Shown: in pieces, positions 1 through 64,000 of the stretch
Layout: each line of letters starts with the position of its first letter
How positions within the stretch are numbered: position 1 is the first letter of the stretch
Assembly: GCA_027366585.1 (NCBI GenBank)
Contig: DAHXNF010000010.1
Span: 62,001-126,000 of the forward strand
DNA from: Thermoplasmatales archaeon
GTDB lineage: Archaea > Thermoplasmatota > Thermoplasmata > Thermoplasmatales > Thermoplasmataceae
Length of the DNA stretch: 64,000 nt
Direction of reading: 5' to 3'
Translations under genes and position numbers: made by a program
The notes under the pieces: generated by a model
Database searches by the model: none
The model's input: only the letters and a program-made list of their open reading frames with translations
Told to the model about the DNA's origin: nothing

Positions 1-1
1 C

Positions 2-442
2 CAGTGGTACATTTTCAGGGAAACGAGGGCATCGATCACCACAAGCGATGATGGCGTATATGCGCTCATACTTTCGAGGATACTTGAAAGAATTGCAGAT
101 CACACGGTAAACATATGCAAGGTGCTTGGAACAGCAGGCAAGAAGCAAGTTGCCATAGTTGATCTCCTGTCAAAGGCACTTGATTTTTCCCTGGGAATGT
201 ACAGGGAATCAATGGAAGCGTTTTATTCAAAGAACGCGCAGAGGATGAACGAAATCGTTGAGAAGAAGCAGGGAGTTAACGATATGAAGGATCGGATCCT
301 TTCGGATCCAAAGGTAAAGGATCTTTCGACAGCAACTGCTGTTTCGGAAGAGGTTGTAAGGATCGGTTTGTATGCAACCGACATAGCGGAACTGGGCATG
401 GATTACCTTCTTGCAAACGTGCTGGAATTCGCCCTCAAGTAG
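2..442 (+). CDS. PhoU-domain phosphate uptake regulator-like protein (5' truncated by window edge)
   Basis: Frame stays open upstream of the listed ORF to the window edge; RILERIADHTVNICKVL resembles the PhoU C-terminal repeat. Confidence 0.65.
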   Translation, partial: QWYIFRETRASITTSDDGVYALILSRILERIADHTVNICKVLGTAGKKQVAIVDLLSKALDFSLGMYRESMEAFYSKNAQRMNEIVEKKQGVNDMKDRILSDPKVKDLSTATAVSEEVVRIGLYATDIAELGMDYLLANVLEFALK

Positions 443-1235
443 TGCTCTCATCAACTACGATAGGATTCATCACCGTTCCGGAAATGCTGGCGATCTTTAT
501 TTTTGTATCATGTGGGAAGATCACCTTTATATCGCCGCCGATTAGTTTCTTCAGGAGCAGTTTTTTCCAATGCAGCGTCTCTACCGGGTAGCTGTCGATT
601 GCCGGTATGTGTGTCGGCCTGATGTGGAATGAGCTTGGGAAAATGTCTCCTGGATACAGGTATTTCCTGCCGTTGACACTGAAGAATGCCACCTGGTGTC
701 CGATGGAGTGCCCGCCGGTTCTCGTTACACTTATATCGCCGGAAATCTTTGCGCTTCCGGAAACCAGTCTAGTTCTTTTTCCTGCCAGGGCGAATGCAGG
801 ATAACTAACCTTGCTCAGCTCATTCGGCCTCCTGGCAAACCTGACCTCTGATCCCTGTATGATGGCCTTAGCAGATCGAAAAACGCTACCTGGTGATCGG
901 AATAGACCACCGGAATGATCAAAGTGCAGATGCGAGTAAATGGTCGCAGAAACCTCGTTCATGCGTGTCAACTCCATTATCTGATCACCGAGATCAGAAT
1001 TTAGAGATACTTCAAAAAAGCTCATGGATCTTTCGGTTAGTCCCTGGTTGAGTCCCGAATCGAAGGAAAACAGATTTCCCCCTCTTTTCAACACCGGAAT
1101 ATTGACTGCAAGTCTTATTCTTCCCTTTGCGTTTAGGCTGTAATACCTGCCCCATGAAGATTCGGGGACCATTCCAAAAATCGCCCCCGGGTCGAGTGAG
1201 AAGGAACCTCCGCTGAATATGTGAAGTTCATCCAT
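435..1235 (-). CDS. Metallo-beta-lactamase-fold hydrolase
   Basis: HLHFDHSGG zinc motif; MBL-fold layout (TGGHSIGHQ, YPGDIFPS). Confidence 0.85.
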   Translation of the reverse strand: MDELHIFSGGSFSLDPGAIFGMVPESSWGRYYSLNAKGRIRLAVNIPVLKRGGNLFSFDSGLNQGLTERSMSFFEVSLNSDLGDQIMELTRMNEVSATIYSHLHFDHSGGLFRSPGSVFRSAKAIIQGSEVRFARRPNELSKVSYPAFALAGKRTRLVSGSAKISGDISVTRTGGHSIGHQVAFFSVNGRKYLYPGDIFPSSFHIRPTHIPAIDSYPVETLHWKKLLLKKLIGGDIKVIFPHDTKIKIASISGTVMNPIVVDESTT

Positions 1236-1238
1236 TCT

Positions 1239-3113
1239 TCAATCACTCGTTCCGGTTCCAGAAATTTCTTCAAGTGCTTCCGGGTTTTCAAGATTGTTGA
1301 TGTCCCCCGGAGGCAGGTGCAGGTAGGCAGACCTGACAAGGCGCCGCATTATCTTGCCGCTCCTGGTCCTTGGCAGTGAGCTGACCCATATGACCTTCTT
1401 CGGGCTGAAAGACCTGCCAAGCGATCTCTCTATCTCCTTCATAACTCCATTGACAATGTCTTCGGATTTATCTCCCATGTAAAAGACTACTATGCTTTCG
1501 CCTTTAATATCATCCGGTATCCCAACACATGCCGACTCACGAACGCCCTTCACCCGCATGACGGCATCTTCTACCTCGTTAGGGCCGACACGCTTGCCAG
1601 CAACCTTTATCACGTCATCAGCCCGGCCGAGAATGTAGAAATATCCGTCTCTGGACATGGTCGCCCAGTCTCCGTGGAACCAGACGTTTTCGAACTTTGA
1701 CCAGTAGGCTTCGATGTATTTGTCGTTCTGCTTCCACAATCCACGCGTAAAGGAAGGGGATGGCTTCTTCGCAACCAGGTACGCGACCTTATCATACACT
1801 TCCTGACCGTTCTCGTCGAAAACAGATGCGTTCATTCCCAAGCCCCTATACAGGCATCTCGGGCGCAATGGTATCGCGGGTGTGGAGGCGAGAAAGCATC
1901 CAATTATGTCTGTACCTCCTGAAATATTCGCAATAGGCACCTGTGATCCACCGAGGTCCCGGAAAAGGTACATCCATCCTTCCTCATCCCATGGCTCGCC
2001 AGACGACGCAAATACCCTGATCCCCTCAAATGGCCGTGAGTAGTTACTGTGCTTGAGCATCCTCACATAGGTAGGGGAAAGACCCAGTATTGTGATGCCA
2101 TGTCTTGCAATCATGTCCGGTATCCGGTCCTTGCTCGGATAATCCACTGCTCCGCTGTAAACGAAGATGGATGCTCCGAGAGCATGCGATCCAAGGATAT
2201 ACCATGGACCCATCATCCACCCGAGATCCGTGATCCAGAACACAGTATCCTGGGGAGTTGTATCTAGATAGTATTTCACTTCTTTGACAATGTTTATGAA
2301 GCTTCCACCATGAACGTGCACTGTTCCCTTTGGCTTGCCGGTTGTTCCGGATGTATAAAGCATAATGAACGGATCCTCTGAATCCATTGGCATGGAAGGT
2401 ACGTAGTTTCCTTCTTTCAGCAGGCGTTCGAATGAAAGCATTCTATCGCTTTCTTCTGTTATCCCGGTTGCGATTACGGTCAGGTCGCTGAATCCTGATA
2501 TTGTATGAAGCATATCGATAAGTTTTCCCTTTCTGGAATAATGAGAGGAGACAAAGAGATACTTTATGCCGGCATCATCCACCCTCTTCCCAACAGCTTC
2601 TTCAGCATAGCCTGAGAATACAGGTACTGCAACCGCTCCAATCCTAATAATTGAGTACATTGCCTCGACCGCTTCTTTTGAGAGTGGCATGAATATGCCG
2701 ACCCTGTCACCCTTGGTTATGCCGAGAGAAAGCAGTGAGCCTGAGATTTTTCCAACTGCTGAATCGAGCTCACGAAAGTTGACCTGTCCTGTCTTTCCTG
2801 ATTCGTCCTCCCACTTGATTGCGACGCTTCTAGAGTTCTTCCATCTGCCGACGCAGTTGTATTCAGCACTGATAGATCCGCCAACGAACCAACGCGTAAA
2901 CGGCACTCCGGATGATGTATCCATTACCTTGCTGAATTTTTTCTCGAAATTTATGTTGCAGTCGTCAACGACATACGGCCAGAACTTATCGGGTTCACGA
3001 TCGGCGAAATCGTACAGTTCCTCGATTTTACTGTAGCCAAGCTTTCTAGCAAGCTTGTAAATGTTGGTTGAATGGATAGTTTCCGTTGTTGGCAGGTAGG
3101 CAAAGTCCTCCAT
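1239..3113 (-). CDS. AMP-dependent acyl/acetyl-CoA synthetase
   Basis: MLYTSGTTGKPKGTVH motif, WFHGDWA, GRADDVIKVAGKRVGPNEVE, SGKIMRR C-terminal lysine motif. Confidence 0.92.
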   Translation of the reverse strand: MEDFAYLPTTETIHSTNIYKLARKLGYSKIEELYDFADREPDKFWPYVVDDCNINFEKKFSKVMDTSSGVPFTRWFVGGSISAEYNCVGRWKNSRSVAIKWEDESGKTGQVNFRELDSAVGKISGSLLSLGITKGDRVGIFMPLSKEAVEAMYSIIRIGAVAVPVFSGYAEEAVGKRVDDAGIKYLFVSSHYSRKGKLIDMLHTISGFSDLTVIATGITEESDRMLSFERLLKEGNYVPSMPMDSEDPFIMLYTSGTTGKPKGTVHVHGGSFINIVKEVKYYLDTTPQDTVFWITDLGWMMGPWYILGSHALGASIFVYSGAVDYPSKDRIPDMIARHGITILGLSPTYVRMLKHSNYSRPFEGIRVFASSGEPWDEEGWMYLFRDLGGSQVPIANISGGTDIIGCFLASTPAIPLRPRCLYRGLGMNASVFDENGQEVYDKVAYLVAKKPSPSFTRGLWKQNDKYIEAYWSKFENVWFHGDWATMSRDGYFYILGRADDVIKVAGKRVGPNEVEDAVMRVKGVRESACVGIPDDIKGESIVVFYMGDKSEDIVNGVMKEIERSLGRSFSPKKVIWVSSLPRTRSGKIMRRLVRSAYLHLPPGDINNLENPEALEEISGTGTSD

Positions 3114-3324
3114 GGTTACTGATCTGGGCTGGTTATATGATTTTTTTCAATTGACCGCGGAAATTATCCAATGTGCTTAGGGCGACCCAGAACATTTTAC
3201 TTTGATGAATGAATTTGCATGTTAGAAAAGTATCCAGGCGATGAAGGTTCATGCTTCCTCAATCTTCGCGACGATTGGGTTAATCTTGCGAAAGAAATTA
3301 CTACTCCAATGCCATGTGCACCTG

Positions 3325-4263
3325 ATGACGCAGAAGGTTGTGATTGCCGGAGGTACCGGCTTTATCGGTAAGCACCTTGCAAGGTTGCTTCAGATTCACA
3401 ACTATGAGGTTACTGTTCTCACGACTCAGGTTTCCCTGGCAGAGGAGCAGGGAATCACTTTTGTTCATTACGAACCTGGCAAGGACCCGGATCCGGAGAT
3501 AATGTCCGCAATATCAGGATCCTACTCAGTAATAAACCTTGCAGGAGCCAGTGTGGGTAAAAGATGGAGCAGCTCTTATAAGAACGTCCTTTTTGAGAGC
3601 CGGATAAACAGTACTTACACTTTAGTGACGGCGGTAAATACAAGCAAAGAACCACCGCTCTCCGTGATCAACGCGTCTGCAATAGGCTATTATGGCGACC
3701 GCGGTTCTGAGAACCTTACTGAGGAGAGCCAGCCTGGAACAGATTTTCTGAGCAGGTTATGTGTTGACTGGGAAGATGAGGCCAAGAAGCTCAATAATTT
3801 CATAACCAGACTTATAACTCCAAGGTTTGGTGTAGTCCTGGGGGCCAATGGTGGAGCTTTTTCTGAACTGTACGATCTTGCTGTCAAAGAGAGGGGTGCC
3901 AGCTTCGGTAACGCTGAGAACTGGATGTCTTGGATCCATATTGATGACCTCTGCGAGGCGATCCTATTCCTCATGGATAGGACGGAGCATTTTGGAGTTT
4001 TTAACATAGTAGCTCCAAATCCCGTTAGAAAGGATGAACTTCAAAACATTATAGCGGAGGAGCTCAAGAAGCGGGTCAGGTTAAAAGCTCCCCGGTTCAT
4101 GATTCGACTTATAGGTGGCGAAGGTGCAGTCAATGCCCTTTATTCGAGCCAGTATGTACTCCCTCAAAGACTGCAGGATGCGGGCTTTTCTTTCAAGCAC
4201 GAAGATATTCGGAGTACGGTGAAGGAACTCGTTGAGGAAATTTCAAGGCAAAATGTCCATTAA
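3325..4263 (+). CDS. TIGR01777-type NAD(P)-dependent epimerase (SDR family)
   Basis: VVIAGGTGFIGKHLA Rossmann motif, NASAIGYYGDRG, WMSWIHIDDL; start taken as internal ATG at 3325. Confidence 0.88.
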   Translation: MTQKVVIAGGTGFIGKHLARLLQIHNYEVTVLTTQVSLAEEQGITFVHYEPGKDPDPEIMSAISGSYSVINLAGASVGKRWSSSYKNVLFESRINSTYTLVTAVNTSKEPPLSVINASAIGYYGDRGSENLTEESQPGTDFLSRLCVDWEDEAKKLNNFITRLITPRFGVVLGANGGAFSELYDLAVKERGASFGNAENWMSWIHIDDLCEAILFLMDRTEHFGVFNIVAPNPVRKDELQNIIAEELKKRVRLKAPRFMIRLIGGEGAVNALYSSQYVLPQRLQDAGFSFKHEDIRSTVKELVEEISRQNVH

Positions 4264-4483
4264 CGATAGGAATCCAATGCCTCGGCATCGATACCAGTTC
4301 ATCTTTCATGACTGATAGGACGTTCCAAGCTTCGGTAACCTCGGCTAGTTCACTGTAGAAGGCAACAAAGTCTCTAATCTTTTCAAATTCTGGTTTCGGG
4401 TTCCTGTATCTCCAAACTGCATCCTTATAAAATCCATCTTCCGTTTTAATATTATAGTAAGAAGCAGTTCCATTATAGGGCAT
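4193..4483 (-). pseudogene. DUF427-like C-terminal fragment
   Basis: PYNGTASYYNI...DAVWRYRNPKPEFEKIRDFVAFY matches the remembered DUF427 C-terminal pattern; N-terminal half missing, 3' end overlaps the epimerase gene. Confidence 0.55.
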
Positions 4484-4776
4484 ACGGTCGTGGTAGACGA
4501 ATCAGTGAGCGCAATTTTCCTAGTACTCCCATTTTACTTATAGTCCTTAAGACCTTTCAGTCGCACTTTGGTATTTCATGGAAATAAATAAATGGAGGGT
4601 TCTTCATTGCAAGAGATGCCTAAGTTCAGGAGAAGGATTGTGCTGAAATTTCCCTGGCGGCGGAATCATAAAACAAGGATCTGGATTCGCTCCAGTCACC
4701 AGCGTTCAGATTATATGAGGACGATACGTGAAAGTCGATCATACCACTTGAGAATATTAATATATGATATTTCATA

Positions 4777-5298
4777 TTGGAGAAATGCATGCAGGCATCT
4801 GAACAGAAAGCACCAGACATACTGTACACATTGATAAAAATTGGAGCGATCCTGATAATAATTGATGCAGCTTTGAGACTGGTAATAGTGGGAATAGTTG
4901 GTTCCCTGGCAAACTCTGCTGTATTTTCGACTGGACTGTTCTTTTCAATCTCAGGTACTCTAGCAGGTATTTTGATACTGCTTTCGCTGCTTTTCATAGC
5001 AGGCATAGTTTTTGGGGCTCTTATCATAGTCCAGACAGACCGGATGAAGAGGAACCCTGAAGAAGGCACACATTCAGTATATATTCTTGTCATGGCAGTA
5101 ATTGCATTCCTGGCTGGAGGCGGTTTTGAGGTCGGTTCTGTTATTATCATTGGATGCGTGGTGATTATTTTGATTTTGGGAGCTTCGTTTTCCATGAATC
5201 TCTCCTCCATGGTGGGCAAGAGGATCTGTCCTAACTGCGGACTTGTTTCAAATGGAAACGCTAATTTCTGCCCTTCCTGCGGCAAAAAGTTTCAGTGA
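4777..5298 (+). CDS. Membrane protein with C-terminal zinc ribbon
   Basis: Several hydrophobic segments then CPNCGLVSNGNANFCPSCGKKFQ. Confidence 0.75.
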   Translation: MEKCMQASEQKAPDILYTLIKIGAILIIIDAALRLVIVGIVGSLANSAVFSTGLFFSISGTLAGILILLSLLFIAGIVFGALIIVQTDRMKRNPEEGTHSVYILVMAVIAFLAGGGFEVGSVIIIGCVVIILILGASFSMNLSSMVGKRICPNCGLVSNGNANFCPSCGKKFQ

Positions 5299-5374
5299 TT
5301 CTTAGCAAGACCTTTTTAAAACTGGCTTAATTTGTAAGAAACTTGAGCAAACATTTTTTATCGTTTCTATCAAT

Positions 5375-6076
5375 ATGGTTTTCGTGTTTAGCATCGCAGT
5401 CTTTCTTGCGGCAATGGGCATAACTCTTCTCGAAATGTCTGAAGCAACTGCAGTTGGCATAGCTCTCTTTGCAGAATCAAAAAAGACCGCTGTTTTTCTG
5501 GCTGTCATCCTTGGAGTCCTGGTTATTTTCATTCCGACTGCCTTTATTGGCAAGTATATCACGCTCCTACCAATTTTTTATGTCAGGCTAATCTCGGCGT
5601 TTCTGCTGCTTTACTTCGGCTTGAGGCTTATCAGGAGCTCCAGAAGATCTGTGAAGTTTTCACTTGGGATAAAGGCTCCCCATAAGGAAGAGGACGAGGG
5701 CCATGGAGACCTTATGTACACCGGGTTCTCGGTTGGAGCTGTAGAGGCATTCGAGGCAGCGATCGTCCTTGTTGCGCTGTATCCCAACGGATACCTGGAG
5801 ACCGTCACAGGACTCATAGTCGGCTCGATCTTTGTCCTGATAGCTGGTTTCGTACTGCACAGCCAGATTAGGAAGGTAAAGCAGGCAAACATGAAGATAG
5901 CGGTATCTGCTCTCCTCCTGACCTTTTCCGCCTTCTGGTTCACTGAGGCATTTGTTACGATAAATGACCTGTACCTCGTCCCGCTATTCATAGTGTTCTT
6001 CGCCGTTGTGTATGTAATAGCCCACTGGAACCTCACGATCGGAAATAAAGTCTTGAAGAGATCGGACCCAAAGTAG
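5375..6076 (+). CDS. Predicted multi-spanning membrane protein (COG4280/UPF0016-like)
   Basis: Two acidic membrane motifs, LLEMSEATAVG and GAVEAFEAAIV, in a repeated-half arrangement. Confidence 0.6.
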   Translation: MVFVFSIAVFLAAMGITLLEMSEATAVGIALFAESKKTAVFLAVILGVLVIFIPTAFIGKYITLLPIFYVRLISAFLLLYFGLRLIRSSRRSVKFSLGIKAPHKEEDEGHGDLMYTGFSVGAVEAFEAAIVLVALYPNGYLETVTGLIVGSIFVLIAGFVLHSQIRKVKQANMKIAVSALLLTFSAFWFTEAFVTINDLYLVPLFIVFFAVVYVIAHWNLTIGNKVLKRSDPK

Positions 6077-6119
6077 AACTGGCTCGATACATTAATATCC
6101 GTTTCCATGTTGAAGATGC

Positions 6120-6668
6120 ATGAAGAATGAGCATGCCGCTGGCGTCCTGATATTCGCAGGCACTTTTGTATTTTCAATTTCTATGATGATAGCTGAGGCA
6201 TTTTATAGCGGATATTCGATCTCCTCAAACGTAATCAGTGACCTTGGCGTTGGAAAGACGGCGGATATCTTCAACGGCACAATCATCTTTCTCGGAATAA
6301 CGCTGATTCTCGGCGGGATTTTTCTCCTGCTTCCGGGCAGGAGGAAGATTTTTCCATATCTTCTTATAATAGCCGGCATTGGTGCAATGATTGTGGGTCT
6401 ATTCCCGGAGACGACCGGAGCTCCCCACACCATTGGTGCATTCCTCGTTTTCCTCTTTGCTGGAATTGCCGCCCTCTTCGGAATCAAGAGATTCAAGTCA
6501 GCATTCAGGTTCATATCACCCATTGTGGGAATAGTCGTCCTCGTTTCAATAGTGCTGTATGCAACGAGCAATTACCTGGGGATCGGCGTAGGCGGCATGG
6601 AGAGGATGATCGTCTACCCAGCCCTTCTGTGGGCTATCGGACTCTCCGTGTACCTTATGTCAGAGTGA
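6120..6668 (+). CDS. DUF998-type integral membrane protein
   Basis: Hydrophobic 182-aa protein with SxNVISDLG near the N-terminus and GLFPETTGAPHTIGA. Confidence 0.65.
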   Translation: MKNEHAAGVLIFAGTFVFSISMMIAEAFYSGYSISSNVISDLGVGKTADIFNGTIIFLGITLILGGIFLLLPGRRKIFPYLLIIAGIGAMIVGLFPETTGAPHTIGAFLVFLFAGIAALFGIKRFKSAFRFISPIVGIVVLVSIVLYATSNYLGIGVGGMERMIVYPALLWAIGLSVYLMSE

Positions 6669-6690
6669 TGAATTGCCTGAAATGTGGAGT

Positions 6691-8799
6691 TTACGCTACT
6701 GCTTTTGGTTCGGTTGAGCGGCCGGGTATACCTCCGGCCTGAAGATATTTTATCGCGGAGCGGGAAATACGTCTCCTCAGGCGTAATGAATTGAGCACCA
6801 CAGAAGATGAGCTCAATCCCATGGCGAGTGCTGCAAGTATCGGAAGTAGGGAGAAAATAGACAAGCCGAAGAGCGGCACCAGGATGCCACCGGCAACAGG
6901 TATCAGGGCCGAATTGTAGCCAATGGCCCACCAGATGTTTTGCCTTATCTTTGCAATTGTAGCCCCGCCAAGCACTATGGAGAATGGCACTCCTGAAAGA
7001 TCGTCGTTGAGTAGTATGATGTCACCGCTTTCCCTCGCAACATCCAGCCCGGATCCCATCGCAATGCCAACATCTGCAGTCTCAAGTGCAATGCTGTCAT
7101 TTATGCCGTCTCCAACGAAAGCAACGTATAATCCCTGTGCCTGATAGCTCTTCACGATCTCTGCCTTGTCCTGTGGGATAACTTCAGCATGAATGTCATC
7201 TATTCCGAGAATCGAACCGATCCTGCCTGCTTCTCCTCTTGAGTCACCGGTAATCATTGCACTCTTGATCTGCATGCTCTTCAGCGATTTGATTGCTTCA
7301 GCCGCAGTGTCCCTCGTTTTGTATGAAAGGGAGATGCTGCCTGCATTGACATTGTTTATAGTCACGGATACCATGGATGACCCATGTCCTTCTGCCCTTG
7401 AAACCTGAACCGTCTTTCCATTAAAGTTGCCGGAAATACCTGCCCCAGGCGTTTCAATGATGTCTGAACCCTGGCCAATTTTGAGTCCACGTCCGACTGC
7501 CTCCTTGACAATCGACCTTGCTATAGGGTGATTGGAATTACTCTCAATCGAGGCTGCATATGTCAAGATCTCATCTGTGCTGTACATACCTGCAGAGCTT
7601 ACGGTCTCGATTACCGGATCCGGGAAGGTCAGTGTTCCGGTCTTGTCAAACAGTACTATTGATGTCTTGGATAACCGCTCCAGTGAGTTGCTGTTCTTCA
7701 GAAGGACGCCTTTCTCAGATGATGCACTCGATGCAATGAGGAGTGTGATTGGCGCAGCAAGTCCTATTGCGCATGGGCATGCAATGACAACAACCGAAAC
7801 GAAAGCAAGGATTGCATATTCAAAAGCAGGCTGGTGGCTGTATATGGAAAGGTAAGAAAACCAGAATGCTCCTGCTGCAAGTGCTGCAACTATCACGATG
7901 GGAATGAATGCAGAGGAAAAGACGTCTGCGATGCGCTGCATCTTCACTCTTCCCTGTGCTGCTAACTGAATTAGTTGATAAACCTGGTTAATGGTGCTTT
8001 CGCTGCCAACCCGTTCAACCTGTATCTTCAGGATGCCGTTCAGATTGGTTGTACCTGAATCCACATGATCTCCAGCTCCTTTCAGGACCGGCATTTGCTC
8101 TCCTGTTATCAGGGACTGGTCAATTTCGCTTCTTCCTTCAAGAACGCGACCATCAACAGGTATTATGTCACCAGGTTTGCACATTATCCTGTTACCTGGG
8201 GAAATATCATTCAGGCTTGTTTCTATTATCTCCCCGTTATCCGAAATAAGGTTTGCCTTTTCCGGCATCAGCTTCTTCAGCTTGGAAGCAGCCGAATTTG
8301 CCCTTGCTTTTGTAACGCTCTCAATGTATCCTCCAGTAAGTATCAGAGTAACGATGAAAACCGAAGCGTCGAAGTAAACACTGGCCCCAGGAATACCATG
8401 TGGGTCCAGGGTTACAAACAGGGAAAAGAAGAATGCTGTCGCCGCACCGAGAGCAACGAGAAGATCCATGTTACCAGTATGCATCCGGATCGTCTGGTAC
8501 GCTCCCTGAAAAAATGATGAACCAGAATAGAAAAGCACGGGAACCGACAGAACTAGTTGGACGTATTCCCTATAGGGAATATAGGGAAAAGCATACTGCA
8601 GGAGGATAACCGGTATGGAAAGGATCCAGGCAACTGCCAGCTTCACTTTCAGCTTTCCCGCTTCCTGCGTGGGTGCAGAAAACTTGTCCATGCATCCTTT
8701 AGAGCAAAAATAGAATACGTGATTGTCCCGCTCCAGGTGCAGGCTGGAAGACTCTGGAACATACATCCCGCAAACTGGATCTGTTGGCATAAAGTTCAC
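6691..8799 (-). CDS. copA: Copper-translocating P-type ATPase with N-terminal YHS/TRASH-like domain
   Basis: DKTGTLT, ACPCAIGLA (CPC), GDGINDS, TGEQMPV; N-term DPVCGMYV...FYFCSKGCMDKF. GTG at 8799 or ATG at 8790 as start. Confidence 0.93.
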   Translation of the reverse strand: MNFMPTDPVCGMYVPESSSLHLERDNHVFYFCSKGCMDKFSAPTQEAGKLKVKLAVAWILSIPVILLQYAFPYIPYREYVQLVLSVPVLFYSGSSFFQGAYQTIRMHTGNMDLLVALGAATAFFFSLFVTLDPHGIPGASVYFDASVFIVTLILTGGYIESVTKARANSAASKLKKLMPEKANLISDNGEIIETSLNDISPGNRIMCKPGDIIPVDGRVLEGRSEIDQSLITGEQMPVLKGAGDHVDSGTTNLNGILKIQVERVGSESTINQVYQLIQLAAQGRVKMQRIADVFSSAFIPIVIVAALAAGAFWFSYLSIYSHQPAFEYAILAFVSVVVIACPCAIGLAAPITLLIASSASSEKGVLLKNSNSLERLSKTSIVLFDKTGTLTFPDPVIETVSSAGMYSTDEILTYAASIESNSNHPIARSIVKEAVGRGLKIGQGSDIIETPGAGISGNFNGKTVQVSRAEGHGSSMVSVTINNVNAGSISLSYKTRDTAAEAIKSLKSMQIKSAMITGDSRGEAGRIGSILGIDDIHAEVIPQDKAEIVKSYQAQGLYVAFVGDGINDSIALETADVGIAMGSGLDVARESGDIILLNDDLSGVPFSIVLGGATIAKIRQNIWWAIGYNSALIPVAGGILVPLFGLSIFSLLPILAALAMGLSSSSVVLNSLRLRRRISRSAIKYLQAGGIPGRSTEPKAVA

Positions 8800-8940
8800 T
8801 TATCTGGAATTCTTCAGCGGATTCTTGTCGAAAGTCTCCTTGCAAGAAGAACTGCAGAAGTAAAAGGTCTTTCCCTGGAACTGGCTCTTGTAAGGCGTGT
8901 CTTCCTTAACTTTCATACCACATATCTTGTCAATAGGCAT
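8800..8940 (-). CDS. 46-aa YHS-domain protein
   Basis: Manual translation: MPIDKICGMKVKEDTPYKSQFQGKTFYFCSSSCKETFDKNPLKNSR*; stop abuts the copA start; below ORF-track length cut-off. Confidence 0.8.
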   Translation of the reverse strand: MPIDKICGMKVKEDTPYKSQFQGKTFYFCSSSCKETFDKNPLKNSR

Positions 8941-9015
8941 AGGTTAACAATGCAAGCGCCATTAATAAGAGTTGGTTAAACAAAATGTATATTAAAGGCA
9001 GAAAAATGTATCACT
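8941..9015. promoter_or_regulatory. Shared divergent promoter region of copper operon and TRASH regulator
   Basis: 75-nt AT-rich gap between divergent ATGs at 8940 (-) and 9016 (+); contains two GGTTAA-type words. Confidence 0.5.
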
Positions 9016-9564
9016 ATGAAAACAAGCCAAGCCGAAATGGAACAAAGAATGCTTTCAATATTGAAGGCAGATGCACGCAAGAGCATGCTTGAGATCTCAA
9101 GAGAACTCAGGATAAGCAGGATAACGGCAAAGAAAATGCTGGAATCCCTGGTTCAGAGCGGGAAGATCAGGAATTTCACGATTAACACGGAAGATGATGA
9201 ACGTGATCTTGTCCTAGTTCAGTTAACGGACATGAAAAAAATACCTGCGGAACTCGTGGTGGAATCGTTCAGCCTGGTTGACCGGACATATATCGTGGTG
9301 ATGTACTATGAGAACCTGCTCAAGGTGAAGGACATTGACATAATTGATGTGAAGATTGCGCATAGGAGGTTGGTCAGCAGTAACTCCGGAAGGAAACAGA
9401 ATGTACATTGTGACTACTGTGGTGCAATCATAAGCTCATCTCCGATAAGCATTACGGCGGAAGGAAGGATTTATTATGCCTGCTGCCCAAACTGCGAAAG
9501 GGATCTCAAGCGGAGGCTTGTTGGGCTGGAGAACACTGAAAAAACTGTGGTATCCAGCATGTAA
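9016..9564 (+). CDS. Lrp/AsnC-type HTH regulator with C-terminal TRASH metal-sensing domain (CopT-like)
   Basis: N-terminal HTH (MLEISRELRISRITAKKMLESL), C-terminal CDYCGAII...YYACCPNCERDLKRR; divergent from copA. Confidence 0.85.
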   Translation: MKTSQAEMEQRMLSILKADARKSMLEISRELRISRITAKKMLESLVQSGKIRNFTINTEDDERDLVLVQLTDMKKIPAELVVESFSLVDRTYIVVMYYENLLKVKDIDIIDVKIAHRRLVSSNSGRKQNVHCDYCGAIISSSPISITAEGRIYYACCPNCERDLKRRLVGLENTEKTVVSSM

Positions 9565-9596
9565 TCAAGACTGGAATGGAATTTACAAGGCTTACT

Positions 9597-9809
9597 CTAC
9601 TCCGTTATCTCAATTATCTTATTTCGCGACCTAGATCCACGTAAAATACGGACCCTGCCAGGATCGACGGAAAAAAACTTCGAGATCTGATGAATTACAT
9701 CGACGTTTGCCCTGTTTGCAACCATCTCTGCGCGCGTGTGCACTTTTAGAACATTTCCTTCTAGTTCAATCTTCCCTCTCCCCCTTGAAACATGAACCTC
9801 GTACAGCAC
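9597..9809 (-). CDS. DUF167 family protein
   Basis: LKVHTRAEMVANRANVDVIHQISKFFSVDPGRVRILRGSRSRNKIIEI matches the DUF167 pattern. Confidence 0.75.
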   Translation of the reverse strand: MLYEVHVSRGRGKIELEGNVLKVHTRAEMVANRANVDVIHQISKFFSVDPGRVRILRGSRSRNKIIEITE

Positions 9810-9900
9810 AGGTATTCATTGGTTTCCCCTATTTCACGGTTTTTATCCTGGATTTGCCTGATTTTTATCTTAACTGTAGCAAGATCCTGACTTTCCTGTT

Positions 9901-10779
9901 TCATTCACTGGCTTCAGGATGCCGGGAACCAATGTTATATGAGAAATTCAGGTAGTATGCTTTTCTCCTTTCCTCCATTGACCTGGTTTCCTGTATTCCG
10001 TTGCGATTAGGATATCTTCGTGTGAACGTGGGGTTTCCAAAGATCCTTGTCATAGCCGGTATCTTGTCGTCAATATTGAGTAAATAGTGCCCTCTTACCT
10101 GATCAATCAATGCCTTGAGCACATGAAAATCATGGGCCCTGAAGTTGAAATTATACCATTCCTTTCCTGGGTAAGGAGGATCAAGATAGAATAACACATC
10201 TTCCGAATCGTGTTTTGTCATCAGCTCCCTGAAATCAAGGTTTTCAATCCGCCAGTTTCGAACCTTTGAGGCTATCTGATCAAAGGTTCCAAGCACCTTT
10301 TCTATGTTGCGGGCAGGCGACTTTTCGCGTTCGGTGGAATAAGTTGCTCCAAGACCTCCAAATGTGGTGTTGAAACGAAGCAGTGTTTCTGCTGCATATG
10401 AAAGTGGATCCAGCCCCTTCCCTATGTCCAGTGAATTACCTTGCCTCTCAGGTGCAATAAATTCCCTTCTGACCACCTCATTTCTGCTTCTGTTCTGAAG
10501 GATGCTCTTACCACCCGGGTGGTATAGATTGTCCACCCACTGCTTGATGAGACGCTTCAATTTCACTGGCTGGTTGTGTATCTGAAGGAAAAGATTGTAT
10601 AATCCAGGATCCAGGTCGTTATAAACTATTGCTACTCTTTCCAGGTTGAGGGATATCAGCCCAGACCCTCCAAACACGTCCACGACTGTTTTGCAGCGTG
10701 ATTCCTCGATAATCCGGATGAGTTCTGGAAGCATCACAGTCTTGGAGCCAGGGTACTTCATCAGCCTGAGATATGTCAT
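9901..10779 (-). CDS. DNA adenine methylase (D12/Dam class)
   Basis: KYPGSK N-terminal motif, VDVFGGSGLISLN, YNDLD, FYLDPPYPG. Confidence 0.9.
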   Translation of the reverse strand: MTYLRLMKYPGSKTVMLPELIRIIEESRCKTVVDVFGGSGLISLNLERVAIVYNDLDPGLYNLFLQIHNQPVKLKRLIKQWVDNLYHPGGKSILQNRSRNEVVRREFIAPERQGNSLDIGKGLDPLSYAAETLLRFNTTFGGLGATYSTEREKSPARNIEKVLGTFDQIASKVRNWRIENLDFRELMTKHDSEDVLFYLDPPYPGKEWYNFNFRAHDFHVLKALIDQVRGHYLLNIDDKIPAMTRIFGNPTFTRRYPNRNGIQETRSMEERRKAYYLNFSYNIGSRHPEASE

Positions 10780-10927
10780 TGAGCAGTGGAATATATCGAG
10801 ATAGGCTATAAAGCTCGCATGATGCGTTCAGTTCATGCAGCCGGATTTGCAATAGGATCCGGTTACGCTAATATATGATCCTTTCTCTTGATAAGGCATT
10901 ATCACATCAAATACAAGTGACCTTGGG

Positions 10928-12631
10928 ATGGAAGTTGTTAGGGAAGATATTATCATTATCGGCGGCGGAATGGCTGGACTCAGGGCTGCCATAGCAGCTG
11001 CAGAACATAACAGCACTCTGTCCGTGGCATTGGTCTCAAAATTATATCCTTTAAGGTCGCATTCCGTAGCAGCGGAAGGCGGAACCGGCGCTGTTCTTGA
11101 TCCAAAAGACAGCTACGATCTGCATGCATTTGACACAGTCAAAGGAAGCGATTACCTCGCAGACCAGGATGCTGTGGAAAAATTCGTGCGCATCGTTCCG
11201 GAGCAGATCTATACCACTGATCACTGGGGCTGTCCATGGAGCAGAAACGCTGACGGAATGATCTCGCAGAGGGATTTTGGCGGCATGAGCTTCCCTCGTG
11301 CAACCTTTGCGGCAGACAAGACAGGCTTTCATGTTATGCAAACGTTATTCAGCCGGTGCCAGAAATATGACAGGATCCATTTCTATAATGAATTTTTCGT
11401 TACTTCGCTAATTGTTGATGGCGGATCATTCAATGCGCTAACTGCAATACACATGAAGACAGGTGAACTCACTGTGTTCCAGGGGAAATCGCTAATCTTC
11501 GCTGCAGGCGGTGCCGGAAGGTTGTACAAATTCAGCACCTACTCCCATTCAGTTACAGGAGATGGGGATGCCATAGCTTTCAGGGCGGGCCTACCGCTGA
11601 AAGACATGGAGTTCGTGCAGTTTCACCCGACCGGGATGATACCTTCCGGCATCCTTATAACCGAGGCGGCCAGGAGCGAAGGGGGATACCTTGTTAACGG
11701 GGAAGGGAAAAGGTTCATGCAGAATTATGCCCCGACCAGGCTGGAAAAGGCACCCAGAGACATAGTGTCAAGGGCAATGATGTGGGAGATTGAGGCGGGA
11801 AGAGGCGTAAAGGGCAAGTACGGTGATGTTGTATATATCAACCTGGATCTTAGGCATATTGCTGATCTCCTTGAAGAAAGGCTTCCCATGATAACGGATA
11901 TTGCAAAGAAGTTCAATGATATAGACGCTGCCACGGAGATGATTCCGGTCAGGCCTGCAACGCATTACACAATGGGAGGAATATCCGTTGGCATCAACAC
12001 TGAAACTGAGATTGGCGGGATATTTGGTGCAGGCGAGAATGTTGCAATCAGCATTCACGGCGCAAACAGGCTTGGATCGAACTCGACTAATGAGTGTCTC
12101 GCCTTCGGCAACGTTGCAGGTATAATGGCCGCAGACTGGGCTTCATCGCACAGCATTCCAGCCCTGAATCTGGAGAAGGTCAAGTCCGAAGAACGAAATA
12201 TCTGGGACAATCTCCTCAAGCGTGAAGGAGGCGAGAATCCATGGGACATTGCAGACAACCTGCAGGAGATGATGGATTCCTATGTCGGCGTTTTCAGGAC
12301 AGAGCAGGGGCTTCTCTCAGCACTAAAAGGAATAAGGGACATTGAGGCGAGATACAAGAATATCTCAATATCAGACAAGTCAAGCAAATTCAACATCGAC
12401 CTGACACATGCGATAGAAATCGGATTCATGATAGACCTTGCAGATACGATAATCAGGGGAGCCATCAACAGGAAGGAAAGCCGCGGTTCCCATTTCAGGA
12501 AGGATTTCCCTGAGAGAGATGATGTCAATTTCCTGAAGCACACTGTGGCCAGGTTTTCCGCGGACGGAACCAGGTTCGAATACACACCGGTGGTGATAAC
12601 AAAATGGAAACCCGCTCCAAGAGTTTATTAG
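10928..12631 (+). CDS. sdhA: Succinate dehydrogenase/fumarate reductase flavoprotein subunit
   Basis: IIIGGGMAGLRAAI, RSHSVAAEGG, HYTMGGI, GANRLGSNS. Confidence 0.95.
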   Translation: MEVVREDIIIIGGGMAGLRAAIAAAEHNSTLSVALVSKLYPLRSHSVAAEGGTGAVLDPKDSYDLHAFDTVKGSDYLADQDAVEKFVRIVPEQIYTTDHWGCPWSRNADGMISQRDFGGMSFPRATFAADKTGFHVMQTLFSRCQKYDRIHFYNEFFVTSLIVDGGSFNALTAIHMKTGELTVFQGKSLIFAAGGAGRLYKFSTYSHSVTGDGDAIAFRAGLPLKDMEFVQFHPTGMIPSGILITEAARSEGGYLVNGEGKRFMQNYAPTRLEKAPRDIVSRAMMWEIEAGRGVKGKYGDVVYINLDLRHIADLLEERLPMITDIAKKFNDIDAATEMIPVRPATHYTMGGISVGINTETEIGGIFGAGENVAISIHGANRLGSNSTNECLAFGNVAGIMAADWASSHSIPALNLEKVKSEERNIWDNLLKREGGENPWDIADNLQEMMDSYVGVFRTEQGLLSALKGIRDIEARYKNISISDKSSKFNIDLTHAIEIGFMIDLADTIIRGAINRKESRGSHFRKDFPERDDVNFLKHTVARFSADGTRFEYTPVVITKWKPAPRVY

Positions 12632-12639
12632 GTGATAAG

Positions 12640-13371
12640 ATGGAGAAGGAAGCATATGAATTCAGCATATTGCGGACAGATGCGGGCGGAAAGCAGCAGT
12701 ATGCTTCATACCGCGTGCCAAAGGACAGGATATCGACAGTCCTTGAAGGACTGCAGTACATAGAGAGAAACATTGACCGCAGCCTGACAGTCAGGTATTC
12801 ATGCAGGATGGAAATCTGCGGCAGCTGTGGCATGGAGATTAACGGGAAACCGAGGATGGCATGCTCCACCATTGTATCCAAACTGCACACAGACAGGCTG
12901 AAGATCGAGCCGCTGAAGCATTACAGGGTTGTCCGTGACCTGGTAGTCGACATGGAGCCATTCTTTGAGAAATATAAGGAAGGCCTGCCATTCATTATCC
13001 GGGATGATGATGGCGTTTACGATTCAGAGCTCAAACAGACTCCCGAGGAGTTCAAGGAGTATGAGAAATATTCAATGTGCATTAAATGCGGCTTATGCCT
13101 GGCTGCCTGCCCGATTGTAGGGACTGATGCCGACTATATAGGCCCAGCCGCTCTCGCAGGAGTCTTGCGGTACAACCTTGACAGCAGGGACAGGGGAAAG
13201 AAGTACAGGCTGGATATCATCAATGGCGAGGAGGGTACATCAAGATGCCATTTCATTGGTGAATGCACTGAGGCATGCCCGAAGGACGTGGACCCATCAT
13301 TTGCGATACAGTTGCTGAGGGTCCAGGGCCTGAAGCATGAGATTTCCCGTATATTCAGGAGAGGTGATTAA
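12640..13371 (+). CDS. sdhB: Succinate dehydrogenase iron-sulfur subunit
   Basis: CRMEICGSCGMEINGKPRMAC; CIKCGLCLAACPI; CHFIGECTEACPKDV. Start at ATG 12640 preferred. Confidence 0.94.
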   Translation: MEKEAYEFSILRTDAGGKQQYASYRVPKDRISTVLEGLQYIERNIDRSLTVRYSCRMEICGSCGMEINGKPRMACSTIVSKLHTDRLKIEPLKHYRVVRDLVVDMEPFFEKYKEGLPFIIRDDDGVYDSELKQTPEEFKEYEKYSMCIKCGLCLAACPIVGTDADYIGPAALAGVLRYNLDSRDRGKKYRLDIINGEEGTSRCHFIGECTEACPKDVDPSFAIQLLRVQGLKHEISRIFRRGD

Positions 13372-13390
13372 GCTGGACAAAAACGGCGGC

Positions 13391-13768
13391 ATGATGGACT
13401 GGTTCAGGATCAGGCATAAGGGGATAGGCCAGTTCTCGTATGTATTCCAGCGATTATCCGGAGTTGTGATAGTGTTATATCTATACCTGCATTACATCGT
13501 CCTGTCCAATCTTCTAAGGGGTCCGGTTACTTATAACCAGATCGTGACGTCGATTACATACGGCCCTGATGATCTTTTCATTGTATTCGACGTGCTGCTT
13601 GCCCTTGTCATATTCTACCATGGCGGAAACGGTCTCAGGCTGGCACTAAATGAGATGGGCATTGGCCTTAAGCACAACAAGCTCTTCTTTATCGTTTTTG
13701 AGGGAATATCAATGGTTGCCCTCATTCTATTCCTATACTACGCCTGGAAGTTTGTGGCGGTGGGGTGA
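13391..13768 (+). CDS. sdhC: Succinate dehydrogenase membrane subunit C
   Basis: Three-TM protein with FQRLSGVVIVLYLYLHY and YHGGNGLR; operon position. Confidence 0.85.
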   Translation: MMDWFRIRHKGIGQFSYVFQRLSGVVIVLYLYLHYIVLSNLLRGPVTYNQIVTSITYGPDDLFIVFDVLLALVIFYHGGNGLRLALNEMGIGLKHNKLFFIVFEGISMVALILFLYYAWKFVAVG

Positions 13769-13772
13769 AATA

Positions 13773-14162
13773 ATGCAGGAAAATGCTTACAGAAAACCAA
13801 GAACCAGCAGGAAGACGCTGGGGCCCATCCAGTGGATGATACAGGTAACTACGGGCATCTTTCTAATCTTCTTCGTTGGCGTCCACCTGTACCTGGCGCA
13901 CATAGACTTCGGTCACCCAATTGTCTTCTATGATACGGTACTGGAAAACATGCACAATCCATGGTGGCTCATCTTCTATATTGCATTTGTGTGGGTCGTG
14001 ACGTATCATGCCCTCAATGGAATCAAAGGGATAATCTACGATCTTGGAGTCAAGGGCAGGACCAGGCTCATGGTTTCATATGGTCTAATTGTGCTGTATA
14101 TAGTAACAGTGATCTATGGCACGGCTCTCGCTATAGTCGTATCAAGCATTGTTGTTCCATGA
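13773..14162 (+). CDS. sdhD: Succinate dehydrogenase membrane subunit D
   Basis: Three-TM protein, VGVHLYLAH and TYHALNGIKGI; follows sdhC. Confidence 0.85.
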   Translation: MQENAYRKPRTSRKTLGPIQWMIQVTTGIFLIFFVGVHLYLAHIDFGHPIVFYDTVLENMHNPWWLIFYIAFVWVVTYHALNGIKGIIYDLGVKGRTRLMVSYGLIVLYIVTVIYGTALAIVVSSIVVP

Positions 14163-14301
14163 ACTGCGTAACACAGTAATTGAAATAGTAGCAGATAAGC
14201 AATGATCGCATGTGGACATATGCAGTGAGCAGGAAATTCCACTTTCTAAATGGGACGTTTAGCATTAGATATGTTTAAAAAAGATAACGACATGATATAA
14301 C

Positions 14302-14619
14302 ATGGAGCCATTTTATTTCAAGAGGTACGATATGGTCATTGGAAAGGCAGAAAATCCTCAACAGCTTAAGGCTGAGCTTGAACGCCTCAGGGTGGAGGAT
14401 CCACTGGCAGTCCTGTACCATATAAAGGAAGGGCACGTTTCACTTTGGTTGGCAGCTTCCGGATACAGTGACCTTGCTAACGCTATTAAGCCGAGCATGT
14501 CGATCGAGGAGGCAATAGTGGTTTTATCAAGACATTCCCAGGCAAAAAAAACACCAGCCAGGAAAACTCCTCAGGCACAGAAAACACAGGTCGGGAGTTC
14601 GCCAAACAGGAAAAAGTGA
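14302..14619 (+). CDS. Small uncharacterised protein with basic C-terminal tail
   Basis: Compact acidic/neutral N-domain, Lys/Gln-rich tail AKKTPARKTPQAQKTQVGSSPNRKK. Confidence 0.6.
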   Translation: MEPFYFKRYDMVIGKAENPQQLKAELERLRVEDPLAVLYHIKEGHVSLWLAASGYSDLANAIKPSMSIEEAIVVLSRHSQAKKTPARKTPQAQKTQVGSSPNRKK

Positions 14620-15078
14620 ATTTCTTCTCTTTTATACCCGCAATAACTGGAAACAAGAGACATGAAAGAATCAGCATTCTCTACCTCTCTCCAGTAATGG
14701 AAGCAGCGGAAGGTAGCCGGTATTTTTATTACACGTTTGACTTTACGCACATTAGCACAGCTCTTGGAGGGGAAGATTCATTCTTGGCATTTTCCAGGTC
14801 TGCCCGCCATTAATATGACCGAAACAGATCTGTCCTGTGTCTTTACAGAGATCTTATTTCGCTTCGAAAACAGCATCTCAGGCATCAGGTGAGAAAAAAA
14901 ATACAATGTCATCCATAAAGAAGATTCGATTTCAATAGAATACCCTGCGCCAGGTGCGTTCGTAATTCTTAACTTTGGGAACCAAGCGATTAAAGTCACA
15001 GAAGATGTTGTCCCGAATACTTATTCTCCGGGATATGGGGGCGCGAACAATGACATCAATATGCTTTCAGAACATTAT

Positions 15079-17208
15079 TCAATCTTTTGCATTTCTGAGA
15101 GGAATTGATCTCAAGACTGCCGATGAATCAGGAGGAAGCAAAAATGTTCTTCCGCTAAATTTCCTAGGTATTGATTCGAGGGTGTCAAAAGAATTTATTG
15201 CCATCTCCCATTCACTTTCCAACGAATCAGGTATGATAAATTCCGCACTTTGCTTTCCTGCATTGAACAGGAGGAAAATATCTGGTGAAATAGCCTTGTC
15301 CGGCTGGGACTCAGCATCAAGCCCAGAAATAAATGTAGAGAATGCCTTGAATCCTGGATCCGTCCACTCCGAGTAGCTTACAGCCTTACCCGATGGATTG
15401 AACCAGTGGACGTCCTTCGTACCTGTTTCAGCTATTATGCCTCCCGAGAAAAACTCTTTCCTCCTGAGGCAGGGTGTTGTTTTCCTGATATGAATTAGCC
15501 TCTTCAGGAATGATCCAATCTCATCTGATTGCATGTTGTATGCCCAGTTATACCAGCTTACCTCATTGTCCTGGCAGTATGCGTTGTTGTTCCCAAGCTG
15601 GGTCCTGAGTAACTCGTCCCCGCCAAGGAGCATGGGTGCACCCTGGGAAACGAAGAGCGTGATAAGATAATTCTTTACACGTTTAATCCTCTTACCAACA
15701 ACCACGGGGTCATAAGAGCTACCTTCAATCCCAAAATTTTCGCTGTAATTCTCGTTTGTGCCATCCATGTTATTTTCCTTGTTTGGCTCATTATGCTTGT
15801 TCTCATAGCTCACGAGGTCCAGGATTGTAAAACCGTCGTGCGACGTAACGTAATTTATGCTGGCGTGTGGTTTCCTGGAACTTGTCTCATAAAGATCCGG
15901 CGAACCAGATAAACGCGTGGCAAATTCACCGGTAAGGCCACCATCCCCGCGCCAGAATTGTCTCACGCAATCCCTGTATTTTCCATTCCATTCCGCCCAC
16001 TTGATGGGAAAATTCCCAACATGATAACCTCCAGGACCAACGTCCCATGGCTCAGCAATAAGCTTCACTTCTGAAACAACCGGGTCCTGGTGTATCACGT
16101 CGAAGAAGGCTGAAAGCCTGTCAACGTCATAGAACTGCCGTGCTAGAGTAGCAGCAAGATCGAACCGGAAACCATCTACATGCATTACAGATACCCAGTA
16201 CCTTAGAGAGTCCATGATCAGTTGCAGAACCTGTGGGTGCCTGACGTCCAGGCTATTTCCAGTGCCGGTGAAATCATTGTAGTAACGAGGGTTATCCTCG
16301 TTCAATCTGTAATAAGTGGGGTTGTCAAGTCCTCTGAAGGAAACAGTTGGACCCAGCTGGTTACCTTCCGCAGTGTGGTTATATACTACGTCCAGGATGA
16401 CCTCTATCCTGTTCGCATGCAATTTCTTGACCATTTTCTTGAATTCTATAACCTGCCTGCCTGGTGTTTCATCAGAAGAGAACCTGATGTCAGGTGCAAA
16501 GAAACCAATAGTATTATACCCCCAGTAGTTGTTTAATCCATTGTCAACAAGCATTTTGTTGTCAATTCTGTGCTGGACTGGCATAATTTCGACTGCAGTT
16601 ATACCCAGATCCAGAAGGTAATTAATCATATTGTCTGAAGCCAGAGCTGCATATTTACCCCGGATGTTTTCTGGTAAGTCTCTCCTCAGGTAAGTGGATC
16701 CCTTGACGTGTGTCTCATAGATTATGGTCTCTGACCAAGGTATGTTTGGCTTTACCGTCTTCTCCCAGTCAAAGGAGTCATCCGCCACCACGCACTTAGG
16801 TATGTTTCCTGTGTCGTCTGTGTCGCTGAAAGAAAGATCCTGGTTCTGATCCCCCATCACGTAACCAAAAATAGCATCGTTCCAGTTAATTTTGCCACCT
16901 ATGGCTTTTGCGTATGGGTCGATGAGAAGCTTGTTATTGTTAAACCTCAGTCCGAGGTTTGGATCATATTTGCCGAAAGCCCTGTAACCATACAATGATC
17001 CTGGCTTTAATCCGGGTATAAAAGCATGCCAGACGTTAGCCGTTTTTTCCTTTAGCTCTATTACCTCGGAAGCGGCGGAATCATACACTGACTTGAATAT
17101 TTCGAGATCAATTCGCTCTGCATTCTCTGAGAACACGGCAAAATTTACACCTTCTTCCGTAACAGTTGCACCAAGTGGATTCGGCTTCCCAGATTTTGTC
17201 GCTTCCAT
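15079..17208 (-). CDS. Glycogen debranching enzyme (TreX/GlgX, GH13)
   Basis: DVVYNHTAEGN, VDGFRFDLA, LIAEPWDVGPGGY, NYVTSHDGFT. Confidence 0.94.
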   Translation of the reverse strand: MEATKSGKPNPLGATVTEEGVNFAVFSENAERIDLEIFKSVYDSAASEVIELKEKTANVWHAFIPGLKPGSLYGYRAFGKYDPNLGLRFNNNKLLIDPYAKAIGGKINWNDAIFGYVMGDQNQDLSFSDTDDTGNIPKCVVADDSFDWEKTVKPNIPWSETIIYETHVKGSTYLRRDLPENIRGKYAALASDNMINYLLDLGITAVEIMPVQHRIDNKMLVDNGLNNYWGYNTIGFFAPDIRFSSDETPGRQVIEFKKMVKKLHANRIEVILDVVYNHTAEGNQLGPTVSFRGLDNPTYYRLNEDNPRYYNDFTGTGNSLDVRHPQVLQLIMDSLRYWVSVMHVDGFRFDLAATLARQFYDVDRLSAFFDVIHQDPVVSEVKLIAEPWDVGPGGYHVGNFPIKWAEWNGKYRDCVRQFWRGDGGLTGEFATRLSGSPDLYETSSRKPHASINYVTSHDGFTILDLVSYENKHNEPNKENNMDGTNENYSENFGIEGSSYDPVVVGKRIKRVKNYLITLFVSQGAPMLLGGDELLRTQLGNNNAYCQDNEVSWYNWAYNMQSDEIGSFLKRLIHIRKTTPCLRRKEFFSGGIIAETGTKDVHWFNPSGKAVSYSEWTDPGFKAFSTFISGLDAESQPDKAISPDIFLLFNAGKQSAEFIIPDSLESEWEMAINSFDTLESIPRKFSGRTFLLPPDSSAVLRSIPLRNAKD

Positions 17209-17275
17209 TTTCCTATTGATATTACAGTCTGGATATGAATTTAAGTGCTCAAAGCCGGGTTCAGGTTCTGAAATA

Positions 17276-17842
17276 TTACTGCCTGGGCACGTAATAGAGG
17301 GCCTGAACTCCAGACTTGAAAGTCTTCGCTTCTAAGAGTGAGAGCAGTTGCTGCTCACGTTGACCCTTGAAGAGGGATTTTCCTGAGCCCAAAATAAGAG
17401 GCAGCACTCGAAGCCTGAACTCATCCACCAACCCTGCTCTAATAAGCTCGGCGACAATAGATCCACTTCCAATGACAACGATATCTTTACCCATCTCGTT
17501 TTTCATTCGGGCAACCTCGTGTACAGGGTCTTTACGAATAATGATCGAAGGTTTCCAGGTCGCATCTTTCAGGGTTGTTGAAAAAACAAACTTTGGCAGT
17601 TCATTGAGTTGTTTCGGAATGTACGGGTCCCATCCAGCTGTCGCTGCATCCATTTTAGGAAAGATCTTTGAGAACTCTTCGTAAGTCGTGCGCCCGAACA
17701 CTAAAGAACCTGCCCGGGTCAGGATATCGTGCGACCATGCAAAATCCTCATCTCCAAAGTCAGGGAACCATTCAATCTGGTTCTTCGAATCTGTGTAGTA
17801 ACCATCGAGAGACATCAAGCTGTCCAAAACTACCCTGCACAT
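17276..17842 (-). CDS. Dihydrofolate reductase/RibD C-terminal domain family protein
   Basis: DSLMSLDGYY, GRTTYEEF, VIGSGSIVAELI, DEFRLRVLPLILGSGKSLF; ATG at 17842 preferred. Confidence 0.85.
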   Translation of the reverse strand: MCRVVLDSLMSLDGYYTDSKNQIEWFPDFGDEDFAWSHDILTRAGSLVFGRTTYEEFSKIFPKMDAATAGWDPYIPKQLNELPKFVFSTTLKDATWKPSIIIRKDPVHEVARMKNEMGKDIVVIGSGSIVAELIRAGLVDEFRLRVLPLILGSGKSLFKGQREQQLLSLLEAKTFKSGVQALYYVPRQ

Positions 17843-17945
17843 TGTTGAAGAATATTGTTTATGCTTATGAACCTTATGAATTGTTCTGACACAGAACCAG
17901 ACGACGATCAGCAAATGGCAAATATCATTCATCCAATGTTGAAGG

Positions 17946-18570
17946 GTGGAGCGCGTATCATTTGACCAGATCGGTCGCACCAGCAAACTGGAGATAATAA
18001 CAATACTGTCATCCATGGGTGTCTTCATGGATGGTTACGCGCTTTCTATATTCTCCACTGCCAACCTTTATCTCAGGAACACCTTTCTAGATAAGGTCAT
18101 CTTTGTTTACCTTGCAGCCTCTTCAATCTATGTGGGCATGTTCATAGGCAACCTAGCATTTGGGCGTATAACAGATTCAATTGGCAGGAGGAAAATATAT
18201 ACATATTATCTTGTCTTAACATCACTTTTCCTTCTCCTTTCAGGTCTTTCTGGAACCCTTGCCGTGTTTTTTGCATTCCAGCTAATTGCCGGAATAGGCA
18301 TCGGTGCCGACTATCCGATAAGCTCATCAATACAGGCTGAGTTTTCCCCAAGAAAAAGCAGAGGAAAATATATTGTATTCAACATATTCTCATGGACGCT
18401 GGGTTCTCTGGTATTCTATGCCGTTTCAATACCGCTTGTGATTTTCAGAGGAGGAATGGCATAGAGGTTCATGTATATCACTGCTGCAATAGTACCCATA
18501 GTGGTGGTATTTGCAAGGAAATCCATGCCGGAAAGCCCATACTGGCTGATGAAATACTATACCTATAGGG
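17946..18570 (+). pseudogene. MFS transporter, truncated and interrupted by an in-frame TAG
   Basis: MDGYALSIFSTA, FGRITDSIGRRK, GIGADYPISSS; reading continues after TAG (18462-18464) as RFMYITAAIVPIVVVFARKSMPESPYWLM, then homology ends. Confidence 0.8.
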
Positions 18571-18888
18571 GGCAATCTTATACTGGATTCTTACAGTGGC
18601 ACAGGAGAACTGTAGCCGCAGTGTGTGCCAAAAATGGGCGTGGTTACCTGTACATTGACAAATCAAAAGAATGCATGGATATAGCGTTTGATCGTGTGAA
18701 ACCGGTTGTATTGGGTGAGAAACGATGAACTCCGATTCCTTTTTAATGAAAGCAGTGAGGCCCCACCGATCTGATGTGCCGCTTTTGCCAGAAAAGCCGG
18801 TTCCAGAGCATCCTTGGGATAGTGAGCTAGAAATTGATGAGGAATTTATCAAAGCAGAAACTACTCAAAGTCATAACCTCATTGTTGA

Positions 18889-19137
18889 GATTGGATTTAC
18901 TTTGGTGATGTTCAGAGCATATCCTACAACTTCAATGGTCTTATTCTTTACATAAATTTCTTCCTAAATAATGCCCAGTTTCCGAGTGGCTATAATTATA
19001 CGCTTTACATTTCACCAGTTGCCAGGGGTTATTACTGCAACAGTTTCATGTATCAAGCCGATAGCTATGGTTTTGAAGTCAATGTAACCAGGTGCTCTAA
19101 GAAGTACATGATATTCAGGAAATTCCTAAAGTTATAG
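18889..19137 (+). pseudogene. C-terminal remnant of a putative secreted/surface protein
   Basis: 82-codon open frame with no near start: DWIYFGDVQSISYNFNGLILYINFFLNNAQFPSGYNYTLYISPVARGYYCNSFMYQADSYGFEVNVTRC... Confidence 0.4.
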
Positions 19138-19153
19138 CCTTGGTAGGATTTTT

Positions 19154-19969
19154 TTACCTTTTGTAAAATATCATTTCATGAGTATTCAAGTTGTAAGACA
19201 CGGTGTATCTTTTGAGGAAATCATGACCTATCAGGCCGTCATGAATTATATCCTGAAAAAGTACCTTTGGATTTTCATGAAAGATTTCTGGGGCACCCTC
19301 CAATGATATATTCCCCTTGACCTCCGCCCTATACCGTTTGTAGTTATGCCCAGTTTCATCGGTTCCTGTAAATGTTTCGACGCCGCTGTCTTCAGGGCTG
19401 ATACCGAGTTCATTCATCAATTTCAAATTCATGATAAGTACATCAGAGCCTGTATCGACTTCAAATTTCCCAGTTTTCCCGTTTGGAAGTTTCACTTTTA
19501 CATATAATGAAGCAGAGGGCCCATCGTGTTCAACATCTATTGGGATCCTTATCCCATTACTCAGCGCATCATCCTTAAGAGGAGTTTCAGTAACAATTAT
19601 GGATGAGTTCAAGTAATCTACCGTCACTACTTTCCCTTCAAAAAACCCTATAGAAAGCAGGCCTTGAACGTCAGACAGGAAGGCGGGAAAAGCTGAGGTA
19701 TCGAATACGCCCACTTCAACGTCTCTCCTGATCATACCACCTGTTTCCAATGATGGCACCTTGACAAGTGGGATCTCCAGATCCTGTCCGGACATCCTCC
19801 TTCCATGCATAACTCCTACCTGTTTAAGGGAGTACTTATTGACCAAATTTTTGGACAAAACTGTAGGGCCAATTCCGGTATCAAATAGAAACTTCGTACT
19901 TTCTCTATTTACCTTGACTTGGATCTCGATCAAGTGAGTTCCGATGATTGAAAATGGTATATTACCCAT
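19154..19969 (-). CDS. Tandem retropepsin-like aspartyl protease (two DTG domains)
   Basis: FLFDTGIGPTVLS and FEVDTGSDVLIMN, each followed by a matching C-terminal block (GLLSIGFFEGKVVTVDYL / GLIGHDFLKRYTVSYNL). Confidence 0.8.
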   Translation of the reverse strand: MGNIPFSIIGTHLIEIQVKVNRESTKFLFDTGIGPTVLSKNLVNKYSLKQVGVMHGRRMSGQDLEIPLVKVPSLETGGMIRRDVEVGVFDTSAFPAFLSDVQGLLSIGFFEGKVVTVDYLNSSIIVTETPLKDDALSNGIRIPIDVEHDGPSASLYVKVKLPNGKTGKFEVDTGSDVLIMNLKLMNELGISPEDSGVETFTGTDETGHNYKRYRAEVKGNISLEGAPEIFHENPKVLFQDIIHDGLIGHDFLKRYTVSYNLNTHEMIFYKR

Positions 19970-20129
19970 GAACGGGTTATACTTTAAACCGATATATCAG
20001 CATTTCCAATTACGTTGCTCTTGACTCACAGTTTTATTTATATAAATCACCATAGTGGTAGGTTAGAGTGATGATTGTTTGTAGTGTATGGAAAATACTT
20101 CTTTATAGATTATACATAGATCAGATAAT

Positions 20130-21117
20130 ATGGAATCGGAATCGATAACAACCACGCATATAGCCAAGAGTGATTTAAGTGACAACAGAAATATGATTGA
20201 TGGGAAAACAAAGACTGAAGAACGGATACGTGAGTATATCCAGAGACATAATGGCAAAGTAGAGGGTATAGATCTTTCATTAAAGCCCCACAGGTTTCCT
20301 TCTCTCAGATAAAGCCACTAATGATGAGATTTATCAATATTTCAAGCAGAATCCTAAATTTGCAAGATTTCTATACGATGAATGTAACGAGAATAGACCG
20401 CTCCTTGAAAAGCTGTGCGATCCTAACAATCCTCTCTTCGTTTCTGAGATATCTGAGATATTGAAAGATTCGGTTAGGACAAAGGATCTGGAAGCGGAAA
20501 TCCAATCACTTAACAAAGACATATCAACAAAGCAACAGGAAAGGAACAATCCGGTTGAATCCATCGATCCGATGGAAAAGGAATACAGCGTTCTGGAAGG
20601 AAAGGTTAAGACTGCAAAGACAGGACTGGAGACATTTGAAACACAGATAACCAATTTGCATTCTAAGGAAGGCTTCCAAAAAGTCCTGGGCTATCTGGTT
20701 GAGGTTCAGGAATTTGTCAATGATACCTATCAGAACATAGAGAACCAGGTTCCAAGTGAGATCGTTGGAACGACTGCACGTTTTGTCATAGATAAGGAAA
20801 ACTTCAGGCTTCGCAGGGACAATTCAAAGAAATTGGAACTGTACTTGAAAGCAGATGAGTTCACGCAGGAAAGCGTAGAAAATAGCAAAACTGAATTGGT
20901 TAAGATAAAAGATCAGATAAAAGTGGATATGGAACAGGCCGAACGGGAATCACAAATAACACAATTTATGAGGCCGGGAAAGAGACTACTAAAACTTACA
21001 ATGGGAATCGGGGATAGTCTGCAATTCCTGGTGAATAAGACATATAAGACTGCGGATGGAATCATTGTGCCTACGATCGGGTTCAATCAACTGAAGGAAA
21101 ACCTATTCGTTGCATAG
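20130..21117 (+). pseudogene. Coiled-coil protein of unknown function, frameshifted
   Basis: Frame of MESESITT...LSLK continues in another frame as PTGFLLSDKATNDEIYQYF...EILKDSVRTKDLEAEIQSL...; break near 20285; terminal TAG followed by further open frame to 21169. Confidence 0.6.
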
Positions 21118-21212
21118 GGATCGATAGGCGATCTTCTAAGGCAACTTGAAAAGAAGGGGGAATCAGGTGGTGTTTAAGAAATAAGAACCGGCTTATCAGG
21201 GCGGTTTGTGTC

Positions 21213-22239
21213 CAATGGGCATTTTCTATATCGAGGCGCATAGAGTAGGTGATACGTGGATTGATGGTTTTTGCAGACGTCTGCCAAAGCATCGTTTCTT
21301 AGATCCTGATGAGAGGCAGAAGATCTCGAACGACGGATCAAGAACCTTGAGAAGGATACAAGGGTACTGAAGCGGCTGTATTTCATAAAATACAGATACG
21401 AAGGCGATTCCATTGAAGCTGCAGCGGAGAAGGTCGGTGTGTATAAGATGGTGGCATACCAGTGGCAGGATCGGTGGAACGAGAATGGTTATGTAGGTCT
21501 TGTCCCAAGGTTTGCAGGAGGAAAACCTGCAAAGCTCTCCAAGGAGAAGATCGAAAAGCTCAGATCGATCCTTGAGGAGCGAGATGACTGGACAACGGAA
21601 GAGGTACAGGCCCTGATAGAAAAGCGATTTTCCATCAGATTTACGCAGAAGCATGTCCGCACTATCCTAAGAAGACTCGGCATGAAGTATGCAAAGCCAT
21701 ACCAGCATGATTCCAGAAGGCCGAAGAATGCAGAAAATGATCTAAAAAAAACTTAGGTACTGTAAGCATAGGAGAACAGATCATAGGGTTCCTGGATGAA
21801 TCATCACCGCAAACAACATCGAACACTGTAAGGATGTGGTCTTTCCACAAGGTGGAAAAAATCAAGAATACCACAAAATACAGGGCAAACACATTCGGTT
21901 TTTACACAATCAACGGAAACAGTGTCATAAGGTTCTACGAGAATTCAAGGAAGGAGGATGTGTGCTCCTTTCTTGAAGCAATCAGGGCATACAATACCGG
22001 CAAATCAATTGTCCTGATCCTGGACAACTTTGCATCCCATAGATCGAAGATGGTAAATGAAAAGGCATTGGATCTCCATACTCCCCGATCTCAATCCCAT
22101 AGAATTCCTGTGGAAGTGTGTGAAACGCATTGTTTCCAGAACAGTGATAGAATCAGAAATGCATCTGAAGGCTGTATTTGAAAGCACTTTCGATGAGATT
22201 TCAATGTTCAACTCTTACTCAATGGGATGGATCAGGTAA
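21213..22239 (+). mobile_element. IS630-family transposase remnant
   Basis: HTH part AAEKVGVYKMVAYQWQDRWNENGYVGL...; DDE pieces GFLDESSPQTTS, LILDNFASHRS, LNPIEFLWKCVKRIV spread over several frames. Confidence 0.82.
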
Positions 22240-22306
22240 TTCATCCCGAAAGAATACAATAAGTATCATATGTTAGGTATTTAACTATAATTACCATTAA
22301 TGAAAT

Positions 22307-22378
22307 GGGTCTGCCCGGATTTGGACCGGGGTCGCCAACTCCCGAAGCTGGTAGGATACCAAACTACCCCACAGACCC
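22307..22378 (-). tRNA. tRNA-Pro (anticodon CGG)
   Basis: Reverse complement gggtctgtggggtagtttggtatcctaccagcttcgggagttggcgaccccggtccaaatccgggcagaccc folds as cloverleaf: acceptor GGGTCTG/CAGACCC, anticodon stem CCAGC/GTTGG with loop TTCGGGA, T-stem CCCGG/CCGGG. Confidence 0.93.
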
Positions 22379-22534
22379 AACTCTTAGGCTATTTTTAGAT
22401 TGAATATAATGCTTTCAATGATTCATCCACACAGAAATTGCATTTCGGATCAAAATGATAGATGCTATGATAAGAAGCCTTATCAAACCGTTCACTTCAA
22501 AAAAACATGAATTTAAGAACAGCACAAAATAAGG

Positions 22535-23455
22535 ATGATAATGATTAGCTTAGTGAAGGCCACTGACTTTAAGAAAACCTCAGGCAATGTGATTCGCGTA
22601 GATACTGCATGGGATTTGTTTCTTCCTGGATCTAAGGGGGACTTGAATGCAGATTCTATAGCAGACGTTGAGATGCTAAAGAATTGGCTGTGGCGACAGC
22701 TTGGCAGGAAGCTTGGGTATCTCAAGCGAAGAGACGGCACTAAGGTTACAGTTGTGCTGCCGGAAATCTCGAAAGCCGGCCTTGAATTCATTGTTCGCAC
22801 ATGCTCCTTCTGGTCGGATGAGATATATATGGAAGAAAAAGGAAATCGAAAGAAAAACCTATGGATCGCACCGGTTTTGAATGTATTCGACATCCCAGGA
22901 AAAAGTGACTCCCTCTCTAAACTTGCTTCATGGCATCACAATGCGTTCCATTCTCTACTTTCGCCAATACTGGGATCTGCTAAATCGAATATACGGACTT
23001 ATCTCATACCCTCTGGAATGACATTCGCAAGATTCCACAGCCATACTTCAAGGGAGGAATTCTACCTAGTATTGGAAGGGAAAGGAAGTGCTAGAATAAG
23101 TGATCACAAAGTCTCGATACAAAAGGGAGATCTGATTTCAAAACCAACCGGGCCGGATCTCTCAACACAACTACTTGCAGATCTTGGGGATGATCTGAGA
23201 ATTCTTGATGTTGAAATTTGGCCGGACATTGACAAGAGATCGAAGGATCTTGTGCATTATCCGGATCATGGTGAGCTCGATCTGTTTGGAGAGGGATGGA
23301 ACATGATGGTACCGGATGAGGCGATCATGAGTTTCGAGGACAGCATGGGGAACTACGAAACCGGCTATGTCCGGCATCTTGATGGATCATGGGATCCGAA
23401 GGAAATCCCGGGCTTTCCAATAAGGAAGAAGGAAAGAAAGACAAAAACGAAGTAG
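22535..23455 (+). CDS. Cupin-domain protein
   Basis: ARFHSHTSREEFYLVLEGKGSARISDHKVSIQKGDLISKPTG cupin motif. Confidence 0.75.
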   Translation: MIMISLVKATDFKKTSGNVIRVDTAWDLFLPGSKGDLNADSIADVEMLKNWLWRQLGRKLGYLKRRDGTKVTVVLPEISKAGLEFIVRTCSFWSDEIYMEEKGNRKKNLWIAPVLNVFDIPGKSDSLSKLASWHHNAFHSLLSPILGSAKSNIRTYLIPSGMTFARFHSHTSREEFYLVLEGKGSARISDHKVSIQKGDLISKPTGPDLSTQLLADLGDDLRILDVEIWPDIDKRSKDLVHYPDHGELDLFGEGWNMMVPDEAIMSFEDSMGNYETGYVRHLDGSWDPKEIPGFPIRKKERKTKTK

Positions 23456-23744
23456 ACATCAAAATCTGCAGTAAATAGCAGGAGATTGCTGGCTCTGATC
23501 CACCCCTTCTTTCAAGACATAATGTACAATCATTCACTCTTCCAGGATGTTGAATTGGAGATAGATGTAGGAATGAGTCCCATAGCTGCGGAATCAGCCG
23601 ACATATCGTCTGATACAGGATACGGGAGAGAAATTTGTGAAATTGTAATCCTGTTTAAGAAGCAAATGAAATGAAAGTTAAATCCTTAAAAATAGGCAAA
23701 AGGCTATAGATGTAGTCGAAAAAGAATAAGAACCCAGTTTTTCT

Positions 23745-24389
23745 ATGGTAAACAGTATGACTCTCAATCTTGAAGATTATCTCCTTGTAATGTGGGAATA
23801 CAGGGAATCCTTTTCGAAGGTAAGCGAAGCAGACATTTCTAAAAGGCTTAAAATTAGGGCTCCCACGGTTACTGAATACATAATGAAGATAGAACAGATG
23901 GGACTTGTGAAAAGAGGTGACAGGGAGGTCAACTTCACCCCGGCCGGATTGAAGTTTACTGTTCCGATCGTGAGGACACACCGGATAGCCGAAGTATTTG
24001 CACAGCAAATTCTTGAGGTCCCATGGGAGGATGTACACAAGGCTGTTATGGATCTTGAGCACCTCTTTTCGGGAGCATACGGAGACAACCTGTTCAAGCA
24101 CCTTGGATACCCTGTAACCTGCCCTCATGGAAACCCTACTTCAGTCACCTCCAAAGACAATACTTCAAACCTTCTGCTGCTTAGTGATGGTGAATACACA
24201 TTCGGAAGGGTAGTTTTTGAAGACTATGACCTGCTGAGGAAGCTGGCATCTGTTTCTATACTGCCAGGATCGAAGGTCAGGCTGACCAAGGACCAGGATT
24301 ACAGGATAGAGGCATCAAACGGGGAGATCAAATTGAGCGATAAGGAAGCGATCATGGTTCACCTCAGCAAAAAGAAGAGAGGAAAATAG
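23745..24389 (+). CDS. DtxR-family metal-dependent transcriptional regulator
   Basis: EDYLLVMWEY, VSEADISKRLKIRAPTVTEYIMKIEQMGLV, HRIAEVFAQQIL, CPHGNP. Confidence 0.9.
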   Translation: MVNSMTLNLEDYLLVMWEYRESFSKVSEADISKRLKIRAPTVTEYIMKIEQMGLVKRGDREVNFTPAGLKFTVPIVRTHRIAEVFAQQILEVPWEDVHKAVMDLEHLFSGAYGDNLFKHLGYPVTCPHGNPTSVTSKDNTSNLLLLSDGEYTFGRVVFEDYDLLRKLASVSILPGSKVRLTKDQDYRIEASNGEIKLSDKEAIMVHLSKKKRGK

Positions 24390-24442
24390 ATACTGACATT
24401 AAAAGGAGATTATCAGTAAAAGCACTTTCAATATATCTGTGA

Positions 24443-25477
24443 TCAGGAAAGGTCCCTGCCCGCTCTCTGCTGCTCCTCAGATCTCCTGTCGTATGGATAA
24501 GTCACTTCAAGATTACTTGCTTCGTTGATGGCCTCGATATGCTTCTTTTCCAGGCTCCATCCAGTGGCTCCGAGGTTATCTGTTAGCTGTTCAACGCTCC
24601 TTGCACCGACGATTGGTGCGGTAACCGCAGGGTTCGACATAACCCAGTTAAGCGCTACCTGTGCCATCGTCTTTCCCGTCTCTGCGGATATCTTTTCAAC
24701 TTGATCCAGTATCTTCCTAGTCCTTTCGTTTTCATATCTTTTGTAATATTCCGGGGAAGAGGAGTCTCCCACCCTGGTTCCTTTTGGCGCTTTCGAGAAC
24801 GAGTTTTTGTACTTTCCAGTGAGGATTCCACCAGCAAGCGGGCTCCAAGGCATGACTGCGATGTTCTCAGCCTGGGCCATCGGCAGCAGCTCAAACTCTG
24901 TAGCCCGTACGATAATGTTGTAGTGTGGCTGAAGGCTGACTGGCTCATGCCAGCCCCGTTGCCTGCAGAGCTGTAGTGCCTTCTCAAACTGCCATCCCCT
25001 GAAGTTGCTTATACCAACATACCTGATCAGGCCATCTTCAACCATTGTATTCAGAGTGGAGAATGTTTCTTCCAGCGGCGTCAAGGGGTCCCATGCATGG
25101 AGCTGAAGCAGGTCGACATAATTCGTTCTGAGTCTTGCAAGGCTTTCCCTGACGGCGCTGTGCAGGTGCTTCCTGGAAAGCCCTACACCATTGGCATGTT
25201 CAGCTGTCTTGAACCTCGCCTTGGTTGCAACAAAAAAGCTCTCTCTGTCTCTCTCAGCGAGCCATTTGCCAATTATCTCCTCAGACTTTCCCGATGAATA
25301 CACATTAGCTGTGTCGATGAAATTTCCGCCATTTTCGGAGAAATGGGACAATATTTTGTGACTAGTATCCTCATCGGCCTGCCATCCAAAGGTCATTGTC
25401 CCTAGGCAAAGCTCACTCACAATTGAACCTGTTTTCCCGAACTTCTTCAATTTCATAATATCAAATTGCTTTACCAA
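24443..25477 (-). CDS. Aldo/keto reductase
   Basis: LGTMTFGWQ, FIDTANVYSSGKSEEIIG, YVDLLQLHAWD, PWSPLAGGILTGKY. Confidence 0.93.
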   Translation of the reverse strand: MVKQFDIMKLKKFGKTGSIVSELCLGTMTFGWQADEDTSHKILSHFSENGGNFIDTANVYSSGKSEEIIGKWLAERDRESFFVATKARFKTAEHANGVGLSRKHLHSAVRESLARLRTNYVDLLQLHAWDPLTPLEETFSTLNTMVEDGLIRYVGISNFRGWQFEKALQLCRQRGWHEPVSLQPHYNIIVRATEFELLPMAQAENIAVMPWSPLAGGILTGKYKNSFSKAPKGTRVGDSSSPEYYKRYENERTRKILDQVEKISAETGKTMAQVALNWVMSNPAVTAPIVGARSVEQLTDNLGATGWSLEKKHIEAINEASNLEVTYPYDRRSEEQQRAGRDLS

Positions 25478-25606
25478 TTATACCTTTATCGCTGATCCTT
25501 TGCTTCTAATCCGGTGAAAAAATCATGTAAATTACACATTTAGCAAAAATATCAAGCCAAATCGAGGACTCAATACCTTAATTTGCGTTCCGACAATATA
25601 GAAAGG

Positions 25607-27118
25607 ATGTTAACACTCGACGGTGTTTCGCTGTCTGTAAAGGACGTAGCCGGTGTGGCCTTTGCAGGTGAAAAGGTGGATCTTTCTCCTACGGCCAGAG
25701 CTAACATAAAGAGATCAAGGGTAAATCTGGAAAAACTGATTGCCTCGGGAAAGACGATATACGGGATAAACACTGGCTTTGGCAACCTCATGAATGTAAG
25801 AATTCATGATGAAGACCTGATGAAGCTTCAGGAGAATCTCATCAGGAGCCATTCCTCCGGTGTCGGTGATCCACTGCCTGTTCCAGAGGTACGTTCGATG
25901 ATGGTTATTCGCGCAAACAGCCTGGTCAAAGGATACTCCGGGATTACTATTGATCTTGCGGAAACGATACTCGCATTCCTGAACAACGCGATAACACCAG
26001 TGGTTCCGCGATATGGATCGGTCGGGGCCTCTGGAGATCTAGCACCTCTTGCGCATATCGCCCTTTGCATCATGGGAGAATCTGAGGTGTTCTATCATGG
26101 CAGGAGGATGAGAACGGAGGATGCTCTGGGTGAAAGCGGTGTCCAGCCTCATGCTTTCCGGGAGAAGGAGGGAGTTGCTTTCATAAACGGAACTTCCTCG
26201 ATCTCAGCGCTCCTTGCTCTTTCAGTACATGAGGCGAGAAAATTGATCAATTCTTCCTTGGCTGCATCCTCAATATCACTTCAGGCACTTAAAGGCACGG
26301 AAAAAGCATTCACAGACTGGGTAGTAAGAACAAGAGGACAGCCTGGACAGGCTAAGATTGCGGCAGCAATGAGGAAGCTGCTTTCGGGTTATGCTGGAGA
26401 CGTATCGAGGGTCCAGGATGCATATTCCCTTCGATGTATTCCTCAGGTGTACGGTGCAGTGCTGGACACGATCGATTACGCAGATAAGGTTCTAACCACA
26501 GAAATCAACTCAGTTACAGATAATCCTATCCTAAATGAGGAAGAAGCCATATCCGCGGGGAACTTCCATGGAGAGCCTGTAGCACTCGTATCTGATTTCC
26601 TTTCAATCGCTCTTACGGATCTGGGAAACATGATGGAAAGAAGGATCTTCAGGCTCACTTCTCATGATCTGAGCGGCCTCCCTCCTTTCCTTGCTGAGAA
26701 CAGCGGTCTCAATTCAGGCTTTATGATACCGCAATATACAGCTGCTGCGCTCTGCAACATGAACAAGGTTCTCTCACATCCTGCATCTTCCGATTCAATA
26801 CCGACATCGGCAGACCAGGAAGACCATGTAAGCATGGGGATGAATGCCGCCCTAAAGCTACGTGATGTAATAAGGAACGTGAGATATATCACCGCTATTG
26901 AGATCCTGACGGCGTGCCAGGCGGCAGAACTTTCGGACGCAGTCATTTCAAAACCTGGAAAAACCCTGATTTCCATGGTCAGAGAGCAGGTTTCGCATAC
27001 AGATGTTGACAGGGCACACAGCCCTGACTTGGAAAAAATCAACCTGCTAATACAGGACACGGAATTTAATGCGTATCTGGAAAACCTTTTTGCTGAACCC
27101 CGGAAACCGGCACATTAA
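25607..27118 (+). CDS. hutH: Histidine (aromatic amino acid) ammonia-lyase
   Basis: GSVGASGDLAPLAHIAL MIO motif (ASG), YGINTGFGNL, QEDHVSMG. Confidence 0.93.
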   Translation: MLTLDGVSLSVKDVAGVAFAGEKVDLSPTARANIKRSRVNLEKLIASGKTIYGINTGFGNLMNVRIHDEDLMKLQENLIRSHSSGVGDPLPVPEVRSMMVIRANSLVKGYSGITIDLAETILAFLNNAITPVVPRYGSVGASGDLAPLAHIALCIMGESEVFYHGRRMRTEDALGESGVQPHAFREKEGVAFINGTSSISALLALSVHEARKLINSSLAASSISLQALKGTEKAFTDWVVRTRGQPGQAKIAAAMRKLLSGYAGDVSRVQDAYSLRCIPQVYGAVLDTIDYADKVLTTEINSVTDNPILNEEEAISAGNFHGEPVALVSDFLSIALTDLGNMMERRIFRLTSHDLSGLPPFLAENSGLNSGFMIPQYTAAALCNMNKVLSHPASSDSIPTSADQEDHVSMGMNAALKLRDVIRNVRYITAIEILTACQAAELSDAVISKPGKTLISMVREQVSHTDVDRAHSPDLEKINLLIQDTEFNAYLENLFAEPRKPAH

Positions 27119-27886
27119 TTGCATGAAGTCATAAATTGATACGCTGGATCAGCTGTTTGCAGGAACAAAAAGGGCGTAAGTAAGCATTTTACATTCTTGC
27201 TCGGATTATCACTTGACAATTTTAAATGCAACATAACCTTACGACCGATATAAAAATCCTAGCGCAGCCCCGATCCTGAATTACCGTCTTTAAGTAGTGG
27301 CTTTAGTGCTTGTTATGGGAGACATTGGAAACTTTTTTAAGTTCTATAGCTAAAATCTTTGCTACAAGGTGTTAAGTCGGCAAGTTTATGGTACATATCT
27401 CGCATTTCATAATGCAAAGATCCGGCGCTTACATTGACCTCCTCTGGAGGCAGGCAGAATAAATGATTGGAAAACATAGAGGTATAGTATGAAGATTGGT
27501 TGAACGGGTAAAATTTAATCTATCCCCCGGAACAAGTTCTCCGCATGTGTATATCTTTCCAAAAAAGGTCTATCCTGTTCGTTTAGGATCAACACAAAAA
27601 ATCTTCTAATTGCCAGCATAGTTCGTGTGATTAGCTGCAATCACCCGCCTGTTACGCGGACAGATGACACTTTTCACGAGTTAGCAAGATAACGGGAAAA
27701 CAGTTCACGAAATATACGTGAAGCAAAGTAGAGTGGACAGATTGAACCTCCCGCTTACTGAGTTGTCAAAATTCTGCAATGACTCTTAAAGAATGCTCAG
27801 ATCTTAAGATGCAATAAATCTACGTTGGCATCCTCTCTTCCATTGGTATCCGCAATAAGTCTATAAATAGCTTACATTTCTTCCTG

Positions 27887-29230
27887 ATGTGTTTAAAAAT
27901 GCCTGTAAAAGTTAATTTTCCGGCTAATGAAAAAATAGTTGCTGCCCTTGCTTCTGGAAAGATAAAGGCCGAAGAAGTTTTTTACAGATTGAAAGAAATG
28001 ATCGAAAGGTGTGACGGAAACATAAACAGCTTTGCACATTTGGTTGATACTTATTCACAACCTGTAAGTGCACCACTGCATGGGCTTCCGTTTGCTGTCA
28101 AGGACATAATTGACACGAAAGGAGTGCCAACAGAATACGGTTCTGCAATTTTCTCAGGTCATATGCCTGGAACTGACGCAACCGTAGTTAAAAGCTTAAA
28201 ACGATCTGGTGGTATAATTCAGGGCAAAACTTCAACGCATGAATTCGCAATGGGTGTTGTAACACAGCAGAGCAGGAATCCATGGCATACCAAAAGGATT
28301 ACAGGAGGTTCAAGCGGAGGTTCGGCTGCTGCACTTGCAGCAGGGTTTTCTGTATTTGCATTAGGCACTGATACGGCAGGGTCGATCAGAATACCGGCAG
28401 CATTCTGCGGAGTGACTGGATTGAAACCTTCCACTGGAAAATTGTCAGTGAAGGGAATCTATCCGGAAGCATGGAGCTTGGATACAGTTGGACCAATGTG
28501 CAGGCATGCTTCTGATATTCCATTTCTTCTTGGAGCAATGGGTTATAGTCCAGGTCCTTGCAAACCATGGAAAAATAGCCGTGCTGCAATAATTACCAAC
28601 TTTGTTGACAGTGCAAATCCTGAAGTTATCAGACTGTTCAATAGCTTTTTGAGCACACTTTCCTCGGAGGATCTGGTTCAGGAAGAGGAAATCTCAATAC
28701 CGGAGCTTGATGAGGTCGCATTGATGGATGACCTGATGGACAGCGCAGAGAATTCTGCAGTCCAGAAAGAACTGTTCCGGAAGTCTCCAGACAAGTTCAC
28801 TTATCTTTCAAGAAAACAGCTGGAGTATTCATCCAATATCAAGGCATCAGACTACATTGCATCGCAGAGGGCAAGGAAGAAATACATTTCACTATTCAGG
28901 AGATTGCATAAGAAGTTTAGATTCCTGCTTTCACCCACAATGCCAGAAATTGCCCCAAATTGGCAGGAAATAATTGATAAGCCGCCTGAATTCTATTTAA
29001 AATATGTGTCATATACCAACCTTTACAATTTTACAAGAGATCCGGCAATAACAATTCCTATTGGATTTGCTTCAGGCATGCCTGTTGGAGCACAGATATC
29101 GTCCGCATGGGGCGATGATTTGTCTATATGCGGTATAGCTGCAGAGTACCAGAAGATAAGCGATCATCACTTAATGTATCCTGACTCAATGGCAAAAAAT
29201 GCAAGAATGTTGACAGAAAGCATTGCATAA
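27887..29230 (+). CDS. Amidase signature family protein
   Basis: FAVKDIIDTKG, TGGSSGGSAAALAAG, GTDTAGSIRIPAAFCGVTGLKPS. Confidence 0.92.
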   Translation: MCLKMPVKVNFPANEKIVAALASGKIKAEEVFYRLKEMIERCDGNINSFAHLVDTYSQPVSAPLHGLPFAVKDIIDTKGVPTEYGSAIFSGHMPGTDATVVKSLKRSGGIIQGKTSTHEFAMGVVTQQSRNPWHTKRITGGSSGGSAAALAAGFSVFALGTDTAGSIRIPAAFCGVTGLKPSTGKLSVKGIYPEAWSLDTVGPMCRHASDIPFLLGAMGYSPGPCKPWKNSRAAIITNFVDSANPEVIRLFNSFLSTLSSEDLVQEEEISIPELDEVALMDDLMDSAENSAVQKELFRKSPDKFTYLSRKQLEYSSNIKASDYIASQRARKKYISLFRRLHKKFRFLLSPTMPEIAPNWQEIIDKPPEFYLKYVSYTNLYNFTRDPAITIPIGFASGMPVGAQISSAWGDDLSICGIAAEYQKISDHHLMYPDSMAKNARMLTESIA

Positions 29231-29310
29231 TGATTCTGTGTTTAAAGATATAAAAAGTGGATGAGCCATGAGTAATTTTCCAGCCTTCCCGCAGAAGGGT
29301 AAGATAGTTG

Positions 29311-29535
29311 CTATTTCTTAATATCAGATGCTGCAGGCAAGTTGTAAGGACCTGGTATACCGTTTCCCATTACAAATGCCGGCGTGAAGTTGCCTATGCA
29401 GGTTCGGGTTCAGACCTCAAGTGAGTCTTGCTTCTCCATCCTAGTTTCGGTTTTGGGCCAGGGACTTATGTATTGATCGCCGGGCCCGCCAAAACTCGTC
29501 CCGCATTTACTGTTCGATGTGTCATCTCCTATCAT
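29311..29535 (-). other. Small ORF with in-frame TGA (41 codons, TGA, 32 codons)
   Basis: MIGDDTSNSKCGTSFGGPGDQYISPWPKTETRMEKQDSLEV-(TGA 29410-29412)-TRTCIGNFTPAFVMGNGIPGPYNLPAASDIKK*; ATG overlaps permease TGA (ATGA). Confidence 0.45.
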
Positions 29536-31007
29536 TCTGCATCGAATGTTCCCGCTTCCTCGATGACCTTGGGTTTCTTGAGCATATAGTATATCATGAA
29601 TGACAAACCGCCGACGACAACCCAGAGTATGGAGAATATCACAATTACGAGATATGCCAGGTTCAGTGATGTCGGTGCCGCGTAGTAGGTGGATAGTTCT
29701 GAAGTCAATGTATAGTATATTACAACAAAGCCCAGAAACGAGGCTACAGTGGGTGCAATATAATGCAACAGTATACTAGAATTTCCCTGTTTTCTGAGAA
29801 CGCCATGGCTGAAAAATGTCAGAGCCGTGTTTGATATAATATGCACAGCGATAATTGCAATACCTGCCATGGTCAGAAGTATTAGGCCGGCGTTTGTGGG
29901 GCCATAGATCAAACCAAGTATCAGATCAAGCACGAATGATATTCCCAGCCATGTCCCCATGGCATTACCCGGAGTGTGGTGCTTACGATTTATTTTGCCA
30001 ATTGACTTTGGGAAAATGACTTTGTCCCTCGCAGCTGCATACCAGATCCTGCTCACTGCATTTGTCTTTGCTACGCCATATGAGAAGTAGCTGTTTATGG
30101 TGAATATTATCAGCAGGATGAAGCCAATTGGTCCAAGATAGTGCTGGAACACAATTAGCCCAGGATCTGGTGAGCTGGCATAGTTGGCAATAGGACTAAT
30201 TCCTACTGTCCATCCCTGGACCAGAGCATATGAAGCGGGTATGAGAGCCAAACCTGCAAGAATCCATGCTATGACAAGGGCGCGCTTGATCTTCTTTCTT
30301 GAGTCCTTTACTTCCTCAGACAGTGTGGTCACTGTTCCAAGGCCTGTGAAGTCAACGATTGAGAATACCACGCCAAAGAAAAAGGAGCCTACTGTACCGC
30401 CCGTAGGGAATGCAAACGGCGCGCCAGAGTTTGCGCTTCCAAGTTTTATAATGATAATTATTGCGCCGACCACAAGGACCAGAAGTTCAATGATTCCAGT
30501 GATTGTTATGTATTCTGTTGAAATTTTGATTCCAAGGTAGGGAAGCACAAACATATACACGGTTATTATGACTGCAAAAACAATCCAGAGGTAGGTAATT
30601 CCGGATATATATGAAGAGATGGCGAATATGAATCCGGCAAGACCGAGGATTCCAAAGGACTGCCCGGACATATTCTCACCCAACCATGAGAACATTGCAA
30701 GCGGCCCCAATGCACCATTCTTTGTAGCACCGGCAGAGTAGGAGTAATAACTGCCCGCATTTGTCCTGTATTTCGAAAACTCATAGGGTGTAATCATCCA
30801 TAGACCATAAATGAGCCAGGCTACGATAATAGCAAGGGGAGTTGCGATAAGCGCAAAGGCAACTGTACCCAGCAACAGTATTGCAACATCAGCTGCAGGT
30901 CCCACGTAGGAGAAGGATTGGAAAACCCCTCTGATTGTACTTACTGCATCTTTCTTTAAGCTCAATGAATCTGGCTCTAAGGTTTTCTCAACCATGGTCA
31001 AGATCAT
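29532..31007 (-). CDS. APC-superfamily amino acid permease
   Basis: About 12 hydrophobic segments; FVSVVDFTGLGTVTTLSEEVKDSRKKIKRALVIAW-type motif (SIVDFTGLGTVTTLSEEVKDSRKKI). Confidence 0.88.
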   Translation of the reverse strand: MILTMVEKTLEPDSLSLKKDAVSTIRGVFQSFSYVGPAADVAILLLGTVAFALIATPLAIIVAWLIYGLWMITPYEFSKYRTNAGSYYSYSAGATKNGALGPLAMFSWLGENMSGQSFGILGLAGFIFAISSYISGITYLWIVFAVIITVYMFVLPYLGIKISTEYITITGIIELLVLVVGAIIIIIKLGSANSGAPFAFPTGGTVGSFFFGVVFSIVDFTGLGTVTTLSEEVKDSRKKIKRALVIAWILAGLALIPASYALVQGWTVGISPIANYASSPDPGLIVFQHYLGPIGFILLIIFTINSYFSYGVAKTNAVSRIWYAAARDKVIFPKSIGKINRKHHTPGNAMGTWLGISFVLDLILGLIYGPTNAGLILLTMAGIAIIAVHIISNTALTFFSHGVLRKQGNSSILLHYIAPTVASFLGFVVIYYTLTSELSTYYAAPTSLNLAYLVIVIFSILWVVVGGLSFMIYYMLKKPKVIEEAGTFDAE

Positions 31008-31155
31008 ACGTTTTGTTGTATTTAAGATGTTCTATCTTCATTCAACAACATAAGCTTCAGAAACTTTTTACTCGGATATTTATGTAATGAGAAATTATTT
31101 CAATTATATGTAGAATAAATTCCCAATTGTTGAAAAAGTCAGTAAGATGATTTGG

Positions 31156-32193
31156 TCATATGACGTGAGTATACATTGCAAGCCTCTCCGCTTTTGCTTC
31201 ACTGAGGCCGTTGATACCGAGGATCGTGTACCACGGCCTCATTTTATGTGCGATGGTGAGTGCTTTTACTATATTTTCAGGTTTTATGCCGAGCTCAGAA
31301 GCAGTGGTGGGAACACCTGCCCTGATCAAGTCATCCCTGACATTGAGGTCTCCTCCAGATTGCAGGTAGGCCATCATTATTGTACCGAGAGCACAATATT
31401 CGCCGTGTAGTCCAGACTGATCCAGCGTTTCCAAAGCAAACCCAAAGAGATGTTCACTGCCTGCAGCCACTCTGGTTGAACCAGATAGTTCCATAAGAAA
31501 TCCATCCGTGACTTCTGCAAGAAAGAGAGTCTCCAGCCCTATGTAGTTCATTGCCTGCACGTCCTTAATCCGGTCTCTCAGCATCTTAACTGTGGAGGAT
31601 GCAAGGTTCTTTGCGAAGTTATTGTAGCTCTCATCTCCTAACCAGAATGACATCCTCCAGTCAGGCAGAGCAGTGATTTTGGACAGCATGTCTCCAACGC
31701 CAGCAGAGACATATCTATTTGGTTCTGCTCTAAGGATTTTGTAATCACCGATTATTAGATTTGGAGTTTTTGTCCGAACAGCGTAATTCTTACCATCTCT
31801 CCATATTACTGAATGCCCTGAGGCGATAGCATCGCTGGATAGAAGCGTGGGGATCACTATTAGTTCAAGATTAAGCTTATGCGCCACAAACTTGACGATA
31901 TCTATAATTGATCCCCCGCCAACACCGATTAGAACCGGTTTCTTGTGGCCCATTCGTCGTATCTTCTCTTCTACCTCGGCTATAGTCTCACTGTTCGGCT
32001 CTAGCCTGCCAGAAATTATCTCATGTTCAACGTTGATGGATGATAATTGCTCATCGACGGTTTTTCCCGCGATCCTGAAGGAATTTTCACCTGAAATTAT
32101 GACAGCAGGTCTTCTACCCATCATTCTCAGGTACTCTTCTCCCAGATGTTCAAGAGATCCCAAACCAGCAGCTATGTTGGTAGAGAATCTCAT
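31156..32193 (-). CDS. Glycerol-1-phosphate dehydrogenase-like (iron/zinc polyol dehydrogenase family)
   Basis: GVGGGSIIDIVKFVA, PTLLSSDAIAS, AGVGDMLSKITALPDW, HGEYCALGTIMM. Confidence 0.82.
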   Translation of the reverse strand: MRFSTNIAAGLGSLEHLGEEYLRMMGRRPAVIISGENSFRIAGKTVDEQLSSINVEHEIISGRLEPNSETIAEVEEKIRRMGHKKPVLIGVGGGSIIDIVKFVAHKLNLELIVIPTLLSSDAIASGHSVIWRDGKNYAVRTKTPNLIIGDYKILRAEPNRYVSAGVGDMLSKITALPDWRMSFWLGDESYNNFAKNLASSTVKMLRDRIKDVQAMNYIGLETLFLAEVTDGFLMELSGSTRVAAGSEHLFGFALETLDQSGLHGEYCALGTIMMAYLQSGGDLNVRDDLIRAGVPTTASELGIKPENIVKALTIAHKMRPWYTILGINGLSEAKAERLAMYTHVI

Positions 32194-32227
32194 TATGTTA
32201 AGAGGCGTAATCTATCCTCAAGGGGCG

Positions 32228-33598
32228 TTACTTTCTCGTGTTCTCCAGAATTGATGCTTCGAAGACCTCAAGTCCCTTTTCAATCAGGTTGTCAGGTATG
32301 GTAAGAGGTGCCATGTGCCTCAGAACATTAGAGTAATGACCGCATGTGTGCATCAACAAACCCCGCTTGAACATTGAGGTCTTAGACTTTGTCGTAAGTT
32401 CAGGGTTCGGTTCCCTTGTCTTGCGATCCTTCACCATCTCAGCAGCGATCATGAATCCTTTTCCTCTGACTTCGCCTATTTGAGGGACCCTGTCCTTTAG
32501 TTCCTCGAATCTCTTTTTTATGTACTCGCCCTTCTGAGTAACGCGATCGAGCAAGTTAGATGTTTTAAGGTAATTGAGAATTGCGTTTCCTGCTGCAAGA
32601 GCCAGCGGATTTCCCCTATATGTTCCAAAGTGGAACCCTGGTGGAAGGTCTGAGTCGTATTCCTCCCTATATGCGATCATGGAGGTCGGTAGCCCTCCTC
32701 CTATACTCTTTGAAATGCACATTATGTCTGGCGTGATACCGTAATGTTCTGACGCCCAAATTTTCCCTGTTCTTCCGACCCCGGTCTGGACCTCATCTAT
32801 AATCAGGGGGACGGAGTGTTTTTCCGTGACTTCTCGCAACATTGGAAGAAAGTCGTCCGGCGGGACAATATAACCGCCCTCACCTTGTATAGGTTCAACA
32901 AGAACTCCACCGATAGCCCCTGGGCCAGAATATGGATCTTTTATGAGGTATTCCAACTGGTCTACAACCACTTTACTGATGTCCTCTTCCGGTACTTTTA
33001 CAGGGAATCTGTAGGTGTATGGAAATGGCAGGTGATAGATGTTATTTGCAGAAAGACCAGCATAGTCCCGGTAATGGTGATTCGCAGTTGCACCGATTAT
33101 GTCTCCAGCGACACCATGATAAGCTCCACCAAATGCAACGATTGTCTTCTTCTTGGAGACGAATCTTCCTAGACTGATAGCAGCCTCGCATGCGTCTGCA
33201 CCTGTTACGGTAAACATGACCTTCGACTTGTTTCTAAGTTTTCCAGGGAGGACGGATTCCAGGGTTTCCAGGAATTCAACCCTTACTTCAGAGGGTATTT
33301 CGTTTATATGCACAAGCTTATCCAATTGTTCTTCCATTGCTTCTCTCACCACCGGATGGTTGTGCCCAAGATTCAGTACGCATATCCCTGCAAACCAATC
33401 TATGAAAAGGTTTCCATCCATGTCCTCGATGGTCGAACCACTGGCTCTGTTTACTGCGAGTTGAAATATATTGGTGTATGTCCTGGTGTGTGTTTCATAC
33501 TTATCCTGCCGCTTCAGCATTTCCCTGGACTTTGGTCCCGGGAGATCAGTTACAATCCTGGGTGCACCCTCTAAACTTACATCATATTCGCTTTTCAT
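32228..33598 (-). CDS. Class III aminotransferase (GABA/acetylornithine type)
   Basis: DWFAGICVLNLGHNHP, FGGAYHGVAGD, LIIDEVQTGVGRTG, CISKSIGGGLP (PLP lysine). Confidence 0.9.
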   Translation of the reverse strand: MKSEYDVSLEGAPRIVTDLPGPKSREMLKRQDKYETHTRTYTNIFQLAVNRASGSTIEDMDGNLFIDWFAGICVLNLGHNHPVVREAMEEQLDKLVHINEIPSEVRVEFLETLESVLPGKLRNKSKVMFTVTGADACEAAISLGRFVSKKKTIVAFGGAYHGVAGDIIGATANHHYRDYAGLSANNIYHLPFPYTYRFPVKVPEEDISKVVVDQLEYLIKDPYSGPGAIGGVLVEPIQGEGGYIVPPDDFLPMLREVTEKHSVPLIIDEVQTGVGRTGKIWASEHYGITPDIMCISKSIGGGLPTSMIAYREEYDSDLPPGFHFGTYRGNPLALAAGNAILNYLKTSNLLDRVTQKGEYIKKRFEELKDRVPQIGEVRGKGFMIAAEMVKDRKTREPNPELTTKSKTSMFKRGLLMHTCGHYSNVLRHMAPLTIPDNLIEKGLEVFEASILENTRK

Positions 33599-33980
33599 CT
33601 TATTACCATCCTTTTGTTGTGACAGGGATCTGGGTCATCACCCTGCTCCATGTCGTTTAGCAACAAGGTGTTTAATAAGTCTTCTGCTAGTTTCCCAATA
33701 AGGTAGAATTGGAGAAAAAAATAATTCAACAGGGAAAAACCACGAAATAAATTCGTCCTGATTATGAGTCTTTGATCTGTGACAAAAGCAGTATTGTTTT
33801 ATGCCGTGACTAGACAATGATCGCTTGTTGCTAAAATACCTTCCCGATAATAATGCCTATAATTTCTCCATTAAGTCAAAGCAGCGCGGAGAAATACCCC
33901 AGAATCAGGTTTTCAGATAAAATTTTGTTCACAGACCAATATTATAGAATGTTTTTTATCCATAGACTAACTATATTGTT

Positions 33981-34481
33981 ATGATTGATCAGTTTGATAT
34001 AAGAATATTGAACATCTTGAAGAACGATTCTGATTTATCTCTGTCAGAGATAGGAAAGCGCGTTGGTATTTACTCGCCATCGGCAATAAGCAAGCGCATA
34101 AAGAATCTCAAGAAAGAAGGCTATATCAAGAAAAGCGTTTCTCTCCTCGACTATGAGAAGCTGGGTTTTGATTTTCTCACTATTACACTTATTAGAACAA
34201 AGTATGAAAAAAACTATGCCCAGAAAATAGGTGAAAAACTCAAGTCTCTGCCAAATGTAGTTGCAATATACTTCATTCTAGGCGACATCGACTTCGTAAT
34301 GATCACAAAGAACAGGAACAGAAATGAGTACCTGCAGATAATGGAGAAAATTATGGGGATGGAAGAGATAGAAAGAAGCGACTCAAGAATTGTCGCTTAT
34401 ACGGTAAAGGATGTTGATTTCAGTAAAATAAATTTAATTGACATCCCGTCCGGTGCAACCCATGATTCGTTGAATCAGTGA
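33981..34481 (+). CDS. Lrp/AsnC-family transcriptional regulator
   Basis: IDQFDIRILNILKNDSDLSLSEIGKRVGIYSPSAISKRIKNLKKEGYI. Confidence 0.92.
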   Translation: MIDQFDIRILNILKNDSDLSLSEIGKRVGIYSPSAISKRIKNLKKEGYIKKSVSLLDYEKLGFDFLTITLIRTKYEKNYAQKIGEKLKSLPNVVAIYFILGDIDFVMITKNRNRNEYLQIMEKIMGMEEIERSDSRIVAYTVKDVDFSKINLIDIPSGATHDSLNQ

Positions 34482-35794
34482 TCTATCCAGACAGTCTTTA
34501 CATTGGCAAATTCCCTGAGCCCAAACTTAGATAGTTCTCTCCCTATCCCACTCTGCTTGACCCCGCCGAAAGGAACCCTGGGATCAGAAGCAACGATCTT
34601 GTTTACGAAGACCATGCCTGCTTCGATGCGGGGTGCCAACGGCTCCGCTTCTTCCGAATCTCCCCAGATTGAAGCGCCGAGACCGAAAGGCGTGTCGTTT
34701 GCCAGGAGTATTGCTTCATCATGGGTCCTGAATTTACTTACTATTGCCACTGGACCAAATACCTCTTCCTTATAGCTACCGTTTACCTTGGCAATGGTTG
34801 GCGGAACAATGCCGCGCGAGAATTCTCCAAACGACTCAACCTTGCCTATTTTTCGCAGATCATCTATCTGCTTTGTTACAGCCTCTGTTTGGTTTTTTGA
34901 GGAAAGTGGTCCCAGGAACGTTGCCTTCTCCAGTGGGTCTCCTATCTTAATCGCTGAAAACTGATTTGAAAGACCTTCGACAAATTCATCGAATCTCTCT
35001 TCATGAACAACAAAACGCTTTGAGGCAATACAGCTCTGCCCATTGTTCTGCATCCTTGCAAAAGTTGCCTTTTCTACTATTTCCGCAACATTAGCAGATT
35101 TCAGCACTATAAATGGATCGGATCCGCCTAGCTCTAAAACCACTTTTTTGAGGTATTTTCCGGCTTCCTGAGCAATTTGTATCCCGGTGGATGTTGAACC
35201 TGTCACTGAAATACCATCAACTTTTGGTATCAGAGCATTGATCCTTGCGCCCGATGCCACTATTGAATGAAAGACGGGACTTTCGAAAATCTCATCGATA
35301 AGGAGGCTTGTACCAGATACAATGGAAGCATGCTTCAGGACAACCCCGTTTCCAACGAACATTGCTGGAACGGCTGCCCTCATGACCTGCCACAGCGGGT
35401 AATTCCAGGGCATGACCAATAAGATTGTCCCAAGAGGATCAAACCTGACGTAAGTCTTCTTGCCTTCAGTTTTCACTTCCTCGGGTTCGAGAAATTCCAA
35501 AAACTTATCTCCGGCGAAATCCAAAAGATTCAAACACTTATCAATCTCAGACAAACTCTGCGAAATGGGTTTTCCCATTTCACTTGACATTAATTTAGCA
35601 AGTTCCTCTTTCTTCTTCGCAAGGTTTGGACGAAGTGTTTTCTTTAGGTACTCTATCCTTCCTTCCAAATTGCGGCTCCATTCAGGCTGGTTCTTTCTTA
35701 TATGAGAGAGAACCTCGTCCATCTTGTTAGCATCATATTCAGTGTATTTTCCCAGCTCCTGCCCGGAGAATGGGTTTCTCGTCTTTATTTCCAT
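34475..35794 (-). CDS. NAD(P)-dependent aldehyde dehydrogenase (succinate-semialdehyde type)
   Basis: VMPWNYPLWQVMRA, SVTGSTSTGIQIA, VLELGGSDPFIV, NNGQSCIASKRF, EVFGPVAIV. Confidence 0.92.
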   Translation of the reverse strand: MEIKTRNPFSGQELGKYTEYDANKMDEVLSHIRKNQPEWSRNLEGRIEYLKKTLRPNLAKKKEELAKLMSSEMGKPISQSLSEIDKCLNLLDFAGDKFLEFLEPEEVKTEGKKTYVRFDPLGTILLVMPWNYPLWQVMRAAVPAMFVGNGVVLKHASIVSGTSLLIDEIFESPVFHSIVASGARINALIPKVDGISVTGSTSTGIQIAQEAGKYLKKVVLELGGSDPFIVLKSANVAEIVEKATFARMQNNGQSCIASKRFVVHEERFDEFVEGLSNQFSAIKIGDPLEKATFLGPLSSKNQTEAVTKQIDDLRKIGKVESFGEFSRGIVPPTIAKVNGSYKEEVFGPVAIVSKFRTHDEAILLANDTPFGLGASIWGDSEEAEPLAPRIEAGMVFVNKIVASDPRVPFGGVKQSGIGRELSKFGLREFANVKTVWIDH

Positions 35795-36182
35795 GACACA
35801 ACATTCCTAGTTTACTAATTAATACGAATGTTGGGTCCTTCTATTAGGTATATATGGAGAATATTTTTCTCAGAATATGTCACTTTTGTGCAGACATTGC
35901 ATTCGACTTTACAACGAATGGGTCATAACAATTCAATGCCGAGCCGAACCTGTCCTGGTTAGCGCAGAGAAACGCTTTTCGAAGCGAATTTTCGTGAGTA
36001 ATGAAAGCAGAGGGAATTACGGGTGAGTCATGCAATGGCTGCAATGTGGTTGAAGAAGAGTAATCTGGCCCTATACAGCCGCATAAAATATCACCTCAAT
36101 CTCAATATCTATCATCGTGAAGCATGAGTGAGCGGATACTTGCTCTAAAGATATATATAATGAAGGATATTGCACCGTCATG

Positions 36183-38189
36183 ATGAACACAATAATCAAG
36201 ATTAAGATAAGTAAAGGCAGGCATTTTGCCGATGCCGTTGATCGAAAAGACAGGGAGGTTGTCGCTGCAAGATTGAATGGCACATTATACGATCTTTTCT
36301 CTATATCACCATCTGATGGTGAATTTGAGCCTGTCGAAGTGCATTCCAGAGACGGAATGAGAATTCTAAGGCATTCCGGGGCACACCTCCTCGCACAGGC
36401 AGTGAAACAGATATATCCCTCATCATTGCTAAACGCAGGTCCTCCCACTGAGGATGGGTTCTATTACGATGTCATGATGGACCCAATCTCTTCCGAAGAT
36501 CTTGATAAGATAGAGAAGGTAATGAAGCTGCTCGCAAGCGAGAATATCCCGATAGTCAGGGAGGTAAAACCCAGGGACGAACTGCTGAAGATGTTTCATG
36601 ACAATCCATTCAAGATTGACAAGATAAGGGACAATGTTCCCGAAGGATCCAGTTCCTCGGTGTATAGACAGGGAAATTTCGCTGATTTCTGCACCGGTCC
36701 TCATGTACCTTCCACCGGCTACCTGAAGAATGTAAAGCTCCTGTCCCTCGCTTCCACAAACTACAAAGGGGACGAAAGGCGGGAGAAGTTGATCAGGATA
36801 TATGGAACAGTGTTTCCAACAGAAAAGGAGCTTAAGGATTACCTGAGGATGCGCGAAGAAGCTGTTAAGAGGGACCACAGGAAAGTTGGACAGGAGATGG
36901 ATCTGTTTGTTTTCAACTCCGAGAGGGCACCAGGGTTCCCGCTGTATACACCCAATGGAACCATAATCAAGAATGAACTGGTTGCTTTCATGCGCGAACT
37001 CAACGAAAGAAACGGTTGGGAAGAGGTTTCCACCCCGCATATATTCACAGACACAATGTGGAGGCAGTCCGGCCACTATGCGAAGTACAAGGATAATATG
37101 TACACATTCGAGTTCAAGGATGGGACAGGATATGCTGTCAAGCCCATGAACTGCCCCGGGCACATCACCATATTTGAAAGGGAACCGCACAGCTACAGGG
37201 ATCTGCCTGTCAAATATTCAGAACCTGGTCAGGTTTACAGGTACGAGAAATCGGGAGAAGTCGGGGGGCTGACACGGCCAAGGACATTCATGATTGATGA
37301 TGGACATGGTTTCATGCGGCCAGACCAGCTGGTTGAGGAGATCAGGAGCCTGATTGCCATGACAAGGGAGACATTCATGCTGCTTGGTGAAAGCAAGCTG
37401 GATTTTGAACTTAGCGTGATGGATGAGGAACACCTTGAGAATTATCTCATTGGCTACGTCTGCGCCATATGCGGCACTCTTTTCCATGCAAGAAAAGTTT
37501 CCAGCGAAGAAGAGCTTAAGTGCCCGGAATGCGGTTCACTGGATATCAAACCTGATCTGTCAAAATGGAGGGAGGCCACAGAGAGTCTCAGGACTGCATT
37601 GAAGGAATCCGGAATAGTGTACGAGGAATTGAAGGGAGAAGCAGCCTTCTATGGGCCCAAGATAGATGTGCATGTAGCAGACGCGATCGGCAGGAAGTGG
37701 CAATGTTCCACTATACAGGTGGATTTCATGATGCCTGTAAACTTCAACCTGCAGTACGTAAACCAGGCAGGGAAGAAGGAAAACCTCGTAATGCTCCACC
37801 GTGCTGTATTCGGATCGTATGAACGATTCATGGCAATTCTGATAGAAAACTTTGCAGGAAACCTGCCCACATGGATTTCGCCTGTGCAGGTTTTCATAGC
37901 GCCGGTTTCTGAGAAATTTGCCGATTACAGTGAAAAAGTTCTCGCGAAACTCAGGAAGAGTGGCATTAGAGCGCATCTTGACCGTGGTTCGGAGACACTC
38001 AACAAGAAGCTCAAGATGGTCAGGGGAAAGCGCCCATCGTATATCGTTGTTATCGGCGAACGTGAACTTCAGTCAGAAAAGATCACAGTCCGCAGCAGGA
38101 AGAATGAGCAGAAGGAGATGACTGTAACCGAGTTCATAGACGCAATCAGTAAGGAAATAAGGCAACGAACACCGACACAGTCCATCTGA
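36183..38189 (+). CDS. thrS: Threonyl-tRNA synthetase
   Basis: TGS N-domain, HSGAHLLAQAV, PMNCPGHITIF, FYGPKIDVHVADAIGRKWQCSTIQVDF. Confidence 0.96.
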   Translation: MNTIIKIKISKGRHFADAVDRKDREVVAARLNGTLYDLFSISPSDGEFEPVEVHSRDGMRILRHSGAHLLAQAVKQIYPSSLLNAGPPTEDGFYYDVMMDPISSEDLDKIEKVMKLLASENIPIVREVKPRDELLKMFHDNPFKIDKIRDNVPEGSSSSVYRQGNFADFCTGPHVPSTGYLKNVKLLSLASTNYKGDERREKLIRIYGTVFPTEKELKDYLRMREEAVKRDHRKVGQEMDLFVFNSERAPGFPLYTPNGTIIKNELVAFMRELNERNGWEEVSTPHIFTDTMWRQSGHYAKYKDNMYTFEFKDGTGYAVKPMNCPGHITIFEREPHSYRDLPVKYSEPGQVYRYEKSGEVGGLTRPRTFMIDDGHGFMRPDQLVEEIRSLIAMTRETFMLLGESKLDFELSVMDEEHLENYLIGYVCAICGTLFHARKVSSEEELKCPECGSLDIKPDLSKWREATESLRTALKESGIVYEELKGEAAFYGPKIDVHVADAIGRKWQCSTIQVDFMMPVNFNLQYVNQAGKKENLVMLHRAVFGSYERFMAILIENFAGNLPTWISPVQVFIAPVSEKFADYSEKVLAKLRKSGIRAHLDRGSETLNKKLKMVRGKRPSYIVVIGERELQSEKITVRSRKNEQKEMTVTEFIDAISKEIRQRTPTQSI

Positions 38190-38194
38190 ATGGT

Positions 38195-39247
38195 TTATCC
38201 CGGCGATGATGCCGGTGTTCCTGCAATGACCTTCTTAATCTCCTCGGTGAGTCTTGGAAGAGCTTTTGATGCGTCGGCGTTTATAAAGTAGTCAGAGAAT
38301 TTCACTATCGGTGCTTCAGGATCCGTGTTTATCGAGATTATGGTCTCGCTTGCCTTCATGCCGACTATGTGCTGTATCTTTCCGGAAATGCCCGCGGCGA
38401 TGTACAGCTTTGGACGGACGGTCTGGCCGGTCTGACCAACCTGGTGTTCGTAAGGGATCCAGCCAAGATCGACAACGGGCCTGGATGCGCCTACCTGTCC
38501 GCCCAGGGAATCTGCCAGATCTTTGACAAGCTTGAATCCTGACGCATTCCCGAGTCCAAGCCCGCCTGAAACTATTATCTTGGCTGATGTCAGGTCGAGG
38601 CGGTCTTTCTGCTTGAACTCAAGCGTCCTGTGTTCACCGGCGTACTTTGCCATCTTTACTTTCTTGATCTTCACTTCGCAGGTATGCTTCTCGATCTTTT
38701 CCGGCATCTTATAGCTCCCCGGTCTCGATGTGATCATCTGTGGCCTATGCCTCTTGCACAGTATCTGGTCAATTGTCTTGTCACCGAATGACGGCCTCCA
38801 TGCTATGAGCAGCCTGTTGGGAACGTCGACATCCAGCTCTATGCAGTCGGCGGCAACCCCTGTCCTGCACCGGATTGCAATCCTTGAAACCAGGTCCCTT
38901 CCCTCCCTGCTGCCCGAAATAAGGAATATGTTTGGCTTATGCTCCTCAACGAAAGATGCGATGAATTCGGTATACGCAACACTGGAGAACCCTGTGAAAT
39001 CTGTCACCTCTGCCCCAAGGAAAAGGTCGCAGCCGTAAGATTCTGCCTCGCTGGCTATATCTTTGAGGTTCTTTCCTACTGCAACGCCAACGGCTTTCTC
39101 GCCAAGCTTCTGTGCAAGTTCCCTCGCCTTCCCGAGCATCTCCAATGCTCCCCTGCTAATCCTGCCATTCTTATGCTCTATGTATACGAATACATTGTGA
39201 TAGTCCTCCGGATGCTCCGGAATTACGCAGTTGATGAGCTCGACCAT
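38195..39247 (-). CDS. etfA: Electron transfer flavoprotein alpha subunit
   Basis: IIVSGGLGLGN, VGASRPVVDLGWIPYEHQVGQTGQTVRPKLYIAAGISGKIQHIVGM. Confidence 0.95.
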   Translation of the reverse strand: MVELINCVIPEHPEDYHNVFVYIEHKNGRISRGALEMLGKARELAQKLGEKAVGVAVGKNLKDIASEAESYGCDLFLGAEVTDFTGFSSVAYTEFIASFVEEHKPNIFLISGSREGRDLVSRIAIRCRTGVAADCIELDVDVPNRLLIAWRPSFGDKTIDQILCKRHRPQMITSRPGSYKMPEKIEKHTCEVKIKKVKMAKYAGEHRTLEFKQKDRLDLTSAKIIVSGGLGLGNASGFKLVKDLADSLGGQVGASRPVVDLGWIPYEHQVGQTGQTVRPKLYIAAGISGKIQHIVGMKASETIISINTDPEAPIVKFSDYFINADASKALPRLTEEIKKVIAGTPASSPG

Positions 39248-40035
39248 TATGCCTCATCCCCTGTCCTGATTATTCCTTTCTTAACGAGATCCTGAACAAG
39301 CACAGGAATCTCGTCCAGCTTGATTGGTCTTGATTCCCGCTTCCTTTCCTCCGGAATCTTGAGCGCTCCAACGAGTGTTGGTGATCCTTTAATGCCGACC
39401 CATTCCGGTGGCAGGTTAAGTGAATCATGATCCCATTTCTCCACACCTTTCTTTATTGCGTCGATCTTCAGCCTCAACCTCGACCTCCGCGGGAGGTTAG
39501 CATTTATCAGCACAGTGACAAGAACGGGCGGCTTTGTGCTTACGACCTCAATCCCGTCCTCGAGCTCCCTTTCGGCTATCAGCATGCCTGCCTCTATCCT
39601 GGAACTTACTGTATACGTGACCTGGTCTATGCCTAGGAATTCAGCCACTCCGGGTCCAACATGGCCAGTTCCGGAGTCGGTTGTGCTCTCCCCTGCAAAT
39701 ATGATGTCGAAGTCACCGACCTTCTTCACTGCAGCCGCTATAGTGAGAGATGTGGCATATGTGTCAGCAGCCGCGAATACCCGGTCAGTGATAAGAATGC
39801 CGCGGTCTGCTCCCCTGCCCATGCATTCCAGTATTGCGTTCTCGGCCTGTGGTGGTCCCATTGATATGACAGTGATCTCGCCACCCTCACTGTCCTTTAT
39901 CTTCAGAGCTGCCTCAAGCGCATTCTCATCAGAAGGGTTTATTATTCCCCTGGCCTGCGATCTGTTCAATGTGAATTTTACCGGATCGATAAAAATTTCC
40001 TCTGCATCCGGAACCTGCTTCATCAATATGATCAT
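39247..40035 (-). CDS. etfB: Electron transfer flavoprotein beta subunit
   Basis: MIILMKQVPDAEEIFIDP, NPSDENALEAALKIKD, FAGESTTDSGTGHVGPGVAEFL; start at ATG 40033-40035. Confidence 0.94.
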   Translation of the reverse strand: MIILMKQVPDAEEIFIDPVKFTLNRSQARGIINPSDENALEAALKIKDSEGGEITVISMGPPQAENAILECMGRGADRGILITDRVFAAADTYATSLTIAAAVKKVGDFDIIFAGESTTDSGTGHVGPGVAEFLGIDQVTYTVSSRIEAGMLIAERELEDGIEVVSTKPPVLVTVLINANLPRRSRLRLKIDAIKKGVEKWDHDSLNLPPEWVGIKGSPTLVGALKIPEERKRESRPIKLDEIPVLVQDLVKKGIIRTGDEA

Positions 40036-40051
40036 TTTCAGAGACACGATT

Positions 40052-40324
40052 TCACCCGTACTTGTACTTGACCCCATGGCCACCCTTGGGGTTTGACCAG
40101 GCAACGGATCCGTGAGAGCACGCAAAGAAGCATGTACCGCATTCAACGCAGTCCTCGTACTTGAAGTTCAGTTTGCCTTCTATCAGCGTATAACAGCTTG
40201 CCGGGCATGCGAATGTGCAGAAATGATCCGGGCATACTGCACAGATATCAGGCTTAACCGTGATGTGCTCATATCCTTTGTCTGTCTTATAATTCAACAG
40301 AGATAGTTTTTCCTCTATTTGCAT
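40052..40324 (-). CDS. fixX: Ferredoxin-like protein FixX
   Basis: CAVCPDHFCTFACPASCYTL...YEDCVECGTCFFACSHGSVAWSNPKGGHGVKYKYG. Confidence 0.94.
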   Translation of the reverse strand: MQIEEKLSLLNYKTDKGYEHITVKPDICAVCPDHFCTFACPASCYTLIEGKLNFKYEDCVECGTCFFACSHGSVAWSNPKGGHGVKYKYG

Positions 40325-40329
40325 TGTAA

Positions 40330-41622
40330 TTACATCCTCCTGGCGGCCCTGTAGGCCTCAAGTATAAGCTGTGATTTTGACATTCCAGATCCTGCAATAG
40401 ATTCCAGCAGGATCTCTGAAAGATGCCTCTTTGGTTCCCCTGTTTCATAGAACATGTCAAAGAAGACTTTTTCCGCAATCCTCGGGACTGCCTTATGCAT
40501 GAGGCTGCTCCATGTCACTCCCTCGATTCCCTTGAAGTTCTTCATATCCTCGAGAACGTAATTTAAAGCAAGCTTCTCGTCGTATGAATGTAGTGAAGCA
40601 GCACTGAAGTTGCCCTTCGTCTTGGCCTCTATTGCAGCTTCCGCTGCTGCAATTCCTGATGTGATCGCGTAATTCATTCCCTGTATAACAAGGCCATTGC
40701 TGAATCCGAGGCTTGCTGAATCGCCCGCGATCATGTATCCGTCTCCGCTCAGTCTGGGCACGGATTTTATGCCGCCCTCACAGACGAGGTGGGCACTGTA
40801 CTCCTCAACCTTTCCGCCTTCAAGATACGGCGCAATGAAAGGATGTGTTACAAACTGTTCCATTATGTTATATGAATATGTGCTGTTATTGGCCCTCAAA
40901 TCAGCTGCATTGATTACCGCACCGATAGATATTGTTTCCTTATTTGTATAAAGGAAGCCGCCAGCCTTAACTCCATCCTTCAGGAATCCAAGCACGTATT
41001 CCCCGGCATATCCCTGGGAACCCCGCAGATTGAATCTTTCGTTGATCGTGGTTTCCGGCAGTCGGATTACCTCCTTGATCCCGATTGCAACGTCCCTGTC
41101 GCCGATTGGTTCCCTCAGGCCTGAATCAATTGCAACTCTTGGATTTGCCCCCTCGGCAAGAATCACGACATCCGAGGATATTACGTCGCCTTCCTGCTCA
41201 ACTCCTATGACCTTTCTGTCCTTGAACGCGACCTTGTCCACCGTTACCCCGGTTACAAGAGTGGCACCAGAAGCCTTCGCCTTGTTAGCAAGGAACTGGT
41301 CAAATTTTGCACGCAGGACTGAATATCCTGTCTTGTTATTCTCTAGCTTTTTTGACCTGAAGTCTATCGAAATGAGCGAATCATCAGTCAGCAGACCGGT
41401 GCCCTTGGAGACGACAAATCTTTCCAGCGGTGCATTCTTTTCCCAGTCAGGAATGACCTTGGCAAGCTCATTTCCCCAGAGTATTCCTCCAGAGACGTTC
41501 TTGCTTCCCGGCGGGTCGGCCCTTTCGACCAGCAGAACGCTCAGCCCGGAGGAGGCAAGTTTTATGGCAGATGATGAACCTGCAGGCCCTGCACCCACAA
41601 CAATAGCATCAAATTCGCTCAT
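40330..41622 (-). CDS. fixC: FixC-type ETF:quinone oxidoreductase flavoprotein
   Basis: DAIVVGAGPAGSSSAIKLA, VERADPPGSKNVSGG, YMIAGDSASLGFSNGLVIQGMNYA. Confidence 0.94.
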   Translation of the reverse strand: MSEFDAIVVGAGPAGSSSAIKLASSGLSVLLVERADPPGSKNVSGGILWGNELAKVIPDWEKNAPLERFVVSKGTGLLTDDSLISIDFRSKKLENNKTGYSVLRAKFDQFLANKAKASGATLVTGVTVDKVAFKDRKVIGVEQEGDVISSDVVILAEGANPRVAIDSGLREPIGDRDVAIGIKEVIRLPETTINERFNLRGSQGYAGEYVLGFLKDGVKAGGFLYTNKETISIGAVINAADLRANNSTYSYNIMEQFVTHPFIAPYLEGGKVEEYSAHLVCEGGIKSVPRLSGDGYMIAGDSASLGFSNGLVIQGMNYAITSGIAAAEAAIEAKTKGNFSAASLHSYDEKLALNYVLEDMKNFKGIEGVTWSSLMHKAVPRIAEKVFFDMFYETGEPKRHLSEILLESIAGSGMSKSQLILEAYRAARRM

Positions 41623-41835
41623 CCTTACTTAATGGCACCGTTCTTAAAAAATGTTGCAATGATTTACATTGAATGCTATGAGGCGATTAACCTATTTTCT
41701 GAAGCTGATTAAATAGGGCAGTACAGGTCTCATAACGCCTAGTAAATAGATATAAATTGTCAAATCGCCTCACTGCCCATCAGGATAAACAGATCTGGAA
41801 AGTCATTGTTCATCAGCTCGTCGGGGCTCACTTGC

Positions 41836-42384
41836 TTAAGTCCCTACGTACAATAGATCACTTTGCAGTTCAGGAACTTCATAGGCAAGGCTATCATTAC
41901 TGAACTTATTGTTAGAAAGCATGGATAGTAGATAATATCCTGTAGGGGCAGGGATATAAGCAGGGCTTGAATATTTAGATGGATAAGTTCCATTGAACGT
42001 CAAGTCATACACTGACTCGTTCCACATGACTGAATCTGCCCGGAAAGAATTCGTAATACAATATGGGATTGTAACAAAAACCCGATGTGCAGCACTAATG
42101 TTGGAGCTGTTGGTACCGACATAAACTAGAGTAAGCCCCTGAAATTTCCCTGTATTGTTGAAGACAAACCGAGTTCTGGATGTATTCGGTCTTGCCGGAG
42201 CACAGAAGTGGAATTCTATGAAGCTGGTGCTGCCGTTATTACTGCTATTCCATGTAATGTTTACGGTAACTCCAAGGTGTGAATGATTCAGTGTTTCATA
42301 GTAATCGACAGTATATAAAATCAGGGAGAAAATGAGGATGAAGGTTACAATCAGGGCAAATATCTCTCTTCGCATTATTTTCAC
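41836..42384 (-). CDS. Membrane-anchored extracytoplasmic protein, sequon-rich
   Basis: Single N-terminal hydrophobic anchor, many N-X-S/T sites, Cys pair; part of ABC cluster. Confidence 0.6.
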   Translation of the reverse strand: MKIMRREIFALIVTFILIFSLILYTVDYYETLNHSHLGVTVNITWNSSNNGSTSFIEFHFCAPARPNTSRTRFVFNNTGKFQGLTLVYVGTNSSNISAAHRVFVTIPYCITNSFRADSVMWNESVYDLTFNGTYPSKYSSPAYIPAPTGYYLLSMLSNNKFSNDSLAYEVPELQSDLLYVGT

Positions 42385-42839
42385 TGTTCCTCTCGAGGCA
42401 TAGCATATGCCATCAGACTGAAGTTGTCGTTGCCCTGAGATTTGAACTCGATACTGTAGGCACCTTCTGTGTGATTATCTGTGCTTAGGGAGCATGTAAA
42501 AGAGTGAAAATCACCAGGTCCAGCTGTTGAAACTGCGCCGGGGCCAGAAGGTGTGTAGGTGCATACCTTAGTTGCATTATGTATGTTTCCTGACATTATA
42601 TACTCAATTCCAGCGATGTTTAAATTGATAGTAAGGTAATATTTTGCCAAAAAATTGTCCTTTTGCGTCAGTGTCACATTTTTTTCCAAAACGAGGAGTG
42701 ATGTACCAGGAATCGGTGGCGATATTGTCGTTGACCCGCTGCCTTTATTAGAATTACTCGTGTATATATAATAGGAGGACGAAACTATGATTGCCATTAT
42801 CACAGCAAAGACCAGTACAAGCTTCCTCCTTGATATCAT
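42381..42839 (-). CDS. Membrane-anchored extracytoplasmic protein
   Basis: MISRRKLVLVFAVIMAIIVSSSYYIYTS anchor; overlaps neighbours on both sides by 4 nt. Confidence 0.6.
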   Translation of the reverse strand: MISRRKLVLVFAVIMAIIVSSSYYIYTSNSNKGSGSTTISPPIPGTSLLVLEKNVTLTQKDNFLAKYYLTINLNIAGIEYIMSGNIHNATKVCTYTPSGPGAVSTAGPGDFHSFTCSLSTDNHTEGAYSIEFKSQGNDNFSLMAYAMPREEQ

Positions 42840-43816
42840 CTAGTCTTCACCCCAATGATGAAAAACAAAGCTAAGATGAAAACAGTTAAGATTAGGTATT
42901 CCAGGAGCATGGAAGAAAACGGCATTATTGCGTTAAGCGCGCTCACATGATAGGTGGCATAGTATTTGTAATTGGCAGAGCTGAACACCTCACCTGGCCT
43001 GACTCCTGAAGCTGCAACGTAAGGTTGCATGTTCGACAGGAACATAGCCATACCAAACATGTTTCCAGGGTTGATAAATTCTACAATATGATACAACTGA
43101 TTTAAGCTGCCATGTGCAATAGAAGATTGAAGGATCTGCGATATCAAGAACACTAAAAGGAACAGCGAAACGGAAACAGCAACCGAAGTTACCTTTTTTT
43201 TCGTTATTTCGCTGATAAGCAGACCCTCCAGCACAATAGAGAAAGACACAAATATTGCAACAAAATATTCAATATATATGTCGAGAGGAGAAAAAAACAA
43301 CCTGCCAATTATGTACATGGACGGGCCGGGTGAAGTGATTGTGGATTTGGCGTATACCGATATCAAGATCAATTCATATATTACAAGATGACCGCTTTCA
43401 GCTAGATATACACCGAAAATCACAAGAAAAGAAGCAAGGATAAGGATCATGGAAAAAGTAAACTGCCATAGAAGCTTCCCGGCCAACAGGCAAACTCGTT
43501 TCCGCTTGAATACAGAAATCATTTCCCAGCTGCCGGATTCCTTTTCCTCAGAGATAGCAATTGCTGGCGGGATCAGGATAACCAGATACAATAACGGAAA
43601 GGTAGACTGAAAAACTTGTCCTACAAAGTACTGGGCTAGTACGTATTTAGCGCCATTATAGTATTGAAGAAAAAACTGATCTATCGCCGTTAGCAGGGTC
43701 AGGATGCACGTGATCAGTAAGATAGCCAGGTAGAGAACTGACCTTAGACCTGTTCTGGCCTCTTTTCTGAATACTGCGGATATTGCTTTCCATCGTGAAC
43801 TGTAATCAACTTCCAT
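42836..43816 (-). CDS. ABC-2-type transporter permease
   Basis: About 6 TM segments; PPAIAISEEKESGSWEMISVFKRKRVCLLAGKLLWQ resembles the ABC-2 permease core; overlaps ATPase gene. Confidence 0.78.
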   Translation of the reverse strand: MEVDYSSRWKAISAVFRKEARTGLRSVLYLAILLITCILTLLTAIDQFFLQYYNGAKYVLAQYFVGQVFQSTFPLLYLVILIPPAIAISEEKESGSWEMISVFKRKRVCLLAGKLLWQFTFSMILILASFLVIFGVYLAESGHLVIYELILISVYAKSTITSPGPSMYIIGRLFFSPLDIYIEYFVAIFVSFSIVLEGLLISEITKKKVTSVAVSVSLFLLVFLISQILQSSIAHGSLNQLYHIVEFINPGNMFGMAMFLSNMQPYVAASGVRPGEVFSSANYKYYATYHVSALNAIMPFSSMLLEYLILTVFILALFFIIGVKTR

Positions 43817-44657
43817 ATTCTCTCCTGAAGGCTTCCTCCAAACTGGGTCTCCTGGCATATTTAACTTCCACACCCTGGTTGATCAATTTCCTCACGACTT
43901 CCTGGGGCTCATCCCCGCTGTCCACGTACAGGACAGCGCCATTCTCAATCCTACAGGAATAACCAATCTTTCCGCATGCCTCTATAGCTTCGCTCGTCGG
44001 AGATGATATCTCAATAATCATCATATTCAGCTGGTGAGTCCTTGGATCTTCAACCGCATTCCCGGAACGCATGAATATGATGTCATCGGCAATTTCCTGA
44101 ACCAGGGTCAAAACATGGGAACTTATCAGGAATACGATTCCAGTTCTTTTCAACTTTTTGATCAACGATGCAAGCTCAAATGATGATATTGGATCCAGCC
44201 CTTCGAATGGTTCATCCAGGCAAATAAAATTGGCGTCGGAAGACAGCACCATGGCTAGGTTCAACCTGCGCTTCTGCCCTTTCGAAAGTTTGTAGCCCAT
44301 TACTTTCTCTAGCTGGGAGATGCCAGTTAAGCTGAGATATTCCGTCACATTTCCCTTTCCACCTGAAAATTGAAGATAGAACTCAACGTTTTCTCTGCAC
44401 GTTAAATATGGGTAGATGGACGCATTCTCAGGCAGGTACGCAAATTTTCCTTCTCTCTTGATCGCTCCTGCACTTATTTTCTGCAATCCCAGAATCGCCC
44501 TGATGGTTGTTGTCTTTCCTGCACCATTTGCTCCAACAAGAGCAATGCACTTCCCTCCTTCATCTACAACAAGGGATAGACCCTTAACCGCTTCCTTTTT
44601 ATTCCTGATCCCATACTTAACACTTATTGATTCCATGTTCAGTATGTGTTTTGTCAC
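43806..44657 (-). CDS. ABC transporter ATP-binding protein
   Basis: GANGAGKTTTIRAILGL Walker A, KLSKGQKRRLNLAMVL signature, FICLDEPFEGLDP Walker B. Confidence 0.94.
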   Translation of the reverse strand: MTKHILNMESISVKYGIRNKKEAVKGLSLVVDEGGKCIALVGANGAGKTTTIRAILGLQKISAGAIKREGKFAYLPENASIYPYLTCRENVEFYLQFSGGKGNVTEYLSLTGISQLEKVMGYKLSKGQKRRLNLAMVLSSDANFICLDEPFEGLDPISSFELASLIKKLKRTGIVFLISSHVLTLVQEIADDIIFMRSGNAVEDPRTHQLNMMIIEISSPTSEAIEACGKIGYSCRIENGAVLYVDSGDEPQEVVRKLINQGVEVKYARRPSLEEAFRREYGS

Positions 44658-44684
44658 TTCACCATCCCCTCTTGTATTATTTTG

Positions 44685-45296
44685 TCACACTTCGATCTGA
44701 CTTACGCTCCCGGAATTGGATACAAAATATGCTATACGAGAAAATCCCTCGAAATAAAATGACGTCTGCAGTCCCTTCGCAGATTCGTAGTTTGTAGGAC
44801 CCCTCGTAATCATGTAATATCCTGCGATGTCTGGCAACTGTACAGTTGTACTGTACGATGGATTGGCATTATCCAGTTGAAAAGGGATTACCTTTGTACA
44901 ATTGCTGGGATTATTTATATCTGATAGATTCTGGCTATAAAAAAGACCAAGCCCTAACCCATTACTTTCAATAAAGTCAAATTTTGTAAGGAAATTAGTC
45001 TGGTTGATGATGGCTGTTATTGTCACCGCAACGATATCGCTATTGTTATTCTCCAGATTATCAACTATCTTAACCCCAATGGAATAACTAGAATGAATAT
45101 CTGTGTAATATACCAGATAGGAAAAAGAGGCAATGGCAGTAATTACTACTGCAGAAATAACTATTACGAAAAGTTTCTGCGATCTCTTTGATAGTGCCAT
45201 GTAATCCCCACAACCATTATGGCTTATAAAATATTTTGACAAACCAAATTTAAGAAATTCATTTAAAATAACTTCAGGAATTGCTAAACTGAACAT
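44685..45296 (-). CDS. Membrane-anchored extracytoplasmic protein, sequon-rich
   Basis: Anchor KLFVIVISAVVITAIASFSYLVYYT, several N-X-S/T sites, GYYMITRG motif; likely start MALSKRSQ. Confidence 0.55.
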   Translation of the reverse strand: MFSLAIPEVILNEFLKFGLSKYFISHNGCGDYMALSKRSQKLFVIVISAVVITAIASFSYLVYYTDIHSSYSIGVKIVDNLENNNSDIVAVTITAIINQTNFLTKFDFIESNGLGLGLFYSQNLSDINNPSNCTKVIPFQLDNANPSYSTTVQLPDIAGYYMITRGPTNYESAKGLQTSFYFEGFSRIAYFVSNSGSVSQIEV

Positions 45297-45540
45297 AAGA
45301 GTTCATATAAACATCATAATAGGAGGTAAAGATATAGTCGGAACTGTGAGCAAACTGACCCATTAAATAATAATAAATTCCTTCATATTGCCCGGAATTT
45401 CCTGGTACAGTTGCTGAAGTCTGCCATGAAGCTGAGTATGGCGTATTACCTGCAGCCTTCCCATTATCTGAGAAAACCCAACTTGTGTTATAAAGGCACA
45501 TATTCACAGGCTCGAGAGTAAAACACGGCACATCAAACAA
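45274..45540 (-). pseudogene. N-terminally truncated member of the exported-protein cluster
   Basis: In-frame sequence extends slightly upstream (FKLQVFSPILFDVPCF) but no anchor; upstream sequence is the degenerate element. Confidence 0.5.
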
Positions 45541-45569
45541 TATTGGACTGAATACTTGGAGCTTAAACT

Positions 45570-46010
45570 AGCAAAGTTGCAATGATTGAAGCAAACTTCG
45601 TGGGTCGTGCAAGGAATGGCGTTGTGATAGTAGTGGCAATGACACTGGTGATAACAAGCCGAGAGAGTGAATGCCACCGGGTATGGCGGCATGGAGGAAG
45701 AGAGGTCTCAGGACACTGCCTGAAAGAGGCTCTTCTGTCCTGCATAGGAATTCTAAGTTAATCTCAAATGCATGTGGTTCTCGGATCTAAAAGGCGAAGT
45801 GCATCTCAAACCGGAAGGGAAGGGGTGCATGATAGGCGGACACTATACTTGAAACCGAATGCTAGAAATGAGCCAGTACTGAGTTTTAGAGGACTTGGCG
45901 GAAACGGAACCTGAAAGGAGACGTGATGGGAAATCACGGTTCGGTCAGACCAGACTGGAAGCTGCGCTGCCATTCAACTTGGTGAAATAGTTTAGTTAGA
46001 ATTTAACACA
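45570..46010 (+). mobile_element. Degenerate element; 3' part resembles the 3' end of an IS200/IS605-type tnpB
   Basis: Frame reads ...NLKGDVMGNHGSVRPDWKLRCHSTW*, with hairpin CGTGAT-gggaA-ATCACG; no intact ORF. Confidence 0.4.
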
Positions 46011-46169
46011 AAATGGCATGCCTGTTTTTTGGAGATCAATTTCTATTGAGTCAAAAGAGTTTAATTCCCCATTGAATATATATAGAGTGAATAAATCATT
46101 CGAAATGGGCAGAAAGTAGTACGAATTCTTCCTCTTTTACATTGGAAAGATTGATTTCATCTATCAGCC

Positions 46170-46838
46170 TTGCTTGTTGCATTGATTGACCATGCGCTTA
46201 TCTACGAAAGTTTGCTGGGAAGGTTCGGCGATCTTCACTGGTGGCCTGCAGAAACCAGTGACGAGATACTGGTAGGTAGTATTCTTACACAGAATACCTC
46301 CTGGAAGAACGTTGAAAAGGCTATAGAGCAGTTGAAAGACGGCAACCTGATCTCGCTTGAGAGCATTGCAGATGCGAATGAAGAAGATCTTGCACAAAGA
46401 ATCAGGATCTCAGGTTTCTACAGGCAGAAGGCTGCCAGACTGCATTCGATATCAATGGAGATTGTTCACCGTCATGGATCGCTGGATAGAATGCGCTCCA
46501 TCGATACGGAAGAACTTATCGCTTTCTTTGGAGGTATGAAGGGGATCGGGAAGGAAACCCTTGACTCCATACTTTTATACATATTTGAAAGGCCTGTCAT
46601 GGTCATGGACTCGTATTCGAGGAGGATACTTTCCCGCGTTTCTTATCCGGAATACGCGGAGGATCATGCGATCCAGCAAGCTGCATTATCAGATCTGCAA
46701 TGTTCCGTTGATGCACTGAAAAACTATCACGCATGCCTTGTTGAACTTGGCAAGAACTATTGCAGAAAAACTCCTGAATGCGCGGAGTGCCCACTGAAAC
46801 ATGACTGTAACTACGCTATGGATTTGAGTTCCCCGTAG
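46170..46838 (+). CDS. Endonuclease III-family DNA glycosylase (HhH-GPD, 4Fe-4S)
   Basis: SILTQNTSWKNVEKAI, GMKGIGKETLDSILLYIF, VMDSYSRRIL, C-x6-C-x2-C-x5-C cluster (CRKTPECAECPLKHDC). Confidence 0.92.
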   Translation: MLVALIDHALIYESLLGRFGDLHWWPAETSDEILVGSILTQNTSWKNVEKAIEQLKDGNLISLESIADANEEDLAQRIRISGFYRQKAARLHSISMEIVHRHGSLDRMRSIDTEELIAFFGGMKGIGKETLDSILLYIFERPVMVMDSYSRRILSRVSYPEYAEDHAIQQAALSDLQCSVDALKNYHACLVELGKNYCRKTPECAECPLKHDCNYAMDLSSP

Positions 46839-48034
46839 CCGATGAGCCGCCACCTGTTTGAGATCCTTCTGCCAATTGCTACTCTTGCACCGACGTTGGC
46901 AGCCACCGGGTATCTGAGGCTGACCTCAATTTCATCGTCCCTTCCGGACGACACGACGGCAACTGTGTTTGCAGTTCCGACTGTAAGCATGAGGCTTTCC
47001 TTGCTCTTGATCGGCGTGATCGTCTGCTCCTCGGCAAAGCCAACCACTCTCTTAAGCAAGTGCGTCACTACAACCGCATCGGAAACGACTGGAGGAGCCT
47101 TTCCAACGTTACCAACGATCCTGCCCGTGAATGAATCATTCTTTGTAAGGAACGGATCAAGCTTTGTGCCAACGGCAGCCAGTCCACCAGGCCTGATCTT
47201 ATCAAGGCTGCTTGTTCCTGCCCTGAGGCTGGTTATCTCAGTTATCACATTCTCCCATGTCTGCTTGTTGCCCTTGGTAACCTGGATACCTGGAGAAATC
47301 TCGATCTCCTGCCCTGCACTCAGTTCACCTGTAACGAGGGAACCGCCAAGAACACCGCCAACCAGTTTTGCGGGGTTAGTTCCAGGTTTATTGACATCAA
47401 AGGATCTTGCTACATACATCATTGGATCATGGGATGGATCGAAAATCGGTGAAGGGATTCGTTCCTCTATTGCCTTGAGTAGAGAATCTATGTTCACATT
47501 ATGATATGCACTTACAGGTATAATGGGAGCATTTTCTGCGACGCTTCCTTTCAGGAATGACTTGATTTCGTTGTAGCTTTCTACTGCCTTCTCCCTTGTT
47601 ACAAGATCGATCTTGTTCTGAGCAACCACTATATTCTTGATCCCCATGATTTCCAGCGCTGTAAGATGTTCCCGTGTCTGGGGCTGTGGGCATTTCTCGT
47701 TTGCTGCAATGACAAGGAGCGCACCATTCATGATGGACGACCCGGCAAGCATTGTCGCCATGAGCGTCTCGTGTCCGGGGGCATCCACGATTGATATGGA
47801 TCTTGACTCTGTACACTTGCCCGATTCCGGGTTCCGGGAATAATATATTTCGTCACTCTCGTTCTTGCACTTATAAATCGTGACATCAGCGTATCCTAAC
47901 TTTATCGAGATTCCTCTCTTAATCTCCTCTGAGTGGGTATCGGTCTTTGTTCCCGTGAGTGCCTGAGTGAGTGTACTTTTGCCATGATCAACATGGCCAA
48001 CCATCCCGATGTTAACGCTTGGCTGGGAAACCAT
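46811..48034 (-). CDS. Translation initiation factor aIF2 gamma
   Basis: GHVDHGKSTLTQALTG, DAPGHETLMATML, QNKIDLV, archaeal eIF2G C-terminal domains. Confidence 0.96.
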   Translation of the reverse strand: MVSQPSVNIGMVGHVDHGKSTLTQALTGTKTDTHSEEIKRGISIKLGYADVTIYKCKNESDEIYYSRNPESGKCTESRSISIVDAPGHETLMATMLAGSSIMNGALLVIAANEKCPQPQTREHLTALEIMGIKNIVVAQNKIDLVTREKAVESYNEIKSFLKGSVAENAPIIPVSAYHNVNIDSLLKAIEERIPSPIFDPSHDPMMYVARSFDVNKPGTNPAKLVGGVLGGSLVTGELSAGQEIEISPGIQVTKGNKQTWENVITEITSLRAGTSSLDKIRPGGLAAVGTKLDPFLTKNDSFTGRIVGNVGKAPPVVSDAVVVTHLLKRVVGFAEEQTITPIKSKESLMLTVGTANTVAVVSSGRDDEIEVSLRYPVAANVGARVAIGRRISNRWRLIGYGELKSIA

Positions 48035-48420
48035 CAGTTGCTGACCTTTGCCTCTTCCCCTTCAAGAGGGTTAGGGCCATACTGGACAATCTTGAGATTG
48101 AGCTGGGAAATGTCTGTGCCGACGATGGCTCCGCGCACCGTTATGCGCTTCCTCTTTCCATCCTTGCCTGCCTTTCCTCTGGTGTATGTCTTCAGTATTC
48201 TCTTCTTTCCAGACAGCTGGAGATCAGATCTCATGGCGAATCCGTCAACAGAGGTGCCTCCAGTCAATTTAAGCCTGTATCCTGGAAGGTTAAAGAATAT
48301 CCCATCCAGTTCTTCTCCTATCTTTCTTCCTGCAAGTGATCCAAGATTCTCGGGAGAGACCTCTCTCTTATGCGTCTTCCCCGTCTTTGGGTCTGCAATT
48401 AGTGCTACTGCGTTTGCCAT
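48034..48420 (-). CDS. Ribosomal protein S6e
   Basis: GKTHKREVSPE...GRKIGEELDG...LKLTGGTSVDGFAMR...KRITVRGAIVG. Confidence 0.93.
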   Translation of the reverse strand: MANAVALIADPKTGKTHKREVSPENLGSLAGRKIGEELDGIFFNLPGYRLKLTGGTSVDGFAMRSDLQLSGKKRILKTYTRGKAGKDGKRKRITVRGAIVGTDISQLNLKIVQYGPNPLEGEEAKVSN

Positions 48421-48499
48421 TAATTTCACTCCTGATTTGTGTTTACCTTAAGGTTCCCTGTATTTTTCCTGAGTTAATAAATGATATGATATCTAATGA

Positions 48500-48575
48500 C
48501 AACTCGCTCCAAAGTACCAGCTGATCTAGACACACGAGTTGATAGGAAGATGCTTTACCACTAGATCACTGCTAC
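48500..48575 (-). other. tRNA-like 5'-half remnant / overlapping inverted repeats
   Basis: Minus strand GCAGTGATCTAGTGGTAAAGCATCTTCCTATCAACTCG resembles a tRNA D-arm to anticodon loop; no matching 3' half. Confidence 0.35.
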
Positions 48576-49775
48576 TATTCCAAGCATGATGATGAATGAG
48601 AGCGAAAACCAGTAGGCAGCCTTTAATTTCCTGCCACTCGTATATGGACCCATAATCTCCATTTTTCCCACCATGTAACCTAGAATCAGACCCGGGCCTA
48701 AAAGTATGAACACAAAGCCAACCAAAAGATCAAGCACAGCGTTAATCAGCATTGATCCTGGAAGAATCATTGCAGCAGCAGCACCAGGAATGCTCTCCAG
48801 AAGGTAAAAATAGAAAATCCTGTCCCTGCTAATGCCTATCGCCTCCGCGGTACCCCATGCGCTTCCTAGTGAGATAACAACCAATGCCAGAAAACCAGAA
48901 GCCGCCAGCCCAACACCAAAAAGCAGTGGCGCATAAGGGCCCGCAATGATCGAGAGCGAATTTGATATAGACTTTGCAGAGACTATCTTTGCGACCGGAA
49001 TGTTGCCTGCCATAACCATCTCGACTACGATCATCATAATCTCAGTAGCAATAGCGCCAATTAGGGTCTCAACCCGCATCAGCCTGACTGCAATGTGTTT
49101 CAGGTTTCCTCCATCCATGTATACTGAGGTGCCAGTGATGCTGGAATCGATGGATTTCATTTTGTGTGCTGTTGCGGAAGCCTGAAAAAATAGCATGAAT
49201 GGCATGATCACTGCCCCGGCATTTGCAGCCAAGATGAAGAGGTATGCGGTCGTTGGGTTAACGCTGAACATGCTGTAGTCTTGTACTCCCCTCACAAGCA
49301 GCGTGAGAATGAATGACGTTATGAGTATTCCAGAAATAAGAATCAGAACTTTTTCTGCATTTTTGTATTTTCCTCGCGCAACGATGGCGATGTGAATGAA
49401 GAATACGATCGGCACGGAAATGATCGGCGATATCCCCAGCACCGAAAGACCAACTGCGATACCTAGATACTCAATAGCGTAGGTGGCGATATCAGCCAGC
49501 GCCATCGGGAGTGTAAGAAGTAGGGCCAGCTTTCGACTGTATCTCTCCCGTATGTTTTCCCCGAGACCTTTTTCAGTCGCCACTCCAAGCCGGCCAGACA
49601 CTTCCTGCATTATGAAGAGAGGTATTATGAGCAACAGGAGGAACCATATCATGCTGTAATTGAAGAGTGCACCCGTCTCGGCTGCACCTATTGTACTGCT
49701 TGCATCCATATCTGCCATCATTACGATCCATGCAGGACCAAACAGCTGGAAAACTAATTTTTTACGGATGCGCAC
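48561..49775 (-). CDS. Nramp-family divalent metal transporter
   Basis: MMADMDASSTIGAAETGA and further TM segments characteristic of Nramp-like proteins. Confidence 0.82.
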   Translation of the reverse strand: MRIRKKLVFQLFGPAWIVMMADMDASSTIGAAETGALFNYSMIWFLLLLIIPLFIMQEVSGRLGVATEKGLGENIRERYSRKLALLLTLPMALADIATYAIEYLGIAVGLSVLGISPIISVPIVFFIHIAIVARGKYKNAEKVLILISGILITSFILTLLVRGVQDYSMFSVNPTTAYLFILAANAGAVIMPFMLFFQASATAHKMKSIDSSITGTSVYMDGGNLKHIAVRLMRVETLIGAIATEIMMIVVEMVMAGNIPVAKIVSAKSISNSLSIIAGPYAPLLFGVGLAASGFLALVVISLGSAWGTAEAIGISRDRIFYFYLLESIPGAAAAMILPGSMLINAVLDLLVGFVFILLGPGLILGYMVGKMEIMGPYTSGRKLKAAYWFSLSFIIMLGIVAVI

Positions 49776-49933
49776 AGACTTATAATTAGGCTAGCCTAAA
49801 TTAACATAAATCCATACATGTAATCCACAAGCCCTCCGGACCTGAAGCATTTTATAACCTTCTAACTGCCCGGTACTGCGCTGTCGATATATGATGCATG
49901 AAAGCAGTTTTATCCCCCTGATCATTTCACCTT

Positions 49934-51532
49934 GTGATTGTTCTAGGAATTGAGGGAACAGCCCATACGATAGGCGCAGGAATCGTGGACGGAAACAGGG
50001 TACTGTCCAGCGAGACCTCAACCTATCTGCCCGCCAAAGGTGGTATTCACCCAAGGGAAGCAGCAATCCACCATGCCGAGTTTGTAGCTCCAGTTATACA
50101 GAAGGCACTGGATGGCGCGGGCATCACGATGCGAAATGTGGATCTTGTAGCCTTTTCCATTGGCCCAGGGCTCGGGCCATGTCTCAGGGTCGCAGCTACA
50201 GCAGCGAGAACGCTTTCCCTCAGGCATAAGATACCAATAATTGGTGTAAATCACCCTCTGGGTCACATCGAGATTGGCAGGATGCTCTCTGGGGCTCAGG
50301 ATCCGGTTATGCTCTATGTATCCGGAGGGAATACACAGGTCATTGCACATATGCAGGGCAGGTACCGTGTATTCGGCGAAACGATAGACATCGGGCTAGG
50401 AAACATGCTGGACAAGATTGCAAGAGATCTTGGGTTTCCATTCCCAGGAGGACCGAGGATCGAGATTCTTGCAGCATCAGGACGCAAACTTCTTGATCTT
50501 CCGTACTCGGTGATGGGAATGGACACGTCGTTTTCGGGCATCTACACTGCAGCTAAGAGATATCTGGAGCTTGGAGAGTCCGTGGAGGACATATGCTTCA
50601 GCATGCAGGAAACGGCGTTTGCGATGCTCGTAGAGGTAACTGAAAGGGCGCTGGATTATCTTGGCAAGAGCGAGGTACTGCTTGCCGGCGGTGTTGCTAG
50701 GAACACGCGCCTTAGGGAAATGATTAGCAGCATGAGTGAGGAGAATGGCTGCCAAGCTTATCTGACGAATCCTGAGTACTGCATGGACAACGGTGCAATG
50801 ATCGCAAGAGCCGGGCAACTGATGTATGAGTCTGGGCAGAGACAGAAAATGGAAGATACAGCAGTGATACAGAGCTACAGGATAGACCAGGTTGAGGCGG
50901 ACTGGGTTGATTCAGTGAGCAGGCCCAGGCCAATGCAGGGGGCAGAAGCGATTATCAGTAGATCGAGATATTTCGGCAGGGATGCAGTCATGAAGAAACG
51001 TATTGGCAAAGGATACCGGAATCCAGGACTGGATTTCCGGATCAGGACAACAAGATTGAGGAATGAAGTCTCGGTAGCATGCAGGTTGCATGAACTCGGC
51101 GTAGACACTCCTGTTATCTATTCTGTAAGGCCTGAAGCGGGAGAAATAATCATGGCGAGACTCAACGGAAAGAGCCTGAGGGATGCAATCCTCTCGGGTG
51201 ACGGGAGCATCTCCATGATTGACAGCCTTGGTTTAATCGTTGCAGCGATGCATTCTAACCTGGTTGCGCATGGAGATCTTACAACTAGCAACCTGATGGT
51301 GGACAAACAGGGCCGCATATACTTCATTGACGCAAGCATGGGGAGTTTCCCTGCCGAGACCGAGGCGCTTTCACAGGATCTTTTCCTGCTGAAGGAGTCG
51401 CTCTCAAGCATGCATGGAGATCGGCCAGGTTTATGGCAGACGTTTCTTGAATCATACCGAAAGAGCCTTCCCGGATCCGATAAAATCATCTCCACTCTCC
51501 GAACAATTGAGGCGAGAAGGAGATATGTATGA
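49934..51532 (+). CDS. Kae1-Bud32 fusion (KEOPS tRNA t6A ATPase plus kinase)
   Basis: LGIEGTAHTIGAGI...HPREAAIHHA...VNHPLGHIEIGRM...YVSGGNTQV (Kae1), then HGDLTTSNLMV...YFIDASMGSF (Bud32); GTG start. Confidence 0.96.
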   Translation: MIVLGIEGTAHTIGAGIVDGNRVLSSETSTYLPAKGGIHPREAAIHHAEFVAPVIQKALDGAGITMRNVDLVAFSIGPGLGPCLRVAATAARTLSLRHKIPIIGVNHPLGHIEIGRMLSGAQDPVMLYVSGGNTQVIAHMQGRYRVFGETIDIGLGNMLDKIARDLGFPFPGGPRIEILAASGRKLLDLPYSVMGMDTSFSGIYTAAKRYLELGESVEDICFSMQETAFAMLVEVTERALDYLGKSEVLLAGGVARNTRLREMISSMSEENGCQAYLTNPEYCMDNGAMIARAGQLMYESGQRQKMEDTAVIQSYRIDQVEADWVDSVSRPRPMQGAEAIISRSRYFGRDAVMKKRIGKGYRNPGLDFRIRTTRLRNEVSVACRLHELGVDTPVIYSVRPEAGEIIMARLNGKSLRDAILSGDGSISMIDSLGLIVAAMHSNLVAHGDLTTSNLMVDKQGRIYFIDASMGSFPAETEALSQDLFLLKESLSSMHGDRPGLWQTFLESYRKSLPGSDKIISTLRTIEARRRYV

Positions 51533-52077
51533 TCCTGGTAACAAGCAACAGGCATAAGTTTGTCGAGATATCGAACCTTTTTGTAAAGGCCGGTATCCAG
51601 CTTGAATGGGTGCAGAAGAAATATGAGGAGATCCAGGAGGATACAACCGAGATGATATCTTACCGTAGCTGCGCTGTAGTAAGGAAGGAATTAAAGGACG
51701 ATTTCTTCCTGGAAGATACGGGTCTTTACGTCCCTTCGTTGCATGGTTTTCCTGGCCCCTATTCCTCATACGTGAATACTACCATAGGCTACGAGGGCCT
51801 GCAAAAGCTTGTTGCCGGAAAGGAAAGTTCAGCTTATTTCAAGACCGTAGTCTCCCTGAGCATTGGTGACAGGATAATCCAGTTTGGAGGCATTCTGAGA
51901 GGAAGAATATCATCGGAAGCCGCAGGTTCTGGTGGTTTTGGCTTCGATCCTGTCTTCGTGCCGGACGGCCAGAACCTGACGTTGGCAGAAATGGACGTTG
52001 TATCGAAGAACCGCTTTTCCCACCGTTCAAGAGCCGTGGCATCGATGCTGGGTTATCTCCTTGCTTCTCAAGAATAG
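51529..52077 (+). CDS. XTP/dITP pyrophosphatase (RdgB/HAM1 family)
   Basis: LVTSNRHKFVEI, FLEDTGLYVPSLHGFPGPYSSYV, GFGFDPVFVPDG, KNRFSHRSRA. Confidence 0.94.
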   Translation: MILVTSNRHKFVEISNLFVKAGIQLEWVQKKYEEIQEDTTEMISYRSCAVVRKELKDDFFLEDTGLYVPSLHGFPGPYSSYVNTTIGYEGLQKLVAGKESSAYFKTVVSLSIGDRIIQFGGILRGRISSEAAGSGGFGFDPVFVPDGQNLTLAEMDVVSKNRFSHRSRAVASMLGYLLASQE

Positions 52078-52332
52078 AAAAAATGGCGCGTATCTTTTCC
52101 CTCTTCTACTGAGCGGGTCAGTATTTGCATTCCAATAAGGACAAAGGACTTCCAAGCATTCTAGAAAGATTGTTCAGGTTTGAACATCACGTATAGCTGA
52201 ATTTACCGGGTATTTCGATTTGCTTTAATTTTGGTTGATATTACCACAGGTAATAATTAATACAGGAAGCACATTTTATAGGATCCGCTAACAAAATTTT
52301 TAATATGCTTCTTAAATAAGCGGAGGAATAAA

Positions 52333-53529
52333 ATGGTAAAAAACATTTCAATTGAGCAGCTTAACAGGGTACCGACGCACAAGAGTAACGTTGAAATTGT
52401 TGAGAGAAAAGGATTGGGCCATCCGGATAGTATTTGCGATGGAATTGCGGAGGCCGTGAGCAGGGAACTCAGCAAGTATTACCTTAAGGAATACGGAAGA
52501 GTGCTTCACCACAACACGGATCAGCTTGAAGCCGTTGGTGGACAGTCAAGGCCTAAGTATGGTGGCGGAAAGATAATTGAGCCGAGTTACATAATACTGA
52601 GCGGAAGAGCGACCTCTCAGGTGGATGGGGAAAGCATTCCAGTGAAGTCGATTGCAATTGGAGCCACCAAGAATTATATGAAGACTAATTTCAAGCACCT
52701 CAATATTGACACTGATGTGATAATAGACTCCATGATTGGGCATGGATCGATTGATTTGATGGGTATATTCGACACAGGAAAGCTGAAGGCAAATGATACG
52801 TCGTTCGGGGTGGGTTTTGCCCCATTTTCCGATACCGAAAATCTCGTTCTTTCGACCGAGAAATATATTAACGGAAGCCTGAAGAAGACACTGCCTGCGG
52901 TCGGTTACGATGTTAAGGTAATGGGCTTCAGGGAGAAGGATACCATCAACCTGACAGTTGCTGCAGCTTTTGTTGACAGCTATGTTAAGGATCACCATGA
53001 GTACATGAATATCAAGGAAGAGCTCAAGTCAAAGGTTATGGACAATGCTTTAAAGTTGACTGACAAGAAGGTTCAGGTTTTCGTCAACACCGGTGATTCC
53101 GAAGCCGATCATGTTGAGTACCTTACGGTGACTGGGCTTTCCCTTGAGAATGGCGACGACGGATCAGTAGGCAGGGGAAACAGGGTCAACGGACTTATTA
53201 CACCTTACAGGGCTATGAGCATGGAAGCCGCGGCAGGAAAGAACCCGGTTACGCATGTGGGGAAGCTTTACAACGTACTGGCAAACATGATTGCCAACGA
53301 CGTGGTGAAGGAAGCCGACGGCGACATAGAGGAAGTCCTTGTCAGGATAGTTTCACAGATCGGGAGGGAAATCTCGGATCCTCACATGGCAAGCGTTCAG
53401 GCAATTTATGCCAGTGGAGTGCAGGCATCAAAATATGAGGCCAAGATCAGGTCCATAGTGGACAGTCACCTGAGCAAGGTGTCAGACCTGACAAACCAGT
53501 TTGTGGAAGGTAAACTCTCGGTCTTCTGA
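52333..53529 (+). CDS. mat: Archaeal-type S-adenosylmethionine synthetase
   Basis: [61 protein letters not shown]. Confidence 0.96.
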
Positions 53530-53535
53530 GTGCAC

Positions 53536-53811
53536 ATGGCTGAACGGATTGCGAAAAGAGTTATTTTTTCGGGTCACGTTCAGGGTGTTTTCTTCAGGAG
53601 GCAGACGAAGGATGCTGCGGACAGCGCTGGTATTACGGGCTGGGTTCGCAACCTTCCGGACGGAACTGTTGAGGCGCTGTTCTGCGGTGATGAACAGTCT
53701 GTCTTCAGGCTAATTGATTTCTGCGCGAATGAGCTGAGAAGGAGTGACGTTACCTCGTACATGGTTAATGACGCTGAGTGCACGCAGGCAAAGGACTTTA
53801 CTATCCAGTAA
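53536..53811 (+). CDS. Acylphosphatase
   Basis: KRVIFSGHVQGVFFRRQTKDAADSAGITGWVRNLPDGTVEALFCGDE. Confidence 0.94.
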   Translation: MAERIAKRVIFSGHVQGVFFRRQTKDAADSAGITGWVRNLPDGTVEALFCGDEQSVFRLIDFCANELRRSDVTSYMVNDAECTQAKDFTIQ

Positions 53812-53812
53812 G

Positions 53813-55042
53813 CTACGTGAATACCTCGAAGTCGTAGCCTACTTCCTTCAATTTTTCAAAAAGCGCCGCTGCATGCTTTGAGCCCCGGACGTTGACAGTG
53901 AACATAATGCTCTGGAACCCGATTGGCGTGGTTTCGTCCAGGTTATCGACCTCTGCATGGTAGATGTTGCCGCCGGCTTCAGAGATTGCCATTGCAATCC
54001 TATATAGTGTTCCCGGTTTGTCGGGAATCTTGAAACCAATACGGACCAGCTTGGATTCGTGCTCAAGTGACTTGTAGATTATCTTGGAAAGGAGGAGGAG
54101 GTTCGTGTTGCCTCCCGAGATTACGATGACAGTCTTCTTCCCAGAAATGTCCAGTTTTCCCTCGAGGATTGCAGCGAGGCCGGCGGCACCGGCAGGCTCG
54201 ACCAGTATCTTGTTGTGCTCCAGGAGGTGATAGAGGGCGAGAGCGATGGTCTCATCCGAAACGGTGATTACATGATCCACGTACTTCTGTATCATGGATA
54301 GTGTGATGTCTCCCGGGCGCCGTATGGCAATACCGTCTGCTATTGTCTGCCCGGTAACATGCTCGACTATGCTGCCCGAGTCCACTGAAGCACGGACAGA
54401 ATCGAATTTCTCTGACTGGACCCCAATGACCCTGATGTTGGGATTAATCGTCTTGGCAGCCATAGCTATTCCCGAGATCAGGCCGCCACCGCCAACAGGA
54501 ACCACAATCATGTCTGCATCCGGCAGGTCCTCCATTATTTCAAGGCCAATAGTCCCCTGACCGGCTATGATCCACCTATCATTGAATCCCTCGATAAATG
54601 TCCTGTTCTCGTCAACTGCAACCTTGAGTGCATGATCCCTCGCCTCCGCGTAATCTGAACCGAAGAGATCGATCTGCGCCCCGTATCGCTCGACTGCGTT
54701 AATCTTTGCAGGAGTGGTAAACTTGGGCATTACAATCTTGCAGTTGATCTTGCTTATCTTCGAGGCAAGCGCCACGCCCTGTGCATGGTTCCCGGCGCTG
54801 ACTGCTATTACGCCCGCCTTCTTCTCCTCCGCAGTCAGCTTCGATATCTTGAAAAGCGCACCCCTGATCTTGAATGAACCAGTCTTCTGCAGATTCTCAA
54901 GCTTGTAAAATACGGACCCTCCGAATGTTTTTCCCATTGTTTCTGAGGAGTCCACAGGAGACCTGTTTATCTTTCCTTTGAGAAATTTTGCGGCCTCAAG
55001 TATGTCTTCAAATGCCGGCAGCTGAGATGACTCGATCACCAT
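53813..55042 (-). CDS. Threonine dehydratase with C-terminal ACT domain
   Basis: KLENLQKTGSFKIRGA (PLP Lys), SAGNHAQGVA, VPVGGGGLISGIA; C-terminal ACT-like region. Confidence 0.95.
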   Translation of the reverse strand: MVIESSQLPAFEDILEAAKFLKGKINRSPVDSSETMGKTFGGSVFYKLENLQKTGSFKIRGALFKISKLTAEEKKAGVIAVSAGNHAQGVALASKISKINCKIVMPKFTTPAKINAVERYGAQIDLFGSDYAEARDHALKVAVDENRTFIEGFNDRWIIAGQGTIGLEIMEDLPDADMIVVPVGGGGLISGIAMAAKTINPNIRVIGVQSEKFDSVRASVDSGSIVEHVTGQTIADGIAIRRPGDITLSMIQKYVDHVITVSDETIALALYHLLEHNKILVEPAGAAGLAAILEGKLDISGKKTVIVISGGNTNLLLLSKIIYKSLEHESKLVRIGFKIPDKPGTLYRIAMAISEAGGNIYHAEVDNLDETTPIGFQSIMFTVNVRGSKHAAALFEKLKEVGYDFEVFT

Positions 55043-55147
55043 AATATAGACCCTGATTTGCTCTAAGTTATATTCATTTTCGCATAGTGCCGGTCTTATT
55101 GATCTTCAGCCTTTCATCTGTCATAAGGGATAATCTGCTTCTCTTTT

Positions 55148-56155
55148 ATGGCGGATGTCGTTACCATGGGCATGAAGTTTGCAGTAATAGGGCTAGGTAA
55201 CCACGCAATAAAGAGGGTCATGCCTGCCATCAGGATGTCTGGAAACAGCATAAATAGTGTTTATAGCAGGAGCCCTGAAAAGGCAAGCAGGATCGCAAAA
55301 GACTTTGGCGGCGAGCCCTATCAAAGCTACGACCGCATGCTTTCAGGTGACTGTGATGCAGTATACATCGCGTCTCCGAACAGCCTGCATTACAGCAATG
55401 CCATGGCTGCGCTTGAGCATGGAAAGCATGTCCTCATGGAGAAGCCTATGACTCTCGATTATGAGGAGGCGAAGAACCTTGTGGAGAAGGCGGAGGAAAA
55501 CAACCTTTCGCTGGCTGTTGGCTTCCACCTGCGTCTCCACCCGGCGGTAGAGGAGATTAAAAAGCACATCCGGGACGGTGATATTGGCGATGTAACCGCG
55601 ATTGATGCCAGCTGGGGAGGTTTCAGCCCTTCAAGCCGCACCAATACAGAGGAATCTGATAGCAGGTGGTGGGGCGAGGAATCCATGGTTGGTGGCGGGT
55701 CCATAATGGGCACCGGAGTTCACGTAATGGATACACTGAACAATGTCATGGGGTTCCATCCGGATCGCATTTCGAGCTTCAGAGACCCCAGGGCGGAGTT
55801 AATAGACGCTACATCGTCCATCCTGCTGAATTATGGGGCCACAATTGCTCATGCAGTCTCTTCCCGAAGGATGTTCCTCCCGGATAACTCACTGAGGATA
55901 ATGGGCACTGAGGGGGCCATTGTCTGCACTGATCTCTTCTCCACGCAGATCAAGAGTTCGCTCAACGTCAATGGAAAGACGAAGAGGTTCCAGTCAGGTA
56001 ACATATACCGGAAGGAAGTTGATTCCTTCGTCGATCTTGTGAATGAAAAGAGGTCACTGATCGCAAAGGGAATCGATGGATCCATTGTTGTTAAGATGAC
56101 TGAGCTTGCGATCCGATCGGACATGGAAGGAAGGGCTTTCCCGATTGACCTCTGA
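55148..56155 (+). CDS. Gfo/Idh/MocA-family oxidoreductase
   Basis: FAVIGLGNHAIKRVMPAI, VYIASPNSLHYSNAMAALEHGKHVLMEKPM; likely start at internal ATG (MGMKFAVIG). Confidence 0.92.
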   Translation: MADVVTMGMKFAVIGLGNHAIKRVMPAIRMSGNSINSVYSRSPEKASRIAKDFGGEPYQSYDRMLSGDCDAVYIASPNSLHYSNAMAALEHGKHVLMEKPMTLDYEEAKNLVEKAEENNLSLAVGFHLRLHPAVEEIKKHIRDGDIGDVTAIDASWGGFSPSSRTNTEESDSRWWGEESMVGGGSIMGTGVHVMDTLNNVMGFHPDRISSFRDPRAELIDATSSILLNYGATIAHAVSSRRMFLPDNSLRIMGTEGAIVCTDLFSTQIKSSLNVNGKTKRFQSGNIYRKEVDSFVDLVNEKRSLIAKGIDGSIVVKMTELAIRSDMEGRAFPIDL

Positions 56156-56263
56156 TCTCCAGCATCAAGAAAAGAAGAAAACTACTGCATTGCTGGATCC
56201 ACTCTCCGCACATGATTGAGTGCAGTTCGTGCGGGCCCGCATAGAAGATATTAAGATTACGGT

Positions 56264-56965
56264 ATGCTTCCCAGCATTATGACTACCTCCACATCGACTG
56301 TAACCAGTGAATATTGCTCGGAAGTCCTATTTGTGATAAAGGATTTCAGGACAGACATGCTGCTTTACAGGGAACGTGCAGCCCTCCTTCTTCCCGATAA
56401 GGATCAGAGGAACTCATTCATCATATCTCACGACGGCAATGAGGTCCGTTTCTTCATCAAGAGCACCACACTGGCCGGACTTTCATACATGAAGGCATTT
56501 TTCAGTAAGCTTTACTTGTGCAACTTTGAAAGACAGGATCCGCCTCAAATTGACGCCTTAAGAATACTTGTAATTCGCCCATCACTACGGAACTTCAGGG
56601 GAAAACAGAAATACAGCGCAGGTTTTGTCAGAACCCTGACCCAGGGACTGGCCTCGGTCAGGGATCTCAACTACCAAGCCGAGGTAATAATCGAGACTTC
56701 CCGGCCTGTTTCTGCAAGAAGAAGAAATTACGGTTTTTCGATCAGGATCCAGCTATCAGGCGATCCGATAAATTTTGATCCCGCTATCTCTGTGATAAGG
56801 GAATCTCTCAGGCAGATGAGAGAAGACCATGGCCTCGTTCTCAAGCTTAACGAAAGTAAGAAATTCAGGCTGCTAAGGAACCTACTTAAGGATCCATTCC
56901 AGCTGTCCAGCGTTGTCAGGATACCTGAGGATGAAAGCCTTGTTCCATCCTCTCCTGCATCATGA
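56264..56965 (+). CDS. Uncharacterised two-part protein; N-terminal part possibly Pcc1-like
   Basis: Single long ORF; N-terminal ALLLPDKDQRNSFIISHDGNEVRFFIKSTTLAGLSYMKAFFSKL; no firm family. Confidence 0.6.
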   Translation: MLPSIMTTSTSTVTSEYCSEVLFVIKDFRTDMLLYRERAALLLPDKDQRNSFIISHDGNEVRFFIKSTTLAGLSYMKAFFSKLYLCNFERQDPPQIDALRILVIRPSLRNFRGKQKYSAGFVRTLTQGLASVRDLNYQAEVIIETSRPVSARRRNYGFSIRIQLSGDPINFDPAISVIRESLRQMREDHGLVLKLNESKKFRLLRNLLKDPFQLSSVVRIPEDESLVPSSPAS

Positions 56966-57853
56966 TTCCTGCTTTATCCCGTAGTACTGGTAAAATCCTC
57001 CCTTGCTTCCCTTCTTGTTCCCCAGGTAACCGGATAGTACGAGCTTTTTCAGCAAAGTAGGCGCTGCGTAGTCAGACCTCTTCGTCTCCTCGTACATATA
57101 TTCGGCGACATGAAGCATGGTATCAAGGCCGATAAAGTCTGAGAGCTCGAACGGGCCCATAGGAAAGCCGAAGGCAAGCTTGGACATCTTATCTATCTCA
57201 GCGATACCTGCAACTCCTGATTCGAACATCCTGTAAGATTCCATTAGCCAGCTGTTAAGGAACCTGGTTGTAAAGAATCCAGGTCCGTCGTTCACGAGTA
57301 TCGGGACCTTTCCCGCTGACTCGGATATTTGCACAACCGTCCTAATTGCTTCTTCCGTGGTTTCAGGGCCCTTGACCACTTCCACCAGCTTCATTACCTG
57401 AGGTGGGTTGAACCAGTGCATCCCAACGAAGTTCTTCCCCCTAGTGGTAAAGGAGGAGAGACTGCTAATCATTATTCCTGATGTGTTGGATGCAAACAGT
57501 GCATCTTTCTTCACGATCCCGTCCAGTTTCCTGAAGAGTGCTCCCTTGACCTTTTCATCCTCTGTGATCGCCTCGATGACTAGATCGCAGTCCTTCAGGT
57601 CCTCCTGGTTCACTGTCGTGCTCAACCTGGAGAGCGTCTGATCTGCTTCCTCCTGCTTCATCTTGCCTGAAGAGACGGCACGCTCCAGGCCAAACCTTCC
57701 TGTTCGGATCATCTGCATGCCATTCTTCAGGAAATCCTCAGAGATGTCGTTCATAATCACGCTATATCCGTACCTTGCAAGTGTCTGAGCAATCCCGTGA
57801 CCCATTATTCCTGAGCCAATCACGCCAATTTTCAAGTCTTTCTGAGCCCGCAT
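56960..57853 (-). CDS. 3-hydroxyacyl-CoA dehydrogenase
   Basis: IGVIGSGIMGHGIAQTLARYGYSV, FASNTSGIMISSLSS, GMHWFNPPQVMKLVEVV, GFFTTRFL. Confidence 0.94.
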   Translation of the reverse strand: MRAQKDLKIGVIGSGIMGHGIAQTLARYGYSVIMNDISEDFLKNGMQMIRTGRFGLERAVSSGKMKQEEADQTLSRLSTTVNQEDLKDCDLVIEAITEDEKVKGALFRKLDGIVKKDALFASNTSGIMISSLSSFTTRGKNFVGMHWFNPPQVMKLVEVVKGPETTEEAIRTVVQISESAGKVPILVNDGPGFFTTRFLNSWLMESYRMFESGVAGIAEIDKMSKLAFGFPMGPFELSDFIGLDTMLHVAEYMYEETKRSDYAAPTLLKKLVLSGYLGNKKGSKGGFYQYYGIKQES

Positions 57854-58002
57854 GAGAGGTAAATCATAAGAAGGTTGATAACTGTTGCATCTCATTTGCC
57901 TGATAGCTGAATAAAGAATGAAATCTGTCCTTGATCAGCGTCCAATACCCTATATCTTGCCCTAACATCTTTATGCTCGGCCAAAATATCTCATAGATTG
58001 CT

Positions 58003-59049
58003 ATGTTTTTTAATCCCAGGAAGATGTATCTGTTTGAATGGATAGTTGAGAATGGGAGGAAAGCCAAGTATAACCTCTCGAGGAACAACATGCCAGATTA
58101 TATCGCAAGACAGTCCGGAATAGACTTTTCTTTCGAGACCTACGAGAAGAACCGTGACTCTGCGCAGAAGTTATTCGTTGAAGCGGTATCCAACCTATAT
58201 AATGTTCCTGAAGATTGCGTCACGCCAACCATTTCAGGTTCTGAGGCGATCTTCATTTCGCTCCTCTACATCAGGAGGTTCTCCGGAAGGATCAAGATAT
58301 TCCTTCCTGAGTATGAGCCGATTTTCAATGTCGCGGAGTCGCTGGGCTTTGATGTGGAATATAGGGATTTAAAGGATCTCGACGCTGAGGATCTGGATAT
58401 CCCATTTGGGTGCTCCTTGCCAAATAACCCGATTGGGACTTCCAACCGCTTGTTCCTGGGAGAAGCGGCCCATGACGAGGGACCGCGCCCTATGAGGTAT
58501 TTTGACGAAACGTTCGCGGAATTCAGGAAAAAGAAGGGTACCACGGTGTTCCATGAAAACAGATCAATAATAGCATCGTCCACGATGGTAAAGTATTACG
58601 GCCTATCCGACCTGAAGGTGGGTTGGATCCTTGCGGATTCTTCGCTTAAGGAGCACTTGGTGAATACAATGAATGGGGTAACCCCGTCCATACCGCCTTA
58701 TTCCCTCTGGATATCCTATCAGGCGATGAAGGAAAAGCCTTATTTCGATAAGGAAGTGGAGGAACTGGTCAAGACAAATACCGAGATCGTTGGAAAATTC
58801 ATCAACAGTACCCCTGGACTTGAATGGGAGGAACCGGACGGAACCCCATTCGGGTTCGTACATGTCAAGACAAGGAACTCGAAGGAACTCTGCCAGGATA
58901 TACTTGAGAAGACGGGGGTACTCGTCGGTCCGGGAAAATACTTCGGCGACGATTCAGGCTTCAGGCTGTGCTTCACCTTACCACCAGAAGACCTTTCCAT
59001 GGGGCTCAAGGATCTTGGAGATTACTTCAGGATGCACATGAAAAACTGA
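58003..59049 (+). CDS. Fold-type I (class I/II, HisC-like) aminotransferase
   Basis: NNPIGTSN, YFDETFAEF, SSTMVKYYGLSDLKVGWI (PLP Lys), GFRLCF. Confidence 0.88.
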   Translation: MFFNPRKMYLFEWIVENGRKAKYNLSRNNMPDYIARQSGIDFSFETYEKNRDSAQKLFVEAVSNLYNVPEDCVTPTISGSEAIFISLLYIRRFSGRIKIFLPEYEPIFNVAESLGFDVEYRDLKDLDAEDLDIPFGCSLPNNPIGTSNRLFLGEAAHDEGPRPMRYFDETFAEFRKKKGTTVFHENRSIIASSTMVKYYGLSDLKVGWILADSSLKEHLVNTMNGVTPSIPPYSLWISYQAMKEKPYFDKEVEELVKTNTEIVGKFINSTPGLEWEEPDGTPFGFVHVKTRNSKELCQDILEKTGVLVGPGKYFGDDSGFRLCFTLPPEDLSMGLKDLGDYFRMHMKN

Positions 59050-59077
59050 GCTTCACTGACAGTAGAATTATTGTCGT

Positions 59078-59386
59078 TCATTCTCTTTTCTGTATTATCA
59101 GCTTGAGTCCGTCTACATCCTTAACTACCGCCTTGTCCCCAGGCTCAAGTTTCTCTTCTTTATCAAATGGAGCGGCGGCCCAAACCTGTGAATCTACAAG
59201 CACCTCTATCCTATCAGGATTGACGGATTTAACAGTGCAGCGCCTCCCTAGCATGCTCTCAACTCCCGTGAATCCGGAAGCACCGAACGGGTACCTGGTA
59301 AGAAGCCTTCCAAGCCATGCCCCGATAAAAAGACTACCGACCGTGTCCAGTACAACGATGAGGATAAGTATTGTCTCACTTGGCAC
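59078..59386 (-). CDS. NfeD-like membrane-anchored OB-fold protein
   Basis: Short TM then GRRCTVKSVNPDRIEVLVDSQVWAA...LEPGDKAVVKDVDGLKLIIQ. Confidence 0.72.
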   Translation of the reverse strand: MPSETILILIVVLDTVGSLFIGAWLGRLLTRYPFGASGFTGVESMLGRRCTVKSVNPDRIEVLVDSQVWAAAPFDKEEKLEPGDKAVVKDVDGLKLIIQKRE

Positions 59387-59548
59387 ATCTCTTTATTATT
59401 TTTCAGGATATATGATTGTTGATTTTTAAGGCAACTTACTTCTTTCGCATGCTTAATGCATTACGAATATCTATTGTGGTGCCCCAAACGCTGAATTCCA
59501 TATTTCCAATCTCTGTGAAACAAAATGTTGAAGATTTCAATGTGAACT

Positions 59549-59740
59549 GTGAATAATGCAAGACTGATTCTCTTGCATGTTGGTAAGAATGAACCCACCC
59601 TGCACACTATACTAAGAAAGGATGAAAATAGCAGGTGGGATGTTCCTTTCAAGTTCTTGCAGCACCCCGTGAACCCGTACTTTGGAGTGAAAAAGGGAAG
59701 TTATAAGATCCGTTATGATTTGTTTGACCAATACAGGTGA
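59549..59740 (+). CDS. Hypothetical small protein
   Basis: 63-aa ORF, convergent with ATPase subunit I gene; no recognised motif. Confidence 0.25.
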   Translation: MNNARLILLHVGKNEPTLHTILRKDENSRWDVPFKFLQHPVNPYFGVKKGSYKIRYDLFDQYR

Positions 59741-59746
59741 AACAGC

Positions 59747-61669
59747 TTATTTCTCTTCTTCCTGCAACGTGTATTTTCTCTCGGTTCCGAATGGGCGGAA
59801 CTGCCTTCCGTTACCGCGATAGAACTTGGAGAAGAATTCCACATAAAGGAGCCTTGCACCCTGAATGCCAGGCTCGAAAATCGCTATTGCCAGGTTAAAT
59901 ATCTGTCCCAGGACCAGGACTACTCCTCCCAGCAGGATGAAAACAGGTCCCTTGTGCAGGTTGGAGAGGAAAATGTCGTCCACCACGAATGCAAGGATCA
60001 CCGAAGCAAGCAGGATTCCCACTATTCTTGTATAAGAAAGAATATGCGATATGAGGGAAGGGACCTCTATCATTCCCCTGCCCCTCTCAAAGACAATCAC
60101 GATAATTAATCCGAGGATAGCAAGGTAGACAGGAAGAGCAGTAAGAGGACCCGTGATGGGATCGAGGGAGATTGAGACCTTATGCAGGAAGTTAAGACCG
60201 GTAATGGCAACCCCCCACGCGAGTATGAGCCAGCCCACTGAGCTGATCGCCTTGTGGTTTTCGCCATGCGCAATGTTGTTGAGTACGCCAAGTATGAACC
60301 CGAAGGATACCATTGCAAGGCCGATATATCCTGACAAGAGTAGCAGCTTCGCAATACCGTAAGATGTGATCGGATCGAGAATTGTGAAGGGAAGCAATTT
60401 AAAGCCGAAGAAGTTATTGAATATTACTCCCGCAATAATGGCAATTATGGAGGATGGTATCAATACCTTCCCGAGTACAAGAAGAGGACCCTTTCCAAGG
60501 ATCTGGACAGCGAATGCTGAGATTTTTTTCGGCATAATGGAGAATGTCCCCGGATGTGTTATCTTCCTCACCATCCATATAGAGAACAGGAGGATTACCA
60601 GGCCATAGCCAATATCACCAACCATCAGGCCGAAGAAGAAAGGGAATATAATCGCAAATATTAGTGTGGGATCGAATTCACTCTCCACCGGCAGGGAATA
60701 GAAACGTATGAAGAACTCAAAGACCCGGATATGCTTCCAGTTGGCGAATGCTGTGGGTGGTTCCTCGCTTGTTTTTACCCTGCTGACAAGACAGGATCCT
60801 GCGGTGCGCTTTTCCAGCGCTTTCGTTAATTTTTCCACTTCTCGGACCTTTACCCAGCCTTCCATTGCAAATGCTTCTGAAGTGGACAATGCCCTTTGCG
60901 CAGCCTCCAGTTTACTTACTTCTATGCGAAGCTGCTCTTCCAGCGTAGCAATTTCCCCGTAATACTTCCTGGAGAGTTCTTGGTAATCCTCGTTTACCAT
61001 GGAAAGAGCTTTTTCCATGTTCTTCAGGTTGGCAACGAGATCCTCATAATAATCGGCCGGTTTCCCCTTGAGCTCAGGTATGTGCAATAACGAATATCCC
61101 AGCTCGTTGGCGACTTTTGCCAAGTCCGTTTCAGCAAGCACAGGAATAGTGACTACATACTGACCATTTGGTGTAGGTACAACAGATGGTGAGGATGGGA
61201 TCCGCCTAAGAGCATCAGGATCGACGTTCTGCATCGGGCTTGTGACAATGTATGACTTGGTGAATGAAGTATTGAAAATTGAAAGATCGACGTCCATCCC
61301 GATGAGAGGCTGCGTCGTCTCCATTCGGTTCCGGATGTCCTTTATGTCGGTGCTGATGTCAGCCTCCTTTTCTTTGAGGATCCTGAGGCGATCAGTGAGA
61401 TCTATGGACCTGGCCTCTTCCAGAGCATCTTTGAGCGAGGTGAATTTCTTCCTGCTCTGAACAGGTTGCTTTGGAAGAATTCCCATGTATGACTTAAGCC
61501 TCTGCAACTCGGCGTTTGCAACCTCGATTTCTGAAGCAAGATCGGATGCCTTCATGTACTGGAGCAGGTCCGGTGACACCGGCTCAAGCTGCATGACCCT
61601 CAAGTCATGGAGGATTGTAACTACCCGATCCCTGTACCTGATCAGGGAGATTATGCGTATCTTTTCCAT
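59747..61669 (-). CDS. atpI: A/V-type ATP synthase subunit I (a)
   Basis: N-terminal coiled-coil, then FGLMVGDIGYGL and C-terminal TM region of V-ATPase subunit a/I. Confidence 0.93.
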   Translation of the reverse strand: MEKIRIISLIRYRDRVVTILHDLRVMQLEPVSPDLLQYMKASDLASEIEVANAELQRLKSYMGILPKQPVQSRKKFTSLKDALEEARSIDLTDRLRILKEKEADISTDIKDIRNRMETTQPLIGMDVDLSIFNTSFTKSYIVTSPMQNVDPDALRRIPSSPSVVPTPNGQYVVTIPVLAETDLAKVANELGYSLLHIPELKGKPADYYEDLVANLKNMEKALSMVNEDYQELSRKYYGEIATLEEQLRIEVSKLEAAQRALSTSEAFAMEGWVKVREVEKLTKALEKRTAGSCLVSRVKTSEEPPTAFANWKHIRVFEFFIRFYSLPVESEFDPTLIFAIIFPFFFGLMVGDIGYGLVILLFSIWMVRKITHPGTFSIMPKKISAFAVQILGKGPLLVLGKVLIPSSIIAIIAGVIFNNFFGFKLLPFTILDPITSYGIAKLLLLSGYIGLAMVSFGFILGVLNNIAHGENHKAISSVGWLILAWGVAITGLNFLHKVSISLDPITGPLTALPVYLAILGLIIVIVFERGRGMIEVPSLISHILSYTRIVGILLASVILAFVVDDIFLSNLHKGPVFILLGGVVLVLGQIFNLAIAIFEPGIQGARLLYVEFFSKFYRGNGRQFRPFGTERKYTLQEEEK

Positions 61670-61693
61670 CTTCTCCGGTCTCAGTGCCGTGGC

Positions 61694-62020
61694 TTACTCC
61701 TCCAGGAACTTTCTTACAATTTCGGACAGAATCTTTGATGCCTCTTTCTTGTCCAGGCTGAGCTTCATTTCTGATGCAAGCTTTCTCGCAGATTTCAGGG
61801 TTTTCTCCTCTTTTTGAAGGAGCTTCATTTCCTCTTCGTCAAGCTTGGCCATGCGCTCCATTTCTAAACGCTGTGATTCAGCTTCGATATCCTGCTGTGA
61901 TTTCTTCAGTAGCTGCTCGTATGCTTCTTTCAGCTTCTTGCTTTCCTCATTGAATTCGGCATTGGCAGCCTCTTCTGCTTCCTTTATTTTCTTGAGTATC
62001 TCTATATCGTCTGGCATCAT
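61694..62020 (-). CDS. A-type ATP synthase peripheral-stalk coiled-coil subunit (H-like)
   Basis: Charged heptad-rich protein between I and D genes; start at ATG 62020 or 62017. Confidence 0.75.
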   Translation of the reverse strand: MMPDDIEILKKIKEAEEAANAEFNEESKKLKEAYEQLLKKSQQDIEAESQRLEMERMAKLDEEEMKLLQKEEKTLKSARKLASEMKLSLDKKEASKILSEIVRKFLEE

Positions 62021-62187
62021 ATCACTCCGGCAAATAGCAGTACCAGTACTGCTCCCGTAACGCCCATGTTGATTGTCCATATTATCGCCCTGGCAAGGCG
62101 GAACTTCCTGACCGCTGGGCTATTCAGGGCCTCCGGACTCAACTTATAATACATCACGCGTTTTCCATTCTTATCGTAAAGCGCCAC
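62017..62187 (-). CDS. 56-aa single-TM protein in the ATPase operon
   Basis: Manual translation from GTG: MALYDKNGKRVMYYKLSPEALNSPAVRKFRLARAIIWTINMGVTGAVLVLLFAGVI*; overlaps D stop (TAGTG) and H start (ATGA-type). Confidence 0.65.
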   Translation of the reverse strand: MALYDKNGKRVMYYKLSPEALNSPAVRKFRLARAIIWTINMGVTGAVLVLLFAGVI

Positions 62188-62849
62188 TAGGCGGCACCTC
62201 CTGGGTTCTGGGAACTCCTGGCCTGAAGGTTTCTCTTCACTGCCTTGAGCATGCTGAACGTTTCTCTCTCCATCTCATCCAGGCGCATCCTGATGTACTT
62301 GGCATTTGCAGCCAGGCCCGGAATCAGTATGTTCTCGATTGCATTGGATCTCCTCTTCGTCCTGTCTATTTCCCTGAGAAGTTTCCTCATTGAATTCTCC
62401 TTCTCGGCAATCTCGAGAAGTGCCTTGAAGATCTTCTCGAATTTCATGATCGAGTCATTTATCACGGTCGGGATCGAAACTGCCCTGTATATCTCTGAGA
62501 GCAGGCTCTCATGGTAGACCACATTCAGGGTTGGGATACGCACGCCCATCACGTTCTTGGTTGCGACGTTCGCATCCGTATCGACGGACATGGATGCAAT
62601 CCTCTCAAGATTCACAAGACCGGAGAGAGCCTCCGCGAGGCGAACCGTGCCAAGTGTTGTCTCCATGTCTGACCTGATGTTCTCCCTCATTCCCTTCACA
62701 GTCCTGCTGATAGCAAAAAACTCCATGACAAGCGAGGTTCTCTTCATCTTGAGCAGATCCAGCCCCTTCTTTGCCAGGCGTATTCTCCTGGTCAAGTTGA
62801 TCAGCTCAATCCTGGTAGGTTTAACCTCGCTCGATGCCATCCAAATCAC
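62187..62849 (-). CDS. atpD: A/V-type ATP synthase subunit D
   Basis: [32 protein letters not shown]..., [14 protein letters not shown]. Confidence 0.94.
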
Positions 62850-63967
62850 TTATTCCATTTGCCGTATTTCGCGACATGATCTTTCTTGACCCTCTTCATC
62901 TCCTGCTCCGGCAGAGCCGAGAGCAGTTCCCAACCAAGATCCAGGGTCTGCTCTATTGTCCTGTCCTCGTTCCTCCCCTGATTGACGAACCTCTTCTCAA
63001 ATGATTCAGCAAACGCAAGGTACATCTTGTCTGTCTTTCCAAGCGCTTCTTCGCCAACTATAGCGCTCAGTGATCTCAGATCCTTTCCAGTTGCATAGGC
63101 AGAGTAGAGCTGGTCGGAAACGCCACGATGATCTTCCCTAGTCCTGCTGGGACCTATTCCCTGATTCATCAACCTTGAAAGCGAAGGCAGGACATCTATT
63201 GGAGGATATATCCCGTTGCGCTGCAGGTCCCTGCTCATTGCGATCTGCCCCTCGGTTATGTATCCCGTCAGATCCGGGATGGGGTGTGTCCTGTCGTCTC
63301 CTGGCATCGTCAATATAGGTATCTGCGTAATTGATCCGTTCCTTCCCTTGATCTTGCCTGCGCGCTCGTATATTGTGCTCAGGTCGGTGTACATGTACCC
63401 CGGGTATCCCCTCCTTCCCGGAACCTCTTCCCTTGCAGAGGATATCTCACGGAGGGCCTCGCAGTAGTTTGTCATGTCAGAAAGGATAACGAGTATATGC
63501 ATCTCCTTCTCATACGCAAGGTACTCGGCGGCAGTAAGTGCAGCTCTAGGAAGGATTATCCTTTCCATAGATGGATCCGATGAAATATTAAGAAAAAGCA
63601 CTGCTCTTGATATTGCACCAGTTTCCGTGAACTGGTTGATGAAATAGTTGGCTTCCTCGCTGGTTATTCCCATGGCTCCGAATACGACGGCAAAGCTCTC
63701 GTCCTTGCCCACTACCTTTGCCTGCTTTGCTATCTGCGCAGCAAGCTCATTGTGCGGGAGTCCAGACGCGGAGAAGAGGGGCAGCTTCTGCCCTCTCACC
63801 AGAGTGTTCATGCCGTCTATAGTGGATATTCCAGTCTGGATAAATTCTGACGGCTCTTCCCTCGAATAAGGGTTGATTGCATTACCAACGATATCGACCT
63901 TTTCTCCTGAGATGGGGGTTCCTCCGTCTATCGGGGAGGCAAAACCATTGAATATCCTGCCGAGCAT
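62846..63967 (-). CDS. atpB: A/V-type ATP synthase subunit B (5' end beyond window)
   Basis: [72 protein letters not shown]; frame probably runs past window edge. Confidence 0.95.
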
Positions 63968-64000
63968 GTCGTCTGATACCTGGATCCTTGCAGTCGAGCC

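Follow-up and report, generated by a model that had tools for sequence, protein, structure and literature searches.

In lantibiotic systems, the surface protein LanI binds the lantibiotic and the transporter LanFEG expels it; the related Cpr operons (CprABC-type, in Gram-positive bacteria) exist without production genes (PMC5786555). Among archaea, the archaeocins (halocins, sulfolobicins) are secreted or surface-released proteins for which inhibition of closely related organisms has been proposed or demonstrated (sulfolobicins: PMC5733018). An ABC-2 ATPase and permease also work with exterior partners and an exported client in NosDFY-NosL copper-site assembly, and form the generic ABC-2 multidrug and lipid exporters (ABC_tran, ABC2_membrane_2). 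The archaeal operon described here has something in common with each of these.

The operon lies in a 64,000-nucleotide stretch of a Thermoplasmatales genome, which we call the window. The source archaeon belongs to the same GTDB family as Thermoplasma; two of its family-mates, G009 (Thermoplasma sp. FL) and G113, are named Thermoplasma MAGs of one genus (g5). A sequence-only reading had described one ATPase and one ABC-2 permease in a compact operon with three intact short proteins, each bearing a single N-terminal TM anchor, and a truncated fourth. The operon (45200-41836, minus strand) and the three anchored proteins are confirmed (Table 1), and the reported overlaps of 4-11 nt among most genes are real: the ATPase and permease genes overlap by 11 nt, permease and S2 by 4 and S2 and S3 by 4, and only S1 and the ATPase are separated, by 27 nt. 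Below, SP denotes a secreted protein, S and S' the S1/S3 family, and M the S2 family.

Table 1. Features of the window operon and of the DNA directly upstream (window positions).
Feature	Position	Strand	Description
SP remnant	45274..45540	minus	C-terminal, about 85 codons; alignment to G017 and G009 SP, profile match
TATA-like box	45222..45231	minus	read in sequence; ~28 nt 5' of S1 start
S1	44685..45200	minus	171 aa, one N-terminal TM anchor, S family
ATPase, ABC-2 type	43806..44657	minus	283 aa, GTG start; PF00005 76 bits
Permease, ABC-2 type	42836..43816	minus	six TM segments; PF12679 just under cut-off
S2	42381..42839	minus	152 aa, one N-terminal TM anchor, M family
S3 (S')	41836..42384	minus	182 aa, one N-terminal TM anchor, second S-family member, 10 sequons

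The S1 start was corrected to the ATG at 45200; the start called mechanically at 45296 lies too far upstream, because a TATA-like box (tttataag) precedes that ATG. Judged from the position of this predicted promoter, the operon transcript is probably leaderless. No regulator gene adjoining the operon is encoded in the window. The ATPase matches PF00005 at 76.2 bits (cut-off 25), with Walker A/B and signature motifs read in the sequence (GANGAGKTT, LSKGQKRR, FICLDEP); the permease has six hydrophobic segments and scores 27.0 bits against PF12679 (cut-off 27.2). An ABC ATPase domain with its motifs and a six-helix permease together make an ABC-2 exporter, and the permease profile has matches in relatives, adjoining S. 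The nearest solved structures for the ATPase are multidrug, lipid and NosF ATPases, the best being the multidrug efflux ATPase Rv1218c (E 1.1e-26), with NosF at 1.3e-23; a PDB search with the permease profile gave no meaningful match, and PADLOC returned generic ATPase matches only. The pair is thus of the same broad kind as the generic multidrug and lipid exporters; unlike them, it stands in a fixed association with SP, S and M, which, so far as we have checked, is not described for such exporters.

How close does this come to LanI and LanFEG? As in those systems and in CprABC, an anchored surface protein and a six-helix ABC-2 exporter stand beside a secreted product, and producer-less versions exist. 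The operon does not belong to LanFEG, because ATPase score, permease number and anchor type all fail: the ATPase reaches 104.1 bits against TIGR03740, far under the cut-off of 309.75; the window and its relatives encode one permease gene where LanFEG has two (E and G); and S1, S2 and S3 have a TM anchor whereas LanI is a lipoprotein. SP, S and M show no homology to the lantibiotic components, and SP is a large Sec-type protein, unlike a lantibiotic, which is a modified peptide. By analogy, the cassette could still work as LanI/LanFEG does, a likeness of function that we consider evenly balanced.

The N-terminal TM segments of S1, S2 and S3 lack a lipobox cysteine. The sequence-only reading recognised no family among the small proteins, and none emerges now: none of the three reaches a cut-off in Pfam or NCBIfam or has a match in PADLOC, and these libraries give no confident solute-binding or pilin-like match. 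Against the PDB, the best match of the S profile has E 0.24; one pilin appears at 0.5, in a match that includes the TM helix. An AlphaFold model of the window S3 (5-row alignment) has a mean pLDDT of 48, with only the TM helix confident. The idea that the small proteins are diverged paralogs stands for S1 and S3: directly compared, they reach E 0.08-0.3 only, but the G009 S protein bridges them, matching S1 at 4.6e-11 and S3 at 1.8e-16, and S3 is 33.5% identical to its G017 counterpart (E 1.9e-29). It falls for S2, a member of the other family, M: hhalign gives 89% against the S profiles, in a match made up mostly of the anchor and the stretch after it, and S2 relatives occupy the same place in other cassettes. 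Of the motifs said to be shared, YY after the anchor occurs in all three proteins and GYY in S1 and S3, while S2 has only G-x-Y. A search of public genome contigs with S, whose conserved stretches are short, found matches in three named MAGs only. One weak S1 match, in G035 (L022 6454-6957), is a DUF4382 protein (PF14321, E 1.3e-22), from a separate anchored-protein family that has mainly its N-terminal part in common with S1. Export of S1, S2, S3 or M by the ABC unit is unlikely, because their own N-terminal anchors should suffice for Sec insertion.

The supposed fourth paralog proved to be something else. It aligns to the C-terminal third of SP, a protein of 255-329 aa in relatives that has a signal-peptide-like N-terminus and is separate from the S family; a profile built from only two relatives' SP finds the window ORF at E 3.3e-7, its sole match in the window's genome. 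None of the N-terminal two thirds is left near the remnant. Pfam, NCBIfam, PADLOC and the PDB contain nothing that meaningfully matches SP, S or M, AlphaFold yielded no usable model for G009 SP (3-row alignment, mean pLDDT 34, again confident in the TM helix only), and no SP was found in the viral contigs searched. A distant homology of SP and S is not supported, the profile match being restricted to the hydrophobic N-terminus; a group I intron match inside the remnant (21.5 bits, gathering score 50) was taken as chance. Just upstream of the remnant, some 260 bp of non-coding DNA (45633-45890) have a copy elsewhere in the genome (G000:C55:6946-7206, 73% identical) and, over a shorter length, a counterpart in G022 (71%); this repeat may be the relic of a putative mobile element tied to the truncation.

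In relatives, the whole unit is SP - S - ATPase - permease - M (- S'). G017 has the same five genes as the window, in the same order, behind an intact SP of about 270-285 aa, and G009 has SP, then S, ATPase, permease and an S2-like gene. The arrangement, in many cases closed by a second S, recurs in G096, G059, G062, G065 and G032 (two copies), and likewise in G024, G090, G091 and G016 (519 kb); the fifth protein of the G016 copy, 177 aa long, escapes the M profile. M is also not recognised in the G082 cassette, which has S', and not detected in G084; the G011 cassette is fragmented by assembly, and the G009 ATPase, interrupted by a run of N, was not counted as broken. About 15 copies with an intact SP directly upstream of S are scattered over the Thermoplasmatales, and hardly any locus with a present or former SP lacks M. 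The small ORFs are therefore conserved in relatives: the gene order recurs in many genera, more than chance would give. This conservation, together with the lack of a family match for SP, S and M, supports the earlier suggestion of an undescribed system that combines an exporter with sequon-rich surface proteins. A TATA-like element precedes SP in most cassettes and another lies directly behind SP, before S, in several, so the SP half and the half from S onward could be regulated apart.

Most of the genomes are MAGs, 60-99% complete, which makes the absence counts soft, and gene calls in relatives are mechanical; with these limits, whole-genome searches of 117 genomes from the order find S in 22, which represent 14 of 33 genera, and narrow profiles find SP in 9 and the permease in 10 of the same 117. 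Broader profiles applied to 400 genomes of the class detect S in 32 and SP in 19, SP almost entirely within the order; across the phylum, 8 of 293 sampled genomes have SP. Several SP loci, two or three in some genomes, occur in G016, G032, G096 and G044. The complete genome of G016 has three such loci in three states: complete at 519 kb (L175), decayed at 937 kb (L015) and solitary at 1858 kb (L174). The rule that SP never occurs without a transporter was rejected on account of solitary SP-like genes at G016 1858 kb, G087 and G044 862 kb. At the last of these (L171 5093-6447), an intact SP-like gene is followed only by an S-like fragment (144 aa, single-TM), with no ABC genes, while the other G044 copy, at 643 kb, has a broken SP. 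In both the window (46811-51532) and G017 (L017 3690-11905), the cassette lies near genes that, by our reading of their sequences, we take to encode Kae1-Bud32, ribosomal protein S6e and eIF2-gamma. The order of the genes is rearranged locally, a hint of either vertical descent accompanied by such rearrangement or an insertion region common to both.

The window is not alone in having lost SP. The gene is broken at five loci: in the window, in G112/G113, at 937 kb in G016, in the second G096 copy (an internal TGA) and at 643 kb in G044 (split between frames). S, ATPase and permease are intact at four of the five; the exception is G016, where the ATPase is also truncated, a later stage of decay. 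In the Thermoplasma MAGs G112 and G113, SP alone has been removed, by an in-frame deletion of 666 nt bounded by two ATATGAC repeats: both sides of the deletion align to G009 at 85-94%, and what is left of SP is 43 codons, with CTG where G009 has its TTG start. Between G112 and G113, dN/dS is 0.35 for S, 0.33 for the ATPase, 0.27 for the permease and 0.05 for M, values that come from one pair of MAGs at low divergence; at 0.05-0.35, the remaining genes appear still to be under purifying selection in Thermoplasma after the loss of SP. The remnants do not share a starting point in SP (about 194, 207 and 242 in the coordinates of the first profile), so at least three of the losses were independent.

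SP and the anchored proteins also differ in their sequons (N-X-S/T). The sequon-rich exteriors noted earlier are borne out for S3 alone (10 against 3.2 expected, with 0 of 1000 shuffles as high) and for S/S' and M as families, but not for S1 and S2 singly (4 each, not significant). Over the cassettes, S/S' ectodomains hold 168 sequons where composition predicts 66, and M holds 54 where it predicts 23, numbers that 0 of 1000 shuffles reach in either case; SP has 21 for an expected 43, and no shuffle is as low. S and M thus carry about 2.5 times the expected sequons and SP about half. A reversed-motif control gives 168 vs 66 for S/S', 54 vs 32 for M and 21 vs 39 for SP (SP P 0.03); the SP deficit is real but moderate. 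The simplest reading of these sequences would be that S and M reside permanently on a glycosylated surface, while SP passes the same machinery and is kept glycan-free.

What would such a cassette do? The set of a secreted protein, anchored proteins and a pump, its patchy multi-copy spread, the sequon contrast, and the specific loss of SP with the rest kept lead us to propose, with a probability of roughly one half, that SP is a Sec-secreted antagonist and that S, M and the ABC pump confer self-immunity, which would make the window an immunity-only locus. SP would have a promoter of its own and leave the cell through Sec by means of its N-terminal signal peptide; once released, it would inhibit cassette-free related archaea, with their membrane as the probable site of action. 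At the producer's surface, the sequon-rich, anchored S, S' and M would intercept SP, and the ATPase and ABC-2 permease would clear the membrane of SP or of a membrane-bound form of it. The window would retain the immunity half alone, SP having been lost. LanI with LanFEG and the producer-less Cpr operons are the case in which this logic is known from experiment (PMC5786555). What speaks against SP as a weapon is that it resembles none of the known toxins, that a few SP-like genes lack a neighbouring transporter, and that the S-ATPase-permease core is also found without SP in G004, in G021 and outside the order.

The same gene neighbourhood could instead serve SP. S, M and the ABC-2 complex might fold, load or release an SP with a housekeeping role, the ABC-2 complex transmitting force in the way that has been proposed for NosDFY; the cassette, like NosDFY-NosL, has an ABC-2 ATPase and permease, exterior partners and an exported client. 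The place of SP directly upstream of S in some 15 cassettes, the near-constant presence of M where SP is or was, and the similarity of the ATPase to NosF all fit. Nevertheless, searches of Pfam and NCBIfam with SP, S and M bring up neither NosD nor NosL, and ABC genes are missing beside some of the SP-like genes. A dedicated machine should decay with its client, yet, unlike the NosDFY-NosL case, S, ATPase, permease and M outlast the deletion of SP and are apparently kept under purifying selection. We consider this explanation unlikely.

If the genes outlive SP, could SP be an optional extra? G004 and G021 have the S-ATPase-permease core but no SP, and in other families of the class (L135-L142) both SP and M are missing from it. 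Because of the latter, the core looks older, SP and M having presumably joined it in the Thermoplasmatales; its occurrence without SP in G004, in G021 and outside the order also means that it serves, or once served, another purpose. Variants are seen as well: in G275, outside the order (L140 4919-8570), S-like proteins of ~295 aa flank ATPase and permease on both sides, with no SP, and in two members of the window's genus, G004 and G003 (L018 7332-9917 and L019), the order is swapped, a 281-aa single-TM protein, whose N-terminal part matches S1 weakly, being followed by the permease and then the ATPase. The core might move a lipid, a glycan or some small molecule, which S and M would accept on the exterior, and the nearest solved ABC-2 ATPases do move drugs, phospholipids and LPS. 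A core envelope function, however, is ill-matched by patchiness, multiple copies and an identity of only ~25-35% between genera of one family, and the two fully assembled genomes of the genus Thermoplasma, G027 and G111, lack S; this possibility, too, seems improbable to us. Least probable is an operon that senses or expels neighbours' peptides or drugs and is merely often co-inherited with SP: the Rv1218c similarity and the retention of the operon without SP suit it, but SP directly before S in ~15 diverged cassettes is too regular for chance co-inheritance, and no regulator adjoins the operon in the window.

A secreted antagonist with a self-immunity operon would bring SP close to the archaeocins. 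Like halocins and sulfolobicins, SP is putatively secreted, to judge by its signal-peptide-like N-terminus; in the libraries covered (Pfam, NCBIfam, PADLOC and the PDB) it matches no family, and no such ABC immunity operon is described in the Sulfolobus and halophile cases examined. Tentatively, and with somewhat less confidence than in the antagonist itself, we suggest a new archaeal antagonistic class: a Sec-secreted toxin of a new family and an immunity complex of two kinds of sequon-rich, anchored interceptor and an ABC-2 pump, distributed across the Thermoplasmatales in producer, immune-only and empty states. In the literature, we found no toxin family or immunity operon for the Thermoplasmatales; this search did not take in a 2019 survey of conflict systems in archaea, and these families may have been mentioned before. 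That survey, by Makarova and co-workers in mBio, reportedly covers predicted systems.

Little is known about competition among wall-less acidophilic archaea. If SP is an archaeocin, the Thermoplasmatales gain a putative family of toxins together with the immunity operon to match, and the idea is directly testable because Thermoplasma genomes that are close relatives occur naturally as producer, immune-only and empty. The contrast between sequon-rich anchored and sequon-poor secreted proteins may help to find similar pairs. Even if SP is no weapon, three families (SP, S and M) are defined, and a conserved cassette can now be annotated.
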